Under the pieces are notes generated by a model that was not told where the DNA came from, ran no database searches, and was given only the letters and a program-made list of their open reading frames with translations. A stretch of 64,000 nucleotides of DNA from Paracoccus sp. IB05 (GTDB taxonomy: Bacteria > Pseudomonadota > Alphaproteobacteria > Rhodobacterales > Rhodobacteraceae), in assembly GCF_016405985.1 (NCBI RefSeq), contig NZ_JAEFCF010000019.1, forward strand, positions 1 through 64,000, read 5' to 3'. The stretch's first letter is position 1; the number at the start of each line of letters is the position of its first letter. The position numbers and the translations under genes were made by a program. Positions 1 through 64,000 of this stretch are shown here, piece by piece.

Positions 1-79
1 TGACCCGAGCCGCGAAACTCAAGCTCGCGGCGGTCCAGACCAGGGGAGCAGAGCAAGAAGCTCATACAGACCCTGTTGA

Positions 80-1411
80 TCAATGTGCGAAATCGGCCTG
101 GGCCACGAACATATTGCCCCAGGCGCGGTCGATCAGCTCGGGGGTCATCTGGTTCGGGATGCCTTCGAACTGACATATCGAGATCATCTGATCGATCAGG
201 AAGGTCGGCTGATAATTTGCGAAATTCATGTCGATGGTCGGATATTTGACCTTCAGGAGATACATCAGCGCTTTTTCATCCAGCGGCATTTTCTTTTTGC
301 GTGCGACCATCGCGAAGATCTTCAGGAACATCTCCTGGCTCGGGCCATTGATGATGATCTTGAAGAAGATCCGGCGCAGCGCCGCGCCGTCGAAGATCTG
401 GTTGGGGTGGAAGTTGGTCGAGAAGATCACCAGCGTGTCGAAGGGCACGGTGAATTTCTCGCCCGATTGCAACGCGAGGATATCGCGGCTTTCCTCCAGC
501 GGCACGATCCAGCGGTTGACGATCTTTTGCGGGGGCTCGGCCTGGCGGCCAAGGTCGTCGATGATGAAAATGCCGCCGGTCGCCTTCAGCTGCAACGGCG
601 CCTGATAGGTGCGCGACACCGGGTTATAGGCGAGGTCGAGCATATCAAGCGACAGCTCACCCCCGGTGATCACCGAAGGCCGCTCGCAATAGACATAGCG
701 GTTGTCGAAACGGTTCGAGGTGCGGCGCAGGCTGTTCGGGTCGTCGACCGCGGCCTCGGCTGCGGCATGGACGATCGGGTCATAGACCGAGATCACCTGG
801 CCGGAATATTCAATCGCACGCGGCACATAGACCTTGTCGCCAATCGCCTTGCGGATTCCGTGCGAGATCGAGGATTTGCCATTGCCGGGCGGGCCATACA
901 TCAGGATCGAGCGGCCCGAAGTCACGGCCGGGCCTAAATTGCCGATCAGGTCCGGGGGCAGGATCAGCCCGCCCATACCGGCCATCAGCTGGTCACGGTT
1001 GAGCGAGATATTGCGGATCGACTGACGTTTGATCTGTTCGCCATATTGATCCAGCGGCACCGGCACCGCGCCATAATATTCCGACTGGGCCAGCGCATCC
1101 AGCGCGCGTGCCTTGCCGGCATCGGTCAGCTGATAGCCCATCTCATTGCCGGCATTGGCATGCATGGTGCCGGTCGCCTCCAGAAGGCGCTGGCTGCGGG
1201 CCAGATCGATCAGCTCCTGGGTCAGCGGCACCGGCAGCGAGATCGCCTGACTGATCCTGGAACAGAGATCAAGATTGGTGCGGAACATGGTCTTCAGCAG
1301 GATGTCGCGCAGCATGACGATGCCAATGCCGGTATCGGCCAGCGAACGCGGCGAAGGCGGTGCCTGGACGCCGGAGGTGACGCCATCTGGATTGGTCAGC
1401 TGCACATTCAT
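80..1411 (-). CDS. AAA ATPase linked to the tad locus
   Basis: A 443-residue P-loop ATPase. A Walker A motif (GPPGNGKS) lies near the middle of the protein, followed by a Walker B-like IFIIDDLG stretch and an STNF sensor-1-like segment. The region before the P-loop looks like a winged-helix or accessory domain. The open frame runs upstream to 1477, but the ATG at 1411 begins a cleaner product (MNVQLTNPDG) and is preferred. It is the last gene of the minus-strand tad cluster. A hairpin at 1479-1502 separates it from the prepilin peptidase, so it may have its own transcript or read through. Its role in piliation is inferred only from position; no substrate can be named. Confidence 0.8.
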   Translation of the reverse strand: MNVQLTNPDGVTSGVQAPPSPRSLADTGIGIVMLRDILLKTMFRTNLDLCSRISQAISLPVPLTQELIDLARSQRLLEATGTMHANAGNEMGYQLTDAGKARALDALAQSEYYGAVPVPLDQYGEQIKRQSIRNISLNRDQLMAGMGGLILPPDLIGNLGPAVTSGRSILMYGPPGNGKSSISHGIRKAIGDKVYVPRAIEYSGQVISVYDPIVHAAAEAAVDDPNSLRRTSNRFDNRYVYCERPSVITGGELSLDMLDLAYNPVSRTYQAPLQLKATGGIFIIDDLGRQAEPPQKIVNRWIVPLEESRDILALQSGEKFTVPFDTLVIFSTNFHPNQIFDGAALRRIFFKIIINGPSQEMFLKIFAMVARKKKMPLDEKALMYLLKVKYPTIDMNFANYQPTFLIDQMISICQFEGIPNQMTPELIDRAWGNMFVAQADFAH

Positions 1412-1469
1412 CTTCCGCGCCCCTGTCTGTCTCTGTCCCACAGCCGGTCTGCGCCTTTGGCACTGCCGG

Positions 1470-1502
1470 AAAAGCAAAGGGCCGCCCCGGAGAGAGCGGC
1501 CC
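1470..1502 (-). terminator. Hairpin terminator after prepilin peptidase
   Basis: Read on the minus strand, a GGGCCGC/GCGGCCC stem (1479-1502) is followed by TTTGCTTTT. It lies between the prepilin peptidase stop and the AAA ATPase start, so it may attenuate transcription into the last tad gene. Confidence 0.55.
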
Positions 1503-1531
1503 GTTATCGCAGCAGTTTGCAGGGAATAATG

Positions 1532-2029
1532 TCAGCCTTTGGGCAGGAAGGCGGCGAGAAGATACAAAATCAGCATCAGCGCCAGCGCGAGCCCCATCGG
1601 GAATTTCTTCGAGGACCAGCTGACCCAGTCGGGCGAGGCGCGCCGCACCAGGGGGATCATCCGCGCGATGCGCTGGCCCAGAAGGGCGGCGATCGAGCAG
1701 CCCGCATAGAGCATCGCGATCAGCCAGGGGTCGCCGCCGGAAAACACTCCGGCCATTGCGGCGCCGAATTTGGCATCCCCGGCGCCGAAAAGGCCGACCG
1801 CATTGCCGAAAAAGCCGAAGACCAGCACGATGGCCATGATCGCCCAGCCCCAGAGCCAGCTGTGCAGCCCAAGCGCCGGCCAGCCGACCACCGCATAGGC
1901 CGCGATCATCGCAAGGCAGGCATTGTTGCGGATCTTCATATATTTCAGGTCGGTGTAAGAGACCCAAAGCGCAATCGGCAGGCAGAAGGGCAGGAACCAC
2001 AGGGCCTGAGTGATGGTCGGTGTTGTCAT
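1532..2029 (-). CDS. cpaA: Prepilin peptidase (A24 family, TadV/CpaA)
   Basis: A 165-residue polytopic membrane protease that would cleave Flp prepilins at the Gly before the hydrophobic helix. The two catalytic aspartates of the A24A family are visible: D27 in the SYTDLKYMKIRN loop and D85 in FGAGDAKFG (GxGD motif). About five or six hydrophobic segments span the protein. It lacks the N-terminal methylase domain of PilD, as expected for TadV/CpaA. It sits 3 nt from the upstream TPR lipoprotein gene. Its substrates are probably the two Flp pilins at the other end of the locus. Confidence 0.9.
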   Translation of the reverse strand: MTTPTITQALWFLPFCLPIALWVSYTDLKYMKIRNNACLAMIAAYAVVGWPALGLHSWLWGWAIMAIVLVFGFFGNAVGLFGAGDAKFGAAMAGVFSGGDPWLIAMLYAGCSIAALLGQRIARMIPLVRRASPDWVSWSSKKFPMGLALALMLILYLLAAFLPKG

Positions 2030-2032
2030 GGC

Positions 2033-2890
2033 TCAGTTGGTCACATTGTTGTCGAGGGCGGCAAGGCTGCGGGCTGCGGCCTCGAAATGTTGCGGATGGG
2101 TGTCGACAGCCTGCTGCAAGAGACCCTTGCCGACCGAGACATCGCCTTGTTTGATCGCGGCCAGCGCCATGGTATAGAGCAGCTCGGCCCGTTCGGTCTG
2201 GGTCATCTCGATCACCGGCAGGTCGTATTTGCGCTGTGCGGCGCGCGACATGACGAGGTTGTTTTTGGCGGTGAACATGGTCGGATCATAGATCAGCGCC
2301 TGGCTGAACAAGCGCTCGGCACCGCCAAAATCCTTGCGGGTCAGTTTCGAGAAGCCCCAGTTATTGTAGATGCCCGAGGGTTTCGTGGTCAGACCGGCCG
2401 CGATTTCATAGAAACTGTCGGCCTTTTTCCAGTTCTTGTCGCTGTCGGCGACCATGGCCTCCAGCCGGTAGCGGTCAAAGGTCTCATGGGTGGGCGGAAT
2501 GGTCGCAAGCGTCGCCTTGGCCCTGGCCCATTCATTGGCGCGGATCTGCGCATCGGCCAGCATCACCTTGTCTTCGGGATTATTGCCTTCCATGGTGACG
2601 ATCCGTTCCAGCACCTGGGCGGCTTCCATCGGCTTGCCGGCGCGCACCAGCGATTTGCCAAGACCGCGCATCAGATCGATCCGGCCCGGATCCTTTTGCA
2701 GGGCGCCCTGGAAATAGGCCACGGCCTCATTGGGGTCGCCGACCGTGAGCATGATGTCGTTGAGGTTCGATTCATCAATGACATTAACGTCTTTGAGCGC
2801 GCGCTGAACCTGCGCGTCGGAATTCTTCTGGCATCCGGCAAGAAGAACTGCGCCGCCGAGGCACAGTGTCACAAAAACCAGGTGGCGCAT
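2033..2890 (-). CDS. TPR-repeat lipoprotein of the tad locus
   Basis: A 285-residue protein beginning with a lipoprotein signal peptide whose lipobox LLAGC puts the acylated cysteine at residue 20. The rest is helical with TPR-like repeats (for example around the segments containing AVAYFQGALQKDPG and AERLFSQALIYDP). TadD-type TPR lipoproteins assist Tad pilus assembly, probably by stabilising the secretin. This gene and the next TPR gene look like a duplicated pair. Which of the two is functionally TadD cannot be decided from sequence alone. Confidence 0.85.
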   Translation of the reverse strand: MRHLVFVTLCLGGAVLLAGCQKNSDAQVQRALKDVNVIDESNLNDIMLTVGDPNEAVAYFQGALQKDPGRIDLMRGLGKSLVRAGKPMEAAQVLERIVTMEGNNPEDKVMLADAQIRANEWARAKATLATIPPTHETFDRYRLEAMVADSDKNWKKADSFYEIAAGLTTKPSGIYNNWGFSKLTRKDFGGAERLFSQALIYDPTMFTAKNNLVMSRAAQRKYDLPVIEMTQTERAELLYTMALAAIKQGDVSVGKGLLQQAVDTHPQHFEAAARSLAALDNNVTN

Positions 2891-2951
2891 TTTGCGTCCT
2901 TTTATCTTTTACTGCCCAATTCAGGCCTGGTTCCAGCCTTTGCCCGACGCC

Positions 2952-3512
2952 TCAGAGCTCTGTCAGAAGGACATATTGCCCCTTCTCGCGGCGCACGAGC
3001 TGGAATTCGCCCTTTTCCTCACTGGCGTCATCATACACCCTGTTTTCTGTCCGGGCGATAGCGAGTTTCAGATTGTCGCGTATCGAGTCCGATTGGCCAC
3101 TGTCCAGCGCATAGGCCTGCTGGAAGACAAGCCGCGCTTCGCCGAGCTTGCCGCGCTCCATCAGCACGACGCCAAGGTTGTTCAGGGCAGGGACAAAGGT
3201 CTCATCCTGTTTCAGCGCATTGCGCAGCACCTGTTCGGCCTGGCCGAGCCGGCCAAGCGCCAGATTGGCCGAGCCGATGGCGGAGAGCGTATCGACGCTG
3301 ATCCCGTCTTCGGCGGCGGCGCGGTAATAGGCTTTCAGCGCCAGCTCCGGCTCGCCCGCCGCCATCAGGCGATGCCCGACAATCAACCCGTCTACCGCCG
3401 TGCCTTTTGGATTCACCCCGAAAGGCGTATTTCGCGACGCAGCAGGGCCGCCCGTATTTCCACAGGCGGCCAGCAGGGTCGTGATCAGCAAAACAGTGAC
3501 CGAAAATCTCAA
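2952..3512 (-). CDS. tadD: TPR-repeat lipoprotein TadD
   Basis: A 186-residue protein with a lipobox LLAAC (Cys17) followed by TPR-like repeats, including a segment with LGQAEQVLRNALKQDE. It is probably anchored in the outer membrane or periplasm, where TadD-family proteins support secretin and pilus assembly. It lies 22 nt downstream of tadC and 61 nt upstream of the second TPR lipoprotein gene, consistent with one operon. Its length is typical for the family. Confidence 0.85.
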   Translation of the reverse strand: MRFSVTVLLITTLLAACGNTGGPAASRNTPFGVNPKGTAVDGLIVGHRLMAAGEPELALKAYYRAAAEDGISVDTLSAIGSANLALGRLGQAEQVLRNALKQDETFVPALNNLGVVLMERGKLGEARLVFQQAYALDSGQSDSIRDNLKLAIARTENRVYDDASEEKGEFQLVRREKGQYVLLTEL

Positions 3513-3534
3513 ACCAACACGCTCAATCCCGATC

Positions 3535-4518
3535 TCACTTGCCGCCCATTTGCCCCAGCATGGTCACGATACCCCAGACCGAAGGCCCGATCAGGATAAT
3601 CAGCAGCGGCGGAACTGTGAACATCATAGTTCCCAGCGTGAGCTTCGTGGGCAGCATATTTGCCTTTTCTTCGGCCCGCATCACACGCTTGTCCCGCATA
3701 TCGGCAGAATAGACACGCAGGGCTTCGGCGACGGGCGTCCCGAAGGTTGCCGATTGCACCAATGTGGTCACGAAAGAGGCGACATCCGGGATGCCGACCC
3801 GGTCCGACATATCACGCAACACCTGGGTGCGTTCCTTGCCGGCCTTGACCTCCTGGGCCACCAGGTCGAATTCATCGGCGAGGGCAGGGTAGCCGGCGCG
3901 GCTTTCGCGGCCAACGCGGATGATCGACTGGTCAAGCGACTGACCGGCCTCGACGCAGACCAGCATCATGTCCAGCGCATCGGGAAAGCCCTGGATGATC
4001 TCGGTCTGGCGCTTGCCGACCCGCTTTTCGACCCAGTAGACCGGCAGGTAATATCCAAGAACCCCGGGCAGCGCGCCATATATCAGCAAGGTGGTGGTCG
4101 AGGTCTCATCGGTCGAATTGGTCAGCGCGAAGATCACAGCCAGCACCAGGCCAACAAGGCCCAGCACCATTTTGGCGGCATGGAACAGGCGCACCGCGCC
4201 TTTGTCGGGATAGCCCGCGCGCATCAGTTTCAGCCGCAGCGCAGAGAGTTCTTCGGCCTTTTGCGGCTCCAGCAGATGGGCGTATTTCTCAAGCCGGTCA
4301 CCCGCGCTCATGCGGCGCAGGCGGCTTGATTTGCCAGCGTCGGCAGCCGCGTCCCGGATGCCCGCCTGGACACCAAGTTCGGCGTAACGGTCGCGCTGCT
4401 TTTTCATCATCGTCGGCAGGGCGATGAGCACCAGCACGATCCCGAGCCCGGCGATTGCGATCAGCGGCCCCAGCGGCCCGAGCAGTCCCGTCAGCACAGA
4501 GTTGATGGAGTCGAACAT
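3535..4518 (-). CDS. tadC: Tad secretion inner-membrane platform protein TadC
   Basis: A 327-residue member of the type II secretion F (GspF) family. It has an N-terminal hydrophobic helix, two central membrane helices (VLGLVGLVLAVIFAL and the segment after it), the conserved GFPDALDMMLVCVEAGQSLDQS block and a C-terminal helix. Together with TadB it forms the inner-membrane platform over the TadA ATPase. The 9-nt gap after tadB supports co-transcription. The ATG at 4518 gives the expected family length. Confidence 0.93.
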   Translation of the reverse strand: MFDSINSVLTGLLGPLGPLIAIAGLGIVLVLIALPTMMKKQRDRYAELGVQAGIRDAAADAGKSSRLRRMSAGDRLEKYAHLLEPQKAEELSALRLKLMRAGYPDKGAVRLFHAAKMVLGLVGLVLAVIFALTNSTDETSTTTLLIYGALPGVLGYYLPVYWVEKRVGKRQTEIIQGFPDALDMMLVCVEAGQSLDQSIIRVGRESRAGYPALADEFDLVAQEVKAGKERTQVLRDMSDRVGIPDVASFVTTLVQSATFGTPVAEALRVYSADMRDKRVMRAEEKANMLPTKLTLGTMMFTVPPLLIILIGPSVWGIVTMLGQMGGK

Positions 4519-4527
4519 GATCGTGCC

Positions 4528-5496
4528 TCAGACCTTGATGTTGACCATGATCTTCATGAAGATCACGTTGATGATGAGGAAAGCGCAGACCACCAGCGCC
4601 GCGGGAACGAAAACCGGGGTTCCCATCACGCCGTCATAATAGTTCGGCTGGATCACGTTGATCATGATCAGCGCGAGGATCGGGAAGGCCGAGAGGAACA
4701 TGCCCGACCATTTCGCCTCGGCGGTGATGGCGCGCACCTTGCGGAACAGTTTGAACCGCGCCCGCACCACTTTCGACAGCCCGTCGAGGATCTCGGCCAG
4801 GTTGCCGCCCGATTGTTGCTGGATGGTCACCGCGACGGCAAGGAAGCGCAAATCCTGGCTGTCCATCCGTTCGGCAAAGTTCTTCAGGCTTTCGGACATA
4901 TCCGCACCGTAAGCGGCCTCGTCAGCGATCACCCCGAATTCGGTGCCGAGCGGGTCGGGGACCTCTTTCGAGACGATATTGACCGCCGCCGAGAACGGGT
5001 GACCGACGCGCAGAGACCGCACCATCAGGTCGATGGCATCCGGAAGCTGCTCTTCCATCAGGTTCATCCGCTTTTTGGCCTTGCCATTGACCCAGACATA
5101 GATGCCCCCCACGCCCATCCCGATGGCGGCAAGGATCCGGACCCCGAATTCGGCCGAGGTGCCGATGGTCAGCAGCAGGAAGGCCACAACCCCAAGCGCC
5201 CCCATCAGCCCGATCAGCTGCACCGGCGAGAAAGCGATATTCGCGCGCTGCGCCTTTTTGGCAAGGATCGAGTAAAGCGGGATATTCCTCGAGTTCAGGT
5301 GCTGGTTCATCTCCTTGCGGAGCTGGGCGAGCACCTCTTCGCGGTTGCCGTTCTTCTCAAGCAGCGTCAGCCGGCGCGAGATGCGGCTGTTCAGCTTGAT
5401 CGATTTGCCGAAGACCGTGAGGTAGATCCCCTCGACCAGCACAAGGACGGCAACGAAGATCATTACATAGATGAGGGGCGCAATCGAAATGGTCAT
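4528..5496 (-). CDS. tadB: Tad secretion inner-membrane platform protein TadB
   Basis: A 322-residue GspF-family membrane protein. Hydrophobic segments lie at the N-terminus, around residues 90-135 and near the C-terminus. The characteristic LPDAIDLMVRSLRVGHPFSAA block and the QQSGGNLAEIL motif are present. It partners TadC as the pilus extrusion platform. The gaps to tadA and tadC are each 9 nt, typical of a tightly packed tad operon. Confidence 0.93.
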   Translation of the reverse strand: MTISIAPLIYVMIFVAVLVLVEGIYLTVFGKSIKLNSRISRRLTLLEKNGNREEVLAQLRKEMNQHLNSRNIPLYSILAKKAQRANIAFSPVQLIGLMGALGVVAFLLLTIGTSAEFGVRILAAIGMGVGGIYVWVNGKAKKRMNLMEEQLPDAIDLMVRSLRVGHPFSAAVNIVSKEVPDPLGTEFGVIADEAAYGADMSESLKNFAERMDSQDLRFLAVAVTIQQQSGGNLAEILDGLSKVVRARFKLFRKVRAITAEAKWSGMFLSAFPILALIMINVIQPNYYDGVMGTPVFVPAALVVCAFLIINVIFMKIMVNIKV

Positions 5497-5505
5497 GGCC
5501 TGGCC

Positions 5506-6954
5506 TTACGCGATGGGTTCGTAGATGGATGCGGGCAGATCGAAGCCCCAGGATCGGAACCGATCCGAATGGGCCGAACGGATGCCGGTGGCGTTGAAAC
5601 GGCCGATGATCTTGCCCGATGGCTCGACGCCGAGGCGTTCAAACCGGAAGATCTCCTGCATCGAGAGCACTTCGCCCTCCATGCCGGTGATTTCGGTGAT
5701 CGAGGTCATGCGGCGCGAGCCGTCCTGCAGACGCGAGGCCTGGACGATCACGTTCACCGCCGAGGCGATCTGGCTGCGCACGGCTTTCAGCGGCATCTCG
5801 ATCCCGGCCATGGCGACCATGTTTTCCAGACGCGAGATGCCGTCACGCGGGTTATTGGCGTGGATCGTGGTCATGGATCCGTCATGGCCCGTGTTCATCG
5901 CCTGGAGCATGTCGATGACCTCTTCGCCGCGGGTTTCCCCCACGATGATCCGGTCAGGCCGCATCCGAAGCGCGTTCCTCAGACAGTCGCGCTGCGTCAC
6001 AGCGCCCTTGCCCTCGACGTTGGCGGGGCGGCTTTCCATCCGGCCGACATGGACCTGCTGAAGCTGAAGTTCCGCCGTATCCTCGATGGTCAGCACGCGT
6101 TCGGTATTGTCGATGAATGAGGACAGCGCGTTCAGCGTGGTGGTTTTCCCCGAGCCGGTGCCCCCTGAGACGATGATGTTCAGCCGCGTTGAGACGGCGG
6201 CCTGGAGATAGGCAGCCATTTCCTCGGTAAAGGCGCCGAAGCGCACGAGGTCTTCGATCTTCAGCTTTTCTTTCTTGAATTTCCGGATGGAAACCAGCGA
6301 GCCGTCCACCGCAACCGGCGGCACCATACAGTTGAACCGCGATCCATCCAGCAGTCGGGCATCGCAATAGGGGTTCGATTCATCGACGCGCCGGCCCACG
6401 GCGGACACGATCTTGTCGATGATCCGCATCAGATGGCGTTCATCCCGGAAGGTGATGTCCGACAGTTCCAGCTTGCCACCGCGTTCGACGAAAACGCGGA
6501 AGGGGCCGTTCACGAGAATATCGTTGACGGTCTCGTCCTTCAGCAGAGGCTCCAGCGGACCAAGCCCCATGACCTCGTCATAAAGCTCCTGCACCAGGAT
6601 GGCGCGGTCACTGGTGTTCAGCGCGACGGAAAGCTCATCCAGCGCCTCGGAGGTCTGGGTCGAGATCTCTGATTTCAGGCTTTGCTCGGAGGCATGTTCC
6701 AGCGCCGAGAGGTTCAGGTTTTCCAGGAGGCGTTTGTGGATCTCAAGCTTGAGTTCCATCATCCGGTTGCGGCGTTTGGCCTCTTTATCGACCTGTGCGG
6801 CCTCGGCCGGCGAGGCTCGTCCGCCCATCATCGAGGTCGGGCGCGTCACCTTGACGGTGCCGGCGGCGGTGGCTGCGGCGGGCGCCCTGTCCGCCGGACC
6901 GGCAGGCGCGGCGGCCTTACCCGGGGCAGCATCTTTTTTGAAACGGCTGAACAT
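5506..6954 (-). CDS. cpaF: Tad pilus assembly ATPase TadA/CpaF
   Basis: A 482-residue cytosolic secretion ATPase of the GspE/VirB11 superfamily. An Ala/Pro-rich N-terminal tail of about 50 residues precedes the helical N-terminal domain and then the RecA-like domain with Walker A GGTGSGKTTT near residue 265. The Asp box (LTIEDTAELQL), the His box region (MTTIHANNPRD) and the Arg-rich RMRPDRIIVGE segment are all present. It powers Flp pilin assembly through TadB and TadC. It lies 23 nt downstream of tadZ. Confidence 0.95.
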   Translation of the reverse strand: MFSRFKKDAAPGKAAAPAGPADRAPAAATAAGTVKVTRPTSMMGGRASPAEAAQVDKEAKRRNRMMELKLEIHKRLLENLNLSALEHASEQSLKSEISTQTSEALDELSVALNTSDRAILVQELYDEVMGLGPLEPLLKDETVNDILVNGPFRVFVERGGKLELSDITFRDERHLMRIIDKIVSAVGRRVDESNPYCDARLLDGSRFNCMVPPVAVDGSLVSIRKFKKEKLKIEDLVRFGAFTEEMAAYLQAAVSTRLNIIVSGGTGSGKTTTLNALSSFIDNTERVLTIEDTAELQLQQVHVGRMESRPANVEGKGAVTQRDCLRNALRMRPDRIIVGETRGEEVIDMLQAMNTGHDGSMTTIHANNPRDGISRLENMVAMAGIEMPLKAVRSQIASAVNVIVQASRLQDGSRRMTSITEITGMEGEVLSMQEIFRFERLGVEPSGKIIGRFNATGIRSAHSDRFRSWGFDLPASIYEPIA

Positions 6955-6977
6955 GACTGCGTGCCTTTGGGAAAAAA

Positions 6978-8309
6978 TTACGACCGGGCGCTGGCCTGGA
7001 CCCTGCTGAGCTCGAACAGCGATTTCGCGAGCTTTTGCAGTTCCTTGCGCAGCGGGTTCTTGGCAGAGCTTTCGGCCAGCGGCAGGCCGTGGTCATTGGC
7101 CTGCGTCACTGCAGCCCCGCCATCGGGAAGCTGAACCTCGATCTGGATATCAAGGCTTTCCGACATCCGCTTGACCCGCGCCTTGGCGGAAAGATCGGTA
7201 AATTTCGGCGCCTTGTTCAGCACATAGCGCAGTTTCTCATGCGGCAGCGCCTCGGCCTTCAGCGCGCGCACAAAGCGCAGGACGTTCTGCGCCGATCGCA
7301 GATCGAGATCGAGCAGCGCGAAATAGATATGGGCGCGCGACAGCACGGCTTCGGTCCAGGTCACAACCGTTTTCGGCATGTCGATCAGCACGAAATCGAA
7401 ATTCGCCACCGCCATATCGATCAGCCGGCCGAGATCCTCGCCCGAGATGATATCCAGCGGCAGCATTTCGGCAGGTGCGGTGAAGACGCAAAGCCTGTCA
7501 TTAAAGGTCTGCATCGACTTGATCAGCAGATCGCTGTCGACCTGGCCCGGATCGGTGAGGATCTCGAAGATCGCATCCTTGCGCGGCAGGTCGAGATAGG
7601 TCGCGATCGAGCCATACTGAAAATCGAGATCCATCAGGCAGACGCGCGGCGGGTTCAGCTTATCGGCATTGGCCAGCTCCCAGGCGAGGTTCGCCGCGAA
7701 GGTGGACGACCCCGAGCCCCCGGCCATGCCATGGATCGGCAGCACGAGGCCATTGCGACTGCCATTGGCGCGGAAGGCGGGCGCGGTGCCCGCATCCTCC
7801 ACCAGAACAAGCGCATTTCCGGTTGCGGCAGGGGGGGCTGCACGGGCGGTGGCTGCCTGTGCTGCGGCGGCATTTGCTGTGGCGGCGGCTTCGGCGGTGG
7901 CAGCCGCGCGAAGGCGGCTGATCGCATCATGAAGCGCGCCATCGGGAAGCGGGTAGGGGACAAAGTCATCGGCGCCGAGACGCATCAGCTGATGCAGTCC
8001 GGTCGGGCTGAGCTGGTTCGCGACGAGGATGACATGGGTCCTGGTGGCCCGCGCCGCCCGGATCACGCCGGAGATCAGCGAGAGATCCCCTTCGTCATCG
8101 GCATCCAGCGCAATCGCAATGAATTCCAGTTCGGACGCTTCAGGCTGGTCCAGAAAGACCAGTGCATCATCGAAGCTCAGGTCGCCCCAGGCTTCGCCCA
8201 TTTCCCGCTCCATCTCATCGATGAGCATCTCGAAGTTCTGCACATCGCGCGAAACAGTGCACGCCGCAATCGGTGCAGGATCTGGCTGGATTGTTGCCAC
8301 GCTCGTCAT
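6978..8309 (-). CDS. cpaE: Pilus localisation protein TadZ/CpaE (ParA/MinD-like)
   Basis: A 443-residue protein with a receiver-like N-terminal domain (about residues 28-130), an Ala-rich linker (about 133-165) and a ParA/MinD-like ATPase domain. The P-loop is atypical (GMAGGSGSSTFAANLA): the signature lysine and the usual GKT are missing. The Asp-rich CLMDLDFQYG block and the DFVLIDMPK Walker B-like segment are retained. TadZ proteins place the Tad apparatus at the pole and often have such a degenerate P-loop. It heads the tadZ-A-B-C-D segment and is separated from the OmpA gene by a terminator. Confidence 0.9.
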   Translation of the reverse strand: MTSVATIQPDPAPIAACTVSRDVQNFEMLIDEMEREMGEAWGDLSFDDALVFLDQPEASELEFIAIALDADDEGDLSLISGVIRAARATRTHVILVANQLSPTGLHQLMRLGADDFVPYPLPDGALHDAISRLRAAATAEAAATANAAAAQAATARAAPPAATGNALVLVEDAGTAPAFRANGSRNGLVLPIHGMAGGSGSSTFAANLAWELANADKLNPPRVCLMDLDFQYGSIATYLDLPRKDAIFEILTDPGQVDSDLLIKSMQTFNDRLCVFTAPAEMLPLDIISGEDLGRLIDMAVANFDFVLIDMPKTVVTWTEAVLSRAHIYFALLDLDLRSAQNVLRFVRALKAEALPHEKLRYVLNKAPKFTDLSAKARVKRMSESLDIQIEVQLPDGGAAVTQANDHGLPLAESSAKNPLRKELQKLAKSLFELSRVQASARS

Positions 8310-8503
8310 CTCGCCTCACGTTTTTCTGCCCTGCGTCACGGGGGAATCTCGGGCCAGGTTTTGGCCAGACGCAGAAAGCCCCAAAGACGCCGCGCGCGGA
8401 ATTGGCCGCACACCGTTCTCATTGCAGCAATTTGGCTGGCGAGTTGGGCGAGATTGGGGCCGAAATAGCGTCAATCTTTGGTCATTCGCGGTCTGCAAAG
8501 GCA

Positions 8504-8529
8504 AAAGGCCGGGCATAAGCCCGGCCTTT
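8504..8529 (-). terminator. Intrinsic terminator after the OmpA-like gene
   Basis: An 11-bp perfect stem (AAAGGCCGGGC/GCCCGGCCTTT) with a 4-nt loop. On the minus strand it is followed by TTTGCC. It divides the tad locus into a secretin/OmpA unit and a tadZ-onward unit. The 8310-8551 spacer otherwise shows no gene and probably contains the tadZ promoter. Confidence 0.75.
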
Positions 8530-8551
8530 GCAATCCTGAGAAGAACCGGCC

Positions 8552-9208
8552 TCAGTTGTCGGAACCTGCAACTTCCGAAACGGTGCCGGTCGTGCCGCCA
8601 TGATCGCGCACCGGCGATTCCCGCGAATAGGTGCGCCAGACGATCTCGGCATATTTGCCGTTCAGCACCATCGGGTTCGATTTCACAAAGCCCGATACCT
8701 CGGTGACTGTGCGGCGGTTGCGTTCTTCCGGCGCATTGGTCTGGATCAGCGGGCGCGTTTTGCCAAAGCTGACCACGGCCTGGAGGCGTGATTTCGACAC
8801 GCCGCGCGAGACGAGATAGGCCACGACCGCATTGGCGCGCTGCTGTCCGAGCGTTTTATTGTAGCCTTGGCTGCCGACGAGGTCGGTATGACCAAAGACC
8901 TTAAAGCGCACTTCGGGGAACTGGCGGATGAAATTCGCCTGCCTGTCAAGGATTGCCGTCGCTTCCGGTGTCAGCTGGGCCGAGTTGAAGGCGAAGGTCA
9001 CGGTATCAGGGACTTCAGCGGCAAAGCGCTGTGCCAGGGCAATGGTATAATCCATCTGACCGGTCTGGATCAGCGAATTATGCATGGTCGAATTGCCGAA
9101 ATTGCCGTTATCGACCTGGGCGCCAAGCTCGCGGTTGGCGCTGGCGCCACAGGCGGCCAGCGACAACACGCAGACTGAGGCGAGGAACGTGGAGGGGGTC
9201 ATGCGCAT
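8552..9208 (-). CDS. OmpA-family lipoprotein of the tad locus (CpaD position)
   Basis: A 218-residue lipoprotein (lipobox LAAC, Cys20) with a C-terminal OmpA/MotB-like peptidoglycan-binding domain. Diagnostic segments are VTFAFNSAQLTPEAT, FKVFGHTDLVGS and LGQQRANAVVAYLVSRGV. It probably tethers the Tad outer-membrane complex to the cell wall. It occupies the place usually held by cpaD between secretin and tadZ, 4 nt after the secretin gene. A tail of about 60 residues follows the OmpA domain. Confidence 0.87.
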   Translation of the reverse strand: MRMTPSTFLASVCVLSLAACGASANRELGAQVDNGNFGNSTMHNSLIQTGQMDYTIALAQRFAAEVPDTVTFAFNSAQLTPEATAILDRQANFIRQFPEVRFKVFGHTDLVGSQGYNKTLGQQRANAVVAYLVSRGVSKSRLQAVVSFGKTRPLIQTNAPEERNRRTVTEVSGFVKSNPMVLNGKYAEIVWRTYSRESPVRDHGGTTGTVSEVAGSDN

Positions 9209-9212
9209 CTGC

Positions 9213-10619
9213 TCACTCCATCACATAGCCGTAGGAGGACGAGAAGTCCTGACGGGCAACTTCGCCGGCGGCGCCCCTGGCGGGCTTGGCCATATCGCCG
9301 TAGAGGAACATTTCGCTCTCGGTCGGGATACGGACACGGTCGGTCGGCAGGGCAAGTGCCTCGCCTCTCACCGGCGACACAAGATGCGGCGTGACGATAA
9401 TCACCAGTTCCGACTGGTTTCGCATGAAATCCGTCGAACGGAACAGGGCGCCAAGGATCGGAACATCGCCGATCCATGGAACCTGGCTGGCCGAGTTGCG
9501 GAAGTCATCCTGCAAGAGACCCGCGATGGCAAAGCTTTCGCCGTCGCGCATTTCGACCGTGGTCGTGGTCTCGCGGCGTTTGAAGCCGTTGATCTGGCTG
9601 CCTGCACCGGTCGGAACCGAAACCGTGGTGTCGATCGAGCTGACAGCCGCGTTGATCTGCAGGTTGATGATGTCGCCATCCACCACATAGGGGGTGAAGT
9701 TCAGCTCGACACCAAAGGGTTTGTATTCGACGGTGATCGAATTGCCGCCGGTTCCGCCGCCATTCTGCATGACCGGGATCGGATATTCGCCACCGGCGAG
9801 GAAACGGGCTTCCTGGCCCGATAGCGCCGTCAGGTTCGGTTCCGCCAGCGTGCGGACCATGCCCTTCGATTCCAGCGCCTCAAGCAAGATACCAAGCTGG
9901 TAGGGGCCCGAGGAGAAGCCAAGGCCAAGTGCGCCCTGGGCCGCACTGGTGAAGCTTCCGCCGGGTATGTTGTTCGCGGTATTGTTCGGTCCGCCAAGGA
10001 TGCCGCCGCTCCAGTTCCCTGAACTGCCGCCTGCCCGGATCGAGGCCGAAAGCCCCTTCGAAACCGACCGCTGCATCTCGGCGAAGCGTACTTTCAGCAT
10101 GACCTGCTGCGTGCCGCCGACGACCATCAGATTCGAGACCCGGTCCGGCGCATAACGCCTGGCCAGATCCAGCGCGCGGTCAAGCCGTGCGGTCGAGCTG
10201 ATAGTGCCCGAGAGCACGATCCCGTCATTGGCGGTCCGCACCTCGATTTTCTCGTTTGGCAGGATTTGCGCCAGGCGCTCTTTGAATTCGGCGATATCTG
10301 GGGTGACATGCACATCCACATTCGAGATGAGCTTGCCCTCCGCCGACAGCAGGGTGAGCGTGGTGCGCCCGGGTGCTTTGCCAAGAACATAGATTGTACG
10401 GTCGGAGATCGTCGAGATATCGGCGATTCCCGGATTGGCAATCGAGAGCTCCGAGAAGGGAACATCACTTTCGACAACGACCGCGCGGTTCATCGGTACA
10501 TTCAACGCGCCTGATGCCTGACCTGACATCACACGCAACACTTCAGCGGAAACCGGAACGACCGACACCGCGACTGCAAGGCCGAAAATACCGGCCGCAA
10601 CTTTGGTCTTCATGCTCAT
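9213..10619 (-). CDS. cpaC: Tad pilus secretin RcpA/CpaC
   Basis: A 468-residue outer-membrane secretin. It has a signal peptide ending near VSAEVL, an N-terminal pilus/BON-like domain (about residues 40-160) and the secretin domain, with LLEALESKGMVRTLAEPNLTA and a VPWIGDVPILGALF segment that is diagnostic of the family. The frame extends to 10640, but the ATG at 10619 has an AAGGG ribosome-binding site 8 nt upstream and is preferred. The 227-nt gap to cpaB suggests a separate promoter. The protein forms the outer-membrane channel for the Flp pilus. Confidence 0.92.
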   Translation of the reverse strand: MSMKTKVAAGIFGLAVAVSVVPVSAEVLRVMSGQASGALNVPMNRAVVVESDVPFSELSIANPGIADISTISDRTIYVLGKAPGRTTLTLLSAEGKLISNVDVHVTPDIAEFKERLAQILPNEKIEVRTANDGIVLSGTISSTARLDRALDLARRYAPDRVSNLMVVGGTQQVMLKVRFAEMQRSVSKGLSASIRAGGSSGNWSGGILGGPNNTANNIPGGSFTSAAQGALGLGFSSGPYQLGILLEALESKGMVRTLAEPNLTALSGQEARFLAGGEYPIPVMQNGGGTGGNSITVEYKPFGVELNFTPYVVDGDIINLQINAAVSSIDTTVSVPTGAGSQINGFKRRETTTTVEMRDGESFAIAGLLQDDFRNSASQVPWIGDVPILGALFRSTDFMRNQSELVIIVTPHLVSPVRGEALALPTDRVRIPTESEMFLYGDMAKPARGAAGEVARQDFSSSYGYVME

Positions 10620-10803
10620 GTGATCTGCCCTTTCGATCACGCCTCGTTATGTGGGTCTTTGCGCCCTTACATCGTCCTAAAGTGCCGGAAGATGGATTTT
10701 TTTGCAATAATCAAACTCTTGGAGCGTTTTTCTTATGTGGATAACCTGCAACAGAGAGGCAGTTCCAGGTACACGGCTGTGACGTATCCCCCAGATGCGG
10801 TAT

Positions 10804-10835
10804 GGTAAAGGCAGCGCTTCTGCGCGGCCTTTACC
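10804..10835 (-). terminator. Hairpin after cpaB
   Basis: GGTAAAGGC-A-GCGC and GCGC-G-GCCTTTACC form a 13-bp stem with one mismatch and a 4-nt loop, 11 nt past the cpaB stop. There is no clear U-run on the minus strand, so it could equally be a processing or stability hairpin. Confidence 0.55.
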
Positions 10836-10846
10836 CGGTTCTCTGT

Positions 10847-11680
10847 TCAGTTGGTCGCGCAGGCGATCTCTTCCCTGACAACTTCGGTGCCCTTGCGGGT
10901 GGTGCGGTAGCAAGGCTGTGCGGTTTCGACGACCTGCTGAGCCTCAATGCCCAGAAGCTGATCGCGGTTGATTTCCACCTTTGCGGCATCTGAGGCGGCG
11001 GGTCCGCTGACCACTGACATCGTCAGACGTCCGGAGGCCTGTGCCTGTGCCAGACGGGCGACCTGTTCACGCGAGACCGCGACCGTGATGGTTCTGGCCG
11101 TGCCCGAGCGGGCTTCGGACTGATCGGTGGCGGAATCCACCGCGATCACGCGCATGGCGCTTTCGATAAGCTGGGTGATTTCACCCGATCCGCTGGCGCC
11201 GGTCCAGTAGATGTCGATCAGATCTTCGGGCATCACAAAGCCGGCCACACCGGAGGCGGAGCTTACGCGCACCTGGAAGGCGCTCATTCCCGGCTCAAGC
11301 TTGCCCGCGAGCCCGGCGACCTGGCCCGGTTCGGTCAGGCGCGTGCTCAGCAGAATCTCGTTGGTTTCCATCGAGCGCATTGCGAAACGCGGTTTGCTGG
11401 CGTCAGGCGGGAAAAGGACATCGCCATCGGTATAGGCCGCCGGCGGCATGAGCTTTTCCTGGACCCAGACCAGCTGGACATTGTCTTTCAGGATGCCGTC
11501 GCCATATTTCACCGGCTTTTTCAGCGCGAAGACCTGAACCAGTTTGCCGGTCTGACGCTCGCGCTCCAGGGCCGCATTCATCCTGATCTCGTTATTCTGA
11601 ATATAGCCCTGCGCCATGTAGACGGCGAAGCCCGCAAGGGCGACCCCGACAATAAGGACGAGACCAAAGATAGCTCTCAT
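10847..11680 (-). CDS. cpaB: Flp pilus assembly protein CpaB/RcpC (SAF domain)
   Basis: A 277-residue protein with an N-terminal membrane anchor (about residues 4-25). A SAF-like domain follows, containing the AFALKKPVKYGDGILKDNV-type segment and the SMETNEILLSTRLT segment, and then the RcpC domain (MSAFQVRVSSASGVAGFVMPEDLIDIYW). CpaB is a periplasmic partner of the secretin. It lies between the second pilin gene and the secretin gene. Confidence 0.9.
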   Translation of the reverse strand: MRAIFGLVLIVGVALAGFAVYMAQGYIQNNEIRMNAALERERQTGKLVQVFALKKPVKYGDGILKDNVQLVWVQEKLMPPAAYTDGDVLFPPDASKPRFAMRSMETNEILLSTRLTEPGQVAGLAGKLEPGMSAFQVRVSSASGVAGFVMPEDLIDIYWTGASGSGEITQLIESAMRVIAVDSATDQSEARSGTARTITVAVSREQVARLAQAQASGRLTMSVVSGPAASDAAKVEINRDQLLGIEAQQVVETAQPCYRTTRKGTEVVREEIACATN

Positions 11681-11758
11681 AATTACCTCTCATACTGTAC
11701 GTGACGGGCAGGGTCCCGGCCCGGGATCAGCGTCGCCATGGGGGCCGGGCGACCGGTC

Positions 11759-11971
11759 TCACCCGTTCTCGAGATTACTGGAGTCCTGCATGACATCGCC
11801 GACGATGCCCATCGTTTCCCCGATGGTGACCATCAGATTGACCAGGCCTTCGCGCGCGGGTGCGAAAAGAATGACCATATTCAATCCGACGACCGCCGCT
11901 GTCAGAACAACCCAGTCTACGGTTATTGCGCCGTTTTCATTATCGACGAAGCCAGAAACTGCCCTGCGCAA
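11759..11971 (-). CDS. Second Flp-family pilin, TTG start
   Basis: A 70-residue Flp-type pilin. A short basic leader (RRAVSGFVDNENG) is followed by AITVDWVVLTAAVVGLNMV, the same hydrophobic core as the first pilin. Prepilin peptidase should cut after the Gly. No in-frame ATG precedes this core within the homologous region. A TTG at 11971 with GGGAG 7 nt upstream is the best start, and the longer in-frame ATG at 12289 would add an unrelated 106-residue extension. The C-terminus differs from pilin 1 and may be a minor pilin tail. Confidence 0.72.
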   Translation of the reverse strand: MRRAVSGFVDNENGAITVDWVVLTAAVVGLNMVILFAPAREGLVNLMVTIGETMGIVGDVMQDSSNLENG

Positions 11972-12441
11972 GATACGTCTCCCGAGTTGGCTGACGGCCC
12001 GATTTCCTGGCCGCTTTGAGTAAGAATTATGGTGCCCGAATGCGGCAAAATCAGGGAAATACCAAGGGAAAGCCTGGTCCGGATGGGGGTGTGCAGGGCC
12101 GTGAAAGCAGGGAATGGAACGGATTGCAGCGCGGTCGGGGGGTGAGTTTTCGCAGGCCGAACCGCGGGAGGAAGCGGCAAGCTCCGGATACTGCGCCCTT
12201 ATCCGCTGTGGCAGATATACGCTCCGTTTGATCCGGACCCAGACCCTTACCTCTTGCCTTGCGGACAGGGGGGATACGGCCTGTATCATTCCGGATGATC
12301 TGAGGAAGCCGGACTTTGCGTCAGCCCCCGCCCCGGTCAGTCTGATCCTCGCAGGTCTGGCGGCTAACGTAATTCGACCGCGCCCCGGTTGGAGGCGCGG
12401 TCGTATTTCCGTGATCAGATGATCACACCCAAAGGGTCAGA
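11972..12441. other. Pilin-pilin intergenic region without a gene
   Basis: This 470-nt spacer holds no convincing coding sequence. It contains the hairpin after pilin 1 (12376-12402) and presumably the promoter of the second pilin/cpaB unit. Confidence 0.6.
12376..12402 (-). terminator. Hairpin after flp pilin 1
   Basis: A 9-bp perfect GC-rich stem (GACCGCGCC/GGCGCGGTC) with a 9-nt loop, 40 nt after the pilin stop. It is probably a terminator or 3' stabiliser that lets the major pilin transcript accumulate apart from the assembly genes. There is no strong U tract. Confidence 0.55.
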
Positions 12442-12645
12442 TCACTGACGCAGGTCAGCGCCCTGGGTCGACAGCCAGGTGCCGGTTTCGGTAACTTCGG
12501 TCGCGATCTGTGCGCCGAGGCCCGAGATGGCCGGACGGATGGCGCTCATCACGAGCAGGCCGAGACCGACGATAGCAGCGGTCAGCACAACCCAGTCAAC
12601 GGTGACTGCGCCGTCTTCGTCTTTGATGAAATTCATAGCGTTCAT
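12442..12645 (-). CDS. flp: Flp-family major pilin
   Basis: A 67-residue class IVb prepilin. The leader MNAMNFIKDEDG ends in the Gly recognised by prepilin peptidase. The mature helix begins AVTVDWVVLTAAIVGLG, with Asp at +5 and Trp at +6 where many Flp pilins have Glu and Tyr. It is the first gene of the minus-strand tad locus. A CtrA-type box lies about 175 nt upstream. Being separate and followed by a hairpin, it is the likely major pilin. Confidence 0.9.
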   Translation of the reverse strand: MNAMNFIKDEDGAVTVDWVVLTAAIVGLGLLVMSAIRPAISGLGAQIATEVTETGTWLSTQGADLRQ

Positions 12646-13017
12646 TGGTCTGTCCCTTTCAAAAGGTGCTCAGGTTATCTGTTCATCTCCGCCACGGTGT
12701 CTGTCGGTCGGCCTCTGTTCCGGTCCGTCTCTTCCGTTCGGGATGAGTGCATATAGCCCCCGGATCGTGGCAGCTTTTGGATGAGGAGAGGGCATTTTCG
12801 CAGCAACCTCAGGGACCTGGTTAATTTCGCATTAACGTGATGTTTTTTGTGATCTTTAAACTTCTGGTTCCGTCGAATTGGATCAATTTCCGCCGGGAAA
12901 CTGCGTTGCATTTCGATCAATTGGGGCAGATTTGCCTTTTTTCACCTGCTTTTCCGCTTTGCCAGAACAGTGATCTCTGCGATTCTCCCGGAAAAATAAG
13001 AAGAGCAGGCATCCGAA
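12646..13017. promoter_or_regulatory. Divergent control region between flp and the lytic transglycosylase
   Basis: A 372-nt AT-richer region with no convincing gene. It should hold the promoters of the tad locus (minus) and of the transglycosylase (plus). A perfect TTAA-N7-TTAA sits near the middle. Confidence 0.6.
12821..12835. promoter_or_regulatory. CtrA-type box TTAA-N7-TTAA
   Basis: TTAA at 12821-12824 and TTAA at 12832-12835 are separated by exactly 7 nt, the classical full CtrA site of alphaproteobacteria. It lies about midway between the divergent flp and transglycosylase starts, so either or both could be CtrA-controlled. Binding is inferred. Confidence 0.55.
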
Positions 13018-13896
13018 ATGACGCGTCGAGTCTCAGGCACCCTGGCGGTGGTTCTGGTTTTGCTGGCGATTCCCGGGACCGGGCGCGCCGAGCAGGAAGA
13101 TTTCACCTTCCGGAGGGTGAAGGTCGGCGACTCATTGCCCGGCAAGCGGATCACGGTGCAGATCGACCCGGTGGAACAGGCGCGCCGCCTGGCGGCGACC
13201 GCCTGGAAAGACCCGGCTTTGCAACATGAAGAGCGCCCGCTGGCCCCGGTTGAGCAGGGCAAAGACGGCGATGTCACACCCGGACCCGGCCCGAAATCGA
13301 ATTACGCCTGGTATTGGGACGTGATCCCGACGGATATCAACAGCTCTGCCGGGCGTTTCCCTGACGCGATGGCGGCCCTGACCAAGGGGCCGGGGGGGGC
13401 CTCGGTGAAGGCGCCCCGGATGCAGTCGATGCAGACCATTGCCGAAACCTATGGCCGCGACATCCTGATCGCGACGGTCGGGACCGATGTCTCACCCGCG
13501 CTGGTGCTGGCGGTGATGGGGATCGAAAGCGCCGGGCGCAAGGATGCGGTCTCTTCTGCGGGGGCGGTGGGGCTGATGCAGCTGATCCCCGCGACCGCCA
13601 CGCGCTTTGGCGTCACCGATTCCACCGATCCGGCGCAGAACATCAAGGGCGGTGTCGCCTATCTCGACTGGCTGCTCGATGAATTCAACAATGATCCGCT
13701 GATGGCGCTGGCGGCCTATAATGCGGGCGAGGGGGCGGTGCGCAAGAATGGCGGCGTGCCGCCCTATGCCGAGACCCGCGACTATGTGCCCAAGGTGCTC
13801 GCGGCCTGGCAGGTGGCGCAGGGCCTCTGCCAGACCCCGCCGGAACTGGTCACCGATCCTTGCGTTTTCCGCGTTTTGTCGGCGACGGGGGGCTGA
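13018..13896 (+). CDS. Lytic transglycosylase (SLT domain)
   Basis: A 292-residue periplasmic murein transglycosylase. A signal peptide ends near GTGRAEQ (about residue 25). The C-terminal SLT domain has the catalytic Glu170 in MGIESAG, followed by AVGLMQLIPATATRFGV and ALAAYNAGEGAVR. About 100 residues of unassigned sequence lie between signal peptide and domain. It is divergent from the tad locus, where it could open the cell wall for pilus assembly; that link is inferred from position and the shared control region. Confidence 0.88.
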   Translation: MTRRVSGTLAVVLVLLAIPGTGRAEQEDFTFRRVKVGDSLPGKRITVQIDPVEQARRLAATAWKDPALQHEERPLAPVEQGKDGDVTPGPGPKSNYAWYWDVIPTDINSSAGRFPDAMAALTKGPGGASVKAPRMQSMQTIAETYGRDILIATVGTDVSPALVLAVMGIESAGRKDAVSSAGAVGLMQLIPATATRFGVTDSTDPAQNIKGGVAYLDWLLDEFNNDPLMALAAYNAGEGAVRKNGGVPPYAETRDYVPKVLAAWQVAQGLCQTPPELVTDPCVFRVLSATGG

Positions 13897-13927
13897 GGGA
13901 CGGGCGCTGAGGACCGGGCGCTGAGGT

Positions 13928-14218
13928 TCAGACGACGAAGAGATCGGCCCATTCCGGATGCCGGCGGCGCTGTGCGTCAACAAAGCTGCAAAGCGGCATG
14001 ATGCGGTAGGTGTTCGCCTTCGCATCGGCGATCAGCGCCTCGACCAGGGCCTTGCCGGCGCCAGTGCCGCGAAAGGCATCCGGCACACCGGTATGATCGG
14101 CAGATATGAGGTCGGGCGCGCGGCGGGTAAAGGTCAGCTCTGCCACATCGCCATCCTTATAGATGACAAATCGACCGCCCTGGCCGGAGAGCTCTTTCTT
14201 GATGGTGAAATCGGCCAT
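13928..14218 (-). CDS. Small GNAT-family N-acetyltransferase (YjdJ-like)
   Basis: A 96-residue protein of the short GNAT family. It has a beta-rich start (GRFVIYKDGDVAELTF), the acetyl-CoA-binding stretch (PDAFRGTGAGKALVEALIADA) and a PLCSFVDAQRRRHPEW-type C-terminus typical of YjdJ-like proteins. The substrate is unknown. It is convergent with the transglycosylase gene 31 nt away. Confidence 0.85.
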   Translation of the reverse strand: MADFTIKKELSGQGGRFVIYKDGDVAELTFTRRAPDLISADHTGVPDAFRGTGAGKALVEALIADAKANTYRIMPLCSFVDAQRRRHPEWADLFVV

Positions 14219-14408
14219 AGCGCTGTGCTTCCTGTTGGGTCTCGTGTCCAGATCTCAGGCAGATAAAGGTATGGCGGCGCGCGCTGTCAATCTGCGGCGC
14301 GGAGATTTTGCGGGCGATCGGGGATGCCGTGACGGTCGGGATAACAGCGGGGCTGTCGAATCGCGCCCGCCCGTGTATTGAGGCGCGACCGGCCCCGTTT
14401 GGGCCCGG

Positions 14409-14761
14409 GCGGACGTGGCGAAACTGGTAAACGCAGCAGACTTTGACAATTGGAGTGCCCGTGGGGAAACCTGCGGTGCAGAACCGCTCAAATTCGGGGA
14501 AAGCTAAGGGGGCAGGCCGTGAGGCAGGGCCCTATGCCAATCCCGAGCCAAGCCCCGGCGCGACTATGCCGGGGAAGGTGTAGAGACTGGACGGGTGGTG
14601 CCTGTAGCCGTTGGAGAGCCCTTTGCGGGCGACCTGGCGGCCATGGCAAAGGGACAGTCCAGCCCACGAACGCCGGGAAACCGGCGGCGGCGAAAGCCGA
14701 AGTGGGATGAAAATCTGCCTTCCGAAAGGAATTACGGGTTCGAGACCCGTCGTCCGCACCA
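14409..14761 (+). tRNA. tRNA-Leu(UAA) interrupted by a group I intron
   Basis: The exons are 14409-14443 and 14710-14761. Acceptor arms GCGGACG and CGTCCGC pair; the discriminator is A and CCA is encoded. Anticodon stem halves GCAGA and TCTGC pair once the intron is removed, giving the 7-nt loop CTTAAAA and thus anticodon UAA. A long variable arm (CTTCCGAAAGGAA) confirms leucine. The intron lies between U34 and A35, the same place as in cyanobacterial tRNA-Leu(UAA). A terminator follows. Confidence 0.93.
14444..14709 (+). ncRNA. Group I (IC3-like) self-splicing intron in tRNA-Leu
   Basis: The intron is 266 nt. P1: the exon end ACTT (14440-14443) pairs with GAGT (14453-14456), placing the conserved U.G wobble at the 5' splice site. 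P4: TCGGG (14494-14498) pairs with CCCGA (14542-14546). The conserved R segment is at 14578-14595 (GTGTAGAGACTGGACGGG) and the S segment, with AGTCC, is at 14655-14660, together making P7. The last nucleotide is G (14709, omega-G). No homing endonuclease ORF is present. Order and sequences resemble the tRNA-Leu(UAA) introns of cyanobacteria. Confidence 0.9.
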
Positions 14762-14778
14762 CACATCATTTTAATCCT

Positions 14779-14802
14779 GCGCCTCAGGGCGCCTTTTTCT
14801 TT
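14779..14802 (+). terminator. Intrinsic terminator after tRNA-Leu
   Basis: GCGCC-TCAG-GGCGC stem followed by CTTTTTCTTT, 17 nt past the encoded CCA. Confidence 0.8.
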
Positions 14803-14916
14803 AAATTCAAGGGGTATGCGGCCACCTTTCGATTTTTTGATTGCCTGAGATTTGATTGCCTGAGACTGGCAAAATGATGCATCCAATCCCGCACAAATCA
14901 CGCCCTGTGCGTAATC

Positions 14917-15171
14917 ATGGCTTCGATCAGAAAGTACCGAAATAAATGGCGGGCGGAAATATTCCGCCAAGGCGTTCGGAAGAGCGGTGTTTTCGCGACG
15001 AAGCGCGAGGAACAGGTTTGGGCAAGCCACCAGGAATATTCTGTTCTCCATCAGGATGAGATTGCCAGTGCGCAATCCCTCGGTGAGGTCCTGAAGCGGT
15101 ACGCTGAGGAGGTCAGCCCGTCCAAAAAAGGGTGTTCTCCATGCGATGTCTGGGCCCGGGATCCATCGTGA
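14917..15171 (+). pseudogene. Truncated tyrosine-type integrase (N-terminal arm-binding domain only)
   Basis: 84 codons are open. The first 70 or so residues (MASIRKYRNKWRAEIFRQGV, then FATKREEQVWASH and LKRYAEEVSPSKKG) match the N-terminal DNA-binding domain of phage or island integrases. After KKG the frame turns into unrelated sequence and stops. The catalytic R-H-R-Y domain is absent from the following DNA in any frame I can see. Its position 155 nt after the tRNA-Leu 3' end fits an island that once integrated at that tRNA and was later lost. Confidence 0.72.
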
Positions 15172-15573
15172 GCCCGTATCTGCATCCTGTCGGGGAACAA
15201 CCACCGGCCCAAAATCCGTAAGGCATTGCGGCTCCGGGCGAAGCGCTCCCGCGATTCCCCCATGTGACAAAACTCACAATCCATGATCCGTCTGTGGGTG
15301 ATTTTCCGTGCTTGCGTGCATAGCGGCCCCGGATCTTTATTTCGCGCGAGTGGTCGCCGGAAAAGCCTCTCCAGACGCAAAGCTGCGCCTGTGGTGGGAC
15401 GTCTGAGCCCTGCTCAGACCGGAACAGCCTGCATAAGGCGCCGGATACCGATCAGGCCGGCCCCGGCGCCGGCTGCCGCGTGTCTGCGGTTCCCCTGGCA
15501 TCATTCCGGCGGAGATTTTTTCTCAATCCCAACCTGTCCAGCCATTCGGTAACGGAATCACAGACCTGGCGGC
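15172..15573. other. Gene-free stretch after the integrase relic
   Basis: About 400 nt with no ORF that looks coding. It is probably scar DNA from loss of an integrated element. No att-like repeat of the tRNA 3' end was found here by eye. Confidence 0.5.
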
Positions 15574-15840
15574 TCAGTTTTGTGGCGCCTGTGCCGCAAT
15601 GCGGTTCGCGCCGCGCCGGATCAGATGGCAGGTCACAGCGGCGCCAGTCTGCGCCTCAAGATAGTCATGCCCGGCACCGGCGCAGAAATGCGGCAGATCG
15701 ATCACCGCCATGCGGTCCGTGGTGCGCACCCGCAAAACCTCGCCGGGTTCCATCGCCAGCAGACGCTTGCGCGCTTTCAGCACGGGGAGGGGGCATAACA
15801 GCCCCTCGCAATCGAGGTCCTGGTCGTATTCTGCACTCAT
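15574..15840 (-). CDS. tusA: TusA-family sulfurtransferase
   Basis: An 88-residue TusA/SirA/YeeD-type protein. The family motif appears as CEGLLCPLPVLKARKRL with the catalytic Cys16 in CPLP, followed by EPGEVLRVRTTD. It carries persulfide sulfur for tRNA thiolation, molybdenum cofactor or related sulfur transfer. The ATG at 15840 gives the normal family length; the longer open frame upstream overlaps ccdA on the other strand and is a shadow. It is divergent from ccdA with a 51-nt gap, suggesting a shared control region. Confidence 0.9.
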   Translation of the reverse strand: MSAEYDQDLDCEGLLCPLPVLKARKRLLAMEPGEVLRVRTTDRMAVIDLPHFCAGAGHDYLEAQTGAAVTCHLIRRGANRIAAQAPQN

Positions 15841-15891
15841 ATGGCCGTGATAGCGGGCTGCGACAGAATGTGACAGAGGAATGCCGTCAAT

Positions 15892-16698
15892 GTGAGCACA
15901 GAGCGGATGACGTGCCCGCCGGCTATGGCTATGAGTTTGACCATGTTTGGAATTGATCTCTTCGATGCCGGGCTTGCCCCGGCCAGTTTCGTCGCGCTGA
16001 TCGCGGGGGTTTTGTCCTTCCTCTCGCCCTGCGTGCTTCCGGTCGTGCCGCCCTATCTGGCCTATATGGGCGGGATTTCCGTCGGTGAGATGAAAGAGGG
16101 AAGGGCCAGGCGCCGCATCCTCGTCCCGGCTTTGTTCTTCGTGCTGGGCCTTTCGGTGATCTTCCTGCTGCTCGGCTTCACCATGTCGGCCTTTGGTGCC
16201 TTCTTCCTGCAAAACCAGGTGATGTTCGCCCGGGTCGCAGGGGTCGTGATCTTCATTTTCGGCCTGCATTTCACCGGCATCATCCGCATCCCGATCCTTG
16301 ATCGCGAGGCGCGGCTGGATGCGGGCGATCAGGGCGGATCTGCCTTTGGCGCCTTCCTTCTCGGGCTGGCCTTCGCGGCGGGCTGGACCCCCTGCATCGG
16401 GCCGCAGCTTGGCACCATCCTGTCGCTTGCGGCACAGGAGGGCTCGGTCTCGCGCGGGACGTTCCTTCTGGGCGTCTATGCGGTGGGGCTGGGGCTGCCG
16501 TTCCTGATCTCGGCCCTTTTCATCGAGCGGGCCATGGGGGTGATGAACCGCCTCAAACGCCATATGAAATGGATCGAGCGCGCGATGGGCGGCCTGCTGC
16601 TGATCGTCGGCACGATGATGGTGACCGGGGCCTTTACCGATTTCAGCTGGTGGCTCCTGAATATTTTCGAGACGCTCGGCCTGCCGGTGCCCGGCTGA
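15892..16698 (+). CDS. ccdA: Cytochrome c biogenesis protein CcdA (DsbD-type membrane domain)
   Basis: Up to 268 residues with six hydrophobic segments. Both family cysteines are present, in SFLSPCVLPVVPPYL (first helix) and GWTPCIGPQLG (fourth helix). CcdA passes reducing equivalents from cytosolic thioredoxin to periplasmic thiols for cytochrome c maturation. The first ATG at 15892 has AGAGGA 9 nt upstream. ATGs at 15931 and 15943 would remove a poorly conserved leader and are possible alternatives. Confidence 0.9.
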   Translation: MSTERMTCPPAMAMSLTMFGIDLFDAGLAPASFVALIAGVLSFLSPCVLPVVPPYLAYMGGISVGEMKEGRARRRILVPALFFVLGLSVIFLLLGFTMSAFGAFFLQNQVMFARVAGVVIFIFGLHFTGIIRIPILDREARLDAGDQGGSAFGAFLLGLAFAAGWTPCIGPQLGTILSLAAQEGSVSRGTFLLGVYAVGLGLPFLISALFIERAMGVMNRLKRHMKWIERAMGGLLLIVGTMMVTGAFTDFSWWLLNIFETLGLPVPG

Positions 16699-16767
16699 CC
16701 CCTTAATCCTGCCCGAATTCTCTGGCAGACTGGGGCCGGTGCCGGAAATGGGGCGCCGGAGGTGGGC

Positions 16768-17988
16768 ATGGCGGATCAGCGACAGGGCGATATTTTCCGC
16801 CGGAAGGTATTCTACCTTCCGGGCTATGACCCGTTTCATCCGCGCCGCTACCGCGAGCTCTACCGCAAGGAAGGCACGGAACAGGCGCGGCTTTCGGGCT
16901 ATGATCTGAGCCTGAAGCCGAAAAAAGCGGCCGGCCCCTATGGCTGGCGCGTCGAGGCCAGGATCGAAGGGCGCGCGGTCGAGACCGATATGGAGGTGCT
17001 GGTCTGGTCAGATATCGTCAAAGGCTCGATGTCCGAGACGATCCCGGCGACCTATCTGCAGCTTTTCCGCACCGCCTGGGCCTATATCGGATCGGGGGCG
17101 CTGTTCCGGCTGATGCGGCTCAGGAAAGGCCCGATGATCGCCGCGCTCTACCCGATTGTCTTCCTGCTTGTGCAGCTGGGCATTGCTTTGGGGCTGGCCT
17201 GGGCCGGTTTTGCGCTGGTGGCGCATCTCTTGCATTGGGCGCCGGGCCTTCCGGTCGCGGGCGCCATCCTCTGGGGCGTGCTTTATTGGTTCCGAAAGAA
17301 GGACAATAAGGTCTTTGCCTGGTATCTGATGCATGATTATGCCTATTCCGCGCAGTATAAGGGCGCCAACCCGCCTGAACTGGAAGCGCGGATGGGGGAT
17401 TTCGGCAGGCAGATCCGGGCCGCGCTGTCCGGAGATTACGACGAGGTGCTGGTGATCGGCCATTCCTCGGGCGCGCATCTCGGCGTCTCGATCCTTGCCG
17501 ATCTATTGCGCGCGGCCCTTCCCGCGCCACGCCCGGTTCTGTCTTTCCTGTCGCTCGGCCATGTGGTGCCGATGGTGTCCTTCCTGCCAGCCGCCACCCG
17601 CCTGCGCGCCGATCTGGCCTGGCTCTCCACCCGCGACGAGATCGCCTGGATCGACGTGACCGCGCCCGGCGACGGCTGTGCTTTTGCGCTCTGCGACCCT
17701 GTTTCAGTCTCGGTCACGCCGCCCGGGGGCAAGCGCTGGCCGCTGGTGATTTCCGCCGCCTTCACACAGACGCTGAGCCCGGCGCGCTGGCGCGCATTGA
17801 GGCGGCGCTGGTTCCGGCTGCATTTCCAGTATCTTTGCGCCTTCGACAATCTGACGGGCAGCCCCGGCGACTATGACTATTTCCGCGTGACTGCCGGGCC
17901 GCAGACGCTGGGCGCGCGTTTCAAAACCCGTCACCCGTCGAAAAGCCGCATTGAAGCCACCGTCAACCGCTATAGGAACGTGGCGTGA
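16768..17988 (+). CDS. Membrane protein with alpha/beta-hydrolase-like serine motif
   Basis: 406 residues. An N-terminal soluble part starts FYLPGYDPFHPRRYRELY. Two hydrophobic segments lie around residues 125-175. A GxSxG nucleophile elbow (GHSSG, Ser233) follows in VLVIGHSSGAHLGVS, suggesting an alpha/beta hydrolase such as a lipase or esterase. The ATG at 16768 has GGAGG 5 nt upstream and is preferred over the GTG at 16762. The stop overlaps the P450 start by 4 nt (GTGA), so the two are translationally coupled and may act on one hydrophobic substrate. The specific function is unknown. Confidence 0.75.
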   Translation: MADQRQGDIFRRKVFYLPGYDPFHPRRYRELYRKEGTEQARLSGYDLSLKPKKAAGPYGWRVEARIEGRAVETDMEVLVWSDIVKGSMSETIPATYLQLFRTAWAYIGSGALFRLMRLRKGPMIAALYPIVFLLVQLGIALGLAWAGFALVAHLLHWAPGLPVAGAILWGVLYWFRKKDNKVFAWYLMHDYAYSAQYKGANPPELEARMGDFGRQIRAALSGDYDEVLVIGHSSGAHLGVSILADLLRAALPAPRPVLSFLSLGHVVPMVSFLPAATRLRADLAWLSTRDEIAWIDVTAPGDGCAFALCDPVSVSVTPPGGKRWPLVISAAFTQTLSPARWRALRRRWFRLHFQYLCAFDNLTGSPGDYDYFRVTAGPQTLGARFKTRHPSKSRIEATVNRYRNVA

Positions 17989-19400
17989 GCGAAGATCCCA
18001 AATCCTGCCCCTTTGCGGCGGCATCCGGTGCGCCCGTCCCCCCGAAACCCGCGGCGCGCGCCGACCGGGTTTCGCTGCTCACCTATCTGCGGCTCTTTCG
18101 GCGCGACATCCTCTCGGCCCAGCCTGCACGGCTGTACCGGGCCTGGATGGCCGAGTTCCGCACGCCCTTCTTCCGCTCCTATCTCTGCAATGACCCGAAG
18201 CTTGTCGATCTGGTGCTGAAGGACCGCCCCGAAGATTTCCCGAAATCGAACCGGATCCGGGCGGGGCTGGAACCCCTTCTGGGCAATTCCGTCTTTGTCA
18301 CCAATGGCGAGACCTGGAAATACCAGCGCCGCATCATCGACCCGGCCTTCGAGGGCGGGCGGCTGCGCGACACCTTCCCCGCTATGGTGGCGGCGGGGCA
18401 GGCGGCGGTTGCCCGGATGCAGAGCCTGACCCAGGGCGGCATCGGAACCGAGGTCGAGGTCGAAGAGGAGATGTCCCATGCGGCGGCGGATGTGATCTTC
18501 CGCACGCTGTTTTCGATCCCGATCGAGCATGAGATCGCGGCCCGGGTCTTCTTTGAGTTCCGCGCCTATCAGCGCACGCAGCCGATCCTGAACTTGGCGG
18601 CCTTCCTGCCGCTGCCCCGCTGGTTCCCGCGCCTGCATCGGGGGCGCACCAGGGCCTCGGCAAAGATGATCCGCGACCTGATCACCCGGCTGACAGATGC
18701 ACGGGCGGCTGAAATCACCGCAGGCACCGCGCCCGATGATCTCGCAACCAAGATCATGACCACCGCCGATCCCGTGACCGGCCAGCGCTTCACGCCGGCT
18801 GAAATGGTCGACCAGGTCGCGATCTTCTTCCTTGCCGGCCATGAGACCAGCGCCTCGGCACTTGGCTGGTCGCTCTATCTGCTCGCGCTCAGCCCCGATG
18901 TGCAGGCGCGCGTCGCGGCCGAAGTCGCCGCGCTCGGCGCTGCCCCCGATTTCAGCGCCGTGACCCGGCTGCGCTACACCCGCGATGTCTTTCGCGAGGC
19001 GCTGCGCCTCTATCCGCCGGTGCCGATGATGGTGCGGCAGAACACGCGCCCCGAGACATTCCGCGACCGTAAGGTCAAACCGGGCGCCCAGATCGTGCTG
19101 TCGCCCTGGCATATCCAGCGCCATGAGCGGCTGTGGGAAGACCCCGACGCCTTCCGCCCCGCCCGCTGGCAAACAGATTCCGGCCGCCAGTCGGCGCGCG
19201 AGGCCTATATGCCGTTTTCCGCAGGCCCCCGCGTCTGCACCGGCGCCGGCTTCGCCATGGTCGAAGGCGTCCTCCTCCTCGCGATGCTGGTTCAACGCTT
19301 CCGCTTTGACCGGATCGAGGGCGCCGACCCGGTCCCGGTCGCCCATCTCACCGTGCGTGCCGAAAACGGCATCCGCCTCCGCGTCACCCCCCGCGCATAA
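17985..19400 (+). CDS. Cytochrome P450
   Basis: A 471-residue haem-thiolate monooxygenase with a GTG start in the GTGA overlap. The I-helix oxygen-activation motif is AGHETSAS, the K-helix ExxR is EALR in DVFREALRLYPPVPM, and the haem-binding loop is FSAGPRVCTGAGFA with axial Cys418. The layout is closer to the soluble CYP4/CYP102-like class common in alphaproteobacteria than to CYP101. No ferredoxin or reductase gene is adjacent, so electrons must come from elsewhere. The substrate is unknown; coupling with the hydrolase-like gene hints at lipid or ester chemistry. Confidence 0.92.
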   Translation: MSEDPKSCPFAAASGAPVPPKPAARADRVSLLTYLRLFRRDILSAQPARLYRAWMAEFRTPFFRSYLCNDPKLVDLVLKDRPEDFPKSNRIRAGLEPLLGNSVFVTNGETWKYQRRIIDPAFEGGRLRDTFPAMVAAGQAAVARMQSLTQGGIGTEVEVEEEMSHAAADVIFRTLFSIPIEHEIAARVFFEFRAYQRTQPILNLAAFLPLPRWFPRLHRGRTRASAKMIRDLITRLTDARAAEITAGTAPDDLATKIMTTADPVTGQRFTPAEMVDQVAIFFLAGHETSASALGWSLYLLALSPDVQARVAAEVAALGAAPDFSAVTRLRYTRDVFREALRLYPPVPMMVRQNTRPETFRDRKVKPGAQIVLSPWHIQRHERLWEDPDAFRPARWQTDSGRQSAREAYMPFSAGPRVCTGAGFAMVEGVLLLAMLVQRFRFDRIEGADPVPVAHLTVRAENGIRLRVTPRA

Positions 19401-19428
19401 AAAAGGCGCCCGAAAAGAGCGCCGCTGC
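19401..19428 (-). terminator. Terminator between P450 and purS
   Basis: A GGCGC/GCGCC stem with an A-run on its left. Read from the purS side it is GGCGC-loop-GCGCC followed by TTTTTT, an intrinsic terminator for the purC-purS transcript. It lies immediately after the P450 stop. Confidence 0.65.
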
Positions 19429-19451
19429 GAAAGATCAGACCGACTGATCAC

Positions 19452-19473
19452 ATTTTCTGTCTCAAAATATCCC
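19452..19473. repeat. Dispersed 22-bp intergenic repeat, copy A
   Basis: ATTTTCTGTCTCAAAATATCCC. It differs by one base from the copies at 37750-37771 and 45855-45876. Confidence 0.75.
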
Positions 19474-19541
19474 GGGGGAGGCTGCGCATGGCGCAGGCGG
19501 GGGCAGAGCCCCCATACCCGGTCCGCCAGAGGCCATGACCC

Positions 19542-19781
19542 TCAGAGGATCTCGACCCTGTAGCCCTCGATCACCGTATTCGCGAGCAGCTTCTCGCACA
19601 TCGCCTTCACATCGGCCTCGGCTGCGGTCCTGTCCGTCGCCGCCAGATCCAGCTCGATCACCTTGCCCTGACGCACGCCGTCCACACCGGCAAAGCCAAG
19701 CGCGCCAAGCGCGTGGCGGATCGCCTCGCCCTGCGGATCGAGAACGCCGTTTTTCAGCATGACGGTGACACGGGCTTTCAT
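19542..19781 (-). CDS. purS: Phosphoribosylformylglycinamidine synthase subunit PurS
   Basis: A 79-residue PurS: starts MKARVTVMLKNGVLDPQG and has the conserved GFAGVDGVRQGKVIEL block. PurS bridges PurL and the glutaminase PurQ in the FGAM synthetase complex of purine synthesis. It lies 67 nt downstream of purC, as in many alphaproteobacteria. PurQ, which often follows, is not present; a terminator and the P450 come next. Confidence 0.95.
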   Translation of the reverse strand: MKARVTVMLKNGVLDPQGEAIRHALGALGFAGVDGVRQGKVIELDLAATDRTAAEADVKAMCEKLLANTVIEGYRVEIL

Positions 19782-19848
19782 CGGGGCCTCCGGGCTCTGG
19801 TATTTGTCGCGCCCCTCATATCCGCGTGGCGCGACAGGGGCAATCGGA

Positions 19849-20625
19849 TCAGTTGATCAGCGAGGGTTTCGAGACATGGGTGACATTCGAGGGCAGGACC
19901 CCGATCCGCCGCGCCAGTTCCGCATAGACATCGGACAGCGGCCCCGGCTCGGGCACCGACCCGTCGGCGCGTTCGGGCTGGCGCAGATCCCACAGCGTCA
20001 TCGAATCCGGGCTGATCTCATCGGCCAGGATCAGCCGCATATAATCGCCGTCCCAGACCCGGCCGATCTCGATCCGGAAATCCATCAGCCGCACACCAAC
20101 GCCCAGCATGACGCCCGAAAGGAAGTCATTCACCCTGAGCGCCAGCTCGACCATATCGTCGAGATCCTGCTGATTGCCCCAGCCAAAGGCGATGATATGC
20201 TCTTCGGTCACCAGCGGCGTCCCGAGCTTCTCATCCTTGAAGTAATATTCCACGATCGGGCGCGGCAGGCCCATGCCTTCGGGGATCCCCAGCCGGTCTG
20301 AAATGCCGCCGGTGGCGAAATTCCGCACGAGAATTTCCAGCGGAATGATCTCGGCCATCCTGACCAGCTGCTCGCGCATGTTCAGGCGGCGGATGAAATG
20401 GGTCGGCACCCCGATATTGTTCAGCCCGGCCATGAAGAATTCCGACAGCCGGTTGTTCAGCACACCCTTGCCTTCCGAGGCCGCAGAAATCGGCGCGACA
20501 TTGGCGCCGCTGCCGGCTTCGGGGCCGTTTTCGTCATCCTTGAAATACTGGATCAGCGTACCCGGTTCCGGTCCTTCGAACAGGATCTTGGCCTTGCCCT
20601 CATAGACCTTCTTGCGACGTGCCAT
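19849..20625 (-). CDS. purC: SAICAR synthetase PurC with a variant N-terminal loop
   Basis: 258 residues. It condenses CAIR with aspartate using ATP. The N-terminal MARRKKVYEGKAKILFEGPEPG, KGVLNNRLSEFF, the RNFATGG/LGIPEG block, DFRIEIGRV and ADEISPDS segments all fit PurC. Unusually, the loop after YFKDD, normally of the ATAFN type, reads ENGPEAGSGANVAPISAASEGKG here and is several residues longer. The frame is intact through it. The product still looks like PurC, but the loop change and general divergence suggest a second or altered PurC lineage. Confidence 0.88.
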   Translation of the reverse strand: MARRKKVYEGKAKILFEGPEPGTLIQYFKDDENGPEAGSGANVAPISAASEGKGVLNNRLSEFFMAGLNNIGVPTHFIRRLNMREQLVRMAEIIPLEILVRNFATGGISDRLGIPEGMGLPRPIVEYYFKDEKLGTPLVTEEHIIAFGWGNQQDLDDMVELALRVNDFLSGVMLGVGVRLMDFRIEIGRVWDGDYMRLILADEISPDSMTLWDLRQPERADGSVPEPGPLSDVYAELARRIGVLPSNVTHVSKPSLIN

Positions 20626-20897
20626 GGTGACCTTTGTACAGACAATGACGAAAGGGGCGGCTCAGCCACCCCGGAGGTTTCCCGGCCTATATCTGACCCC
20701 CCAGGCGGGGGCAAGCGCGTAGGGGCACGCGGATCAGGACATGAAGGGGGGCAGAGGGCCGGGGTCCGCGCGCGGGGGCAAGCGGCTCGCCTCCGGGCAA
20801 AACTGCCGCAGGCTTTCTTCTTGCAGGTGCCGGGGGGGATGGTCATATGGAAGCTGAGACCGTGAACCATGACCCGGACAGGGAGCTGAGAGATTAC

Positions 20898-21212
20898 ATG
20901 AGCACTTTTGACGACCGCGAAAACGCATTCGAGGCCAAATTCGCGCATGACAGCGAGATGCAGTTCCGGGCCGAGGCGCGGCGCAACAAGCTGGCCGGCC
21001 TCTGGGCGGCAGAGCTTCTCGGCAAATCCGGCGACGAGGCCAATGCCTATGCGCTGGAGGTCGTGGCGGCTGATTTCGACGAGCCGGGCATTGAGGATGT
21101 GGTGCGCAAGCTCGCCGCCGATCTGGGGGACCGGGTGAGCGCCGATCAGATCCGCGCCAAACTGACCGAGCTTCTGCCGCTGGCCAAGGCGCAACTCCTG
21201 AACGAAGTCTGA
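20898..21212 (+). CDS. ATP synthase inhibitory subunit zeta (DUF1476)
   Basis: A 104-residue alphaproteobacterial DUF1476 protein, the family of the F1-ATPase zeta inhibitor characterised in Paracoccus. It starts MSTFDDRENAFEAKFAHD and continues EARRNKLAGLWAAELLG, which is diagnostic. Its role is to block reverse ATP hydrolysis by F1. The frame extends to 20847, but the ATG at 20898 gives the conserved start. It is divergent from purC and is followed by a terminator. Confidence 0.87.
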   Translation: MSTFDDRENAFEAKFAHDSEMQFRAEARRNKLAGLWAAELLGKSGDEANAYALEVVAADFDEPGIEDVVRKLAADLGDRVSADQIRAKLTELLPLAKAQLLNEV

Positions 21213-21263
21213 GGACTGATTTTCTCAGGAGGCCCTGCGGCAGCGCAGAGCCGTAAAAAAGAG

Positions 21264-21300
21264 CGCCGCGCGGGAGATCAGTGCCCGACGCGGCGTTTTG
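21264..21300 (+). terminator. Intrinsic terminator after DUF1476 gene
   Basis: A CGCCGCG/CGCGGCG stem with an inner CGGG/CCCG pairing, followed by TTTTG. It ends the DUF1476 transcript before the methyltransferase gene. Confidence 0.7.
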
Positions 21301-21409
21301 CGTGGCGAGGGTGTCGGGAAAGCGATTGTGCGGCCTGCGGCACCATGTCAGGAACAGGATCAGCACTGCCGCCCGTGAGGCGACGCAATCTGTTAAGAAA
21401 GGGTGCCCG

Positions 21410-22441
21410 ATGACCAATGATGCCCCGAAGAAGAATGACCTGCTGAGCCGGCTGCTGGCCGAGCGGGACTGGCTGATGGCCGATGGGGCGACCGGCACCA
21501 ATCTCTTCAATATGGGGTTGGAATCGGGCGAACCGCCGGAACTGTGGAATGTCGACCGCCCCGATAATATCCGCACGCTCTACCGCAATGCGGTCGAGGC
21601 GGGGTCGGATATCTTCCTGACGAACACCTTTGGCGGCAATGCCTCGCGGCTGAAACTGCACAATGCCCAGGGCCGGGTTCATGAGCTGAACCGGGTCGGT
21701 GCGGCTTTGGGGCGCGAGATCGCCGATGCCTCGGGGCGCAAGGTGGTGGTGGCAGGCTCGGTCGGGCCGACCGGCGATATTTTCGAGCCGATGGGCACCC
21801 TGACCCATGCGCTCGCGGTCGAGATGTTCCATGAGCAGGCCGAAGGGCTGAAGGCCGGCGGCGCCGATGTGCTCTGGGTCGAGACCATCTCGGCGCCCGA
21901 AGAATACCGCGCGGCGGCCGAGGCTGCGAAACTTGCGGGCATGCCCTGGGTCGGGACCATGAGCTTTGACACGGCAGGCCGCACCATGATGGGGGTGACC
22001 TCTGCGGCGATGGCAGAGCTGGTCGAAAAACTCCCCGAGGCGCCGCTGGCGTTTGGCGCGAATTGCGGGGTCGGGGCGTCGGATCTGATGCGCACGGTGA
22101 TGGGCTTTATCGCGACCGGTACGACGCGGCCGGTGGTGGCCAAGGGCAATGCCGGGATCCCGAAATATCACGACGGCCATATCCATTACGATGGCACGCC
22201 CGAGCTGATGGGCGTCTATGCGGTGATGGCCCGCGATGCCGGGGTGAAGATCATCGGCGGTTGCTGCGGCACCATGCCCGGGCATCTGAAAGCGATGCGG
22301 CGCGCGCTGGAAGACACGCCGCGCGGCCCGGCGCCGAGCCTTGAAGATGTGGCGGCAAAGCTGGGCGGGTTCTCCTCCGTGTCCGATGGCACTGATGGCG
22401 AAGGCCCGGCCAAACGGGAACGTCGCGGCCGGCGCGGCTGA
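21410..22441 (+). CDS. bmt: Betaine--homocysteine S-methyltransferase
   Basis: A 343-residue Zn-dependent methyltransferase of the MetH/BHMT homocysteine-binding family. It begins with LMADGATGTNLF. The Zn ligands appear as the Cys of FGANCGVGASDL and the CC pair in KIIGGCCGTMPGHL. FLTNTFGGNASRL and VAGSVGPTGDIF are family blocks. It moves a methyl group from glycine betaine to homocysteine, giving methionine and dimethylglycine. The ATG at 21410 has AAAGGG 6 nt upstream; the frame open to 21281 is not needed. The gbcAB genes at 49931-52276 act on the same betaine pool. Confidence 0.88.
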   Translation: MTNDAPKKNDLLSRLLAERDWLMADGATGTNLFNMGLESGEPPELWNVDRPDNIRTLYRNAVEAGSDIFLTNTFGGNASRLKLHNAQGRVHELNRVGAALGREIADASGRKVVVAGSVGPTGDIFEPMGTLTHALAVEMFHEQAEGLKAGGADVLWVETISAPEEYRAAAEAAKLAGMPWVGTMSFDTAGRTMMGVTSAAMAELVEKLPEAPLAFGANCGVGASDLMRTVMGFIATGTTRPVVAKGNAGIPKYHDGHIHYDGTPELMGVYAVMARDAGVKIIGGCCGTMPGHLKAMRRALEDTPRGPAPSLEDVAAKLGGFSSVSDGTDGEGPAKRERRGRRG

Positions 22442-22491
22442 CAGCAGCCTGTAACGCCTGCACCCGTAACGCCGGATCAGGACATCAACGC

Positions 22492-22557
22492 GCCGCCAGG
22501 AAACTGGCGGCCGTTTTCTTTCCAGAAAACGGCCAAATTCCTTTCTGAAAGGAATTT
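22492..22557. terminator. Three consecutive hairpins between convergent genes
   Basis: Hairpin 1: GCCGCCAG/CTGGCGGC with loop GAAA (22492-22511). Hairpin 2: GGCCGTTTTCT/AGAAAACGGCC with loop TTCC (22509-22534), sharing 3 nt with hairpin 1. Hairpin 3: AAATTCCTTT/AAAGGAATTT with loop CTG (22535-22557). They lie between the convergent methyltransferase and DUF6324 genes and probably terminate both. Confidence 0.75.
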
Positions 22558-22589
22558 GCGGCGCCTCTGGCGCCGGTCTTGCGGCAGGG

Positions 22590-22814
22590 TCAGCGGCGCC
22601 TGGGTTTGCCGCTCTTGCTGCCTTCTTCCGTCATCAGCCGCGCGGCCTCGGCCGCAGCGCGCAGCTCTTCAGCGATCTCGTCCGCTTCCTCGGGGTCGAA
22701 ATCCAGCGGCAGTTCGATCCCGCCTTCGGCCTCGATATAGATCCGCACCATACCGGCATCGGTCGGCCCGATCTGGATATTGGCGGCGATGTCGCTTTGT
22801 TTGTTGATGCCCAT
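22590..22814 (-). CDS. Small conserved protein (DUF6324-like)
   Basis: 74 residues: MGINKQSDIAANIQIGPTD, then VRIYIEAEGGIELPLDFDPEEADEIAEELRAAA and a basic C-terminus. The pattern resembles a small Rhodobacterales family that I recall as DUF6324; the name is from memory. The amphipathic acidic helix may mediate protein contacts. No function is known. It sits between the hairpin array and the tRNA-His gene. Confidence 0.7.
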   Translation of the reverse strand: MGINKQSDIAANIQIGPTDAGMVRIYIEAEGGIELPLDFDPEEADEIAEELRAAAEAARLMTEEGSKSGKPRRR

Positions 22815-22916
22815 GGCGGCTCAGGCTCCCGGATGAGACTTTTCTGCCCGTGAGTTTCCACCCCGCAGGGTGTCACCTGCAAGCAGTATCGCCCCTGGGC
22901 GCATAAAATGGAGGAA

Positions 22917-22993
22917 TGGTACCGACACCCCGGCTCGAACGGGGGACCCCCAGATCCACAATCTGGTGCTCTAACCAACTGAGCTATGTCGGC
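22917..22993 (-). tRNA. tRNA-His(GUG)
   Basis: A 77-nt cloverleaf with encoded CCA. The anticodon loop TTGTGGA gives GUG. Acceptor GCCGACA pairs with TGTCGGT, making a G1.U72 wobble. The discriminator is A73 and the base before position 1 is not G. This is the alphaproteobacterial variant of tRNA-His that lacks the usual G-1:C73 pair. Confidence 0.96.
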
Positions 22994-23170
22994 ACTTGGC
23001 GGTTGATTAGCGCCCGGCTGAGGATATTGCAAGGGCAGAGCGGCAGGAATTTTCACCCGGGCCAAATCAGCTCCTGCGGGGCAGGGCAGACCTCTTCCGG
23101 GCTTGCCCTGCGCCGGACCTCCGCTATTTTCGCCCCTCCTGTCTTATCGGTTTCGTCTCGGAGGATTCGC

Positions 23171-25510
23171 ATGTCTGTCGCCCGTATTCCGGAAATCATC
23201 GCCGCCGAGATCGGGGCCCAGACCCGGCAGGTTGTGGCGGCGGTCGAGCTGCTGGATGGCGGGGCCACGGTGCCGTTCGTCGCGCGCTACCGCAAGGAAG
23301 TGACCGGCGGGCTGGACGATACGCAACTGAGGAAGCTCGAAGAGCGGCTGACCTATCTGCGTGAGCTCGAGGCGCGGCGCGGCTCAATCCTTGGTGAAAT
23401 CACGAATCAGGGCAAGCTGACCGACGATCTTGCCCGTGCAATTGCCGGGGCGGTGACCAAGGCCGAGCTCGAAGATATTTACCTTCCCTATAAACCGAAG
23501 CGCCGCACCAAAGCGATGATCGCGCGCGAGGCGGGCCTGCAGGGGCTGGTCGATGCGATTCTCGCCGATCGCCGGGCCGATCCTGCGGCGCTGGCGGCGG
23601 GTTTCCTCTCGGAAGGCTTCGCGGATGCGAAAACGGCGCTGGAGGGCGCGCGTGACATCATCGCGGAACGGCTGTCCGAGGATGCCGGGCTGCTTGGTCG
23701 TCTGCGCGACCATATGCGCCGCGAAGGCCGGCTCAGCGCGAAGGTTCAGGCGGGTAAAGAAACTGCCGGGGCGAAGTTTTCCGATTATTTCGACCATAAC
23801 GAATCTTTCCGCGACGCGCCCTCGCACCGGGTTCTCGCCATGCTGCGCGGCCGCAATGAAGATGTGCTGACGATTGATCTGGAAATCGACCCCGAGGCAG
23901 CCCGCGGCGAATCCCCGTCCGAGCGCGCCTGTGCGGCGGTGCTGCTGGCCTCTGGCCCGGGCGCGGGCGACAAATATCTGCGCGAGGCGGGCGCCTGGGC
24001 CTGGCGGATCAAGCTGAAAACCTCGCTGACGCTGGATCTGATGGCGGAATTGCGCGAGGCAGCCGAGGCCGAGGCGATCCGGGTTTTTGCCCGCAATCTC
24101 AAGGATCTGCTGCTGGCAGCACCGGCGGGCGGCAAGGCCACGATGGGGCTGGATCCCGGCATCCGCACCGGGGTCAAGGTTGCCGTGGTCGATGCGACAG
24201 GTAAGCTTTTGGCAACCGAGACGGTTTATCCTTTCCAGCCGAAGAACGATCTGCGCGGCGCCCAGGTGGCGATTGCGAAGCTGATCGGCAATCACGGCGT
24301 CAAGCTGATCGCCATCGGCAATGGCACGGCGAGCCGCGAGACGGAAAAGATGGTCGCCGATCTGCTCGCCCTGCTGCCCGCGGGCGCGCATAAACCGGTG
24401 AAGGTTGTGGTCTCCGAGGCGGGCGCCTCGGTCTATTCGGCCTCGGAACTGGCGGCGCGGGAATTCCCGGGGCTGGATGTGTCCTTGCGTGGTGCGGTTT
24501 CCATCGCGCGGCGCCTGCAGGATCCGCTGGCGGAGCTGGTGAAGATCGAGCCGAAATCGATCGGCGTGGGCCAGTATCAGCATGATGTCGATCAGCACCG
24601 GCTGGCGAAAAGCCTCGACGCGGTGGTCGAAGACGCGGTGAACGCGGTGGGGGTTGATCTCAACACGGCTTCAGCGCCGCTGCTCGCGCGGGTGTCGGGC
24701 GTGGGGCAGGGGCTGGCCGAAAGCATCGTGGCGCATCGCGATGCCAATGGGCCGTTCGCAAGCCGGCGCGAGCTGTTGAAAGTCGCGCGGCTCGGGCCAA
24801 AGGCCTTTGAACAGGCGGCGGGGTTCCTGCGCATCCCGGATGGGAAAGAGCCGCTGGATGCCTCCTCCGTCCACCCGGAAGCCTATGATGTCGCCCGTAA
24901 AATCGTCGCCGCCTGCGGGCGCGACATCCGCAGCCTGATGGGCGATGGTGTGGCGCTGAAACAGCTCAACCCCGGTCAGTTTGTCGATGAGAAATTCGGC
25001 CTGCCCACGGTGCGCGATATTCTCTCGGAGCTAGAAAAACCGGGCCGCGACCCGCGCCCCGAATTCAAAACCGCGACCTTTGCCGATGGGGTTGAGGAGA
25101 TCAAAGATCTTAAGCCCGGCATGGTGCTGGAAGGCACGGTGACCAATGTCGCGGCCTTTGGCGCCTTTGTCGATATTGGCGTGCATCAGGACGGGCTCGT
25201 GCATGTCAGCCAGCTGGCCGACAAATTCGTCTCGGACCCGCATGAGGTGGTGAAGGCCGGGGATGTGGTCAGGGTCACCGTGGTCGAGGTTGATGTGGCC
25301 CGCAAGCGGATCGCTCTGACGATGAAGAAAGACGGCGGCGCCTCGGCGAAATCGGCGCGTGAGGAACGCGGCCCGGGCCGGGATCAGAGCCGGGATCAGG
25401 CCCGCGACCGCAGCCCGCAAAAGGGCAACCGGTCAATGTCCTCGGCGCCGCAAAACTCGGGCGGCGGCAATGCCTTTGCCGATGCGCTCAAGGGCAAATT
25501 CGGACGCTGA
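23171..25510 (+). CDS. tex: RNA-binding transcriptional accessory protein Tex
   Basis: 779 residues. The N-terminal helical domain starts [18 protein letters not shown] YqgF/RNase H-like domain spans about residues 320-470 ([18 protein letters not shown]). Helix-hairpin-helix repeats lie at about 495-560 ([16 protein letters not shown]). A C-terminal S1 domain spans about 640-720 ([31 protein letters not shown]). A low-complexity Arg/Ser tail follows. Tex is a nucleic-acid-binding protein of transcription and RNA metabolism. The frame is open further upstream through tRNA-His, but the ATG at 23171 gives the family start. Confidence 0.95.
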
Positions 25511-25607
25511 TCCGTTGCGCGCCTGCCGCCGGGGGCGATCCCCGGCGGAACCCTTATTAAGAGATTGACCGATCACTCTGACCCCGCAGCTTTCGCGGAG
25601 GGGTCAC

Positions 25608-26186
25608 TTGCAGCGCATCATCATCCACTGGACCGGCGGCCCGCATCAGCCGACCGGGCTTGACCTGCACCATTATCACTATGTGATCGACGGCACCGGT
25701 AAGGTTCATCCTGGGCGATTCCCGGTCGCGGCCAATGCCGGACGCCTGGTGAAAGGGGCTTACGCGGCCCATACGCTCAATTGCAACACCGGCAGCATCG
25801 GCGTCGCGCTGGCGGCGATGGCGGGCGCGGTGGAGCAGCCGTTCCGCCCCGGCAGCGTCCCGGTCACCGAGGCGCAATTGCGGGCGCTGGCGGGGCTGTG
25901 CCGCGAGCTCTGCGCGCGCTACGCCATCCCGCTCACACCGCGTACGGTGCTGACCCATGCCGAGGTACAACCGACGCTTGGCATCGCGCAGCGCGGCAAA
26001 TGGGATGTGACCTGGCTGCCGGGCATGGCCGCACCCGGGCCCGCGGTCGAGACCGGCCACCGGCTGCGCGCGCTGATCGCCGCCCCGCTGCCTGCGCAAG
26101 AGACCCGCGCGCGCGGCGGCGTCATCGCCGGCATTGTCGCGCTGATCGCACGGATTTTCTCACGTCAAAACAGGAGCTTCGCATGA
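25608..26186 (+). CDS. N-acetylmuramoyl-L-alanine amidase (endolysin-like)
   Basis: A 192-residue amidase_2/PGRP-like enzyme. Zn-ligand candidates are the His of IIIHWTGGPH, His in TVLTHAEVQPT and the downstream KWDVTW segment where the third ligand (Asp) lies. The start is TTG at 25608 with GGAGG 6 nt upstream. There is no signal peptide, as in phage endolysins. A basic tail with hydrophobic residues (VIAGIVALIARIF) follows the domain. The stop overlaps the next small membrane gene (ATGA). Confidence 0.82.
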   Translation: MQRIIIHWTGGPHQPTGLDLHHYHYVIDGTGKVHPGRFPVAANAGRLVKGAYAAHTLNCNTGSIGVALAAMAGAVEQPFRPGSVPVTEAQLRALAGLCRELCARYAIPLTPRTVLTHAEVQPTLGIAQRGKWDVTWLPGMAAPGPAVETGHRLRALIAAPLPAQETRARGGVIAGIVALIARIFSRQNRSFA

Positions 26187-26374
26187 TGGCTGTTCTGGCC
26201 CGTATTCTCGCGCGTTATGTCTCGGGGGCGCTGGTGGCTTACGGTGTGATCGATCCGGGCCTTGGGCGCGAGATGGCGCTGGACCCGGATCTGGCGCTGA
26301 TGATCGGAACAACACTCGGCGGGCTGGCCGAAGCCGGCTATGCGCTGGCGGTCCGCTTTGGCTGGCAAAGATGA
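26183..26374 (+). CDS. Small membrane protein, holin candidate
   Basis: 63 residues with two hydrophobic stretches (ARYVSGALVAYGVI and ALMIGTTLGGLAEAGYALAV) separated by an acidic turn. Its start is in the ATGA overlap with the amidase, with AGGAG 6 nt upstream, and its stop overlaps the next gene. The position after an endolysin-like gene and the two-helix layout suggest a holin, but no family could be confirmed. A second ATG follows immediately at 26186, giving a dual-start arrangement sometimes seen in holins. Confidence 0.65.
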   Translation: MMAVLARILARYVSGALVAYGVIDPGLGREMALDPDLALMIGTTLGGLAEAGYALAVRFGWQR

Positions 26375-26592
26375 CGGGGTGGCCGGTGGCGGCTTTCGCG
26401 CTGGTTCTGGTGCCTGTGATGGCGCTGATCGGCTGGTGGCGTGCGCGCGTGGCAGCGCGCAAGGTCGTTCAGGCGGAAAGCGAGGCGCATTCTGCGCAGA
26501 CATGCAGGCAAATGGATGCGGCCGCATCTCTGGGCAATGATCCGGATGCTGCCCGTCGCTGGTTGCATGCGCGGGGCGAAGCCGGGCACTGA
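26371..26592 (+). CDS. Small single-span protein, spanin-like candidate
   Basis: 73 residues. An N-terminal hydrophobic helix (VAAFALVLVPVMALIGWW) is followed by a charged helical region (RVAARKVVQAESEAHSAQT) and a variable tail. The layout of one N-terminal membrane helix plus a periplasmic coiled segment resembles inner-membrane spanins. It overlaps the preceding gene by ATGA, which supports a coupled cassette. The function is not proven. Confidence 0.6.
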   Translation: MTGWPVAAFALVLVPVMALIGWWRARVAARKVVQAESEAHSAQTCRQMDAAASLGNDPDAARRWLHARGEAGH

Positions 26593-26722
26593 CCCGCTTT
26601 GCGACGGCAGCAGAATTGCCCGCCAGGATCACGCAAAGGCGCTGGCGACTGAGGCCGGCAATGCGGCAGTGCTGCGCGGACAGCGCCTCATCGCGCTGAT
26701 CGATGCCGCCAGCGGGCACTGA
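26567..26722 (+). CDS. Possible overlapping small gene of the lysis-like cassette
   Basis: A 51-residue frame that starts inside the previous gene (26 nt overlap) and ends 130 nt past it. Its sequence (MRGAKPGTDPLCDGSRIARQ, then LRGQRLIALIDAA) recalls small proteins downstream of phage lysis genes. It has no signal peptide or lipobox, so an outer-membrane spanin is not supported. It could be fortuitous. Confidence 0.35.
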   Translation: MRGAKPGTDPLCDGSRIARQDHAKALATEAGNAAVLRGQRLIALIDAASGH

Positions 26723-27160
26723 GACGACCGCGAAGCGTGAAAGTCCTGAGAAACCGCAGTCACGCCCCGGTAACCTTGCCCGGACCTGACTGTCTTCGCC
26801 CGGGCCCCTGAACGGTCGGGGGCCGCATCCCGATCAGTAAAGGCGGCGCATTCCCCCTTCGCTGCGCATCCCCGCCCAATTCCCGCCCGTTCCGGCGGCG
26901 CCGCCACACTTTGCCGCAGGCCACAGGTCCACAACCGGCAGCAGCGCAGCACAGGCCCTGCACCAGGGGACCAGATCCTCAGCCAGATCACCACCGCTTC
27001 CATTCGGCTGCGCCCGATCTTCTCCATTTCCCCCTGGCAAAAATACTCCCGCCGGAGGCAAAGCGCCCCGCAGGGGCGCCCGGCCCATTTCCCTGGCTGC
27101 AGGCAAAAACGCCCCGAAGATCACGCCCTCCGGTGACACTGGCCTCAGGCGACACTGGCC
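26723..27160. other. Gene-poor spacer before dadA
   Basis: 438 nt with weak ORFs on both strands, none convincing. The right part carries a variant of the dispersed intergenic repeat (27021-27060) and a CGCCCCGCAGGGGCG palindrome next to it. Confidence 0.5.
27021..27060. repeat. Dispersed intergenic repeat, diverged copy D
   Basis: On the minus strand GCCTCCGGCGGGAGTATTTTTGCC, matching the CCTCCGGCGGGGATATTT part of the copy near 37708-37725. Confidence 0.5.
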
Positions 27161-28411
27161 TCAGGCGTAACGGCTGATCGCGAGATCCTTCGCGTCGATC
27201 TCCGGCGCGCGCCCCGAAACCAGATCCGCCAGCACCCGACCCGAGCCGCAGCTCATCGTCCAGCCCAGCGTCCCATGGCCGGTATTGAGGAACAGCCCCT
27301 GAACCTTTGTTCCCCCGATCACCGGCGTGCCATCCGGCGTCATCGGGCGCAGCCCGGTCCAGAACGAGGCCTGTTTCGGATCGCCCCCCGGGAAGAGGTC
27401 CATCACGGAATGCTCAAGCGTCCGGCGCCGCTTCGCATCCAGCCGGTCATTATAGCCGGAAATCTCGGCCATACCGCCGACCCGGATCCGGTCGCCCAGC
27501 CGGGTGATCGCGATTTTATAGGTCTCGTCCATGATGGTCGATTCCGGGGCCCGCGCCGGATCCGCAATCGGGATGGTCAGCGAATAGCCCTTCACCGGAT
27601 AGACCGGAAGTCTGATCCCCATCGGCTTCAGGATCTGTGGCGAGTAAGACCCGAGGCACACCACCACCGCATCCGCTTTCACCAGACCCTTATCGGTCTT
27701 CACGCCCGTCGCCCGCCCGCCCTCAGTCACGATATGCTCAATCGTCTCGCCCCAGCGGAAGGTCACGCCCTTTTCCGCCGACAAAGCCGCCAGAGCAGTG
27801 GTGAATTTGAAGCAATCCCCGGTCTCGTCAAGCGGCGTGCGCAAGCCGCCCACGATCCGGTCTTTCACATGGGCGAGGCCGGGCTCCACCGCGATACAGC
27901 CCTCCGGGTCGAGCAGCTCGCAGGGGATGCCATCCGCCTTCAGCGCCTTCACATCCTTGGCCGAGGCCTCCAGCTGCGCCTCGGTGCGGAACAGCTGCAG
28001 CGTGCCCTTCATGCCGTGATCATATTGAATCCCGGTCTCCTGGCGGATCTGGGCAAAGCTCTCGCGCGAATAATCCGCGATCCTGAGCATCCGGCTTTTG
28101 TTGATCGCATAGCGCGAGGCGGTGCAGTTCCCGAGCAGTTTGAACAGCCAGCCGATCATCGCCGTGTCGATCTTCAGCTTCAGGATCAGAGGGGCATGTT
28201 CCATCATCACCCATTTGATCGCTTTCAGGGGGATCCCCGGCGCGGCCCAGGGGCTGCAATAGCCAAACGACACCTCGCCCGCATTGGCGAAAGAGGTCTC
28301 CAGCGCCGGTCCGTCCTCGCGGTCGATCACCGTGACCTCATGGCCGGCCTTGGCCAGATACCAGGCCGAGGTGATGCCCACGACCCCGCCCCCAAGAACG
28401 ATGACTTTCAT
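27161..28411 (-). CDS. dadA: D-amino acid dehydrogenase small subunit DadA
   Basis: A 416-residue FAD-dependent dehydrogenase of the DAO family. The dinucleotide-binding motif is at the N-terminus ([21 protein letters not shown]). [19 protein letters not shown] and the C-terminal [18 protein letters not shown] are DadA signatures. It oxidises D-amino acids, typically D-alanine, to 2-oxoacids and feeds electrons to the respiratory chain. It is divergent from an Lrp-type regulator, which is its likely controller. No alanine racemase gene is adjacent. Confidence 0.94.
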
Positions 28412-28584
28412 TCTGATCTTCCCCTGCTGCCGGCCCCGATCCTGCGCGCGATCCTGGGGGGCCTGGCCATGATGCCGATTTTTCCCGATGCTCGTTGATC
28501 ATTGATCGAATGTCCTGTTGATTGACGCAATATTCTGCGATTATTTGGCTATCAGTGAAACAATCGGGCGGCAGGCGCAATTTT
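28412..28584. promoter_or_regulatory. dadA/Lrp divergent control region
   Basis: A 173-nt AT-rich divergent intergenic region. Around 28496-28515 are overlapping TTGATCATTGATC repeats that could serve as Lrp-type binding sites. This is a position-based inference. Confidence 0.4.
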
Positions 28585-29025
28585 ATGTCAGAGATCGACC
28601 GGATTGACCGCACCTTGATTCGAGCGCTCCGCCGCGATGCCCGCATGTCCAATGTCGCGCTGGCGGCAGAGGTTGGGCTCTCGCCCTCGGCCTGCCTGCG
28701 CCGGGTGCGTCTGCTGGAAGAAAACGGCACCATCCGCGGCTATACGGCGCTGGTAGCGGGCCCTGCCTCGGAAAGCCGCCATGTGGTGATCGTGCGGATC
28801 AGCCTCTCGCGCCAGACCGAAGAGATCCTGAACGCCTTTGAGGCCGAGGTCCGCAAACATCCCGAGATCCGGCAATGCTGGCTGATGACCGGCGAAGAAG
28901 ACTACCTTCTCCATCTCGAGGCCGAAAACCCCGGCGATTATGAGCGGATCCATAAAGAGATCCTCTCGCGCCTGCCGGGCGTCACCCGGATCAATTCCAG
29001 CTTCGCCATTCGCAGCGTCATCTGA
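28585..29025 (+). CDS. Lrp/AsnC-family transcriptional regulator
   Basis: 146 residues. An N-terminal helix-turn-helix (IDRTLIRALRRDARMSNVALAAEVGLSPSACLRRVRLLE) is joined to a C-terminal RAM/ligand-sensing domain (CWLMTGEEDYLLHLEAENPGDYERI). It probably senses an amino acid such as alanine and regulates divergent dadA. The ATG at 28585 gives the family start; an upstream in-frame ATG at 28522 lies in the control region. Confidence 0.9.
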   Translation: MSEIDRIDRTLIRALRRDARMSNVALAAEVGLSPSACLRRVRLLEENGTIRGYTALVAGPASESRHVVIVRISLSRQTEEILNAFEAEVRKHPEIRQCWLMTGEEDYLLHLEAENPGDYERIHKEILSRLPGVTRINSSFAIRSVI

Positions 29026-29917
29026 CAGCGCGCTCGCGCGCGTATGGACGCGTATGGACGCGTATGGAGATGTATCAGGAGAGCTGTGTCAGTCCATGCG
29101 CCCCGCCTGGCTCAGCGCGGGTTTGCACCTCTGCGGCGGGGAGGGGCCGGATTGCGGCGAATTTGCGGCGGATCCCCGGCAAAAACCCTGCACCGGTGCA
29201 GATGATTCGCAGATTTCCCCGGGGTCAATGTTGCTCAGGAGAGCGTTAATACTTCGAAACCAGCTTACTGATCAGCCTTTGGCAACGCGACATCACAAGA
29301 GGAACACAATCTCTTTTGCTTTTCGGGACAAGGTTAATTCACGCCGGAGTTGTTGCGGGCTGTTCCGTTTCAGGCAACAAATCCAGGGCATCTGACCGGA
29401 TTCAGGCGCTTCTGCGCAGAGATTTCGAAAGTTCTTGGCGAATTCTACTGAAATTTTCTGAAACTCTGACCGGATCTGTCGCCGGTATGGAAACAATTGT
29501 CCTGTCGAAAATGGCCGCCGGCTCGCCTTGTGGGACTGGTTCTGGCCTGCGGATGAACACCTTTTTGCCGCAATCTGCCCCTTTTCCGCTTCACTCCGGG
29601 GCAAAGCAAAGCTAGATATTGATTGTCAGCTGCAAGACGTATGGGCCGTGGGGGCGGTCGTATGTTGGTGGTGTGCCGCAAGGCACCAGAGTGGTGACGA
29701 GAGTGCTGCCGATACCGGTAATCCGGAATCCCGCTTTTGCGGGTAAGGTCTTTTGCAGGCCGGCATCCCCTCATCCCATCCACCTCCATTCGACGGGTTC
29801 GCTCGGTATTTCCGTGCGATTGTGCCCGTTGCAGGAGTTTACGACGACCATTTCGGGTCGTTTCTGGATGGGATTTGCGGCGACGGATTTCGTTGTCGGG
29901 ATGTACGAGGATCTGAG
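29026..29917. other. Long intergenic region before the RTX gene
   Basis: 892 nt with no convincing gene. It includes a short tandem repeat (29039-29066), an AT-richer centre around 29230-29500 and a CCCGC-TTTT-GCGGG hairpin near 29731-29744. It probably contains the RTX promoter. Confidence 0.55.
29039..29066. repeat. 10-bp direct tandem repeat
   Basis: Nearly three copies of CGTATGGACG in a row just after the Lrp-type gene. Function unknown. Confidence 0.6.
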
Positions 29918-32371
29918 ATGCCTGTTATCGCGCTTTACACCTTTGAAGAACCGACGACGCACCTCATCCGTGACGAAGCCCCTTCGCATGGCGAGCAGAA
30001 TGGTGGCCTGACCGGCGGGGCGACCGTCAGCGGCGGCAACCTCAATCTGGACGGCCAGACCGGCTATGTGAAATTCGATCCTCACATGGATTTCCAGCTT
30101 TCGAGCGGCACCGTCGGCATCAGCTTTACCCCGACCGCCAGCCCGCTGAGCGACAATCAGACTGTTGTGTCGCGCGACACCGCCGGCGATTACGAGGGCA
30201 GCTTCCGCATCGAGGTTACCCCGGATGGCGCGGTGATCGTGACCAGCGAAAGCGGTTCGGGCGACACTGTTTACACCACCGGCCCTGGGTTCTTTACGTC
30301 CGGCGACACCATCGACCTGACCTTCTCCTGGGATCAGGGCGGTGCCGGCGGCCAGCTCAATGTCACCAATACCACCACCGGCGGCGTCAGCTCGCAGCCG
30401 ACTTCGCCTGATGTGACCCTGGTGATGGCCGATTACGGCCAGCCCTGGATCCTCGGCGGCGGCCAGGAAACCACCACCGACCCGCTGAACCCCGATGTCA
30501 CCAGCCATTTCGAAGGCACGGTCGGCCATTTCTGGGTCTCGGACAGCGTTGACAACCATCCGGTCGGTGAGCCGCCGGTTGCAAATCCCGACATCGCCGA
30601 GGTGGATGAGGATGGCGTGGTGGATATCGACGTCCTCGCCAATGACAGCGATCCCGAGGGCGGCGCCCTGACCGTGACCAGCGCGAGTGCCGGCAATGGC
30701 ACCGTTGAGATCGGCGACAATGGCGTGCTGACCTATCGTCCGAACCCCGATTTCAACGGCGAAGACACCATCACCTATATGATCACCGATCCGGACGGGA
30801 TGACCGCCTCGACCACGGTGACGGTGACGGTGCATCCGGTGAATGACGATCCGGTGGCGAATGACGACTTTGCCTCGACCACCGGCAGCACCCCGGTCGT
30901 GATCTATCCGCTGACCAATGACACCGATGTCGATGGCGACACCCTGTCACTGGTTGGGACGCCGACCTCGCCCAATGGCACGGTCGAGCTGCTGCCCGAT
31001 GGTGGCATCCGCTTTACGCCGAACCCGGGCTTCACCGGCACCGCCGAGATCGGCTATGACATCTCGGACGGCAATGGCGGCACCGATACCGCGACGATCT
31101 TCGTCACCGTCAATCCCGGCACCGGCCGCGATGGCATCATCACCGGGACCGATGGCGATGATCTGATCGGACCTGGCTATATCGATGCCGATGGGGATGA
31201 GGTCGATGCCGGTGACGCGATCATCCCGGGCGATGGCCCGGATGATGACCGTATCTATGCCGGCGCGGGCAATGACACCGTGCTCGCGGGGGCAGGCAAT
31301 GACACCGTTTACGGTGGCACCGGCGATGATCAGCTTTACGGCGGATCGGGCAATGACCTGCTCTATGGCGGCGAGGGCGACGATATCCTGTTCGGCGGCA
31401 CCGGCGACGACACGCTTTATGGCGGGGCAGGTGACGACACTCTGTTTGGCGGTGCCGGCGCGGATCAGCTGTTCGGCGGCGAGGGGCATAATGTCATCTT
31501 CGGCGGCGCCGGAAATGACACAATCACCCTGAGCGGCGGCGGCGACACGGTTTTCGGTGGCGCAGATCGCGACACGATCATTGTCGAGAACCAGGGCGCC
31601 GGGACCGGCAGCTATATTGACGGCGGCGAAGAGGGCGACGATTACGACACGCTCGACCTTTCGGGTGCCGGGCCGCTGCGCATCGATTATGACCCGGAGA
31701 ATCCGGAAAATGGCCGCGTCCATTTCCTGGACCGTGACGGCAATGAGGTCGGCCATCTCGACTTCCGCAATATCGAGAATGTCATCCCCTGCTTTACCCC
31801 CGGCACGCTGATCGCGACGCCGCGTGGTGAGGTGCCGGTCGAGGAGTTGCGCGCCGGTGACCGGGTGATCACCCGCGACAATGGCATCCAGGAAATCCGC
31901 TGGATCGGTGAAAAGGCCCTGACCGGGCAGCAGCTGCGCGTCGAGAGCCATCTGCAGCCGGTTCTGGTCAAAGCGCACAGCCTCGGCAATGGCCTGCCCG
32001 AGCGTGACATGCTGGTCTCGCCGAACCACCGTCTGCTCGTCGCCAATGACCGCACCCAGCTTTACTTCGACGAGCATGAAGTGCTGGTCTCGGCCAAGCA
32101 TCTTGTGGGCGCGAACGGCATCCATCAGATCGAGTCGATCGGTGTCAGCTATATTCACTTCATGTGTGACCGCCACGAGGTCGTGCTGTCGAACGGTGCC
32201 TGGACCGAAAGCTTCCAGCCCGGCGATTACACGCTGAAAGGCATGGGCAATGCGCAACGCAACGAGATCTTCGAACTCTTCCCGGATCTGAAGACCGAAG
32301 AAGGCCTCGGCAATTACCATGCTGCCCGCCGCACCTTGAAAAAGCATGAGGCGAAACTGCTCGCCCGCTGA
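29918..32371 (+). CDS. Secreted RTX protein with LamG-like, cadherin-like and Hint domains
   Basis: 817 residues. An N-terminal lectin-like (LamG) fold covers about residues 1-205. Two cadherin-like/VCBS domains cover about 215-400 (each with an ANDSDPEGG or TNDTDVDGD calcium motif). RTX nonapeptides (GGxGxDxxx, for example YGGSGNDLL) run from about 440 to 547. A Hint_2 domain starts around Cys625 (IENVIPCFTPGTLIATPRG) and includes SPNHRLLV. The ATG at 29918 has GAGG 7 nt upstream. It is probably exported by a type I system not found in this window. The Hint domain may self-cleave. Confidence 0.88.
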   Translation: MPVIALYTFEEPTTHLIRDEAPSHGEQNGGLTGGATVSGGNLNLDGQTGYVKFDPHMDFQLSSGTVGISFTPTASPLSDNQTVVSRDTAGDYEGSFRIEVTPDGAVIVTSESGSGDTVYTTGPGFFTSGDTIDLTFSWDQGGAGGQLNVTNTTTGGVSSQPTSPDVTLVMADYGQPWILGGGQETTTDPLNPDVTSHFEGTVGHFWVSDSVDNHPVGEPPVANPDIAEVDEDGVVDIDVLANDSDPEGGALTVTSASAGNGTVEIGDNGVLTYRPNPDFNGEDTITYMITDPDGMTASTTVTVTVHPVNDDPVANDDFASTTGSTPVVIYPLTNDTDVDGDTLSLVGTPTSPNGTVELLPDGGIRFTPNPGFTGTAEIGYDISDGNGGTDTATIFVTVNPGTGRDGIITGTDGDDLIGPGYIDADGDEVDAGDAIIPGDGPDDDRIYAGAGNDTVLAGAGNDTVYGGTGDDQLYGGSGNDLLYGGEGDDILFGGTGDDTLYGGAGDDTLFGGAGADQLFGGEGHNVIFGGAGNDTITLSGGGDTVFGGADRDTIIVENQGAGTGSYIDGGEEGDDYDTLDLSGAGPLRIDYDPENPENGRVHFLDRDGNEVGHLDFRNIENVIPCFTPGTLIATPRGEVPVEELRAGDRVITRDNGIQEIRWIGEKALTGQQLRVESHLQPVLVKAHSLGNGLPERDMLVSPNHRLLVANDRTQLYFDEHEVLVSAKHLVGANGIHQIESIGVSYIHFMCDRHEVVLSNGAWTESFQPGDYTLKGMGNAQRNEIFELFPDLKTEEGLGNYHAARRTLKKHEAKLLAR

Positions 32372-32440
32372 GCCCTGAAGGCCCGGCACCACGGTTTATG
32401 CAGCGACTCCGGCGGATCAATCCGCTGGACGAGAGGAAAA

Positions 32441-32470
32441 GGGCTCCGCTTGCGGGGCCCTTTTTCTTTT
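32441..32470 (+). terminator. Intrinsic terminator after the RTX gene
   Basis: GGGCTCCGC/GCGGGGCCC stem with one G.U pair and a 2-nt loop, followed by TTTTTCTTTT. Confidence 0.85.
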
Positions 32471-32532
32471 GCGCAGCAGATTTTCGGGGGCGGGGGCTTC
32501 AGACAGGGGCCGCCGATCCGGAAGCCGCAATG

Positions 32533-32559
32533 AAAAAGAGGGGCCGGAAATCCGGCCCC
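32533..32559 (-). terminator. Intrinsic terminator after the DUF1127 gene
   Basis: GGGGCCGG/CCGGCCCC stem with a 4-nt loop. On the minus strand it is followed by TCTTTTTC. Confidence 0.85.
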
Positions 32560-32617
32560 AGTCTCAGGGGTTCAATTAGGGGAGGGAGGCGATTTCGCGG
32601 CGCTTTTGCGCCCGCGA

Positions 32618-32845
32618 TCACGCGCGCCAGAACGGCTTTGCGACTTCGCTGTCGCGTGTCACCGGGGCCATGCCGATATCGCGCAGCAGGTGATCATCCA
32701 GCCGGGCCAGCGACAGGCGTGTGCGCTTTCGGCTCTGCCACCGCGCCAGACCTCGGCCAATTGTGACCAGCAGGCGCGATACCGGCGGCAACCGGTCAAG
32801 CCGCGACAAAGGCGCAGGGCGGGAGGGGGCGGATTGCCAGGTCAT
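32618..32845 (-). CDS. DUF1127 domain protein
   Basis: A 75-residue basic protein with the DUF1127 core near the C-terminus (LARLDDHLLRDIGMAPVTRDSEV). Small DUF1127 proteins have been linked to stress and to RNA turnover or phosphate homeostasis in alphaproteobacteria. It is divergent from the MocR-type regulator, whose operator candidate lies in the 87-nt gap, so it may be a target. Confidence 0.85.
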   Translation of the reverse strand: MTWQSAPSRPAPLSRLDRLPPVSRLLVTIGRGLARWQSRKRTRLSLARLDDHLLRDIGMAPVTRDSEVAKPFWRA

Positions 32846-32857
32846 TTCTGTTATGCC

Positions 32858-32871
32858 TTGTATTGGTACAA
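32858..32871. promoter_or_regulatory. Operator candidate for the MocR-type regulator
   Basis: TTGTA-N4-TACAA inverted repeat (32858-32871), with further TACAA half-sites in the next 35 nt. It lies between the divergent DUF1127 and MocR genes. Direct-repeat or inverted ATACAA elements are common MocR targets; binding is inferred. Confidence 0.5.
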
Positions 32872-32932
32872 TCTGGCTGATATGCTACAAAAAGAAATAC
32901 AATAGCCAAATATCAATCACCAGAGCTACATT

Positions 32933-34333
32933 GTGCCGGATACAAGATGGTCTCCTGATCTCAGCGCCTGGGCTGGCCCGAAATATCTCGGCCTCAGCCG
33001 CGCGCTTCGCGATGCAATCCGTGCGGGCGATCTGCCGCCGGGCACACAATTGCCCACGGTTCGCGATCTGGCCTGGCGCCTGTCTCTGACGCCGGGCACC
33101 GTGGCGCGGGCCTATCAGATCTCGACGCAAGAGGGGCTTTTGGAGGCCACGGTTGGCCGCGGCACCTTTGTTGCCTCCAGTCAGCCGCGGCTCGGGCCGA
33201 CACAGCCGCTTTACACCGAACGTCTGCCGATGCGGGTCGGCGCCATCGATATGCGGCCGCCGCAGGTGCCCGAGGTCGGCCAGGCCGAGGCCTTCCAGGA
33301 GGCGCTGACCACCATGGCCGCCGGCACCGCGCGCGGCTGGACCGATTACACCAGCCAGTCGGGGGAATATGCCCTTCGGACCGAGGTCCTGCGCTGGATG
33401 GGGGACCGGATCCTTGGCCCGGCGACGGCGGATGACATCATGCTGACCCATGGCGGGCAGAATGCGGTCGGGCTGATCTTCGATTGTTGCCTGCGGGGCG
33501 ACCGGCCGGTGGTGGTTCTGGAAGAACTCGCCTATCCGGGCTTCCGTTATGCCGCGCGCTCGGCCCGTGCCGATGTTGTGGCGGTCGAGATCGACGAATA
33601 TGGCGTCATCCCCGAGGCGCTGGAGGCGGTCTGCCGCCGGCACGGACCGCAGGTGCTGTGCCTGACGTCTGAGGCGCAAAATCCGACGACCGGCAGGATG
33701 CCGGTGGAGCGGCGGATGCAGATTGCGCGCATCGCTCGCGATTATGATCTGCAAGTGCTTGAAGATGATTGCTATTCCGTTGCAGAAAGCGATCTTCCCA
33801 CCCTGCGGGCCCTGGCGCCGGAACGGGTCTGGCTGGTCGGCAGCATCTCGAAAACCGTCTCGGCAGCGATGCGCTTTGGCTTTGTGATCTGCCCGGCGGG
33901 GATGGGCGAGGCGGGGCGGCTGTCGGCCCAATACGGCTTTTTCGCCCTGGCGCGGCCGGTTTCGGATCTGATGCTGCATCTGTTTCGCTCGGGCGCTGCC
34001 GAAGAGATCCGGGCGAAGGTCCAGGCCGAGTTTGCCCATCGCATCCAGGTCGCCGTCAACCGGCTGGGCGGCTATGATCTTTCCTGGCAGCCCGGCGTGC
34101 CCTTTGTCTGGCTGAACCTGCCGCAGGGCTGGCGCGCCTCGTCCTTTTCGCGCATGGCGGAATCCGAGGGCGTCATGGTGCGCTCGGCGGATGAATATGC
34201 GCTGGTGGGCGGGCGGGCGCCACATGCGATCCGCCTTGCTATCCCGGGCGCCTTGCCGCTTTGCGATTTCGAGCTGGGCCTTGACCGGCTGGCGGCTTTG
34301 CTGGCCAATCCGCCCTCGGCACTCGCAGTCTGA
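32933..34333 (+). CDS. MocR/PdxR-family regulator (GntR HTH plus aminotransferase domain)
   Basis: 466 residues with a GTG start. An N-terminal GntR winged helix (ALRDAIRAGDLPPGTQLPTVRDLAWRLSLTPGTVARAYQ) is fused to a type I aminotransferase fold from about residue 100. The PLP-binding Lys is in VGSISKTVSAAMRFG, and the Asp and Arg partners are in VLEDDCYS and RLAIPG. MocR regulators control PLP, GABA or taurine genes, or neighbours. The divergent DUF1127 gene is the nearest possible target; no PLP synthesis gene is adjacent. Confidence 0.9.
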   Translation: MPDTRWSPDLSAWAGPKYLGLSRALRDAIRAGDLPPGTQLPTVRDLAWRLSLTPGTVARAYQISTQEGLLEATVGRGTFVASSQPRLGPTQPLYTERLPMRVGAIDMRPPQVPEVGQAEAFQEALTTMAAGTARGWTDYTSQSGEYALRTEVLRWMGDRILGPATADDIMLTHGGQNAVGLIFDCCLRGDRPVVVLEELAYPGFRYAARSARADVVAVEIDEYGVIPEALEAVCRRHGPQVLCLTSEAQNPTTGRMPVERRMQIARIARDYDLQVLEDDCYSVAESDLPTLRALAPERVWLVGSISKTVSAAMRFGFVICPAGMGEAGRLSAQYGFFALARPVSDLMLHLFRSGAAEEIRAKVQAEFAHRIQVAVNRLGGYDLSWQPGVPFVWLNLPQGWRASSFSRMAESEGVMVRSADEYALVGGRAPHAIRLAIPGALPLCDFELGLDRLAALLANPPSALAV

Positions 34334-34467
34334 AGCGGGCAGTCTGAAACGGCTGGTCTGAAATGCATCGCCTGGCGCGCACAAGTGTTGCTCTGCGGAC
34401 TCGGATCGTGATTTCGGGGGGTTACAGGCGGCTCTTCATGTTGACGGCGCGGGCCTGACATTGTCCC

Positions 34468-34758
34468 ATGCTGAAAAGAGCAGCAAAAATGAGATCTCGA
34501 ATGGGACAGCAGGCCATTTTCCACGCCCCGCGCGGGTGTTCCGATTTCCTGGGCTGGCGCCGTCGCGGCGATGCGGTTGAGGTGGTTTACGATGACGGTG
34601 CAGCCCGTCACATGATCTGGCGCGTCGAGGCGGGCGAGGGCTTTGAAGAGCAGCTTTCCGATGCGCTTCAGGTCGCGGTGGAACAGCCGCGTATCGTGCT
34701 CGCCCTTTATGCCGAGCTGAATAAACGCGCCATAGCCGTAGAAATGATCAGAGGCTGA
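34468..34758 (+). CDS. Small hypothetical protein
   Basis: At most 96 residues, not recognised. Features are FHAPRGCSDFLGWRRRGDAVEVVYDDGAARHMIWRVE followed by an acidic helical half. In-frame ATGs at 34489 and 34501 are possible starts, the latter giving MGQQAIFHAPRG. It is soluble by appearance, with one Cys. A strong terminator follows at 34768, so it is probably monocistronic and not part of the transporter operon. Confidence 0.5.
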   Translation: MLKRAAKMRSRMGQQAIFHAPRGCSDFLGWRRRGDAVEVVYDDGAARHMIWRVEAGEGFEEQLSDALQVAVEQPRIVLALYAELNKRAIAVEMIRG

Positions 34759-34767
34759 CCAGAGCGC

Positions 34768-34798
34768 CGCCGCCCAGCCGGGCGGCGCAACTTTTTTT
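34768..34798 (+). terminator. Intrinsic terminator before potB
   Basis: CGCCGCCC-AGCC-GGGCGGCG stem followed by CAACTTTTTTT. Confidence 0.85.
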
Positions 34799-34906
34799 GG
34801 CAGCTTCCCTTGCCTTCGCATCTGCAGGCTTGCATGAAAGCCAGAGCGGCGTCAGTATTTTGATCAAACAGACGTCGGCAGGAATCCGGCAAATCCGGGG
34901 GTAAAG

Positions 34907-35773
34907 GTGCAATCAAAATCCTCTGAGGCACGCACGGGCTGGCTGCTGATTGCGCCCCCGGCACTGGTGACGTTTCTCTTGCTTGCGGCACCGCTGGCAA
35001 CCGTTCTGGTCTATTCGGTGCTGACCGGCTCGCGCGGCGCGGTCAGCCTGCCGCTCACCGGCGAAAATTATCTCCAGGTGCTGACACGGCCGCAATATCA
35101 CATCGTGATGCTGCGCTCGCTGAATGTCTCGGTGCTGGTGACGCTGGCCACGGTGCTGCTGGCCTATCCGATCGCCTATTTCGTCAGCTTCCATGTGCAG
35201 CCGTCGAAAAAGTCGCTCTGGCTCTTTCTGATCACCATTCCGTTCTGGACCAGCTATATCATTCGCGTCGCACTCTGGCGCACCATTCTGGGCTATGACG
35301 GCATCGTCGACAGCTCGCTGATGGGGCTGGGGATCATGGATACGCAGCTCAATGTGCTGCAATATGGCGTGACCTCGATCATCATCACACTGGCCCATGC
35401 CTATGCGCCTTTCGCGGTGCTGCCGATCTTTGTGAGCCTGGAAAAGGTTGACCGTTCGCTGCTGGAGGCCGGCCAGGATCTGGGCGAAAGCAAATGGCGC
35501 ACCTTCCTGCGCGTCACCCTGCCTTTGTCGATGCCGGGCGTGATCGCGGCGGTGCTGATCGTCTTTATCCCGACCGCCGGCGACTATGTGACGCCCGAGC
35601 TGATCGGGGCGGGCAAAGTGCCGATGGTGTCGAATTTCGTGGAAACACAGCTGCTTAAATCGCGAAACTTTGCAATGGGTTCGGCGCTGGCGGCGAGTGC
35701 GATGATTGCGGTGGCGATTATCAGCGTGGGCTTCCTGCTGTTGAACAAGCGCTTTATCGGAGGCCGGAAATGA
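34907..35773 (+). CDS. ABC transporter permease, spermidine/putrescine type (PotB-like)
   Basis: 288 residues, GTG start, about six membrane helices. The permease EAA loop is seen in LLEAGQDLGESKWRTFLRVTLPLSMPG. It belongs to the PotB/PotH polyamine-type permeases. It overlaps the second permease gene by 4 nt. The substrate could be a polyamine or another small cation; no binding-protein gene is adjacent to decide. Confidence 0.88.
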   Translation: MQSKSSEARTGWLLIAPPALVTFLLLAAPLATVLVYSVLTGSRGAVSLPLTGENYLQVLTRPQYHIVMLRSLNVSVLVTLATVLLAYPIAYFVSFHVQPSKKSLWLFLITIPFWTSYIIRVALWRTILGYDGIVDSSLMGLGIMDTQLNVLQYGVTSIIITLAHAYAPFAVLPIFVSLEKVDRSLLEAGQDLGESKWRTFLRVTLPLSMPGVIAAVLIVFIPTAGDYVTPELIGAGKVPMVSNFVETQLLKSRNFAMGSALAASAMIAVAIISVGFLLLNKRFIGGRK

Positions 35774-36579
35774 CCAAAGCCCCCGGCCTTAAGATCTATG
35801 CGATCCTCTATCTGGCGTTCCTTTACGGCCCGATCCTCGTGCTGCCGCTCTTTGCCTTCAACAATGCAGCGGTGGTGTCTTTCCCGCTTTCAGGATTCAC
35901 CACCAAGTGGTTTTCCGAGATGTGGGCCGATCCGAACCTGTGGAAGGCGCTGAAGAACAGCCTGATCATTGCGCTCTCAGTCGCCACGCTGTCGACCATT
36001 CTGGGGCTCTTCGCGGCGCGGTCTTCGGTGCGCTATCAATGGCCGCTCAAGGCGCCGGTGATGGGCTTTATCATGCTGCCGCTGGTCTTGCCCGAGATGA
36101 TCGTCGCGATGTCCTTGCTGATCGTGCTGATGGCGATTGGCATTCCTTTGTCGATCTTCACGGTGATCCTTGGCCATCTGCTGATCTGCACGCCGTTTTC
36201 CGTGGCGCTGCTGACTTCGGCCTTCCAGTCACTGGACCGCTCGCTGGAAGAGGCGGCGCTGGATCTGGGCGAGACCCCGGCCTCGACCTTCCGGCTGATC
36301 ATCCTGCCTTTGGTGATGCCGGGGATCCTGTCTTCCTTCCTGATCACCTTCACCATCTCGATCGACGAATTCATTGTCGCGAACTTTCTCGGCTCGGGCC
36401 AGCCGATCCTGTCGGTCTATATCTTCGGCCAGTTCCGGTTCCCCGCGAAAGTGCCCTCGATGCTGGCTCTGGGGACGATCCTTGTCGGGCTTTCCATCTG
36501 TCTTCTCGCAATCGCTGAATATTTCCGTCGCCGCGGCATCGCCAGGACCGGTGGCAAGGATTCCGGAGGCTTCCTGTAA
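35770..36579 (+). CDS. ABC transporter permease, spermidine/putrescine type (PotC-like)
   Basis: 269 residues with six hydrophobic segments and the EAA loop (LEEAALDLGETPASTFRLIILPLVMPG). The SIDEFIVANFLGSG segment is characteristic of PotC/PotI. It starts in the ATGA overlap with the first permease, and its TAA shares one base with the ATG of the ATPase gene, so the three are translationally coupled. Confidence 0.9.
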   Translation: MTKAPGLKIYAILYLAFLYGPILVLPLFAFNNAAVVSFPLSGFTTKWFSEMWADPNLWKALKNSLIIALSVATLSTILGLFAARSSVRYQWPLKAPVMGFIMLPLVLPEMIVAMSLLIVLMAIGIPLSIFTVILGHLLICTPFSVALLTSAFQSLDRSLEEAALDLGETPASTFRLIILPLVMPGILSSFLITFTISIDEFIVANFLGSGQPILSVYIFGQFRFPAKVPSMLALGTILVGLSICLLAIAEYFRRRGIARTGGKDSGGFL

Positions 36580-37679
36580 TGAGCGCTGATAAACGCCCGA
36601 CCATGATCGAGTTTCGGGATATCCAGAAATACTACGGCGATTACCACGCATTGCGGGGCATCAACGGGACGATCCGGGCGGGCGAGTTCTTCTCGCTGCT
36701 CGGGCCATCGGGCTGCGGTAAGACCACGCTCCTGCGCACGATTGCCGGGTTTGAGGGCATCGATTCCGGCGCCGTGCTGATCGACGGCAAGGATATGAGC
36801 TCGGTTCCCGCGAACCTGCGGCCGACCAATATGGTGTTCCAGAGCTACGCGATCTTCCCGCATATGTCGGTGGCGGAAAACGTGGCCTTCGGGTTGCGCC
36901 GCGATCCGCGCAGCAAGGCCGAAAAGGCGGCTGCCGTGGAAGAGGCGCTCGAGATGGTCGGCCTCAAAGGCTATGGTGGTCGCGCGGCCCATGCGCTGTC
37001 TGGCGGTCAGCGGCAGCGGGTCGCGCTGGCGCGGGCGCTGATCCTGAAGCCGAAGGTTCTGCTGCTCGACGAGCCGCTTTCCGCGCTCGACAAGAAGATG
37101 CGCGAACATATGCAGGTCGAACTGATCAAGCTGCAGCGCCAGGTCGGGATCACCTTCATTCTGGTGACACATGACCAGGAAGAGGCGCTGGTGATGTCCG
37201 ATCGCATCGCGGTGATGTTCGAGGGTCAGATTGCGCAGCTCGCCGATCCGGAAACCCTCTACCGCCGCCCGAACAGCCGCAAGGTCGCGGATTTCATCGG
37301 TACGATGAATTTCATCCCCTGTGAGATCCTCTCGGAACAGGGCGGCCGGTTCGAGGTCGAGGCCAAAGGCCTCGGCCGCGTGATGCTTGAAGCCGATCAG
37401 GCGCCGGCGCCGACCGGCGAGGGCAGCCCGGTTGTGGGGCTGCGCCCCGAGACGCTGACCATGCTCTACCCGGGGCAAACGGCGGATGATCGGTCGGTCA
37501 AAGGAAAGATCGACGAGGTGATCTATTTCGGCGATATGACCTATTACGATGTGTTCATTGGTGAGACCGATGTCGAGGTGCGTCTGTCGATGCGCAACAC
37601 GCCTGGCCGTCCGGTTCTGGATGTGGGGACCGAAGTCGAGCTCGCCTGGTCGCCCTCGGCGCTTGTGCTCTTCCGCTGA
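36579..37679 (+). CDS. ABC transporter ATP-binding protein (PotA-like)
   Basis: 366 residues. Walker A GPSGCGKTT (about residues 43-51), Q-loop NMVFQSYAIFPH, signature LSGGQRQRVALARAL, Walker B KVLLLDEPLSALD, H-loop THDQEEA. The C-terminal TOBE domain begins near residue 285. It energises the PotB/C-like permease. It is the last gene of the unit, followed by a strong hairpin and a repeat-derived inverted repeat. The substrate-binding protein must be encoded elsewhere. Confidence 0.92.
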   Translation: MSADKRPTMIEFRDIQKYYGDYHALRGINGTIRAGEFFSLLGPSGCGKTTLLRTIAGFEGIDSGAVLIDGKDMSSVPANLRPTNMVFQSYAIFPHMSVAENVAFGLRRDPRSKAEKAAAVEEALEMVGLKGYGGRAAHALSGGQRQRVALARALILKPKVLLLDEPLSALDKKMREHMQVELIKLQRQVGITFILVTHDQEEALVMSDRIAVMFEGQIAQLADPETLYRRPNSRKVADFIGTMNFIPCEILSEQGGRFEVEAKGLGRVMLEADQAPAPTGEGSPVVGLRPETLTMLYPGQTADDRSVKGKIDEVIYFGDMTYYDVFIGETDVEVRLSMRNTPGRPVLDVGTEVELAWSPSALVLFR

Positions 37680-37683
37680 TCGG

Positions 37684-37705
37684 TTCCCCCGCTTGCGCGG
37701 GGGAA
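37684..37705 (+). terminator. Hairpin after the potA-like gene
   Basis: TTCCCCCGC-TTGC-GCGGGGGAA, 9-bp perfect stem 5 nt past the stop. Confidence 0.65.
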
Positions 37706-37716
37706 GGCCTCCGGCG

Positions 37717-37771
37717 GGGATATTTAAGAGACAGAAAATGGGAGCAATTATTTTCTGTCTCTAAATATCCC
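37717..37771. repeat. Inverted pair of the dispersed 22-bp repeat (copies B1/B2)
   Basis: Left arm GGGATATTTAAGAGACAGAAAAT (37717-37739) and right arm ATTTTCTGTCTCTAAATATCCC (37750-37771) are inverted copies with one extra A on the left and a 10-nt loop. They lie between the convergent potA-like and TetR genes and could act as a bidirectional terminator. Confidence 0.8.
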
Positions 37772-37821
37772 GGGGTGTGAGGCGAAGCCTCGAGGGGCAG
37801 GGCCCCTCTTCCCGGCTGGCC

Positions 37822-38439
37822 CTAGCTGTCCGGCGGCAGGATACCGAGGCCACGCAGATAGATCCCGACCGAGGCCTCGAGCAGGTCTTCGGGCGTATAG
37901 GGCAGGCTGCCGCCATTGCCGCGCAGGAAAAGCTCCACGATGCCGTGGCTGGTGGCACGGATATGGGCGGCGACCATGGTGGCGGGCGGGCGCCGGACAG
38001 CAGGGAGCGCGGCGAGCAGCGTTTCGGCGGCGTGTTCCATGATCCCGCGCGCGCGGGTGGCAATCAGCGCAAGGTCCGGATGGCTGGCCGGTTGCAACCC
38101 GCTTTCAAACATCGCCTGGTAATGGCCGGGATATTTGCGCGCGAAGGCCAGATAGGCGCGCCCGATCGCTTCAAACCCTGCCAGCGCAGAGGGACGGCCC
38201 TCATTCCAGGCATATTCCAGCAATGCCGCGAAAATCCCAAAGCCCTGATGCGCCACTTCGGCGATCAGGTCGTCGCGGCCGGCGAAATGGCGATAGACGG
38301 CCGCCGGGGTCACATCGGCGGCTTTGGCGGCCTCGGAGAGGGAAAAGCCCTGCGGGCCATTGGCCGCGATCAGGTCCAGAGCGGCATCGATCAGCGCCTG
38401 ACGCAGATTGCCATGGTGATAGCCGCGTTTCGTGCTCAT
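37822..38439 (-). CDS. TetR-family transcriptional regulator
   Basis: 205 residues. The N-terminal helix-turn-helix (RQALIDAALDLIAANGPQGFSLSEAAKAADVTPAAVYRHFAGRDDL) is typical, and the C-terminal part looks like the WHG-type TetR ligand domain. It lies 22 nt downstream of ppk2 on the same strand and may be the last gene of the ATPase-metA-ppk2 unit. Its target is unknown. Confidence 0.88.
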   Translation of the reverse strand: MSTKRGYHHGNLRQALIDAALDLIAANGPQGFSLSEAAKAADVTPAAVYRHFAGRDDLIAEVAHQGFGIFAALLEYAWNEGRPSALAGFEAIGRAYLAFARKYPGHYQAMFESGLQPASHPDLALIATRARGIMEHAAETLLAALPAVRRPPATMVAAHIRATSHGIVELFLRGNGGSLPYTPEDLLEASVGIYLRGLGILPPDS

Positions 38440-38461
38440 GGTCCGATCCGTTCCGGCCGCA

Positions 38462-39349
38462 TCAGCCGCGTGGCATCAGCTCGGGGCCACCGCTGATAGC
38501 CGGGTCTATCGCGCCGATCACGGCTTCGTCTTTGCCCTTGTAATCGACACGGCTCAGCACCTGACGGATCGCCGCGAGCCTGGCGCGCCGCTTGTCATCC
38601 GACAGGATCACGGTCCAGGGGGCATGAGAGGAATGGCTCAGCGTCAGCGTCTCGGCGATGGCTGCGGAATAATCCTCCCATTTCGCGAGGCCCTCGATAT
38701 CGACCGGGGAGAGCTTCCACTGTTTCAGCGGATCCTGTTCGCGCTCGATGAAGCGGCGAAGCTGTTCGGCGCGACCGACCTCAAGCCAGAGCTTGATCAG
38801 AATGACGCCCTCATCGACCAGCATATGTTCAAATTCAGGGACCTGGCGGAAGAAGGTGGCGCGTTCCGCATCCGAGCAGAAGCCGAAGACCTTCTCGACC
38901 ACGCCGCGATTATACCAGCTGCGGTCGAACAGCACCATTTCGCCTTTCGCGGGCAACCAGTCGATATAGCGCTGGAAATACCACTGGCCCTTTTCGCGGT
39001 CAGACGGCGCCGGCAGCGCCACGACATTGGCGACGCGCGGGTTCAGGTTCTCGCGAAACCGCGCGATGGTGCCGCCCTTGCCGGCGGCATCGCGGCCCTC
39101 GAAGATCACCACAATGCGCTTGCCGGTGGCTTTCACATCGGCCTGGAGCCGGACGAGCTGGCGCTGCAGCCCCTCCATTGCCGTATCATAGTCTTTGCGG
39201 CCCATCTCTTCGGCATAGGGAAAGCCGGGGGTCAGGATGTCGTCCTTGCCGGCTTTCCCGATGGCCTCGCGGATTTCTTTCGGGGCCTCTTTGCGGAAAT
39301 AGCGGCTGATCGCGCCGTCAAAGGGCAGGTCGGGCTTGTCTTCGGCCAT
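38462..39349 (-). CDS. ppk2: Polyphosphate kinase 2
   Basis: A 295-residue PPK2-family enzyme that makes nucleoside triphosphates (or diphosphates) from polyphosphate. Walker [14 protein letters not shown], the [13 protein letters not shown] block, Walker B-like [11 protein letters not shown] and the lid with [10 protein letters not shown] are present. The order of residues fits single-domain PPK2, class I or III. It lies 15 nt downstream of metA, suggesting co-transcription. Confidence 0.93.
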
Positions 39350-39364
39350 GGCGCTTCTCCTCGC

Positions 39365-40282
39365 TCAGCCGCCGATATCGCGCATGTCGAAGGGCGTGTG
39401 CTGATAGATCTCGTTGATCCAGTTACCGTAGAGCAGATGCGCATGGCTGCGCCAGCGGTTGCGTGGCTGCTTTGTCGGATCATTGCCGGGATAGTAATGC
39501 GAGGGCACATTGATCGGCGTGCCATTGGCGATATCGCGATCATATTCCTGCTTCAGCGTGTCATTCTCATATTCGAAATGGTTGAAGATATAGAGAGCGT
39601 TCAACCCGGAATCTTCCACGAGGCAGGGCCCCGTCTGATCGCTGTCGAGCAGGATCTTCATCCCGTCGACGCCTTCGATCTCGTCGCGTTTCATTTCCGT
39701 CCAGCGCGAGACCGGCACGAAACAATCATCCGAGAAGCCGCGCAGATAGGGCGAGGCCGGGGCGACGTTTTCATGCAGGAAACAGCCGAAGGCCTTTTTT
39801 TCCAGCATATGTTTCTGCACGCCGTGGAAATGGTTGATCATCGCCATGCCGCCCCAGCAGACGCCGAAGGTGGAATGGACATGGGTCCGGGACCAGTCGA
39901 AGACCTCACGCAGCTCGTCCCAATAGGTGACCTGATCGAAATCGAGATGTTCGATCGGGGCGCCGGTGATGATCAGCCCGTCGAATTTCTCCTCTCTGAC
40001 CGCCTGGAAGGGGCGGTAGAAGGTTTCCATATGTTCGGCGGCGGTGTTTTTCGTCTGATGCTCGGTCATGCGGATCAGCGAAAGGTCGATCTGCAGAGGC
40101 GTCGCGCCGATCAGCCGGGCGAACTGGTTCTCGGTCTGGATCTTTTTCGGCATCAGATTCAACAGTCCGATTTTCAGCGGCCTGATATCCTGCCGCGCCG
40201 CCCGTTCAGGCGACATGACCATGACGCCTTCGTCTTGCAGGACGGAATAGGCGGGCAGGGTCTCGGGCAGGGTGATCGGCAT
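39365..40282 (-). CDS. metAA: Homoserine O-acetyltransferase (MetA family)
   Basis: 305 residues. It acylates homoserine, the first committed step of methionine synthesis. Catalytic Cys142 is in [42 protein letters not shown] and [14 protein letters not shown] are MetA blocks. Residue 111 is Glu (APIEHLDF), which in characterised MetA enzymes marks acetyl-CoA use, whereas Gly111 marks succinyl-CoA. I therefore call an acetyltransferase. No SAM riboswitch was seen in the 38-nt upstream gap; the upstream ATPase gene is likely co-transcribed. Confidence 0.92.
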
Positions 40283-40320
40283 GGTCTGTCCTTGGTATGA
40301 TGCCAGCTGGGCTGTGGTGG

Positions 40321-41202
40321 TCAGGCTGCGCCTGTCTTGCGGTCGATCGCGCGGGCGATCATCGCGTCAAATCCATCCGGGCCGGAAACGTCAGCGACCT
40401 CTTCGGCAGTGACGGTGACGCCCCATTCGGCCATGGCGGCATAGCGTGGCTGGCGATGGGCGAGGGCCTTCGCATAGGTCCAGCGCACGAAATGGTCAGG
40501 GTCGCATTCGTCCTCGCCGAGCTTGTATTCCGCACGGTAGTCTTCCCACATGCGGGTGAGGAAATCGGGCTGGTAATACATCGGCTTTGGGGCGCGGTCA
40601 AAGCGGCGGACCAGTTCCTCGGTATGGGCATCAGAGCCCTTGATCCAGACCATCAGGAGCGTCTGGCTGAGCTGCGTCATCACCGGGTCTGTTTCATCCC
40701 AGGGGTTCACCACTTCGCAGATCGATCCGGAGGTGTCGCAGATGAAATTCCGGTAGCCATAGAGGTCATTGGCGCGGGCGATGAAGGGTCTGGTATCCAG
40801 TGTCGCCGCGATCTCGGCGCCGCGATGCTGGTCCTGGCGCAGCATATATTCGGCAAAGGGCAGGCCGCCCCTGGCCGCATCGCCGGGCTTGCCGAGATAG
40901 GTCGAAAGCGGCGCCAGGTTGTTGAAGGTGATGTTCGAGGCGATGAAGACGGAATCCGACATCAGGAGTTCGCGCAGGAGCGGCACCTTCATCGCTTCGC
41001 GTTTGAAGTTGTCGGCGATATATTCGCCCATATAGCGGGTGCCGATGCGGTAATCGACCGAGTAATGGAACCAGCCGCCCTGATCGGCCGGGGCCGCGCG
41101 CAGCATATTCGACAGATGCGTCTTGCCCAGACCCGACATGCCGAACAGGAGAACCTGCTTGTTCGGGGCTTTGAGATAAGCCGCGCCGGATGGGTAAAGC
41201 AT
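40321..41202 (-). CDS. P-loop ATPase of unknown role upstream of metA
   Basis: 293 residues. A clear Walker [19 protein letters not shown], lies near the N-terminus. The remainder has [12 protein letters not shown] and an acidic C-terminal half. The ATG at 41202 has AGAGG 6 nt upstream; the frame to 41265 is not needed. I recall similar ATPases beside metA in Rhodobacterales, but no activity is known. It probably heads the metA-ppk2-tetR unit. Confidence 0.75.
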
Positions 41203-41316
41203 GTCGGACCTCTTTGCTCGGATCCGGTCTGAGATAATCCCGCGCGGCGGGGCACGCAATGGCAAAGGGCGGGGCAGCGTGAGGCGCGCCCGGGATGGGG
41301 CTGGTCAGAGGGGGCC

Positions 41317-41351
41317 GCCTTTGCACTGGCCATCGAGGCCAGCGCAAAGGC
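41317..41351. terminator. Long hairpin downstream of the LysR gene
   Basis: A 15-bp stem with one mismatch (GCCTTTGC-A-CTGGCC with GGCCAG-C-GCAAAGGC) and a 5-nt loop. It follows the LysR gene on the minus strand; no U-run is visible. Confidence 0.55.
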
Positions 41352-41473
41352 TGCTGCCGCGCGCCGCTGACCCCGGGCGCCCTGCTCGGGGCTGGCCTCC
41401 GGGCCTTATGGGACAGGTATCCCCGCTCATTTTGCGGCAGGGCGGCCTCAACCCGCTGCCGTTCCGGCCTGGG

Positions 41474-42370
41474 TCAGGAACCGGGGCCCGGGGCATTTCC
41501 GGTCTTCGGGATCCAGTCGAGAAAGGCCTGCAGGCCCAGCCCCATTTTCTTGCCCCGCTTGCGGCGAAACAGGACAGGCACCTCGAGGCCGTTTCGGACA
41601 TTGGTGAATTTCAGCGCCACAAGGCTGCGCGTCTTGAGCTGTTTTCTGATGGCCGAGGCCGGGATATTCGCCCAGCCCAGCCCTTGTTCGGCCATTGCGG
41701 ACATCTGGTAAAGCGTGCCCACCTTCCAGAGCTGCGCCGCGATCAGCGTGCTGCGGGTTTCAGGCGGACCATATGGGCTGGCACTGATGATCTGGCGATG
41801 GCCCTGCAGGGCCTCAAGCGTCAGCCCCTGCTGGCGGGCCAGGGGATGGTCCGGCGCGACCACGGCCACGATGGTTTCCACCCAGAGCCCCGTCACCGCC
41901 TCATCCATGCTGATCGTGCGGTCGGCATAGCTCAGACAGCCATCAATCTCATCCCGGGCCAGCGCCCGCAGAATATCGGATTGCGGCGCAGTGATCAGAT
42001 TGACCCGCAACAGGGGATATGTGTCCGACAGCCGCCGCAGCGGCGAAAGGATATTCTCCATCGGCAGGTCTGAAGAAATCCCTAAAGTCAGCTCGCTTTC
42101 CAGCCCCCCGGCCATAGCGCCAAGCCGTTTGTTGATCGCGGCGATATCGGCCACAACCATGCGGGCATCCGCCAGCACCGCCTGCAGCCTTTCGCTGGGC
42201 AGCGCCTCGCGGCCACTGCGGTCAAAGAGGGCAAAGCCCAGATCGGCCTCGAGGCCGGCAACCATCATGCTGATGGCGGCGGGCGTGCGGCGCAGGCGTC
42301 TGGCCGCCGCCGAGAAGGATCCCTCGTCGACGATGGCCAGCAAAAGGCCAAGCTGTTCTCCGGATATCAT
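41474..42370 (-). CDS. LysR-family transcriptional regulator
   Basis: 298 residues. The N-terminal HTH (LGLLLAIVDEGSFSAAARRLRRTPAAISMMVAGLEADLGFALFDRSGREA) and a substrate-binding-like effector domain are present. It is divergent from the PACE efflux gene, the arrangement seen for AceI-type pumps and their LysR activators. A TTAA-N7-TTAA sequence lies 10 nt upstream of its start. Confidence 0.9.
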   Translation of the reverse strand: MISGEQLGLLLAIVDEGSFSAAARRLRRTPAAISMMVAGLEADLGFALFDRSGREALPSERLQAVLADARMVVADIAAINKRLGAMAGGLESELTLGISSDLPMENILSPLRRLSDTYPLLRVNLITAPQSDILRALARDEIDGCLSYADRTISMDEAVTGLWVETIVAVVAPDHPLARQQGLTLEALQGHRQIISASPYGPPETRSTLIAAQLWKVGTLYQMSAMAEQGLGWANIPASAIRKQLKTRSLVALKFTNVRNGLEVPVLFRRKRGKKMGLGLQAFLDWIPKTGNAPGPGS

Positions 42371-42379
42371 CGCGCACCG

Positions 42380-42394
42380 TTAAGGAAAACTTAA
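42380..42394. promoter_or_regulatory. TTAA-N7-TTAA sequence upstream of LysR
   Basis: A second exact TTAA-N7-TTAA, in the LysR/PACE divergent gap. It could be a CtrA box, but AT-rich promoter DNA makes chance occurrence likely. Confidence 0.3.
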
Positions 42395-42464
42395 ATGAGC
42401 TTATTTGCCCTGTCAGTATTCATTACAGTATCAGGCTGTAAAACTGAAGCTATGAGGCAAGACT

Positions 42465-42893
42465 ATGCAAGGCTGGAAACGCCGCGTCACCTATCTCGGG
42501 CTGTTTGAGGCCACTGCGATCCTGATTTCATCGACCTTCCTCAGCTATGTCAGCGGCAAGAGCGGTGCGCATAGCCTTGCGCTTTCGATGATGATCACCA
42601 CAACGGCCATCACCGTGAATTTCTTTTACAATCTGGCCTTTGAAGCCTGGGAGGTCCGCCAGGTCAGACGCGAACGCACCGTTGCGCGGCGCGTCCTGCA
42701 TGCTCTTGGTTTCCAGATCTGCCTGGTCACCCTGCTGATTCCGCTGATCGCCTGGTGGTTCGAGGTCTCGCTGATCGAGGCGCTTTTGATGGATATGGCC
42801 CTGATCGTCTTCTTCCCGATCTATACGATGATCTTCACCTGGGGCTTTGACCTGGTGTTCGGGACGCCGGCGCATTTGCTGCAAGAGGCATAA
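42465..42893 (+). CDS. PACE-family multidrug/biguanide efflux transporter
   Basis: 142 residues, four predicted membrane helices in two tandem bacterial transmembrane pair domains. Each domain begins with a charged motif (RRVTYLGLFEA; RRVLHALGFQI), and FEAWEVRQVRRE and FTWGFDLVFG close the halves. Members such as AceI export chlorhexidine and short-chain diamines by proton exchange. The divergent LysR gene is its likely activator. Confidence 0.9.
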   Translation: MQGWKRRVTYLGLFEATAILISSTFLSYVSGKSGAHSLALSMMITTTAITVNFFYNLAFEAWEVRQVRRERTVARRVLHALGFQICLVTLLIPLIAWWFEVSLIEALLMDMALIVFFPIYTMIFTWGFDLVFGTPAHLLQEA

Positions 42894-43122
42894 AGCAGCG
42901 ACCGCCGGCGCCCCTGGCCAGGATGCCTGGACATCCTGGAGCGCGGCGCGATGCCAGCCTTGCGTACAGCGCTATCGGCCCGTATCCGTTGCGCGCTGCA
43001 TGTGGTGAGAGCGCCCGGCCGGGAGAGGGAGATATCCCCTGCGGCAGCCACCCAGGGTATTTCGGTCGGCTTGGCGCGGAGGAATCGATGCCATATGATC
43101 CGCGCCAGGCGAAGGAATATAA

Positions 43123-44346
43123 ATGCGTAAGCTGAAATGTAGCGGTTGCGGCGGCGCGCTGACGCTGGTGACCACGGCCGAGGGACATGTTGTCGGTAAA
43201 TGCGGCAATTGTGGATCTGACCATGTGATCGATGCCAGAGCGCGGCAGCATGTCGTGGTCGAGCATCGCTTTGCCGAAGCTGGCCGTCCGGCCAATGCGC
43301 CCGCTGTCAGCGGTCGGAGACGTCTGATCGGGGCCGGCCTTGGGGTGGCCGGGGTTCTGGCACTTGCGCCGATCCTTGGGCGAACAATCTTTGACCCGAC
43401 AGCGCGGTCCCCGGATCCGCAATCACCCTTCCGAGAGATCTTCAACGTTGGCGGAGAGGGGGCCGCGCCCGGGCAGTTCCGCGATACGCCGTTTGATGTT
43501 GCGGTCGACAGCCTTGATCGCGTGCTCGTGCGCGACAATGGTGACCGCTATTACATTTTCGGGCCCGATGGCCGCTTTCTGAATAATTACCCCAGACCAA
43601 CCGGCACCTCTGGCCGTTTCGTCGTGCTTTTGCCGGGCGGCGATCTGATCATGAGCGATCAGCGCAGGTTTTTCCGTGTCGATATGGAAAGCGGAGAGAT
43701 CAAAGAGACTGTTCCCGCGCCCGAAGAAATTGATGAATGGAGCAATGGCGCAGCGGAATGCGTGACACCTGCGGGCGGTATCGCCCTTTACCGGGTGCCC
43801 GATAGCCTGAACCCGGACCGCCGCTCTATGGGGTATGGCACCAGCGCGCCGGGCCGCGATGTTGTGATCTTTCTGGATCGCAACCTGCGCGAGACCCGTC
43901 GCCTGAGCGATCTTTTGCCCCAGGCCATTGCTGCGGATCCGATGATCAACCTGGCCGCCCAACCGGTCAGTATTGCCGTGAACGGCAATGGCAGCATTTT
44001 CATCTATGTGATCCCGGGGGACGATCACGACAACCGCACCGGGGTCTTCGAATTCAACGCCGAAGGCCGTTTTCAGCGCCGTATCGCGGTGACGCAAAAG
44101 TTCAGCGGCTCGATCACTATGGCGCCAGATGACAGCCTCTGGGTGCAAGACAGCTGGATGAGCGAGCTGCAGCATATCACCGCCGAAGGGGTAAAGACCT
44201 GTGAGACGGCAGGCCTTGGTCGCAACCGGGGAGAGGCGCCAGGAAACATATATTCGGTGGCGGCTTACCGCGATGGCAGCCTTGCCATGGTTGGTGGAGG
44301 TCGGCTGATCCGGGCCGCGCTTGTCAAAGCCGATCACCAGGCATGA
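43123..44346 (+). CDS. Zinc-ribbon membrane protein with NHL/beta-propeller domain
   Basis: 407 residues. The N-terminus has two CxxC pairs (CSGC at 6-9; CGNC near 27-30) forming a zinc ribbon. A hydrophobic anchor preceded by RRR (RRRLIGAGLGVAGVLALAP) follows around residues 65-87. The rest looks like a six-bladed propeller: repeats such as GQFRDTPFDVAVDSLDRVLVRDNGD and the tail segments recall NHL proteins. A cytosolic ribbon with an external propeller is the probable topology. I do not recognise a characterised homologue. Confidence 0.7.
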   Translation: MRKLKCSGCGGALTLVTTAEGHVVGKCGNCGSDHVIDARARQHVVVEHRFAEAGRPANAPAVSGRRRLIGAGLGVAGVLALAPILGRTIFDPTARSPDPQSPFREIFNVGGEGAAPGQFRDTPFDVAVDSLDRVLVRDNGDRYYIFGPDGRFLNNYPRPTGTSGRFVVLLPGGDLIMSDQRRFFRVDMESGEIKETVPAPEEIDEWSNGAAECVTPAGGIALYRVPDSLNPDRRSMGYGTSAPGRDVVIFLDRNLRETRRLSDLLPQAIAADPMINLAAQPVSIAVNGNGSIFIYVIPGDDHDNRTGVFEFNAEGRFQRRIAVTQKFSGSITMAPDDSLWVQDSWMSELQHITAEGVKTCETAGLGRNRGEAPGNIYSVAAYRDGSLAMVGGGRLIRAALVKADHQA

Positions 44347-44507
44347 CAGCGACAGCCGTAACGGGGTGCTGCAATCATGAGCAGATCAATGCCCCCTTCT
44401 CTGGATCGGTGCTGCGGTGATTGCCGCCGGGTCCTCGTCGTTTTAACTCTGAAAGCCGCCGTCTTGCGGTTGAAAGGTTACTCTAGAGGTTAACGTCGAC
44501 ACCAAAG

Positions 44508-44714
44508 ATGCGCCCTCGGCTATGCGTCTCGAGAGCAGAGCTGCCTTGCATCGTGGCGACTATCTTGCTGGGCCACGATATTCGCCATGTGGATTGGCCA
44601 GAGGGCTGCAAGAACGCGAATGACATCCTGGTCCTCCAGGGCGAGGGCGCGTATCGCACAATACCTCTCCGACGCCAGGCGGGTTGGCAGGTGGTTTTCA
44701 CCCGCTTGGCGTGA
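44508..44714 (+). pseudogene. Possible relic of a phage/plasmid primase (toprim region)
   Basis: The frame encodes HVDWPEGCKNANDILVLQGEGA, which resembles the conserved DWPEGCKDANDVL segment of toprim-containing phage or plasmid primase-helicases. The rest of the enzyme is missing on both sides. A relic of a mobile element is plausible; the short match could also be fortuitous. Confidence 0.3.
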
Positions 44715-44715
44715 T

Positions 44716-44760
44716 CACACAGGCTAATATCACGGAGGCCAATATCACACAGGCCAATAT
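44716..44760. repeat. 15-bp tandem repeat, three copies
   Basis: CACACAGGCTAATAT, CACGGAGGCCAATAT, CACACAGGCCAATAT in a row. In the plus frame they encode ITQAN-ITEAN-ITQAN, reminiscent of pentapeptide repeats, but no complete gene contains them. Confidence 0.75.
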
Positions 44761-44821
44761 CCGGGCTGGTTCTGTCCGCCCGGATATCATGCCTGCACCA
44801 GGGGGGGCCCCCGGCCTGTCC

Positions 44822-44852
44822 CCGGAGGTCCGGGCAGGGGGCGGACCTCCGG
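44822..44852 (-). terminator. Strong hairpin after nrdF
   Basis: CCGGAGGTCCG/CGGACCTCCGG, 11-bp perfect stem, 9-nt loop, starting 12 nt past the nrdF stop. It lacks a U-run. Confidence 0.6.
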
Positions 44853-44863
44853 AGACCGCGGCC

Positions 44864-45876
<1,013 letters not shown>

Positions 45877-45922
45877 ACGGGGGTCCGGGGGTGTGAAACC
45901 CCCGGCGCGCAGCCCGTAAACC

Positions 45923-48049
45923 TTACAGCGTGCAGGAAACGCAGCCCTGCACTTCGGTCCCTTCCAGCGCGGTCTGGCGCAGCCGGATGTAATAGATCGT
46001 CTTGATGCACTTCTTCCAGGCATAGATCTGCGCTTTGTTGATGTCGCGCGTGGTGGCTTCGGCCGGGAAGAACAGCGTCAGCGACAGGCCCTGATCGACA
46101 TGTTCGGTCGCCGCCGCATAGGTGTCGATGATCGCTTCCGGCCCGATCTCATAGGCATCGCGGTAATATTCCAGGTTCTCATTCGACATGAAGGCGGCCG
46201 GGTAATAGACGCGCCCGATCTTGCCTTCCTTGCGGATCTCGATCTTCGCCACGATCGGGTGGATCGAGCTGGTCGAGTTGTTGATATAGGAAATCGACCC
46301 GGTCGGCGGCACGGCCTGGAGGTTGCGGTTGTAAAGCCCGCTCGCCATGACATCGGCTTTCAGCGCTTCCCAATCCGCGCGGGTCGGCAGCGTCACCCCC
46401 TCAAACAGTTCGGTGACCTTCTCCGAAACCGGCAGCCAGTCGCGCCCGGTATATTTGTCAAAGAACGAGCCATCGGCATATTTCGACTTGTCGAAATCCC
46501 TGAAACTTTGCCCATGCTCGCGCGCCAGCAGGTTCGAGGTGCGGATCGCGTGATAGGCAATGGCTGCGAAATAGACAGAGGTGAATTCGACACCTTCGGG
46601 TGAGCCGTAATGCACGAGCTCGCGCGCGAGGTAGCCATGCAGGTTCATCTGGCCCAGCCCGATGGCATGGCTCTCATCATTGCCGCGCCGGATCGAGGGC
46701 ACTGCATCAATCGCCGACATTTCCGACACGGCGGTCAGCGCGCGCACGGCCGCTTCGACGGTCTTGCCCAGATCCGGGCCGTCCATCGCTGCCGCGATGT
46801 TCAGCGAGCCGAGGTTGCAGGAAATATCCGTGCCAAGATGATCGTAGCTCAGATCCTCGTGGAAGGTCGACGCCTCATTGACCTGCAGGATTTCCGAACA
46901 GAGGTTCGACATGGTGATGCGCCCGTGGATCGGGTTCGCCTTATTCACCGTGTCTTCGAACATGATATAGGGATAGCCGGATTCGAACTGGATCTCGGCG
47001 ATGGTCTGGAAGAACTCGCGCGCGTTGATCTTGCGCTTCTTGATGCGCTTATCGTCGACCATCTCGTCATATTTCTCGGTGACCGAGATTTCCGAGAAGG
47101 GCACGCCGTAAACCTTCTGCACGTCATGCGGCGAGAAGAGATACATATCCTCGTTGTTCTTCGCGAGCTCGAATGTCACATCCGGGATCACCACGCCAAG
47201 GCTCAGCGTCTTGATGCGGATCTTCTCATCGGCATTCTCGCGCTTGGTGTCGAGGAAGCGCAGGATGTCCGGGTGGTGGGCGTTGAGGTAAACCGCGCCG
47301 GCCCCCTGACGCGCGCCAAGCTGGTTCGCGTATGAGAAGCTGTCTTCCAGAAGTTTCATCACCGGGATGACGCCGGAGGACTGATTCTCGATCCCTTTGA
47401 TCGGGGCGCCGGCCTCACGCAGGTTGGTCAGCATCAGCGCCACGCCACCGCCGCGCTTCGACAGCTGCAGCGCCGAATTGATCGACCGCCCGATCGATTC
47501 CATATTGTCTTCAAGCCGCAGGAGGAAGCACGAGATCAGCTCGCCGCGCGACATTTTTCCTGCGTTGAGGAAGGTCGGCGTTGCGGGCTGGAACCGGCCC
47601 GAAAGGATCTCGTCCATGAAGGACATCGCCAGCGCCTCATCGCCGCGCGCAAGCGCCAGCGCAACCATGACCACGCGGTCCTCGTAACGCTCGAGGAAGC
47701 GCTGACCGTCGCGGGTCTTCAGCGTATAGGAGGTGTAATATTTGAACGCGCCGAGGAAGGTCGGGAAGCGGAACTTCTTCTCATAGGCGGCATCCCAGAT
47801 CTGGCGCTGGAAGTTGCGCGAATACTGATCCAGCACATCGGGCTCGTAATAGCCTTCATCAACCAGATAGCGCAGCTTCTCGTCCAGATTGTGGAAAAAA
47901 ACCGTGTTCTGGTTCACATGTTGCAGGAAATATTGCTTCGCCGCCATGCGGTCGGCGTCGAAGCGGATTTTGCCCTCTCCGTCATAGAGGTTCAGCATCG
48001 CGTTCAGCGCATGGTAGTCCAGCGCCGGCTTCACGCCATTGTCGAGCAT
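45923..48049 (-). CDS. nrdE: Class Ib ribonucleotide reductase large subunit NrdE
   Basis: 708 residues, normal for NrdE, which lacks the N-terminal ATP cone of NrdA. It reduces nucleoside diphosphates. The active-site blocks [16 protein letters not shown] and NLCSEILQ are present. The C-terminal redox pair is CVSC (GCVSCTL). The ATG at 48049 overlaps the nrdI end by 19 nt. NrdH recycles its C-terminal cysteines. Confidence 0.95.
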
Positions 48050-48474
48050 TCCATCCCCCAGAATAGATCAAGCCCGCGCCGGACGCGGGCGATGTCGGTT
48101 TCCGTGCCGGCCAGCTCGAAGCTGTAGAGAACCGGCACATTGCATTTACTGGCGATAACCCGGCCCGCAAGGGCGTAGGTCTGGCCGAAATTTCGGTTGC
48201 CCCCGGCGATCACACCGCGCAGACCGGCGCGCCGGTCGGGGTCATTGAGAAAGCGGATCACCTGTTTCGGGACCGCACCGCGCCCCTCGCCATCGGCGAA
48301 TGTCGGGCAGATCAGAACGAAATCCCCGCCCGGATCCGGCATAGGATCCTGCGGGGATATTGGGATACGCAGCGCCGTGCCATAGCGGCCGGCGCTGACT
48401 TCTTCCAGGCGCGTGACGAAACGCAGGGTATTGCCCGAGGCAGAAGAGAAAAAGACGAGCCCGGGCACGGACAC
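48031..48474 (-). CDS. nrdI: Flavodoxin-like NrdI
   Basis: A 147-residue FMN protein. The phosphate loop is [11 protein letters not shown]; the flavin loops are [17 protein letters not shown] and [15 protein letters not shown]. It supplies the oxidant that activates the Mn2 cofactor of NrdF. It overlaps nrdE and lies 4 nt after nrdH. Confidence 0.94.
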
Positions 48475-48478
48475 CCCC

Positions 48479-48703
48479 TCAGCTGGCGAGGCGGCCGATC
48501 ATATCGGGACGAAAGCCCGCCCAATGCGCGTCACCGGCGATGACGACAGGGGCCTGGCGATAGCCGAGCGCCACAACGCGGTTCATCGCATCGGCATCTT
48601 CGGTCAGATCGATAATGGAATAGGACAAGCCTTTGGCATCGAGCGCACGGGTGGTTGCGGTGCACTGAACGCATGCGGGTTTGGAGTAAACGGTGATGGT
48701 CAT
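48479..48703 (-). CDS. nrdH: Glutaredoxin-like NrdH
   Basis: 74 residues with the redox motif CVQC (Cys11, Cys14) in VYSKPACVQCTATTRALD and the thioredoxin-fold elements QAPVVIAGDAHWAGFRPDMI, where NrdH proteins have a WxGFRP-type segment. It is the electron donor for NrdE. First gene of the nrdHIEF unit. Confidence 0.94.
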   Translation of the reverse strand: MTITVYSKPACVQCTATTRALDAKGLSYSIIDLTEDADAMNRVVALGYRQAPVVIAGDAHWAGFRPDMIGRLAS

Positions 48704-49366
48704 TGCCTGATCCTTCTACTGTCCCATGTGGCTGCGGTTCGCTGAGAAACGGCCAGCGGAACGCTTCCGCCGGGTGATATCCTCGCGCCCGTCGCACGGT
48801 TTTGTTGCCTTCACTTTGCCCTGGGATCCTGCCGCGGCTCTGGTCTTCCCGAAGGTTTCCCCCCGGGATTTCCCCTGGCCGTTCCTGCCGCTGGCTGCGC
48901 CCGGAAATGCCCCGGTTTCCCCCGGATTTCGGACGCGTCGCAGGCTGCAGGTTTGTTCCCGGAACATCTGCATATTGATCCCCGATTTGCTCTGCTGTCA
49001 ACATCTTGTGTTATTGAAATGCTACCCGTGACCGGAACGACTCAGAGTTGAAAAGCCTCTGAAATCAGAGGAAATCGTTGTTTTGCCGGGGCGGCGGGGG
49101 GGAAATGTGTGCCTCTAAACCCACAGATCCGGGCTGCGCAAAATATCGCCTTGCACAATATCCAGGAGCAGGGGCGGCCCCTGGTCGTGCCGCGTCGTGG
49201 ACAGAATGGTGCACATCTCTGGGGATAAGCCGGTTGACCCAGCGGAAGGCAGTGCAGGCGCCGGTCGCGCCCGCCGGGTCGTCACCAAATTGATTCGAAG
49301 GCGGCAGGGCCCGGGGCAGGAGCCGGGGGGCAGGAGCTTGGGGGGCAGTTCCTGGTTCGCGGTGTT
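48704..49366. other. Gene-free region upstream of nrdH
   Basis: 663 nt with no convincing gene. It contains the NrdR-box pair (48965-49011) and presumably the nrdH promoter, with a long 5' leader of about 250 nt. The right part is G-rich and featureless to my eye. Confidence 0.55.
48965..49011 (-). promoter_or_regulatory. Paired NrdR-box candidate
   Basis: On the minus strand, box 1 is ACACAAGATGTTGACA (48996-49011) and box 2 is GATCAATATGCAGATG (48965-48980). Box 1 matches the strongest positions of the NrdR consensus (acaCwAtATaTwGtgt); box 2 matches most but not all of them. The centres are 31 bp apart, about three helical turns, which is the usual NrdR spacing. NrdR represses nrd operons when dATP/ATP is plentiful. 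Confidence 0.6.
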
Positions 49367-49825
49367 TCAGGCAGCCGGGGCGGACGGGGGGGCGGACGGG
49401 GGGGCGGGCGGGATGGAATAGGTCATATTCGCCCGCGCCACCGGATCCTCGACCCCGTCCGAGAAGATCAGCGCATCCGCCACCGCCAGCACGCGGCCAA
49501 GTTTCAAAAGCCGCACATCGCAGTAGAGCCCGCGCCCGGCGGCCGGCTTGCGCATGAAATCGATGGAACATCCCGTGGTGACCGCCAGCGCCACCGGCCC
49601 GATCCTCGACAGGATGGCCAGGTAGACCGCCACATCGGCGAGGGCGAACATCGTCGGGCCGGATACGGTGCCACCCGGGCGCAGATGGCGCTCGGCCACT
49701 TGCAGCCGCAGCCGGATGCCCTGATCGGTCACCGCATCCACGGTGAAATCCGACGCCACCTGGCCGAAATCGCGGGTGACAAATTCGTTCAGCGCGGCTC
49801 TGTCCATCAGGATCGGTTTCGCCAT
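49367..49825 (-). CDS. PaaI-family hot-dog thioesterase
   Basis: 152 residues of the PaaI/thioesterase superfamily: VAERHLRPGGTVSGPTMFALADVAVYLAIL is the hot-dog helix with the catalytic region, and VTTGCSIDFMRKPAAGRGLYCD the beta part. It hydrolyses an acyl-CoA or similar thioester. The ATG at 49825 has GGGAG 7 nt upstream; the frame to 49891 is not needed. The Pro/Ser/Ala tail (PPAPPSAPPSAPAA) is encoded by short G-rich repeats and looks slippage-derived. Confidence 0.85.
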   Translation of the reverse strand: MAKPILMDRAALNEFVTRDFGQVASDFTVDAVTDQGIRLRLQVAERHLRPGGTVSGPTMFALADVAVYLAILSRIGPVALAVTTGCSIDFMRKPAAGRGLYCDVRLLKLGRVLAVADALIFSDGVEDPVARANMTYSIPPAPPSAPPSAPAA

Positions 49826-49930
49826 CGGTGTTCTCCCATATCTGCGCGCGGTGACCGGCGGGGAGAGTAGCTGTCTCAGACGCACCGGCAAGGCTGCCGA
49901 TGCGTTATTCTCTGTCAGGCCGCGCCGCCC

Positions 49931-51022
49931 TCAGACCTCGACCGAGATCTTGCCCATCGGGTTCGAGCAACAGGCGAGGATCCAGCCCTCGGAAATCTCG
50001 TCATCCGAAATGCCGCCATTATGGACCATATGCACATCGCCTGCGGTCTTTTTCACCTTGCAGGTGCCGCAAAGGCCGAAGGTACAGCCCGAGGGAATGT
50101 TCAGCCCGGCGCGTTTCGCCACTGCGAGCACGGTATCGGTCTCGGAACAGGGCGCGGTCACGTTTGATGCGGCGAAGGTGATCTGCGCGCCGGCCTCGGA
50201 ATCGGGAATCACATCGTCGATCACCGGGGCATCGGCTTCCGTCGACACCGGTGCACCGAAGCTTTCCTGATGGTAATGTTCCATATCGAAGCCGAGCGAG
50301 ACCAGCATGTCGCGCACCGCCTGCATGAACGGCTCCGGCCCGCAGCAAAACACCTCGCGCTCCAGATAATCCGGCGCCATCAGCCCAAGCATGATCTGGC
50401 TCAGCCGGCCCTGATAGCCAGTCCAGGTCTGGAACGGGTCGCTCTCCTCGACGGTAAAGCGCAGCTTCAGCCCCGGCACACGGTCCGCAAACCCTTCGAG
50501 CCGCTTGCGCAACAGGATTTCGGATGGCCGCTTTGCCGCATGGACGAAGACGATATCGGGCATCTCGCCCGAATCCCAGGCCCAGGTCGTCATCGACATC
50601 ATCGGCGTGATGCCCGATCCGGCCGAAATAAAGAGATGCTTCTTTGCCGGATGCCGGTGCGAGCTGAAGATCCCCGCCGGGCCGTAAGCCTTGATCTTCA
50701 TCCCCGGCTTCAGGTGATCGAGCATCCAGCGTGTGCCGATCGAGCCCGCCTGGGCTTTCACCGTGACCGAGATCGACAGCGGTCGCGACGGCGAAGACGA
50801 GATCGTATAGGTGCGCTGGACATTGCCCCTGGCGCCTTTTTTCGGATCAACCGGCAGGTCGAGCGTCACGAACTGGCCCGGCTGATAATCGAACCAGGCG
50901 CCCGAGGGCGCGCGGAAGGTGAAGGTGGCGGTATCCGGCGTCTCGGGCACGACCATGGCGCATTCAAGATGCTCCGCATCATCCCAGGGCTTCGCAGACC
51001 AGTTAAGTTGTTGCTTTCCCAT
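49931..51022 (-). CDS. gbcB: Glycine betaine monooxygenase reductase subunit GbcB
   Basis: A 363-residue FAD/[2Fe-2S] reductase. The FAD domain has QRTYTISSSPS; the NAD(P)H site starts HLFISAGSGITPMMSM; a C-terminal plant-type ferredoxin holds CTFGLCGTC plus a later Cys in ILACCSNP. It passes electrons from NAD(P)H to the Rieske subunit GbcA. It lies 3 nt downstream of gbcA. Confidence 0.9.
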   Translation of the reverse strand: MGKQQLNWSAKPWDDAEHLECAMVVPETPDTATFTFRAPSGAWFDYQPGQFVTLDLPVDPKKGARGNVQRTYTISSSPSRPLSISVTVKAQAGSIGTRWMLDHLKPGMKIKAYGPAGIFSSHRHPAKKHLFISAGSGITPMMSMTTWAWDSGEMPDIVFVHAAKRPSEILLRKRLEGFADRVPGLKLRFTVEESDPFQTWTGYQGRLSQIMLGLMAPDYLEREVFCCGPEPFMQAVRDMLVSLGFDMEHYHQESFGAPVSTEADAPVIDDVIPDSEAGAQITFAASNVTAPCSETDTVLAVAKRAGLNIPSGCTFGLCGTCKVKKTAGDVHMVHNGGISDDEISEGWILACCSNPMGKISVEV

Positions 51023-51025
51023 TTT

Positions 51026-52276
51026 TTATTCCGCCGCCAGTGCCGGGCCGGTGCCGGAAACGGGGCCAAGGCGTTGCGTCATGATGCCCGTATACCAGTC
51101 GATGAATTGCATCACCCCTTCTTCCTGGATCGGGGAATAGGGTCCGGGCTCATAGGCGGGAGAAAGAATGCCCTTCTGGTTTTCCTCGACCACCTGGCGG
51201 TCTTCGTCATTGGTGTTGAGCCAGACGCGGGTGAGGGTTTCGAGATCATAATCGACGCCCTCGACCGCATCCTTATGGACCAGCCAGTTCGTGGTCACTT
51301 GCGTCTCGGTCGGGCTGATCGGCAGGATGCGGAAGACGATGGCGTGATCACCGAGGAAATGGTTCCAGCTGTTCGGGTAGTGGAAGAACAGAAGGCTGCC
51401 GGCATCGTTGAAGGGCATGGTGCCCATGCGTTTCGCCACCGCCGCCTTTGTCGACATCGTATAGCTTTCGGCGCCGTTCAGCAGGGGAATGCGGGCGAGC
51501 CGCCATTGCATCTGCGGATGGTTGGTAAAGCGCGAGGGCAGGCCCGCCGCCTCGCAGCGCTTCCAGTGTTCGATAATGTCGGGCGAGGCCGAATCAGGCC
51601 CCTCCATCGCCGTCATACGCGGGTTGTCGGAGTAAGTCCGGCACAAAGACGGGTGCGCGCCGCCGCAATGATAGCATTCGCGGTTGTTCTCGATCACCAG
51701 TTTCCAGTTGCCGTTTTCGACGATGGTCGAGCTGAAAGCGACCTTTGCATCGGCAAGCCCCGAGGGGGCCAGATACGACATCAGCTTCGGCGCGAGGTCG
51801 GAAATGGGAGGGGGCACTTCGGCGAGACAGATAAAGACCATGCCGCCAAGATCGACACAGTGCACCTTCTTCAGCCCGAATTTCGAGGGGTCGAAATCCT
51901 CGCCCATATCGCGGGCGAAAATAAGCTTGCCCTCGAGGTCATAGGTCCATTGGTGATAGGGGCAGACAAGGTTCGTCGTCGCGCCATTGGTCTTCGCGCA
52001 AAGCCGCTGACCGCGATGGCGGCAGACATTGTGGAACGCGCGGATGCGATTATCTTTGCCCTTGATGATCACCACCGGATAGGCGCCGATCTGCAGCGTG
52101 GCAAAGGCGCCGGGTTTCTCCAGCTCGCAGGCCGGAATGGCGAAGAGCCATTCACGATACCACAGATGCTGAAGATCCGCCTCCAACACCCCGGGATCAC
52201 AATATAAATCGCGCTCTAAGGCATAGCCGCTCTGGCGTGCCAGCAGGCGGGAAAGGGTTTCGGACTGGCTCAGCAT
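51026..52276 (-). CDS. gbcA: Glycine betaine monooxygenase Rieske subunit GbcA
   Basis: A 416-residue Rieske non-haem iron oxygenase. The Rieske cluster motif is CRHRGQRLC...CPYHQW. The catalytic Fe ligands are in NNRECYHCGGAHPSL (two His) with Asp or Glu further on. It removes one methyl from glycine betaine, giving dimethylglycine and formaldehyde. AAGGA 6 nt upstream supports the start. A cobalamin riboswitch and its expression platform occupy the 5' leader. Confidence 0.9.
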   Translation of the reverse strand: MLSQSETLSRLLARQSGYALERDLYCDPGVLEADLQHLWYREWLFAIPACELEKPGAFATLQIGAYPVVIIKGKDNRIRAFHNVCRHRGQRLCAKTNGATTNLVCPYHQWTYDLEGKLIFARDMGEDFDPSKFGLKKVHCVDLGGMVFICLAEVPPPISDLAPKLMSYLAPSGLADAKVAFSSTIVENGNWKLVIENNRECYHCGGAHPSLCRTYSDNPRMTAMEGPDSASPDIIEHWKRCEAAGLPSRFTNHPQMQWRLARIPLLNGAESYTMSTKAAVAKRMGTMPFNDAGSLLFFHYPNSWNHFLGDHAIVFRILPISPTETQVTTNWLVHKDAVEGVDYDLETLTRVWLNTNDEDRQVVEENQKGILSPAYEPGPYSPIQEEGVMQFIDWYTGIMTQRLGPVSGTGPALAAE

Positions 52277-52305
52277 CTGCTGTCCTTCGCGTTAGCCCGG
52301 GCGTG

Positions 52306-52406
52306 CCGCACAGGCAGGTTTGATGTGCGGTGGACAACAGGCGGCGAAGGGCCCGCGCGGGGATGGACCCGCGAGCCGCTTGCCGCTTCGCCGCCCACCG
52401 CGGCTC
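52306..52406 (-). promoter_or_regulatory. Expression platform of the cobalamin riboswitch
   Basis: Between the aptamer and gbcA are three hairpins. GAGCCGC/GCGGCTC (52373-52379 with 52400-52406) and GGCGGCGAAG/CTTCGCCGCC (52340-52349 with 52386-52395) overlap in space and cannot form together. A third, CCGCAC/GTGCGG (52306-52330), lies about 30 nt upstream of the gbcA start. Alternative folding could control transcription or translation. Confidence 0.6.
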
Positions 52407-52410
52407 GACA

Positions 52411-52606
52411 TCTCGTGCAAGGCTGGTTTCCGGGCTTGGCGAGCGGTCTTTTCAACCCTGGTCGCGACACCTTCCCGGGCTCCTCCGCCCAGTGGTCCTT
52501 GTCGCGCCTCTCAGCCTCTACCGTTGCGGGGGCAGCGCCGGCTTTGGCCCCTTGCAGGACCGCACCGGCTTCCCAATTCTCCGCTGTCGCCAGCGGCACC
52601 TTGCGA
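52411..52606 (-). ncRNA. Cobalamin (B12) riboswitch aptamer
   Basis: The minus strand shows GAATTGGGAAGCCGGTGC, then AAAGCCGGCGCTGCCCCCGCAAC (52519-52545), and the B12 box AAGCCCGGAAACCAGCC near 52422-52438. A P1 stem pairs CAAGG near 52600 with CCTTG near 52420. The downstream gene is gbcA, with no gene in between. Confidence 0.9.
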
Positions 52607-52644
52607 GGCTGAATTGATCACAGTGCGGCGGGCGGGATTGTCTG

Positions 52645-52662
52645 TTTGCGACATGTCGCAAA
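52645..52662. promoter_or_regulatory. 18-bp perfect palindrome between divergent riboswitches
   Basis: TTTGCGACATGTCGCAAA. Flanking GTCTG (52640-52644) and CAGAC (52669-52673) add an outer, slightly offset inverted pair. It lies just upstream of the expected gbcA transcription start and is a good operator candidate. Confidence 0.6.
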
Positions 52663-52762
52663 GCGGAACAGACAGCGGCCCCGTAAGCAGCCTCATTCGC
52701 GCAGAAAGCGGGATTTTGCCGGTTGCCAAACGAAAACGCGGCGCTTAACGATTGGGCAACTT

Positions 52763-52854
52763 ACTCGTTGGGGTGTCCCGGGAAACCGGGGCTGAGAGGC
52801 CGCAAGGCTAACCCATCGAACCTGATCCGGTTCATACCGGCGGAGGGAACGGGT
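52763..52854 (+). ncRNA. TPP riboswitch (THI element)
   Basis: The conserved core GGGGTGTCCCGGG, CTGAGAGG, ACCC, GAACCTGATCCGGTTCATACCGGCGGAGGGAA is complete. P1 pairs ACTCGTT with AACGGGT. It leads the thiD operon and should repress it when thiamine pyrophosphate is abundant. Confidence 0.95.
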
Positions 52855-52869
52855 GGTCTGATCGTGTCT

Positions 52870-52902
52870 CTGGTGGCCCGTTGTGGCCTGCCCGGGCACC
52901 AG
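52870..52902 (+). terminator. Candidate terminator/attenuator of the TPP riboswitch
   Basis: CTGGTGGCCCG and CGGGCACCAG form a 10-bp stem (one bulge) followed by TCTCCCCAAATCTTTT, between the aptamer and thiD. Confidence 0.65.
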
Positions 52903-52935
52903 TCTCCCCAAATCTTTTCGCCGGTCATTGGGGGC

Positions 52936-53739
52936 ATGATGACGGCGATAGCTTTGACCATAGCGGGGTCTGATTCCGGCGGCGGCGCAGGGATCCAGGC
53001 CGATCTCAAGAGCTTTGCGGCGATGCGCGTTTACGGCGCCAGCGTGATCACTGCGATCACGGCCCAGAACACAAGGGCGGTGACCGCGGTGATGGCACTG
53101 CCGCCCCGGATGGTGCGGGCGCAGCTGGAGGCGGTGTTCGATGATCTTGCCGTGGGCGCGGTGAAGATCGGGATGCTCGGGGATCCGGAACTGGTCGCGA
53201 CCGTGGCGGCGGCGCTGAAGGGGCGCGATCTGGCTCTGGTGGTTGATCCGGTGATGGTGGCAAAATCCGGTGACCGGTTGCTCGCAGCCGAGGCTGTCGC
53301 AGCACTGCGCGAGGCGCTTTTGCCGCTCGCGACGGTTTTGACCCCGAACCTGCCCGAAGCGGCCGATCTACTGGGCGAGGCCCCGGCCAGCAGCCATGAG
53401 GCACAGGAAATGCAGGGGCGCGCGCTCCTGGCGCTTGGGCCGGCCTGGGTGCTGATGAAAGGCGGTCATGCCGCAGGGGAAGAGTGTCGCGATCTGCTGA
53501 TCGGCCCTGAGACGCATGTGTTCACGGCAGAACGCCAGCAGACCAAAAATACGCATGGCACAGGATGCAGCTATGCCGCAGCGATTGCGGCGGGGCTGGC
53601 GCAGGGGATGGCTGTCCCCGATGCGGTGGCGCGGGCGCATTGCTGGCTCCAGGGGGCGATCCAGGCGGCGGATGCGCTGCAAATCGGTTCCGGCCATGGG
53701 CCGGTGCATCATTTCCACGCGCTCTGGCCGCAATCATGA
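52936..53739 (+). CDS. thiD: Hydroxymethylpyrimidine/phosphomethylpyrimidine kinase ThiD
   Basis: 267 residues of the ribokinase-like ThiD family: [27 protein letters not shown] at the start, [15 protein letters not shown] in the middle and [21 protein letters not shown] at the C-terminus with the catalytic GTGCS anion hole and a nearby Cys. It phosphorylates HMP and HMP-P. The frame is open to 52723, but the ATG pair at 52936/52939 gives the family start. First gene after the TPP riboswitch. Confidence 0.93.
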
Positions 53740-54713
53740 GCCGCGTCCATATCCTCGGGGCCGGTGTCATGGGCCTTGTGATGGCCAGCGAGCTTGCCGC
53801 GCGCGGTCATGCGGTCACGATCTCGGACCCGGCCGGCGGCTCCGGGCCGCAGGCCTGTTCCTGGTGGGCCGGTGGAATGCTGGCGCCATATTGCGAGGCG
53901 GAATCGGCAGAGGAACCGGTTGAACGGCTCGGGAGCGGTGCGGCCGCCTGGTGGCAATCCCATACCGGGCTGGTCACCGGGGCCGGGACGCTGGTTCTGG
54001 CCGACCCGCGTGACCGGGGCGATCTGGCGCGCTTTGCGCGGCTGACCAAAGGGCACCAGGCCATTGGCGGGGACGGGATCGCGCAGCTTGAGCCCGATCT
54101 GGCAGGCCGTTTCCGCGAGGGGCTGTTCTTCAGAACCGAAGCGCATCTCGCCCCGCGCGCGGCACTTGGCGAACTGGCCCGCCGGCTCGCGGCCCGGGGG
54201 ATCGTGGTGACGCCCGGGCCGTCAGAGGCGCCGGTTACCATCGACTGCCGGGGGCTCGCAGCGCGCGACAGCCTCAGCGATCTGCGCGGTGTGCGCGGTG
54301 AGATGCTGCTGATCCGCTGCGAGGGCGTGAGCCTTTCGCGCCCGGTCCGCCTGCTGCATCCGCGTATCCCGCTTTACATCGTGCCGCGCGGCGACGGGCA
54401 TTTCATGCTTGGCGCCACGATGATCGAAAGCGGATGGCGCGGGCCGGTCACGCTGCGGTCGATGATGGAACTGATGGCGGCGGCCTGGACGATCCATCCC
54501 GGTTTTGGTGAGGCCGAGCTGGTCGCGACCGGTTCTGACGCGCGCCCCGCTTTCCCCGACAATCTGCCCCGGATCCGGCGCCGGGGGGATGTGATCTTTG
54601 CCAATGGTCTCTACCGCCACGGGTTCCTCCTCTCGCCCGCCTGCGCACGGATGGTGGCGGAACATCTCGAGACCGGCGCGCAGCCCGAGTTCATGGATGA
54701 GGTGAGGATATGA
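53736..54713 (+). CDS. thiO: Glycine oxidase ThiO
   Basis: 325-residue FAD-dependent DAO-family oxidase ([23 protein letters not shown]-terminal [13 protein letters not shown]). It makes dehydroglycine for the thiazole ring in the aerobic pathway. The start is in the ATGA overlap with thiD and the end overlaps thiS by 4 nt. Confidence 0.9.
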
Positions 54714-54904
54714 GAGTTTTCGTGAATGGAGAGGCAAGGCAGACCGGGGCGACAACCCTGGCCGCTTTGCTGGAGGAACAGGGCTTTGGCCCGGCGGTGG
54801 CGACTGCGGTGAATGAGGTCTTCATCGCCAAAGCCGCGCGGGCGGCAACAGAAATACAAGAGGGCGACCGGGTCGAGGTTCTCGCCGCCATGCAGGGGGG
54901 CTGA
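54710..54904 (+). CDS. thiS: Sulfur carrier protein ThiS
   Basis: 64-residue ubiquitin-like carrier beginning [11 protein letters not shown] and ending in the Gly-Gly (AAMQGG) that is adenylated and thiocarboxylated. The ATGA overlap with thiO and the 1-nt gap to thiG show tight coupling. Confidence 0.95.
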
Positions 54905-54905
54905 G

Positions 54906-55670
54906 ATGCCGGTATTCTACGGGACTGCTGTTGAAAGCGCGCTGATGCTGGGCACGGCGCAATATCCCTCGCCGAAGATCCTGGAAGAAGCGTTTCGCAG
55001 CTCTGAGGCCGGGATCGCCACGGTCTCTTTGCGCCGTGAAGAGAGAGGTGGCGGTGACTTCCGCGCGCTTGTGGCAGATCTTGGCGCGAAGATCCTGCCC
55101 AATACCGCCGGCTGCCATACGGTGAAAGAGGCCGTGACCACGGCCCATATGGCGCGTGAGCTGTTCGCAACCGACTGGATCAAGCTCGAGGTGATCGGCC
55201 ATACCGATACGCTGCAGCCCGATGTATTCGGCCTTGTTGAAGCCGCCCGCATCCTGATTGCCGACGGGTTTAAGGTCTTTCCCTATACGACCGAGGATCC
55301 TGGCGTCTGTGCGCGGCTGGTCGAGGCCGGCTGTGAGGTGCTGATGCCCTGGGGGGCGCCGATCGGCTCGGGGCGGGGTCTGATGAACGAATATGGGCTG
55401 CGCGTGCTGCGGGCAGAGTTTCCCGATCAGGTTCTGGTGGTCGATGCCGGGATCGGGCTGCCCTCCCATGCGGCGCGGGCGATGGAGCTGGGCTTTGATG
55501 CGGTGCTTCTGAATACGGCGGTGGCGAAGGCCGGCGATCCGGCGCGGATGGCCGGGGCCATGGCCGGGGCGATCCGGGCGGGCAGGATGGCATATCTCGC
55601 GCAGCCGATGGAGCCACGCGATATGGCCGCGCCCTCGACACCCGTGCTGGGGAGGGCGTTTCTCGCATGA
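54906..55670 (+). CDS. thiG: Thiazole synthase ThiG
   Basis: 254-residue TIM-barrel enzyme (starts [23 protein letters not shown]). The catalytic Lys block is around [29 protein letters not shown] and [15 protein letters not shown] are ThiG signatures. It joins DXP, dehydroglycine and ThiS thiocarboxylate. The frame is open to 54813 but the ATG at 54906 is the family start. Confidence 0.95.
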
Positions 55671-56263
55671 CCCTGCCACGCTTTTACCCGATCTTCGACT
55701 CCGCTGCCTGGCTTGCACGGATGCTGCCGCTTGGGGTCCGGCTGGTGCAGCTGCGGGTCAAGGATCGCAGCGAGGACGAGACGCGTCTTGAGATCCGCGC
55801 AGCGCAGGCTTTGTGCCGCGCGCATCAGGCGATCCTTGTGGTCAATGATCACTGGCAGATCGCAATTGAAGAGGGCTGTGACTGGATCCATCTCGGGCAG
55901 GAGGATCTTGAGACCGCCGATCTGGAAGCGATCCGGCGGGCCGGGCTGCGGCTCGGTATCTCGACCCATGACGAGGCGGAACTGGCGCGCGCGCTGGCGC
56001 TGGGCCCGGATTACATCGCACTGGGGCCGGTCTGGCCAACGATCCTGAAACAGATGAAATGGCATCAGCAGGGGGTGGAAAAGCTCACCGACTGGAAAGC
56101 GCGGATCGGGGATATCCCGCTGGTGGCGATCGGCGGGCTGACGCCTGCGCGCGCGCCGGAGGCCTTTGCCGCCGGAGCGGATCTGGTCTCGGTGGTGACC
56201 GATATCACGCTGAACCCCGACCCCGAGGCACAGGTGCGGCACTGGCTCGGGGTGACGGCATGA
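55667..56263 (+). CDS. thiE: Thiamine phosphate synthase ThiE
   Basis: 198-residue TIM-barrel enzyme. [44 protein letters not shown] and [12 protein letters not shown] are ThiE blocks. It joins HMP-PP with thiazole phosphate. The sequence is somewhat short of the usual length, as in several alphaproteobacteria. ATGA overlaps on both sides. Confidence 0.92.
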
Positions 56264-57237
56264 GCCGCTATGCCCGCCAGACCCTGCTGCCCGGGATCGG
56301 TGCCGGGGGGCAGGCGGCTTTCGCCCAGGCGCATCTGCTGGTTGTGGGGGCCGGGGGGCTGGGCGTGCCGGCGCTGCAATATCTGGCCGGAGCCGGCGTC
56401 GGGCGTATCACCGTGATCGACCCGGACCGGGCCGAGGAAAGCAACCTGCACCGCCAGCCGCTTTATGCAGGCGGGATCGGCGCGCCGAAGGCCGCACTTG
56501 TCGCAAATGCACTGCGGCTGTTGAACCCTGACTGTCAGGTGACGGCTCTGGTGGCGCATTGCGATCCTGAAAATGCGCCCGACCTGGTGGCAGAGGCCGA
56601 TCTGATCCTCGATTGCGCCGACAGTTTCGCAGCCAGCTATCTGCTCTCCGACCTGTGCCACCGCGCCGGGAAGCCACTGATATCGGCCTCGGCGCTGGGG
56701 TTTTCGGGCTATGTCGGCGGGTTTTGTGGCGGCGCGCCTTCGCTCAGGGCAGTGTTCCCGGATCTGCCTGAAACCCTTGCGACCTGCGCCAGTGCCGGCG
56801 TGCTTGGTCCGGTGGTGGGGATGCTCGGCACGCTCATGGCGCAGATGGCGCTGGCGCATCTGGCGGGGATCACGCCATCGCCGCTTGGCCAGCTGATCCG
56901 CTTTGACATGGCGGGCTGGCGGTTCAGCAGCTTTCGCTTTGACACCGCACCCGAGCCGGAGACGGCTTTCCCTTTCATCGCCAGGGCGGCGATCCGCCCC
57001 GGCGATTATGTGATCGACCTGCGCGACCGCGCCGAGGCGCCGCTTGGCGTCACCCCGGATGCCCATCGCTTCGCGCCTGACCAGATCACGGGGGCCAGGC
57101 CTGCGCCAGATGAGCGCATCGTTCTGGCCTGCCGCTCCGGCCTCCGGGCCTGGCGCGCGGCGGCGCAGCTCCACCCGAATTTCCCCAATGAGATCGCGCT
57201 GATCGCCGATCCGCCCCAGACGGAGACCGAGATATGA
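56260..57237 (+). CDS. thiF: ThiF/MoeB-type adenylyltransferase with rhodanese-like tail
   Basis: 325 residues. The nucleotide-binding motif is VVGAGGLGVPALQYLAGAGVGRI; DCADSF and the Cys of TCASAGVLGP are in place. Paired CxxC zinc ligands of E. coli ThiF are not seen. A rhodanese-like domain covers about residues 245-325 with active-site CRSGLRA, so this single protein could both adenylate ThiS and carry sulfur. The start is in ATGA with thiE. Confidence 0.9.
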   Translation: MSRYARQTLLPGIGAGGQAAFAQAHLLVVGAGGLGVPALQYLAGAGVGRITVIDPDRAEESNLHRQPLYAGGIGAPKAALVANALRLLNPDCQVTALVAHCDPENAPDLVAEADLILDCADSFAASYLLSDLCHRAGKPLISASALGFSGYVGGFCGGAPSLRAVFPDLPETLATCASAGVLGPVVGMLGTLMAQMALAHLAGITPSPLGQLIRFDMAGWRFSSFRFDTAPEPETAFPFIARAAIRPGDYVIDLRDRAEAPLGVTPDAHRFAPDQITGARPAPDERIVLACRSGLRAWRAAAQLHPNFPNEIALIADPPQTETEI

Positions 57238-58190
57238 CCCGTTTCGCCCTGGCCCTGCTGGCCGGTATCGCGCTGGCCGCTGTCGCGCTGACCGGGCCCG
57301 CCCGGGCAGAGGACCGTATGACCCTGATCCTCGACTGGTATGTGAACCCCGACCATGGGCCGGTGATCATCGCCCGGGAAAAGGGTTTTTTCAAAGAGCA
57401 GGGGCTTGAGGTCGAGATCATCGCGCCTGCCGACCCGACGGAGCCTCCGAAACTGGTCGCGGCGGGCCAGGCCGATCTGGCGGTCTCCTATCAGCCGCAG
57501 CTGCATCTCCAGGTCCATGAAGGGCTGCCGCTGGTGCGCGTCGGCACCCTGATTGCCACGCCGCTCAATTGCCTCATGGTGGCGGCAGACGGGCCGGTGC
57601 AGAGCCTTGGCGATCTGAAGGGAAAGCGGATCGGCTATTCGGTTTCGGGCGTCGAATCGGCTTTGCTGTCGGGAATGCTGGCCAGCGCCGGACTGACGGC
57701 GGGGGAGGTCGAACTGGTCAATGTGAACTGGTCGCTGACGCCCGCGCTTCTGACCGGCCAGGTTGATGCGGTCATCGGGGCGTTTCGCAATTTCGAACTG
57801 ACGCAGATGCGGCTGGCGGGCGGCGACGGGCGCTGTTTCTACCCCGAAGAGGCCGGGATCCCCGCTTATGATGAGCTGATCTTTGTGGCCCGTAGCGGGT
57901 TTGACCGGGACCGCGTGACCCGCTTCCTGACCGCGATCGAGCGCGCGACGGCCTATATGATCAACCATCCCGATGCCGCATTCGAGGCCTTTGCCGCCAC
58001 CGCGCCGGATCTGTCCGACCCGCTCAACACCGAAGCATGGGCGGCTACATTGCCGCGTTTCGCCCATTCTCCGGCGGCGCTGGATCATGGGCGCTATGCC
58101 AGGTTCGAAGCGTTTTTGCAGCAATCGGGTCTGACAGACAGCATCCTGCCGGTCTCGCGCCTGGCGGTTGATCCGGGGGCAGCGGAATGA
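57234..58190 (+). CDS. thiY: ABC transporter substrate-binding protein ThiY (NMT1/THI5-like)
   Basis: 318 residues. A signal peptide ends near GPARAED (about 25). The NMT1/THI5-like fold is indicated by LDWYVNPDHGPVIIAREKGFFKEQGLEVE and KLVAAGQADLAVSYQPQL. ThiY binds formylaminopyrimidine-type thiamine breakdown products for salvage. With ThiZ, ThiX and TenA it forms the salvage half of the operon. Confidence 0.9.
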   Translation: MTRFALALLAGIALAAVALTGPARAEDRMTLILDWYVNPDHGPVIIAREKGFFKEQGLEVEIIAPADPTEPPKLVAAGQADLAVSYQPQLHLQVHEGLPLVRVGTLIATPLNCLMVAADGPVQSLGDLKGKRIGYSVSGVESALLSGMLASAGLTAGEVELVNVNWSLTPALLTGQVDAVIGAFRNFELTQMRLAGGDGRCFYPEEAGIPAYDELIFVARSGFDRDRVTRFLTAIERATAYMINHPDAAFEAFAATAPDLSDPLNTEAWAATLPRFAHSPAALDHGRYARFEAFLQQSGLTDSILPVSRLAVDPGAAE

Positions 58191-58864
58191 GCCTTCCTGA
58201 TTACGGATCCGGATTTGCTGCCCTGCGTACCGCCTGTCCCGAGGACTGGCACGCCTATACGCGGCACGCGTTTCTCGACGCGCTGCAGGATGGCTCGCTG
58301 CCGCGTTCGGATTTTCTCAGCTATCTGCGCCAGGACTATGTTTTCCTGATCCATTTCGCCCGCGCCTGGTCGCTTGCAGTGGTCAAGGCCGGGAGCCTGG
58401 CCGAGATGCAGGCGGCCAGCGCGACGGTCCACGGACTTCTTCATCACGAGATGGCGCTGCATATCCGGCTCTGCGCGGCAGCCGGGATATCGGCGGCAGA
58501 TCTTGCCGCCACCGAAGAGGCGACCGGCAATCTGGCCTATACCCGCTATGTGCTGGATGCCGGGCTGAGCGGCGATTTCCTCGATCTGCTGGCCGCGCTG
58601 CTGCCCTGCGTGCTGGGCTATGGCGAGATCGGCGCGCGGCTGATCGCAACCGCTGGTGAAACGCCCTATCGCGACTGGATCGGGACCTATGGCGGCGAGA
58701 CCTATCAGCAAATCTGCCGCGAGGCGGGGGCGCTTTTTGACATGGCCCTCCGCGACCGGCTGGGCGAGGCCGCGCAGACCCTGCCGCGCTGGCGCCAGCT
58801 CGAGCGTCATTTCCGTGTTGCGACGCGGCTTGAGGCCGGGTTCTGGCGCGCGGGCCTCGCGTGA
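58187..58864 (+). CDS. tenA: Aminopyrimidine aminohydrolase TenA (thiaminase II)
   Basis: 225 residues of the TenA/THI-4 fold. LRQDYVFLIHFARAWSLAV has the conserved Tyr and acidic residue, and GYGEIGARL and YGGETYQQICREA are typical. It hydrolyses aminopyrimidines to HMP. It has an ATGA overlap with thiY. Confidence 0.92.
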   Translation: MSLPDYGSGFAALRTACPEDWHAYTRHAFLDALQDGSLPRSDFLSYLRQDYVFLIHFARAWSLAVVKAGSLAEMQAASATVHGLLHHEMALHIRLCAAAGISAADLAATEEATGNLAYTRYVLDAGLSGDFLDLLAALLPCVLGYGEIGARLIATAGETPYRDWIGTYGGETYQQICREAGALFDMALRDRLGEAAQTLPRWRQLERHFRVATRLEAGFWRAGLA

Positions 58865-59553
58865 TGCGGCTTTCGGGCGAGGCCTGGATCGGCCCCGAGC
58901 GCCTTTTCCCGCCCTTGCGGCTGGCGCTTGCGGCGGGCGAATGGTTGGTATTGCTTGGCCCGTCGGGCGTGGGCAAGACCACGCTTTTGCGGCTGATCGG
59001 CGGGCTGCCGGTCGCGGCGGAGTTTCGCGGTCAGATCACCGGCCATATGCCGGTCGCGCTGATGGCGCAGGATCCGGGGCTGATGCCCTGGGCCACGGTG
59101 GCGGCGAATATCACGCTGGGCGCAACACTGCGCCGCGAGACGCCGGACCGCGCGCGGCTCGCTTCGGTGCTGGACCAGACCGGCCTTGCCCCCCATGCGG
59201 CAAAGCGTCCGGCTGAGCTTTCGGGCGGGCAGCGGCAGCGGGTGGCACTGGCAAGGGTCTTGATGGAGGACCGGCCGCTGGTGCTGCTGGATGAGCCGTT
59301 TTCGGCGTTGGATATCGGGCTGAGGCTCAGGATGCAGGATCTCGCGGCGAGCCTGTTGCGCGGGCGGACGGTGATGATGATCAGCCATGACCCGGTCGAG
59401 GCTGCGCGGCTCGCGGACCGGATCCTTCTGATGACGCCGGCGGGTCTTGAGGAAATCACAGCCCCCGCCGGCAAGGCCCCGCGCGCAAGCGACGCGCCAG
59501 AGGTACAGGGTGCCGCGGCTGCGCTGACCCGGCAGCTGGTGGCGCTGGCATGA
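58864..59553 (+). CDS. thiZ: ABC transporter ATP-binding protein ThiZ
   Basis: 229 residues (230 if GTG 58861 is used). Walker A GPSGVGKTT, signature LSGGQRQRVALARVL, Walker B PLVLLDEPFSALD, H-loop SHDPVEA. Its TGATG junction with tenA supports coupling. Energises uptake of the pyrimidine bound by ThiY. Confidence 0.9.
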   Translation: MRLSGEAWIGPERLFPPLRLALAAGEWLVLLGPSGVGKTTLLRLIGGLPVAAEFRGQITGHMPVALMAQDPGLMPWATVAANITLGATLRRETPDRARLASVLDQTGLAPHAAKRPAELSGGQRQRVALARVLMEDRPLVLLDEPFSALDIGLRLRMQDLAASLLRGRTVMMISHDPVEAARLADRILLMTPAGLEEITAPAGKAPRASDAPEVQGAAAALTRQLVALA

Positions 59554-60281
59554 TCCGGGTTTCTGTCACGGTTCTGGTGCTGCTGGCGCTCTGGCAGGGG
59601 GTGATCCTGGCCAGCGGCCTGCCGCCCTTTCTGCTGCCGTCGCCGGGGGCGGTGGCCCGGGCGCTCTGGACCCATCAGGGGGTTCTCGCGGTGGCATTCC
59701 TGAAAACCCTGACCGAGACGCTTGCGGGTTTCGCTCTGGGCGCGGTGATCGGGATCGGGCTCGCGCTGCAAATGGCGGCCTCGGCGCGGCTCCGGCGCTG
59801 GTTTGGCCCGGTGGTGGTGGTCTCGCAAACCATCCCGATTTTCGCGCTGGCGCCGATCCTGACGCTCTGGCTGGGATATGGCATGGCGCCGAAACTTGCG
59901 GTGGTGGCGCTGGTGACATTTTTCCCGGTCGCAAGCGCCTTTCATGACGGGCTGACCCGCGTGCCCCAGGCGCGGCTGGATCTGGCGCGGGTGATGGGGG
60001 CGGGGCGATGGGCGATGCTGATCCGCATCCGGATGCCTTCGGCGCTGCCGGATCTGGCCACGGGGCTGCGGCTTGCCGCTGTGCTGGCGCCGGTGGGGGC
60101 GGTGATCGGCGAATGGGTCGGCGGATCCGAGGGGCTTGGTGCGGTCATGCTGCATGCGAATGGCCGGATGCGGATCGACCTTGTCTTTGCAAGCCTCGCG
60201 CTGGTCGTCGTACTTTCGCTGGGCTTTCAGCGCCTGGTCGCCGGGCAGCTTGCCGCCCGGCTGGAGCGATATGCCGGCTGA
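59550..60281 (+). CDS. thiX: ABC transporter permease ThiX
   Basis: 243 residues with five or six helices. The permease EAA-like loop is around ARVMGAGRWAMLIRIRMPSALPDL. It belongs to the BPD_transp_1/SsuC-like permeases. Last gene of the thi operon; its stop faces glmS 12 nt away. Confidence 0.9.
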   Translation: MIRVSVTVLVLLALWQGVILASGLPPFLLPSPGAVARALWTHQGVLAVAFLKTLTETLAGFALGAVIGIGLALQMAASARLRRWFGPVVVVSQTIPIFALAPILTLWLGYGMAPKLAVVALVTFFPVASAFHDGLTRVPQARLDLARVMGAGRWAMLIRIRMPSALPDLATGLRLAAVLAPVGAVIGEWVGGSEGLGAVMLHANGRMRIDLVFASLALVVVLSLGFQRLVAGQLAARLERYAG

Positions 60282-60293
60282 GTGCTCCGCCGC

Positions 60294-62117
60294 TTACTCG
60301 ACCGTCACCGATTTCGCGAGATTCCTCGGCTGGTCCACATCGGTGCCTTTCGCAATCGCGGTATGATAGGCCAGCAGCTGCGCGGGCACCGCATAGAGGA
60401 TCGGCGCCCATACCGGGTCGACTTCGGGCAGCGTCAGCTGCGCCCAGGTGCCCTGTCCGGCATGGGCAATGCCCGCCGCATCCGAGAGCAAAAGCACCTT
60501 GCCATGCCGCGCCATCACCTCTTGCATATTCGACACCGTCTTGTCGAAGAGCGGGTCCGAGGGCGCCATGACGATCACCGGCACATTGGCGTCGATCAGC
60601 GCGATGGGCCCGTGTTTCAGCTCGCCCGATGCATAACCTTCGGCGTGTATGTAGCTGATTTCCTTGAGCTTAAGCGCACCTTCCAGCGCCATCGGATACA
60701 TCGGCCCGCGCCCGAGGAAGAGGATGTCGCGCGCCTTTGCCAGCTCATTCGACACCGCCGCGATCTGGTCTGACAGCGCCAGCGCCGCATTCAGGAGGCC
60801 CGGCATATTGCGCAGGCTGACGATGCGCGCGGTCAGCTCCTCGCCCGTGATCCGGCCCCGGTCAGCGGCGGCCTTCAGCGCCATCAGCGCCAGCACCATC
60901 AGCTGGCAGGAAAACGCTTTCGTCGAGGCGACGCCGATCTCGGCGCCCGCAAGGATCGGCAGCACCAGATCGCTTTCGCGCGCGATGGACGAGGTCGGCA
61001 CATTCACGACCGAGACCACCTGCGCCACCTTTTCCTTCACATAGCGCAAGGCGGCCAGGGTATCGGCGGTCTCGCCCGACTGGCTGACAAACAGCGCCAT
61101 CGAGCGGTCAGAAAGCACCGGCTCGCGGTAGCGGAATTCGGAGGCGACGTCGATTTCCGCCGGGATGCCGGCGATCTGTTCGAACCAGTATTTCGCGACA
61201 TGGGTGGCGTAGCTTGCCGTACCGCAGGCCACCATCACCACCCGGTCGATACCCGTGAAATCGAGACCCTCAGGCAGGTTCAGCGCCGGGCTGGCGCTTG
61301 ATCCGGTATAATGGCGCAAGGCATCGGCCAGCACGACCGGCTGTTCGGCGATTTCCTTGGCCATGAAATGCTTGTAGCCGCCCTTTTCCACCCGGGTGGC
61401 GCCCAGCTGGATGCGGGTCTCGGCCCGGTTGGCGCGGCGGCCTGCGGCGTCGAAAATCTCGGCGCCCTTACGGGTCAGAACCGCCCAGTCGCCCTCTTCG
61501 AGATAGGTGATGCGGTCGGTCATCGGCGCCAGCGCAATCGCATCCGATCCGACAAACATCTCGCCCTCGCCGCGCCCGATGGCGAGCGGGCTGCCCTTGC
61601 GGGCGCAGATGATCAGATCATCCTCGCCCTCAAACAGCATACAAAGCGCGAAGGCGCCCTCCAGCCGGGGCAGGGTCTCACGCGCGGCCTCGATGGGGGT
61701 TGCGCCCTTGTCCATGCTGCGTTTCAGCAGCAGCGCGACCGTTTCGGTATCGGTCTCGGATTCCTGGACATAGCCATCCGCCGCCAGCTCGCTGCGCAGC
61801 GCACGGAAATTCTCGATAATGCCGTTATGGACCACCGCCACACCGCCCGCACGGTGGGGATGCGCATTCACCACCGTCGCGGCGCCATGCGTCGCCCAGC
61901 GGGTATGGCCGATGCCGGATTTCCCCGCCAGCGGCTCATGCACCAGCAGATCCGAAAGGTTGACCAGCTTGCCCACCGCGCGGCGGCGGTCCAGCCGCCC
62001 GCTGTTCACCGTGGCGATCCCGGCGGAATCGTAGCCGCGATATTCCAGCCGCTTCAGCCCCTCGACCAGCAGCGGCGCCACTTCGTTATTGCCCAGAACA
62101 CCAACAATGCCACACAT
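60294..62117 (-). CDS. glmS: Glutamine--fructose-6-phosphate aminotransferase GlmS
   Basis: 607 residues. The N-terminal Ntn glutaminase starts MCGIVGVLG with catalytic Cys2. Two SIS sugar isomerase domains follow (CGTASYATH and SQSGETADT; LFLGRGPMYPMALEGALKLKE). It makes glucosamine-6-phosphate, the entry to peptidoglycan and LPS amino sugars. It is 4 nt downstream of glmU, the next enzyme pair. Confidence 0.96.
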   Translation of the reverse strand: MCGIVGVLGNNEVAPLLVEGLKRLEYRGYDSAGIATVNSGRLDRRRAVGKLVNLSDLLVHEPLAGKSGIGHTRWATHGAATVVNAHPHRAGGVAVVHNGIIENFRALRSELAADGYVQESETDTETVALLLKRSMDKGATPIEAARETLPRLEGAFALCMLFEGEDDLIICARKGSPLAIGRGEGEMFVGSDAIALAPMTDRITYLEEGDWAVLTRKGAEIFDAAGRRANRAETRIQLGATRVEKGGYKHFMAKEIAEQPVVLADALRHYTGSSASPALNLPEGLDFTGIDRVVMVACGTASYATHVAKYWFEQIAGIPAEIDVASEFRYREPVLSDRSMALFVSQSGETADTLAALRYVKEKVAQVVSVVNVPTSSIARESDLVLPILAGAEIGVASTKAFSCQLMVLALMALKAAADRGRITGEELTARIVSLRNMPGLLNAALALSDQIAAVSNELAKARDILFLGRGPMYPMALEGALKLKEISYIHAEGYASGELKHGPIALIDANVPVIVMAPSDPLFDKTVSNMQEVMARHGKVLLLSDAAGIAHAGQGTWAQLTLPEVDPVWAPILYAVPAQLLAYHTAIAKGTDVDQPRNLAKSVTVE

Positions 62118-62121
62118 GGGA

Positions 62122-63471
62122 TTATCCTTTGCTCTTCGCGGCTTTGATCGCGCGAAGTTTTTCCATCAGTTTCAGGGCGAGACCGGGCTTGCTGACCTGT
62201 TTCGCGCGGCCCAGAGCCACGGCGCCGGCGGGCACGTCTTCGGTGATCACCGAGCCCGATCCGGTCAGCGCGTCATCGCCCACCGTAACCGGCGCGACCA
62301 GCATCGTGTCCGATCCGATAAAGGCGCGTTTGCCGATCCGGGTGCGATGTTTCATTACGCCGTCGTAATTGCAGGTGACGGTGCCTGCGCCGATATTGGT
62401 GAACTCGCCCACATCGGCATCGCCGATATAGGTCAGATGCCCGACCTTGACGCCTTCATCGAGGATGGCGTTTTTGATTTCGACGAAATTGCCGATATGG
62501 ACATCTTCCGCCAGTTCGGCGCCCGGGCGCAGGCGTGCAAACGGCCCGACATCGGCCCCGCGCGAGACATGGCAGCCCTCAAGATGGCAAAAGCCCTTGA
62601 TTTCCGCGCCGGATTCGATGGTGACACCGGGGCCGAACAGCACATTCGGGCCGATGATCGCATCGCGGCCAATGATGGTATCGAGCGCGAAGAACACGGT
62701 CTCGGGCGCGGTGAGCGTAACGCCGGTCTCCAGCGCCTCTGCCCTTGCACGGGCCTGGAAGGCGGCTTCGGCTGCGGCCAGCTGCGCGCGGGTATTGACG
62801 CCGAGCGTCTCGGCCTCGTCGCAGACAACGACGGTGGCGGTAAGGCCTTTCGAGCGTGCGATCCCCACGACATCAGTAAGGTAATATTCGCCGCTGGCAT
62901 TCGCATTGCCGATTTCCGCGATCAGCGCGAAGAGGTCTTTCGCCGAGGCGCAGATCACACCCGAATTGCACAGGGTGACCGCGCGTTCGGCCTCGTTCGC
63001 GTCCTTATATTCGACGATCCGCTCGAGGCTGTCGCCTTCGGTGATCAGGCGGCCATAGCGGCCTGGATCTGCGGCCTGGAAGCCGAGCACCACCACGGCA
63101 TTCCTGGCCCGCGCCTCAAGCATCGCCTCGAGCGTTTCCGCGCGGATGAAGGGGGTGTCGCCGTAAAGCACGATCACATCGCCCGGCTGGCCTTCAAGGG
63201 CTGCCCGGGCCTGGTCGACCGCATGGCCGGTGCCTTTCTGTTCTTCCTGGCGGGTGATCACCACATCAGGGTCGAATTTCAGTGCCGATGCTGCGACCTC
63301 ATCGCCGCCATGTCCCACCACGACGATGGTCGCGACCGGAGAAAGCGTGGCCCCGGCGGCCATCGCATGATGCAAAAGAGGTGCCGCCGCGACCTTATGC
63401 AGGACCTTCGGAAGATCCGAATTCATGCGCGAGCCCTGGCCTGCCGCCAGGATGATGAGCGAGACCTGCAT
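62122..63471 (-). CDS. glmU: Bifunctional UDP-GlcNAc pyrophosphorylase/GlcN-1-P acetyltransferase GlmU
   Basis: 449 residues. The N-terminal uridyltransferase (LAAGQGSRMNSDLPKVLHKV; VLYGDTPFI) is joined to a left-handed beta-helix acetyltransferase (VLFGPGVTIESGAEIKGF; NYDGVMKHRTRIG). It makes UDP-GlcNAc. Co-transcribed with glmS; divergent from the HAD gene with an 85-nt gap. Confidence 0.96.
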   Translation of the reverse strand: MQVSLIILAAGQGSRMNSDLPKVLHKVAAAPLLHHAMAAGATLSPVATIVVVGHGGDEVAASALKFDPDVVITRQEEQKGTGHAVDQARAALEGQPGDVIVLYGDTPFIRAETLEAMLEARARNAVVVLGFQAADPGRYGRLITEGDSLERIVEYKDANEAERAVTLCNSGVICASAKDLFALIAEIGNANASGEYYLTDVVGIARSKGLTATVVVCDEAETLGVNTRAQLAAAEAAFQARARAEALETGVTLTAPETVFFALDTIIGRDAIIGPNVLFGPGVTIESGAEIKGFCHLEGCHVSRGADVGPFARLRPGAELAEDVHIGNFVEIKNAILDEGVKVGHLTYIGDADVGEFTNIGAGTVTCNYDGVMKHRTRIGKRAFIGSDTMLVAPVTVGDDALTGSGSVITEDVPAGAVALGRAKQVSKPGLALKLMEKLRAIKAAKSKG

Positions 63472-63556
63472 TCTGCCCCTTCCTTTTGTGTTGAGGCCGT
63501 TCTACCGAAGCCGGGCAGGGCCGCCAAGGGGGGCGGCGGTCACAGAGGATTGCGGC

Positions 63557-64000
63557 ATGTTGCAAGATCAGCCTTCGCCCGGGAAAGCGCCGGACAGGGC
63601 CCGCAGGCATGGAACTCGTGACGATGGCGCCTGTGTGGTCTTTGACCTTGACGGAACCCTCGCCGATACCAGTGCCGATCTGCTGGCGGCGGCCAATGCC
63701 TGTTTCACGGAAATGGGGGAAGGTGCGCCGCTGACATCAGCCGACAGCCTGACGGCGTTTCATGGCGGGCGGGCGATGCTGCGGCTCGGGTTCGGGCGGC
63801 TGGGGCAGGTGGTGCCGGAAGGCGCGGAGATGGAGCGGCTCTATCCCGAGCTCTTGCGCCATTACCGTGCCGCGATTGCGGTGCAGACGCGGATGTATCC
63901 CGGCGCGGTCGAGACGGTGGAGGCGCTGCGCGCGGCCGGCTATAAGGTTTCGGTCTGCACGAATAAGCCCTTTGCGCTGGCAGAAGAGCTTCTGCGCCAG
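63557..64000 (+). CDS. gph: HAD-family phosphatase, probable phosphoglycolate phosphatase (partial)
   Basis: The first 148 codons; the gene runs off the window. Nucleophile motif VVFDLDGTLADTSADLL has catalytic Asp30 and Asp32; the cap domain follows, and KVSVCTNKPF is motif II with Thr. The family is Gph-like HAD. The ATG at 63557 has GAGG 8 nt upstream. Confidence 0.85.
   Translation, partial: MLQDQPSPGKAPDRARRHGTRDDGACVVFDLDGTLADTSADLLAAANACFTEMGEGAPLTSADSLTAFHGGRAMLRLGFGRLGQVVPEGAEMERLYPELLRHYRAAIAVQTRMYPGAVETVEALRAAGYKVSVCTNKPFALAEELLRQ

Follow-up and report, generated by a model that had tools for sequence, protein, structure and literature searches.

Cobalamin riboswitches have been described upstream of the isozyme genes metE and nrd, as set out in the passages cited here (PMC9600662; PMC545781; PMC3766115). 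In Ruegeria pomeroyi, glycine betaine is demethylated by the corrinoid system MtgBCD, two components of which, MtgC and MtgD, are shared with methionine synthesis; the cited portion of the same paper makes the case that BHMT-like proteins of Ruegeria and Sinorhizobium should be seen as MtgE, which contributes the homocysteine module to a split methionine synthase that depends on B12 (PMC12478193). A structure has been solved for Stc2, the stachydrine demethylase of Sinorhizobium meliloti, and the Cys pair 202/205 and the placement in Rieske group Vb are taken from the cited parts of the same reports (PMC10952381; PMC7948474). The methionine synthase pair MesX-MesD depends on O2 but on neither B12 nor folate; its methyl source is left unknown in the cited text (PMC7857596).

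In the window (the whole stretch of 64,000 nucleotides that was analysed), a cobalamin riboswitch precedes an operon for a putative betaine N-demethylase. As far as the cited passages on metE and nrd describe those switches, the RNA family and, in the reading proposed below, the logic of repressing a B12-free isozyme are common to both. Unlike in those cases, the target would be an O2-dependent betaine N-demethylase and its counterpart a multi-subunit corrinoid methyltransferase system.

Riboswitch, leader and target operon

A complete B12 aptamer had been predicted on the minus strand before a Rieske oxygenase gene, and this was confirmed by an Rfam cmscan of the window with the cobalamin covariance model: RF00174 was matched over its full length (model positions 1-189 of 189) at 52404-52618 on the minus strand, with 104.4 bits and an E value of 4.5e-25, the gathering score being 31.5 bits. 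The interval originally given, 52277-52606, was thus right as to locus but 12 nt short at the 5' end. Between the aptamer and the ATG at 52276 of the oxygenase gene, on the same strand, the reading frames of the window contain no likely gene, as had been claimed, but the distance is 127 nt and not 134 nt. In an alignment of 29 aptamers from related leaders, 23 of the 45 pairs called by RNAalifold showed compensatory changes, the core was invariant, and the compensatory changes extended across two orders. A chance match or a broken aptamer was ruled out by the full-model score together with this covariation. By its sequence, the RNA is of the ordinary class of cobalamin riboswitches and has an unusual target. 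The genome-wide scan returned 12 cobalamin matches, this aptamer included. A TPP riboswitch (52759-52865, plus strand) stands before a thiD-like gene, divergent from the cobalamin riboswitch and separated from it by 140 nt (52619-52758); the same back-to-back layout was seen in Pseudogemmobacter hezensis (L066).

The original prediction also held that the leader contains mutually exclusive hairpins. These are present as predicted folds, but the fold of the 3' part of the leader on its own does not stand clearly above shuffled sequences (z -1.28; 18 of 200 shuffles folded as well), whereas the whole leader does better than its shuffles (z -2.49; 2 of 100 as good). A hairpin of 15 nt with a G-rich loop (52390-52404, minus strand) lies just 3' of the aptamer and recurs in 23 of 35 leaders, among which A-U/G-C and C-G/U-A exchanges affect both sides of the stem. 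Presumably, it occupies the place at which cobalamin riboswitches have their regulatory hairpin, P13, for which it is a candidate. The loop of P13 forms a kissing contact with L5 in this class. Complementarity of the hairpin loop to L5 was present in 30 of 34 leaders versus 22.5 expected from shuffles, which in these GC-rich sequences does not exceed chance, the GC content swamping the test. A long hairpin (52327-52401, minus strand), present in both the minimum-energy and the centroid structure, is a candidate for the ligand-free state. Its stem excludes both the 15-nt hairpin and a CCGCACA/UGUGCGG hairpin that was read by eye before the ribosome-binding site (52306-52330, minus strand) and is absent from the predicted minimum-energy fold. 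The likely Shine-Dalgarno sequence, AAGGA (52283-52287, minus strand), is located 6 nt before the ATG. Since the leader has no site resembling an intrinsic terminator, translational control seems more likely than intrinsic termination. A sigma-70-like promoter was not found in the leader either, shuffled sequences giving 1.0 on average.

The operon starts with the gene for a putative GbcA/Stc2-type Rieske betaine N-demethylase, the oxygenase subunit of 416 aa (51026-52276, minus strand), followed by that of a GbcB-type ferredoxin reductase subunit of 363 aa (49931-51022, minus strand), which scored 366.9 bits with NF058606 (cut-off 500). The next gene downstream codes for a hotdog-fold thioesterase (49367-49891, minus strand), a gene also present at the P. 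hezensis locus. Among the best 80 of 597 listed matches in named genomes, the reductase gene adjoins that of the oxygenase in 77 loci, L100, L143 and L144 being the exceptions.

Rieske group Vb membership and the two-gene layout with a ferredoxin reductase are shared with GbcAB. The gene name gbcA, given in the original prediction, cannot be kept as a firm label: the oxygenase reached 497.4 bits with the NCBI GbcA equivalog NF058607, for which the cut-off is 670, and it groups with Stc2 instead. Its closest solved structures are 3n0q (565 bits), 3vca and 4qup (both 546 bits), and we take the latter two to be Stc2 entries. The 3vca fragment is 100 % identical over 397 residues to a gene on S. 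meliloti pSymA. The window oxygenase is 56 % identical to Stc2, a comparison that has no curated orthology cut-off, and 46-53 % identical to seven sequences from other classes that exceed the GbcA cut-off. In a tree with long branches, it falls together with Stc2 in one clade of 84 rows that does not include the 13 GbcA sequences above the cut-off. C202 and C205 (Stc2 numbering) are conserved in the window oxygenase, as are the iron ligands H204, H209 and D360, which we assume to be the His-His-Asp numbers in Stc2. Twenty-eight positions separate five GbcA sequences from 18 others; the window protein was assigned to the others beforehand, so that these positions say nothing on its substrate. 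As the score is below the GbcA cut-off and the protein lies in the Stc2 clade, it is labelled GbcA/Stc2-type and is probably, judging from these comparisons, a betaine N-demethylase. The resemblance does not extend to the riboswitch: unlike the window locus, neither 13 loci of above-cut-off GbcA nor the 11 kb examined around stc2 on pSymA contained one according to our own model, the only one used for the pSymA stretch.

Distribution of the arrangement

The survey of related leaders that had been proposed was carried out in several samples. A family sample of 149 genomes contained 38 with a GbcA-like match at an E value of 1e-60 or better, and 29 loci were fetched from it, all of at least 520 bits and including the window; G091:C8, of the same tier, was left out. 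The riboswitch was found directly before the oxygenase gene in 12 of these 29 (11 of 28 when the window is not counted), and it was absent from L042, a match of 356 bits. In named genomes, the best 80 of 597 listed matches encode proteins that are 55-94 % identical to the window oxygenase; here, 28 of the 80 loci carried the riboswitch, in 18 named genera: Pseudogemmobacter, Gemmobacter, Rhodobacter, Pararhodobacter, Pseudorhodobacter, Cypionkella, Fuscibacter, Rubellimicrobium, Leisingera, Pelagimonas, Ruegeria, Roseibium, Sulfitobacter, Pseudophaeobacter, Shimia, Phaeobacter, Marinibacterium and Primorskyibacter. Two of these aptamers were weak matches, L076 with 31.8 and L140 with 32.0 bits. 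Application of our own model to the 52 unmatched leaders along with L076 and L140 gave positives before the gene in the latter two only; in L076, a further switch was seen downstream by both this model and Rfam. All 17 Paracoccus loci within the best 80 of 597 contain the operon, and none has the riboswitch.

A phylum sample of 299 genomes yielded a second family, f10, with nine fetched loci, six of which carried the riboswitch. Three of its proteins are almost the same as those of named Rhizobium loci, for which reason the family is taken to be Rhizobiaceae. The switched f10 proteins are 53-56 % identical to the window oxygenase and lie outside the clade of the latter and Stc2, and they may be paralogues. 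By sequence comparison, the combination of riboswitch and demethylase seems to span two orders. Six plasmid loci were chosen by hand out of 154 records. Three were switched (Ruegeria sp. TM1040, Phaeobacter gallaeciensis P128 and Gemmobacter fulvus) and three were not (S. meliloti pSymA with Stc2, S. fredii NGR234 and Cereibacter sphaeroides IL106). Strains of Rhodobacter capsulatus are also among the carriers. Roseibium aquae has two copies of the oxygenase gene in one genome, a switched one (L107) and an unswitched one (L100), and thus provides a natural control.

The corrinoid route and the gene neighbourhoods

The genome of the window has counterparts of several components of the MtgBCDE system of R. 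pomeroyi as that system is described in the cited portion of PMC12478193, which makes no mention of riboswitch control of gbcAB; MtgBCDE needs B12, unlike the demethylase pair of the window. Three full-length MTTB genes and two weak fragments are present, together with an MtgC-like protein beside DUF1638, a two-piece MetH and NrdJ. For one MTTB copy, the closest solved structure is 4yyc, a putative trimethylamine methyltransferase (714 bits); two further structures match the same copy with about 392 bits, and one of these is named glycine betaine methyltransferase. The MtgC-like protein remained below the NCBI MtgC cut-offs (202.8 of 370 and 174.5 of 310 bits), which counts against the reading of the demethylase as a stand-in for the corrinoid route. 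The MtgE-like protein is a homocysteine S-methyltransferase encoded at 21404-22441 on the plus strand. It scored 600 bits with the NCBIfam BHMT model (cut-off 338) and is, by analogy, probably MtgE-type.

MTTB (PF06253) was found in the genomes of all 28 switched and of 31 of the 51 unswitched named loci from the best 80 of 597 (Fisher p 3e-5), the remaining 20 unswitched ones being without it; in this count, L117 was left out and L100 and L107 share one genome. When Paracoccus and L097 were removed from the same set, the figures became 27 of 27 versus 28 of 34 (p 0.03). For L097 and L136, the proteins had been translated in a single frame, stops being written as X, and L097, which distorted the tree, was omitted from the later tree. 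A test controlled for kinship left four independent pairs on well-supported branches of the gene tree, none of them contrary on average, and was not significant. Much of the association between MTTB and the switch is explained by kinship. In the family sample, some genomes of which are also in the named sample, MTTB was present in 12 of 12 switched and 15 of 17 unswitched cases (p 0.50), and only its copy number differed with switch status (p 0.0045). In f10, MTTB occurred in six of six switched and none of three unswitched cases (p 0.012). Two named Rhizobium loci, unswitched and without MTTB, may be from the same species as f10 members. An unswitched locus with MTTB is L175 (genome G501). 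As 31 of the 51 unswitched named loci have MTTB in their genomes as well, the B12-dependent route is insufficient to predict the switch. A second, MtgC-like PF02607 protein (58-71 bits) accompanied MTTB in 20 of 20 hand-picked genomes and was found in none of ten hand-picked genomes lacking it.

The gene neighbourhoods point the same way as a B12-free stand-in, with limits. In R. aquae, genes for an MtgC-like protein, DUF1638, a pterin-binding MtgD-like protein and a RACo-type activase lie next to the switched operon in divergent orientation, and at least the mtgC-like gene is at the matching place in R. hamelinense. The genes nrdH, nrdI, nrdE and nrdF of the B12-independent class Ib ribonucleotide reductase (44864-48703, minus strand; nrdH assigned by sequence and place) are located beyond the thioesterase gene in the window, and the switched operon is also beside nrdHIEF in G026, G118 and G092. 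In G092, three riboswitches face nrdHIEF, the demethylase genes and a two-piece metH, respectively. The order in G118 is switch, gbcAB, metH, switch, nrdHI, a MetE-like gene and nrdEF. Among the best 80 of 597 named matches, nrd genes adjoin the operon in six unswitched Paracoccus loci as well. The switch before the B12-dependent metH of G092 (L063:7049-11570) is not explained by a simple isozyme rule.

Control by B12 and alternative explanations

The explanation we favour is that the demethylase pair, using O2 and no B12, stands in for the MtgBCD (MTTB) corrinoid route and is repressed by B12; we put its probability at roughly two in three. Plentiful adenosylcobalamin would bind the aptamer and the leader would fold such that the gbcA/stc2-type operon stays silent; when B12 is short, the operon would be expressed. 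The oxygenase and reductase would then use O2 and NAD(P)H, but no B12, to take an N-methyl group off a betaine, in place of the MTTB/MtgBCD route that is seemingly encoded in the same genome and would act on a common substrate. The logic would be that at metE or nrd, where the B12-free isozyme is off while the B12-dependent route works. It had been suggested at the outset that the demethylase is repressed when B12 favours methyl transfer, which fits the gene content and the neighbourhoods, although the kinship-controlled association with MTTB was not significant.

Could the demethylase genes merely be carried along in a larger B12-saving operon, with nrdHIEF as the main client of the switch? 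In the window, the nrd genes do follow downstream in the same orientation, and they are downstream in G026 and G118 as well, but in the window nrdH begins 663 nt past the thioesterase gene and is probably on a separate transcript, nrdH has a cobalamin riboswitch of its own in G118 and G092, and 26 of the 28 switched named loci (from the best 80 of 597) showed no nrd match in flanks of about 2.5 kb; we give this explanation little credence. It is similarly unlikely that the operon comes under the control typical of B12 biosynthesis genes, with betaine demethylation feeding cobalamin synthesis by way of glycine and 5-aminolevulinate and of methyl groups and SAM. Alphaproteobacteria of this kind are expected to form aminolevulinate from glycine, and seven of the 11 other switches of the genome precede genes resembling those for cobalt/B12 uptake or synthesis. 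Against this stand the 17 Paracoccus loci of the best 80 of 597, unswitched despite having the operon, and the finding that no gene for a later demethylation step is among the identified switch targets, C14:107122 and C14:90257 lying outside these.

The near-threshold scores of L076 and L140, the leader free of a terminator-like site and the unconvincing 3' fold would suit a relic, in which a real aptamer has lost control of the gene; the invariant core, the many compensatory changes over two orders and the folding of the full leader (z -2.49) speak for a functioning element, and loss of control is considered very improbable. In the second idea of the original prediction, the protein encoded at 21404-22441 would make methionine without B12, and betaine would be kept back for this reaction or consumed in it. 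That protein is indeed called BHMT by NCBIfam, but such proteins are argued, in the cited portion of PMC12478193, to be MtgE of a B12-dependent split synthase, repression of gbcAB in the presence of B12 would spare betaine at the wrong time, and the genome also has mesX-mesD behind a cobalamin riboswitch. For the MtgE argument and the wrong timing, methionine supply by BHMT was rejected as the main reading, and we regard it as having hardly any chance of being correct.

If repression of a B12-free stand-in is correct, betaine catabolism would join the functions that bacteria switch according to B12 supply, and a single RNA sensor would select between O2-dependent and corrinoid-dependent demethylation. 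As betaines are major osmolytes in the sea and in plants, B12 supply could then decide whether their methyl groups end as formaldehyde or enter the folate pool. The carriers of the arrangement include Ruegeria sp. TM1040, Phaeobacter and R. capsulatus, in which the idea is testable. B12-regulated genes named ardX-frdX, reportedly described by Rodionov et al. in 2003, could be the window operon under another name. The RNA family is known and the target unusual, and no priority is claimed. A search of the literature covering titles and the beginnings of abstracts found, among the matches listed, no report of a cobalamin riboswitch with this target, the B12-element catalogues of 2003 (Rodionov et al., J Biol Chem; Vitreschak et al., RNA) and the regulon tables of PMC3766115 being outside its scope.

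Other cobalamin riboswitches of the genome

Apart from the demethylase operon (L004), the cobalamin switches of the genome precede genes for TonB receptors (L003, L006 and L010, in the last case with an AraC-type gene first), an ABC binding protein (L005), cobW (L007), a nitroreductase-family gene that may be bluB (L008), cbtA (L009), mesX-mesD (L001), a poorly readable ABC-like stretch (L011) and a GbcA-like Rieske paralogue (L012); no clear target gene was found downstream of L002. The strongest of all, with 145.7 bits (C20 3758-3958, minus strand), is the one before mesX-mesD (C20:1565-3958). Only two of the 149 family genomes contain mesX, and the fetched stretch around the other copy (G026) has no riboswitch.

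A wider exchange of oxygen for B12 can be proposed tentatively, at odds clearly below even. Methionine synthesis and betaine demethylation, both of which are served by MtgC in Ruegeria, would each have an O2-dependent, B12-free substitute under a riboswitch of its own, namely mesX-mesD and the gbcA/stc2-type pair, and a second GbcA-like oxygenase, on contig C14, is switched as well. In its boldest extension, the demethylase would supply the methyl source of MesX/MesD in B12-starved cells.

On contig C14 (C14:90257-93971), two cobalamin riboswitches are arranged in tandem. The first is located before an ABC-transporter-like stretch without a clear intact gene, and the second precedes the GbcA-like Rieske oxygenase gene, the product of which is 34 % identical to the window oxygenase. 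The riboswitch was absent before this type of oxygenase at seven loci in other genomes and at the C64 paralogue of the same genome (41-48 % identity). A minor observation concerns two Paracoccus loci, in which a SECIS_3 element was detected some 750-760 nt downstream of the gbcB match (L068:5571-5629 and L090:5562-5620).
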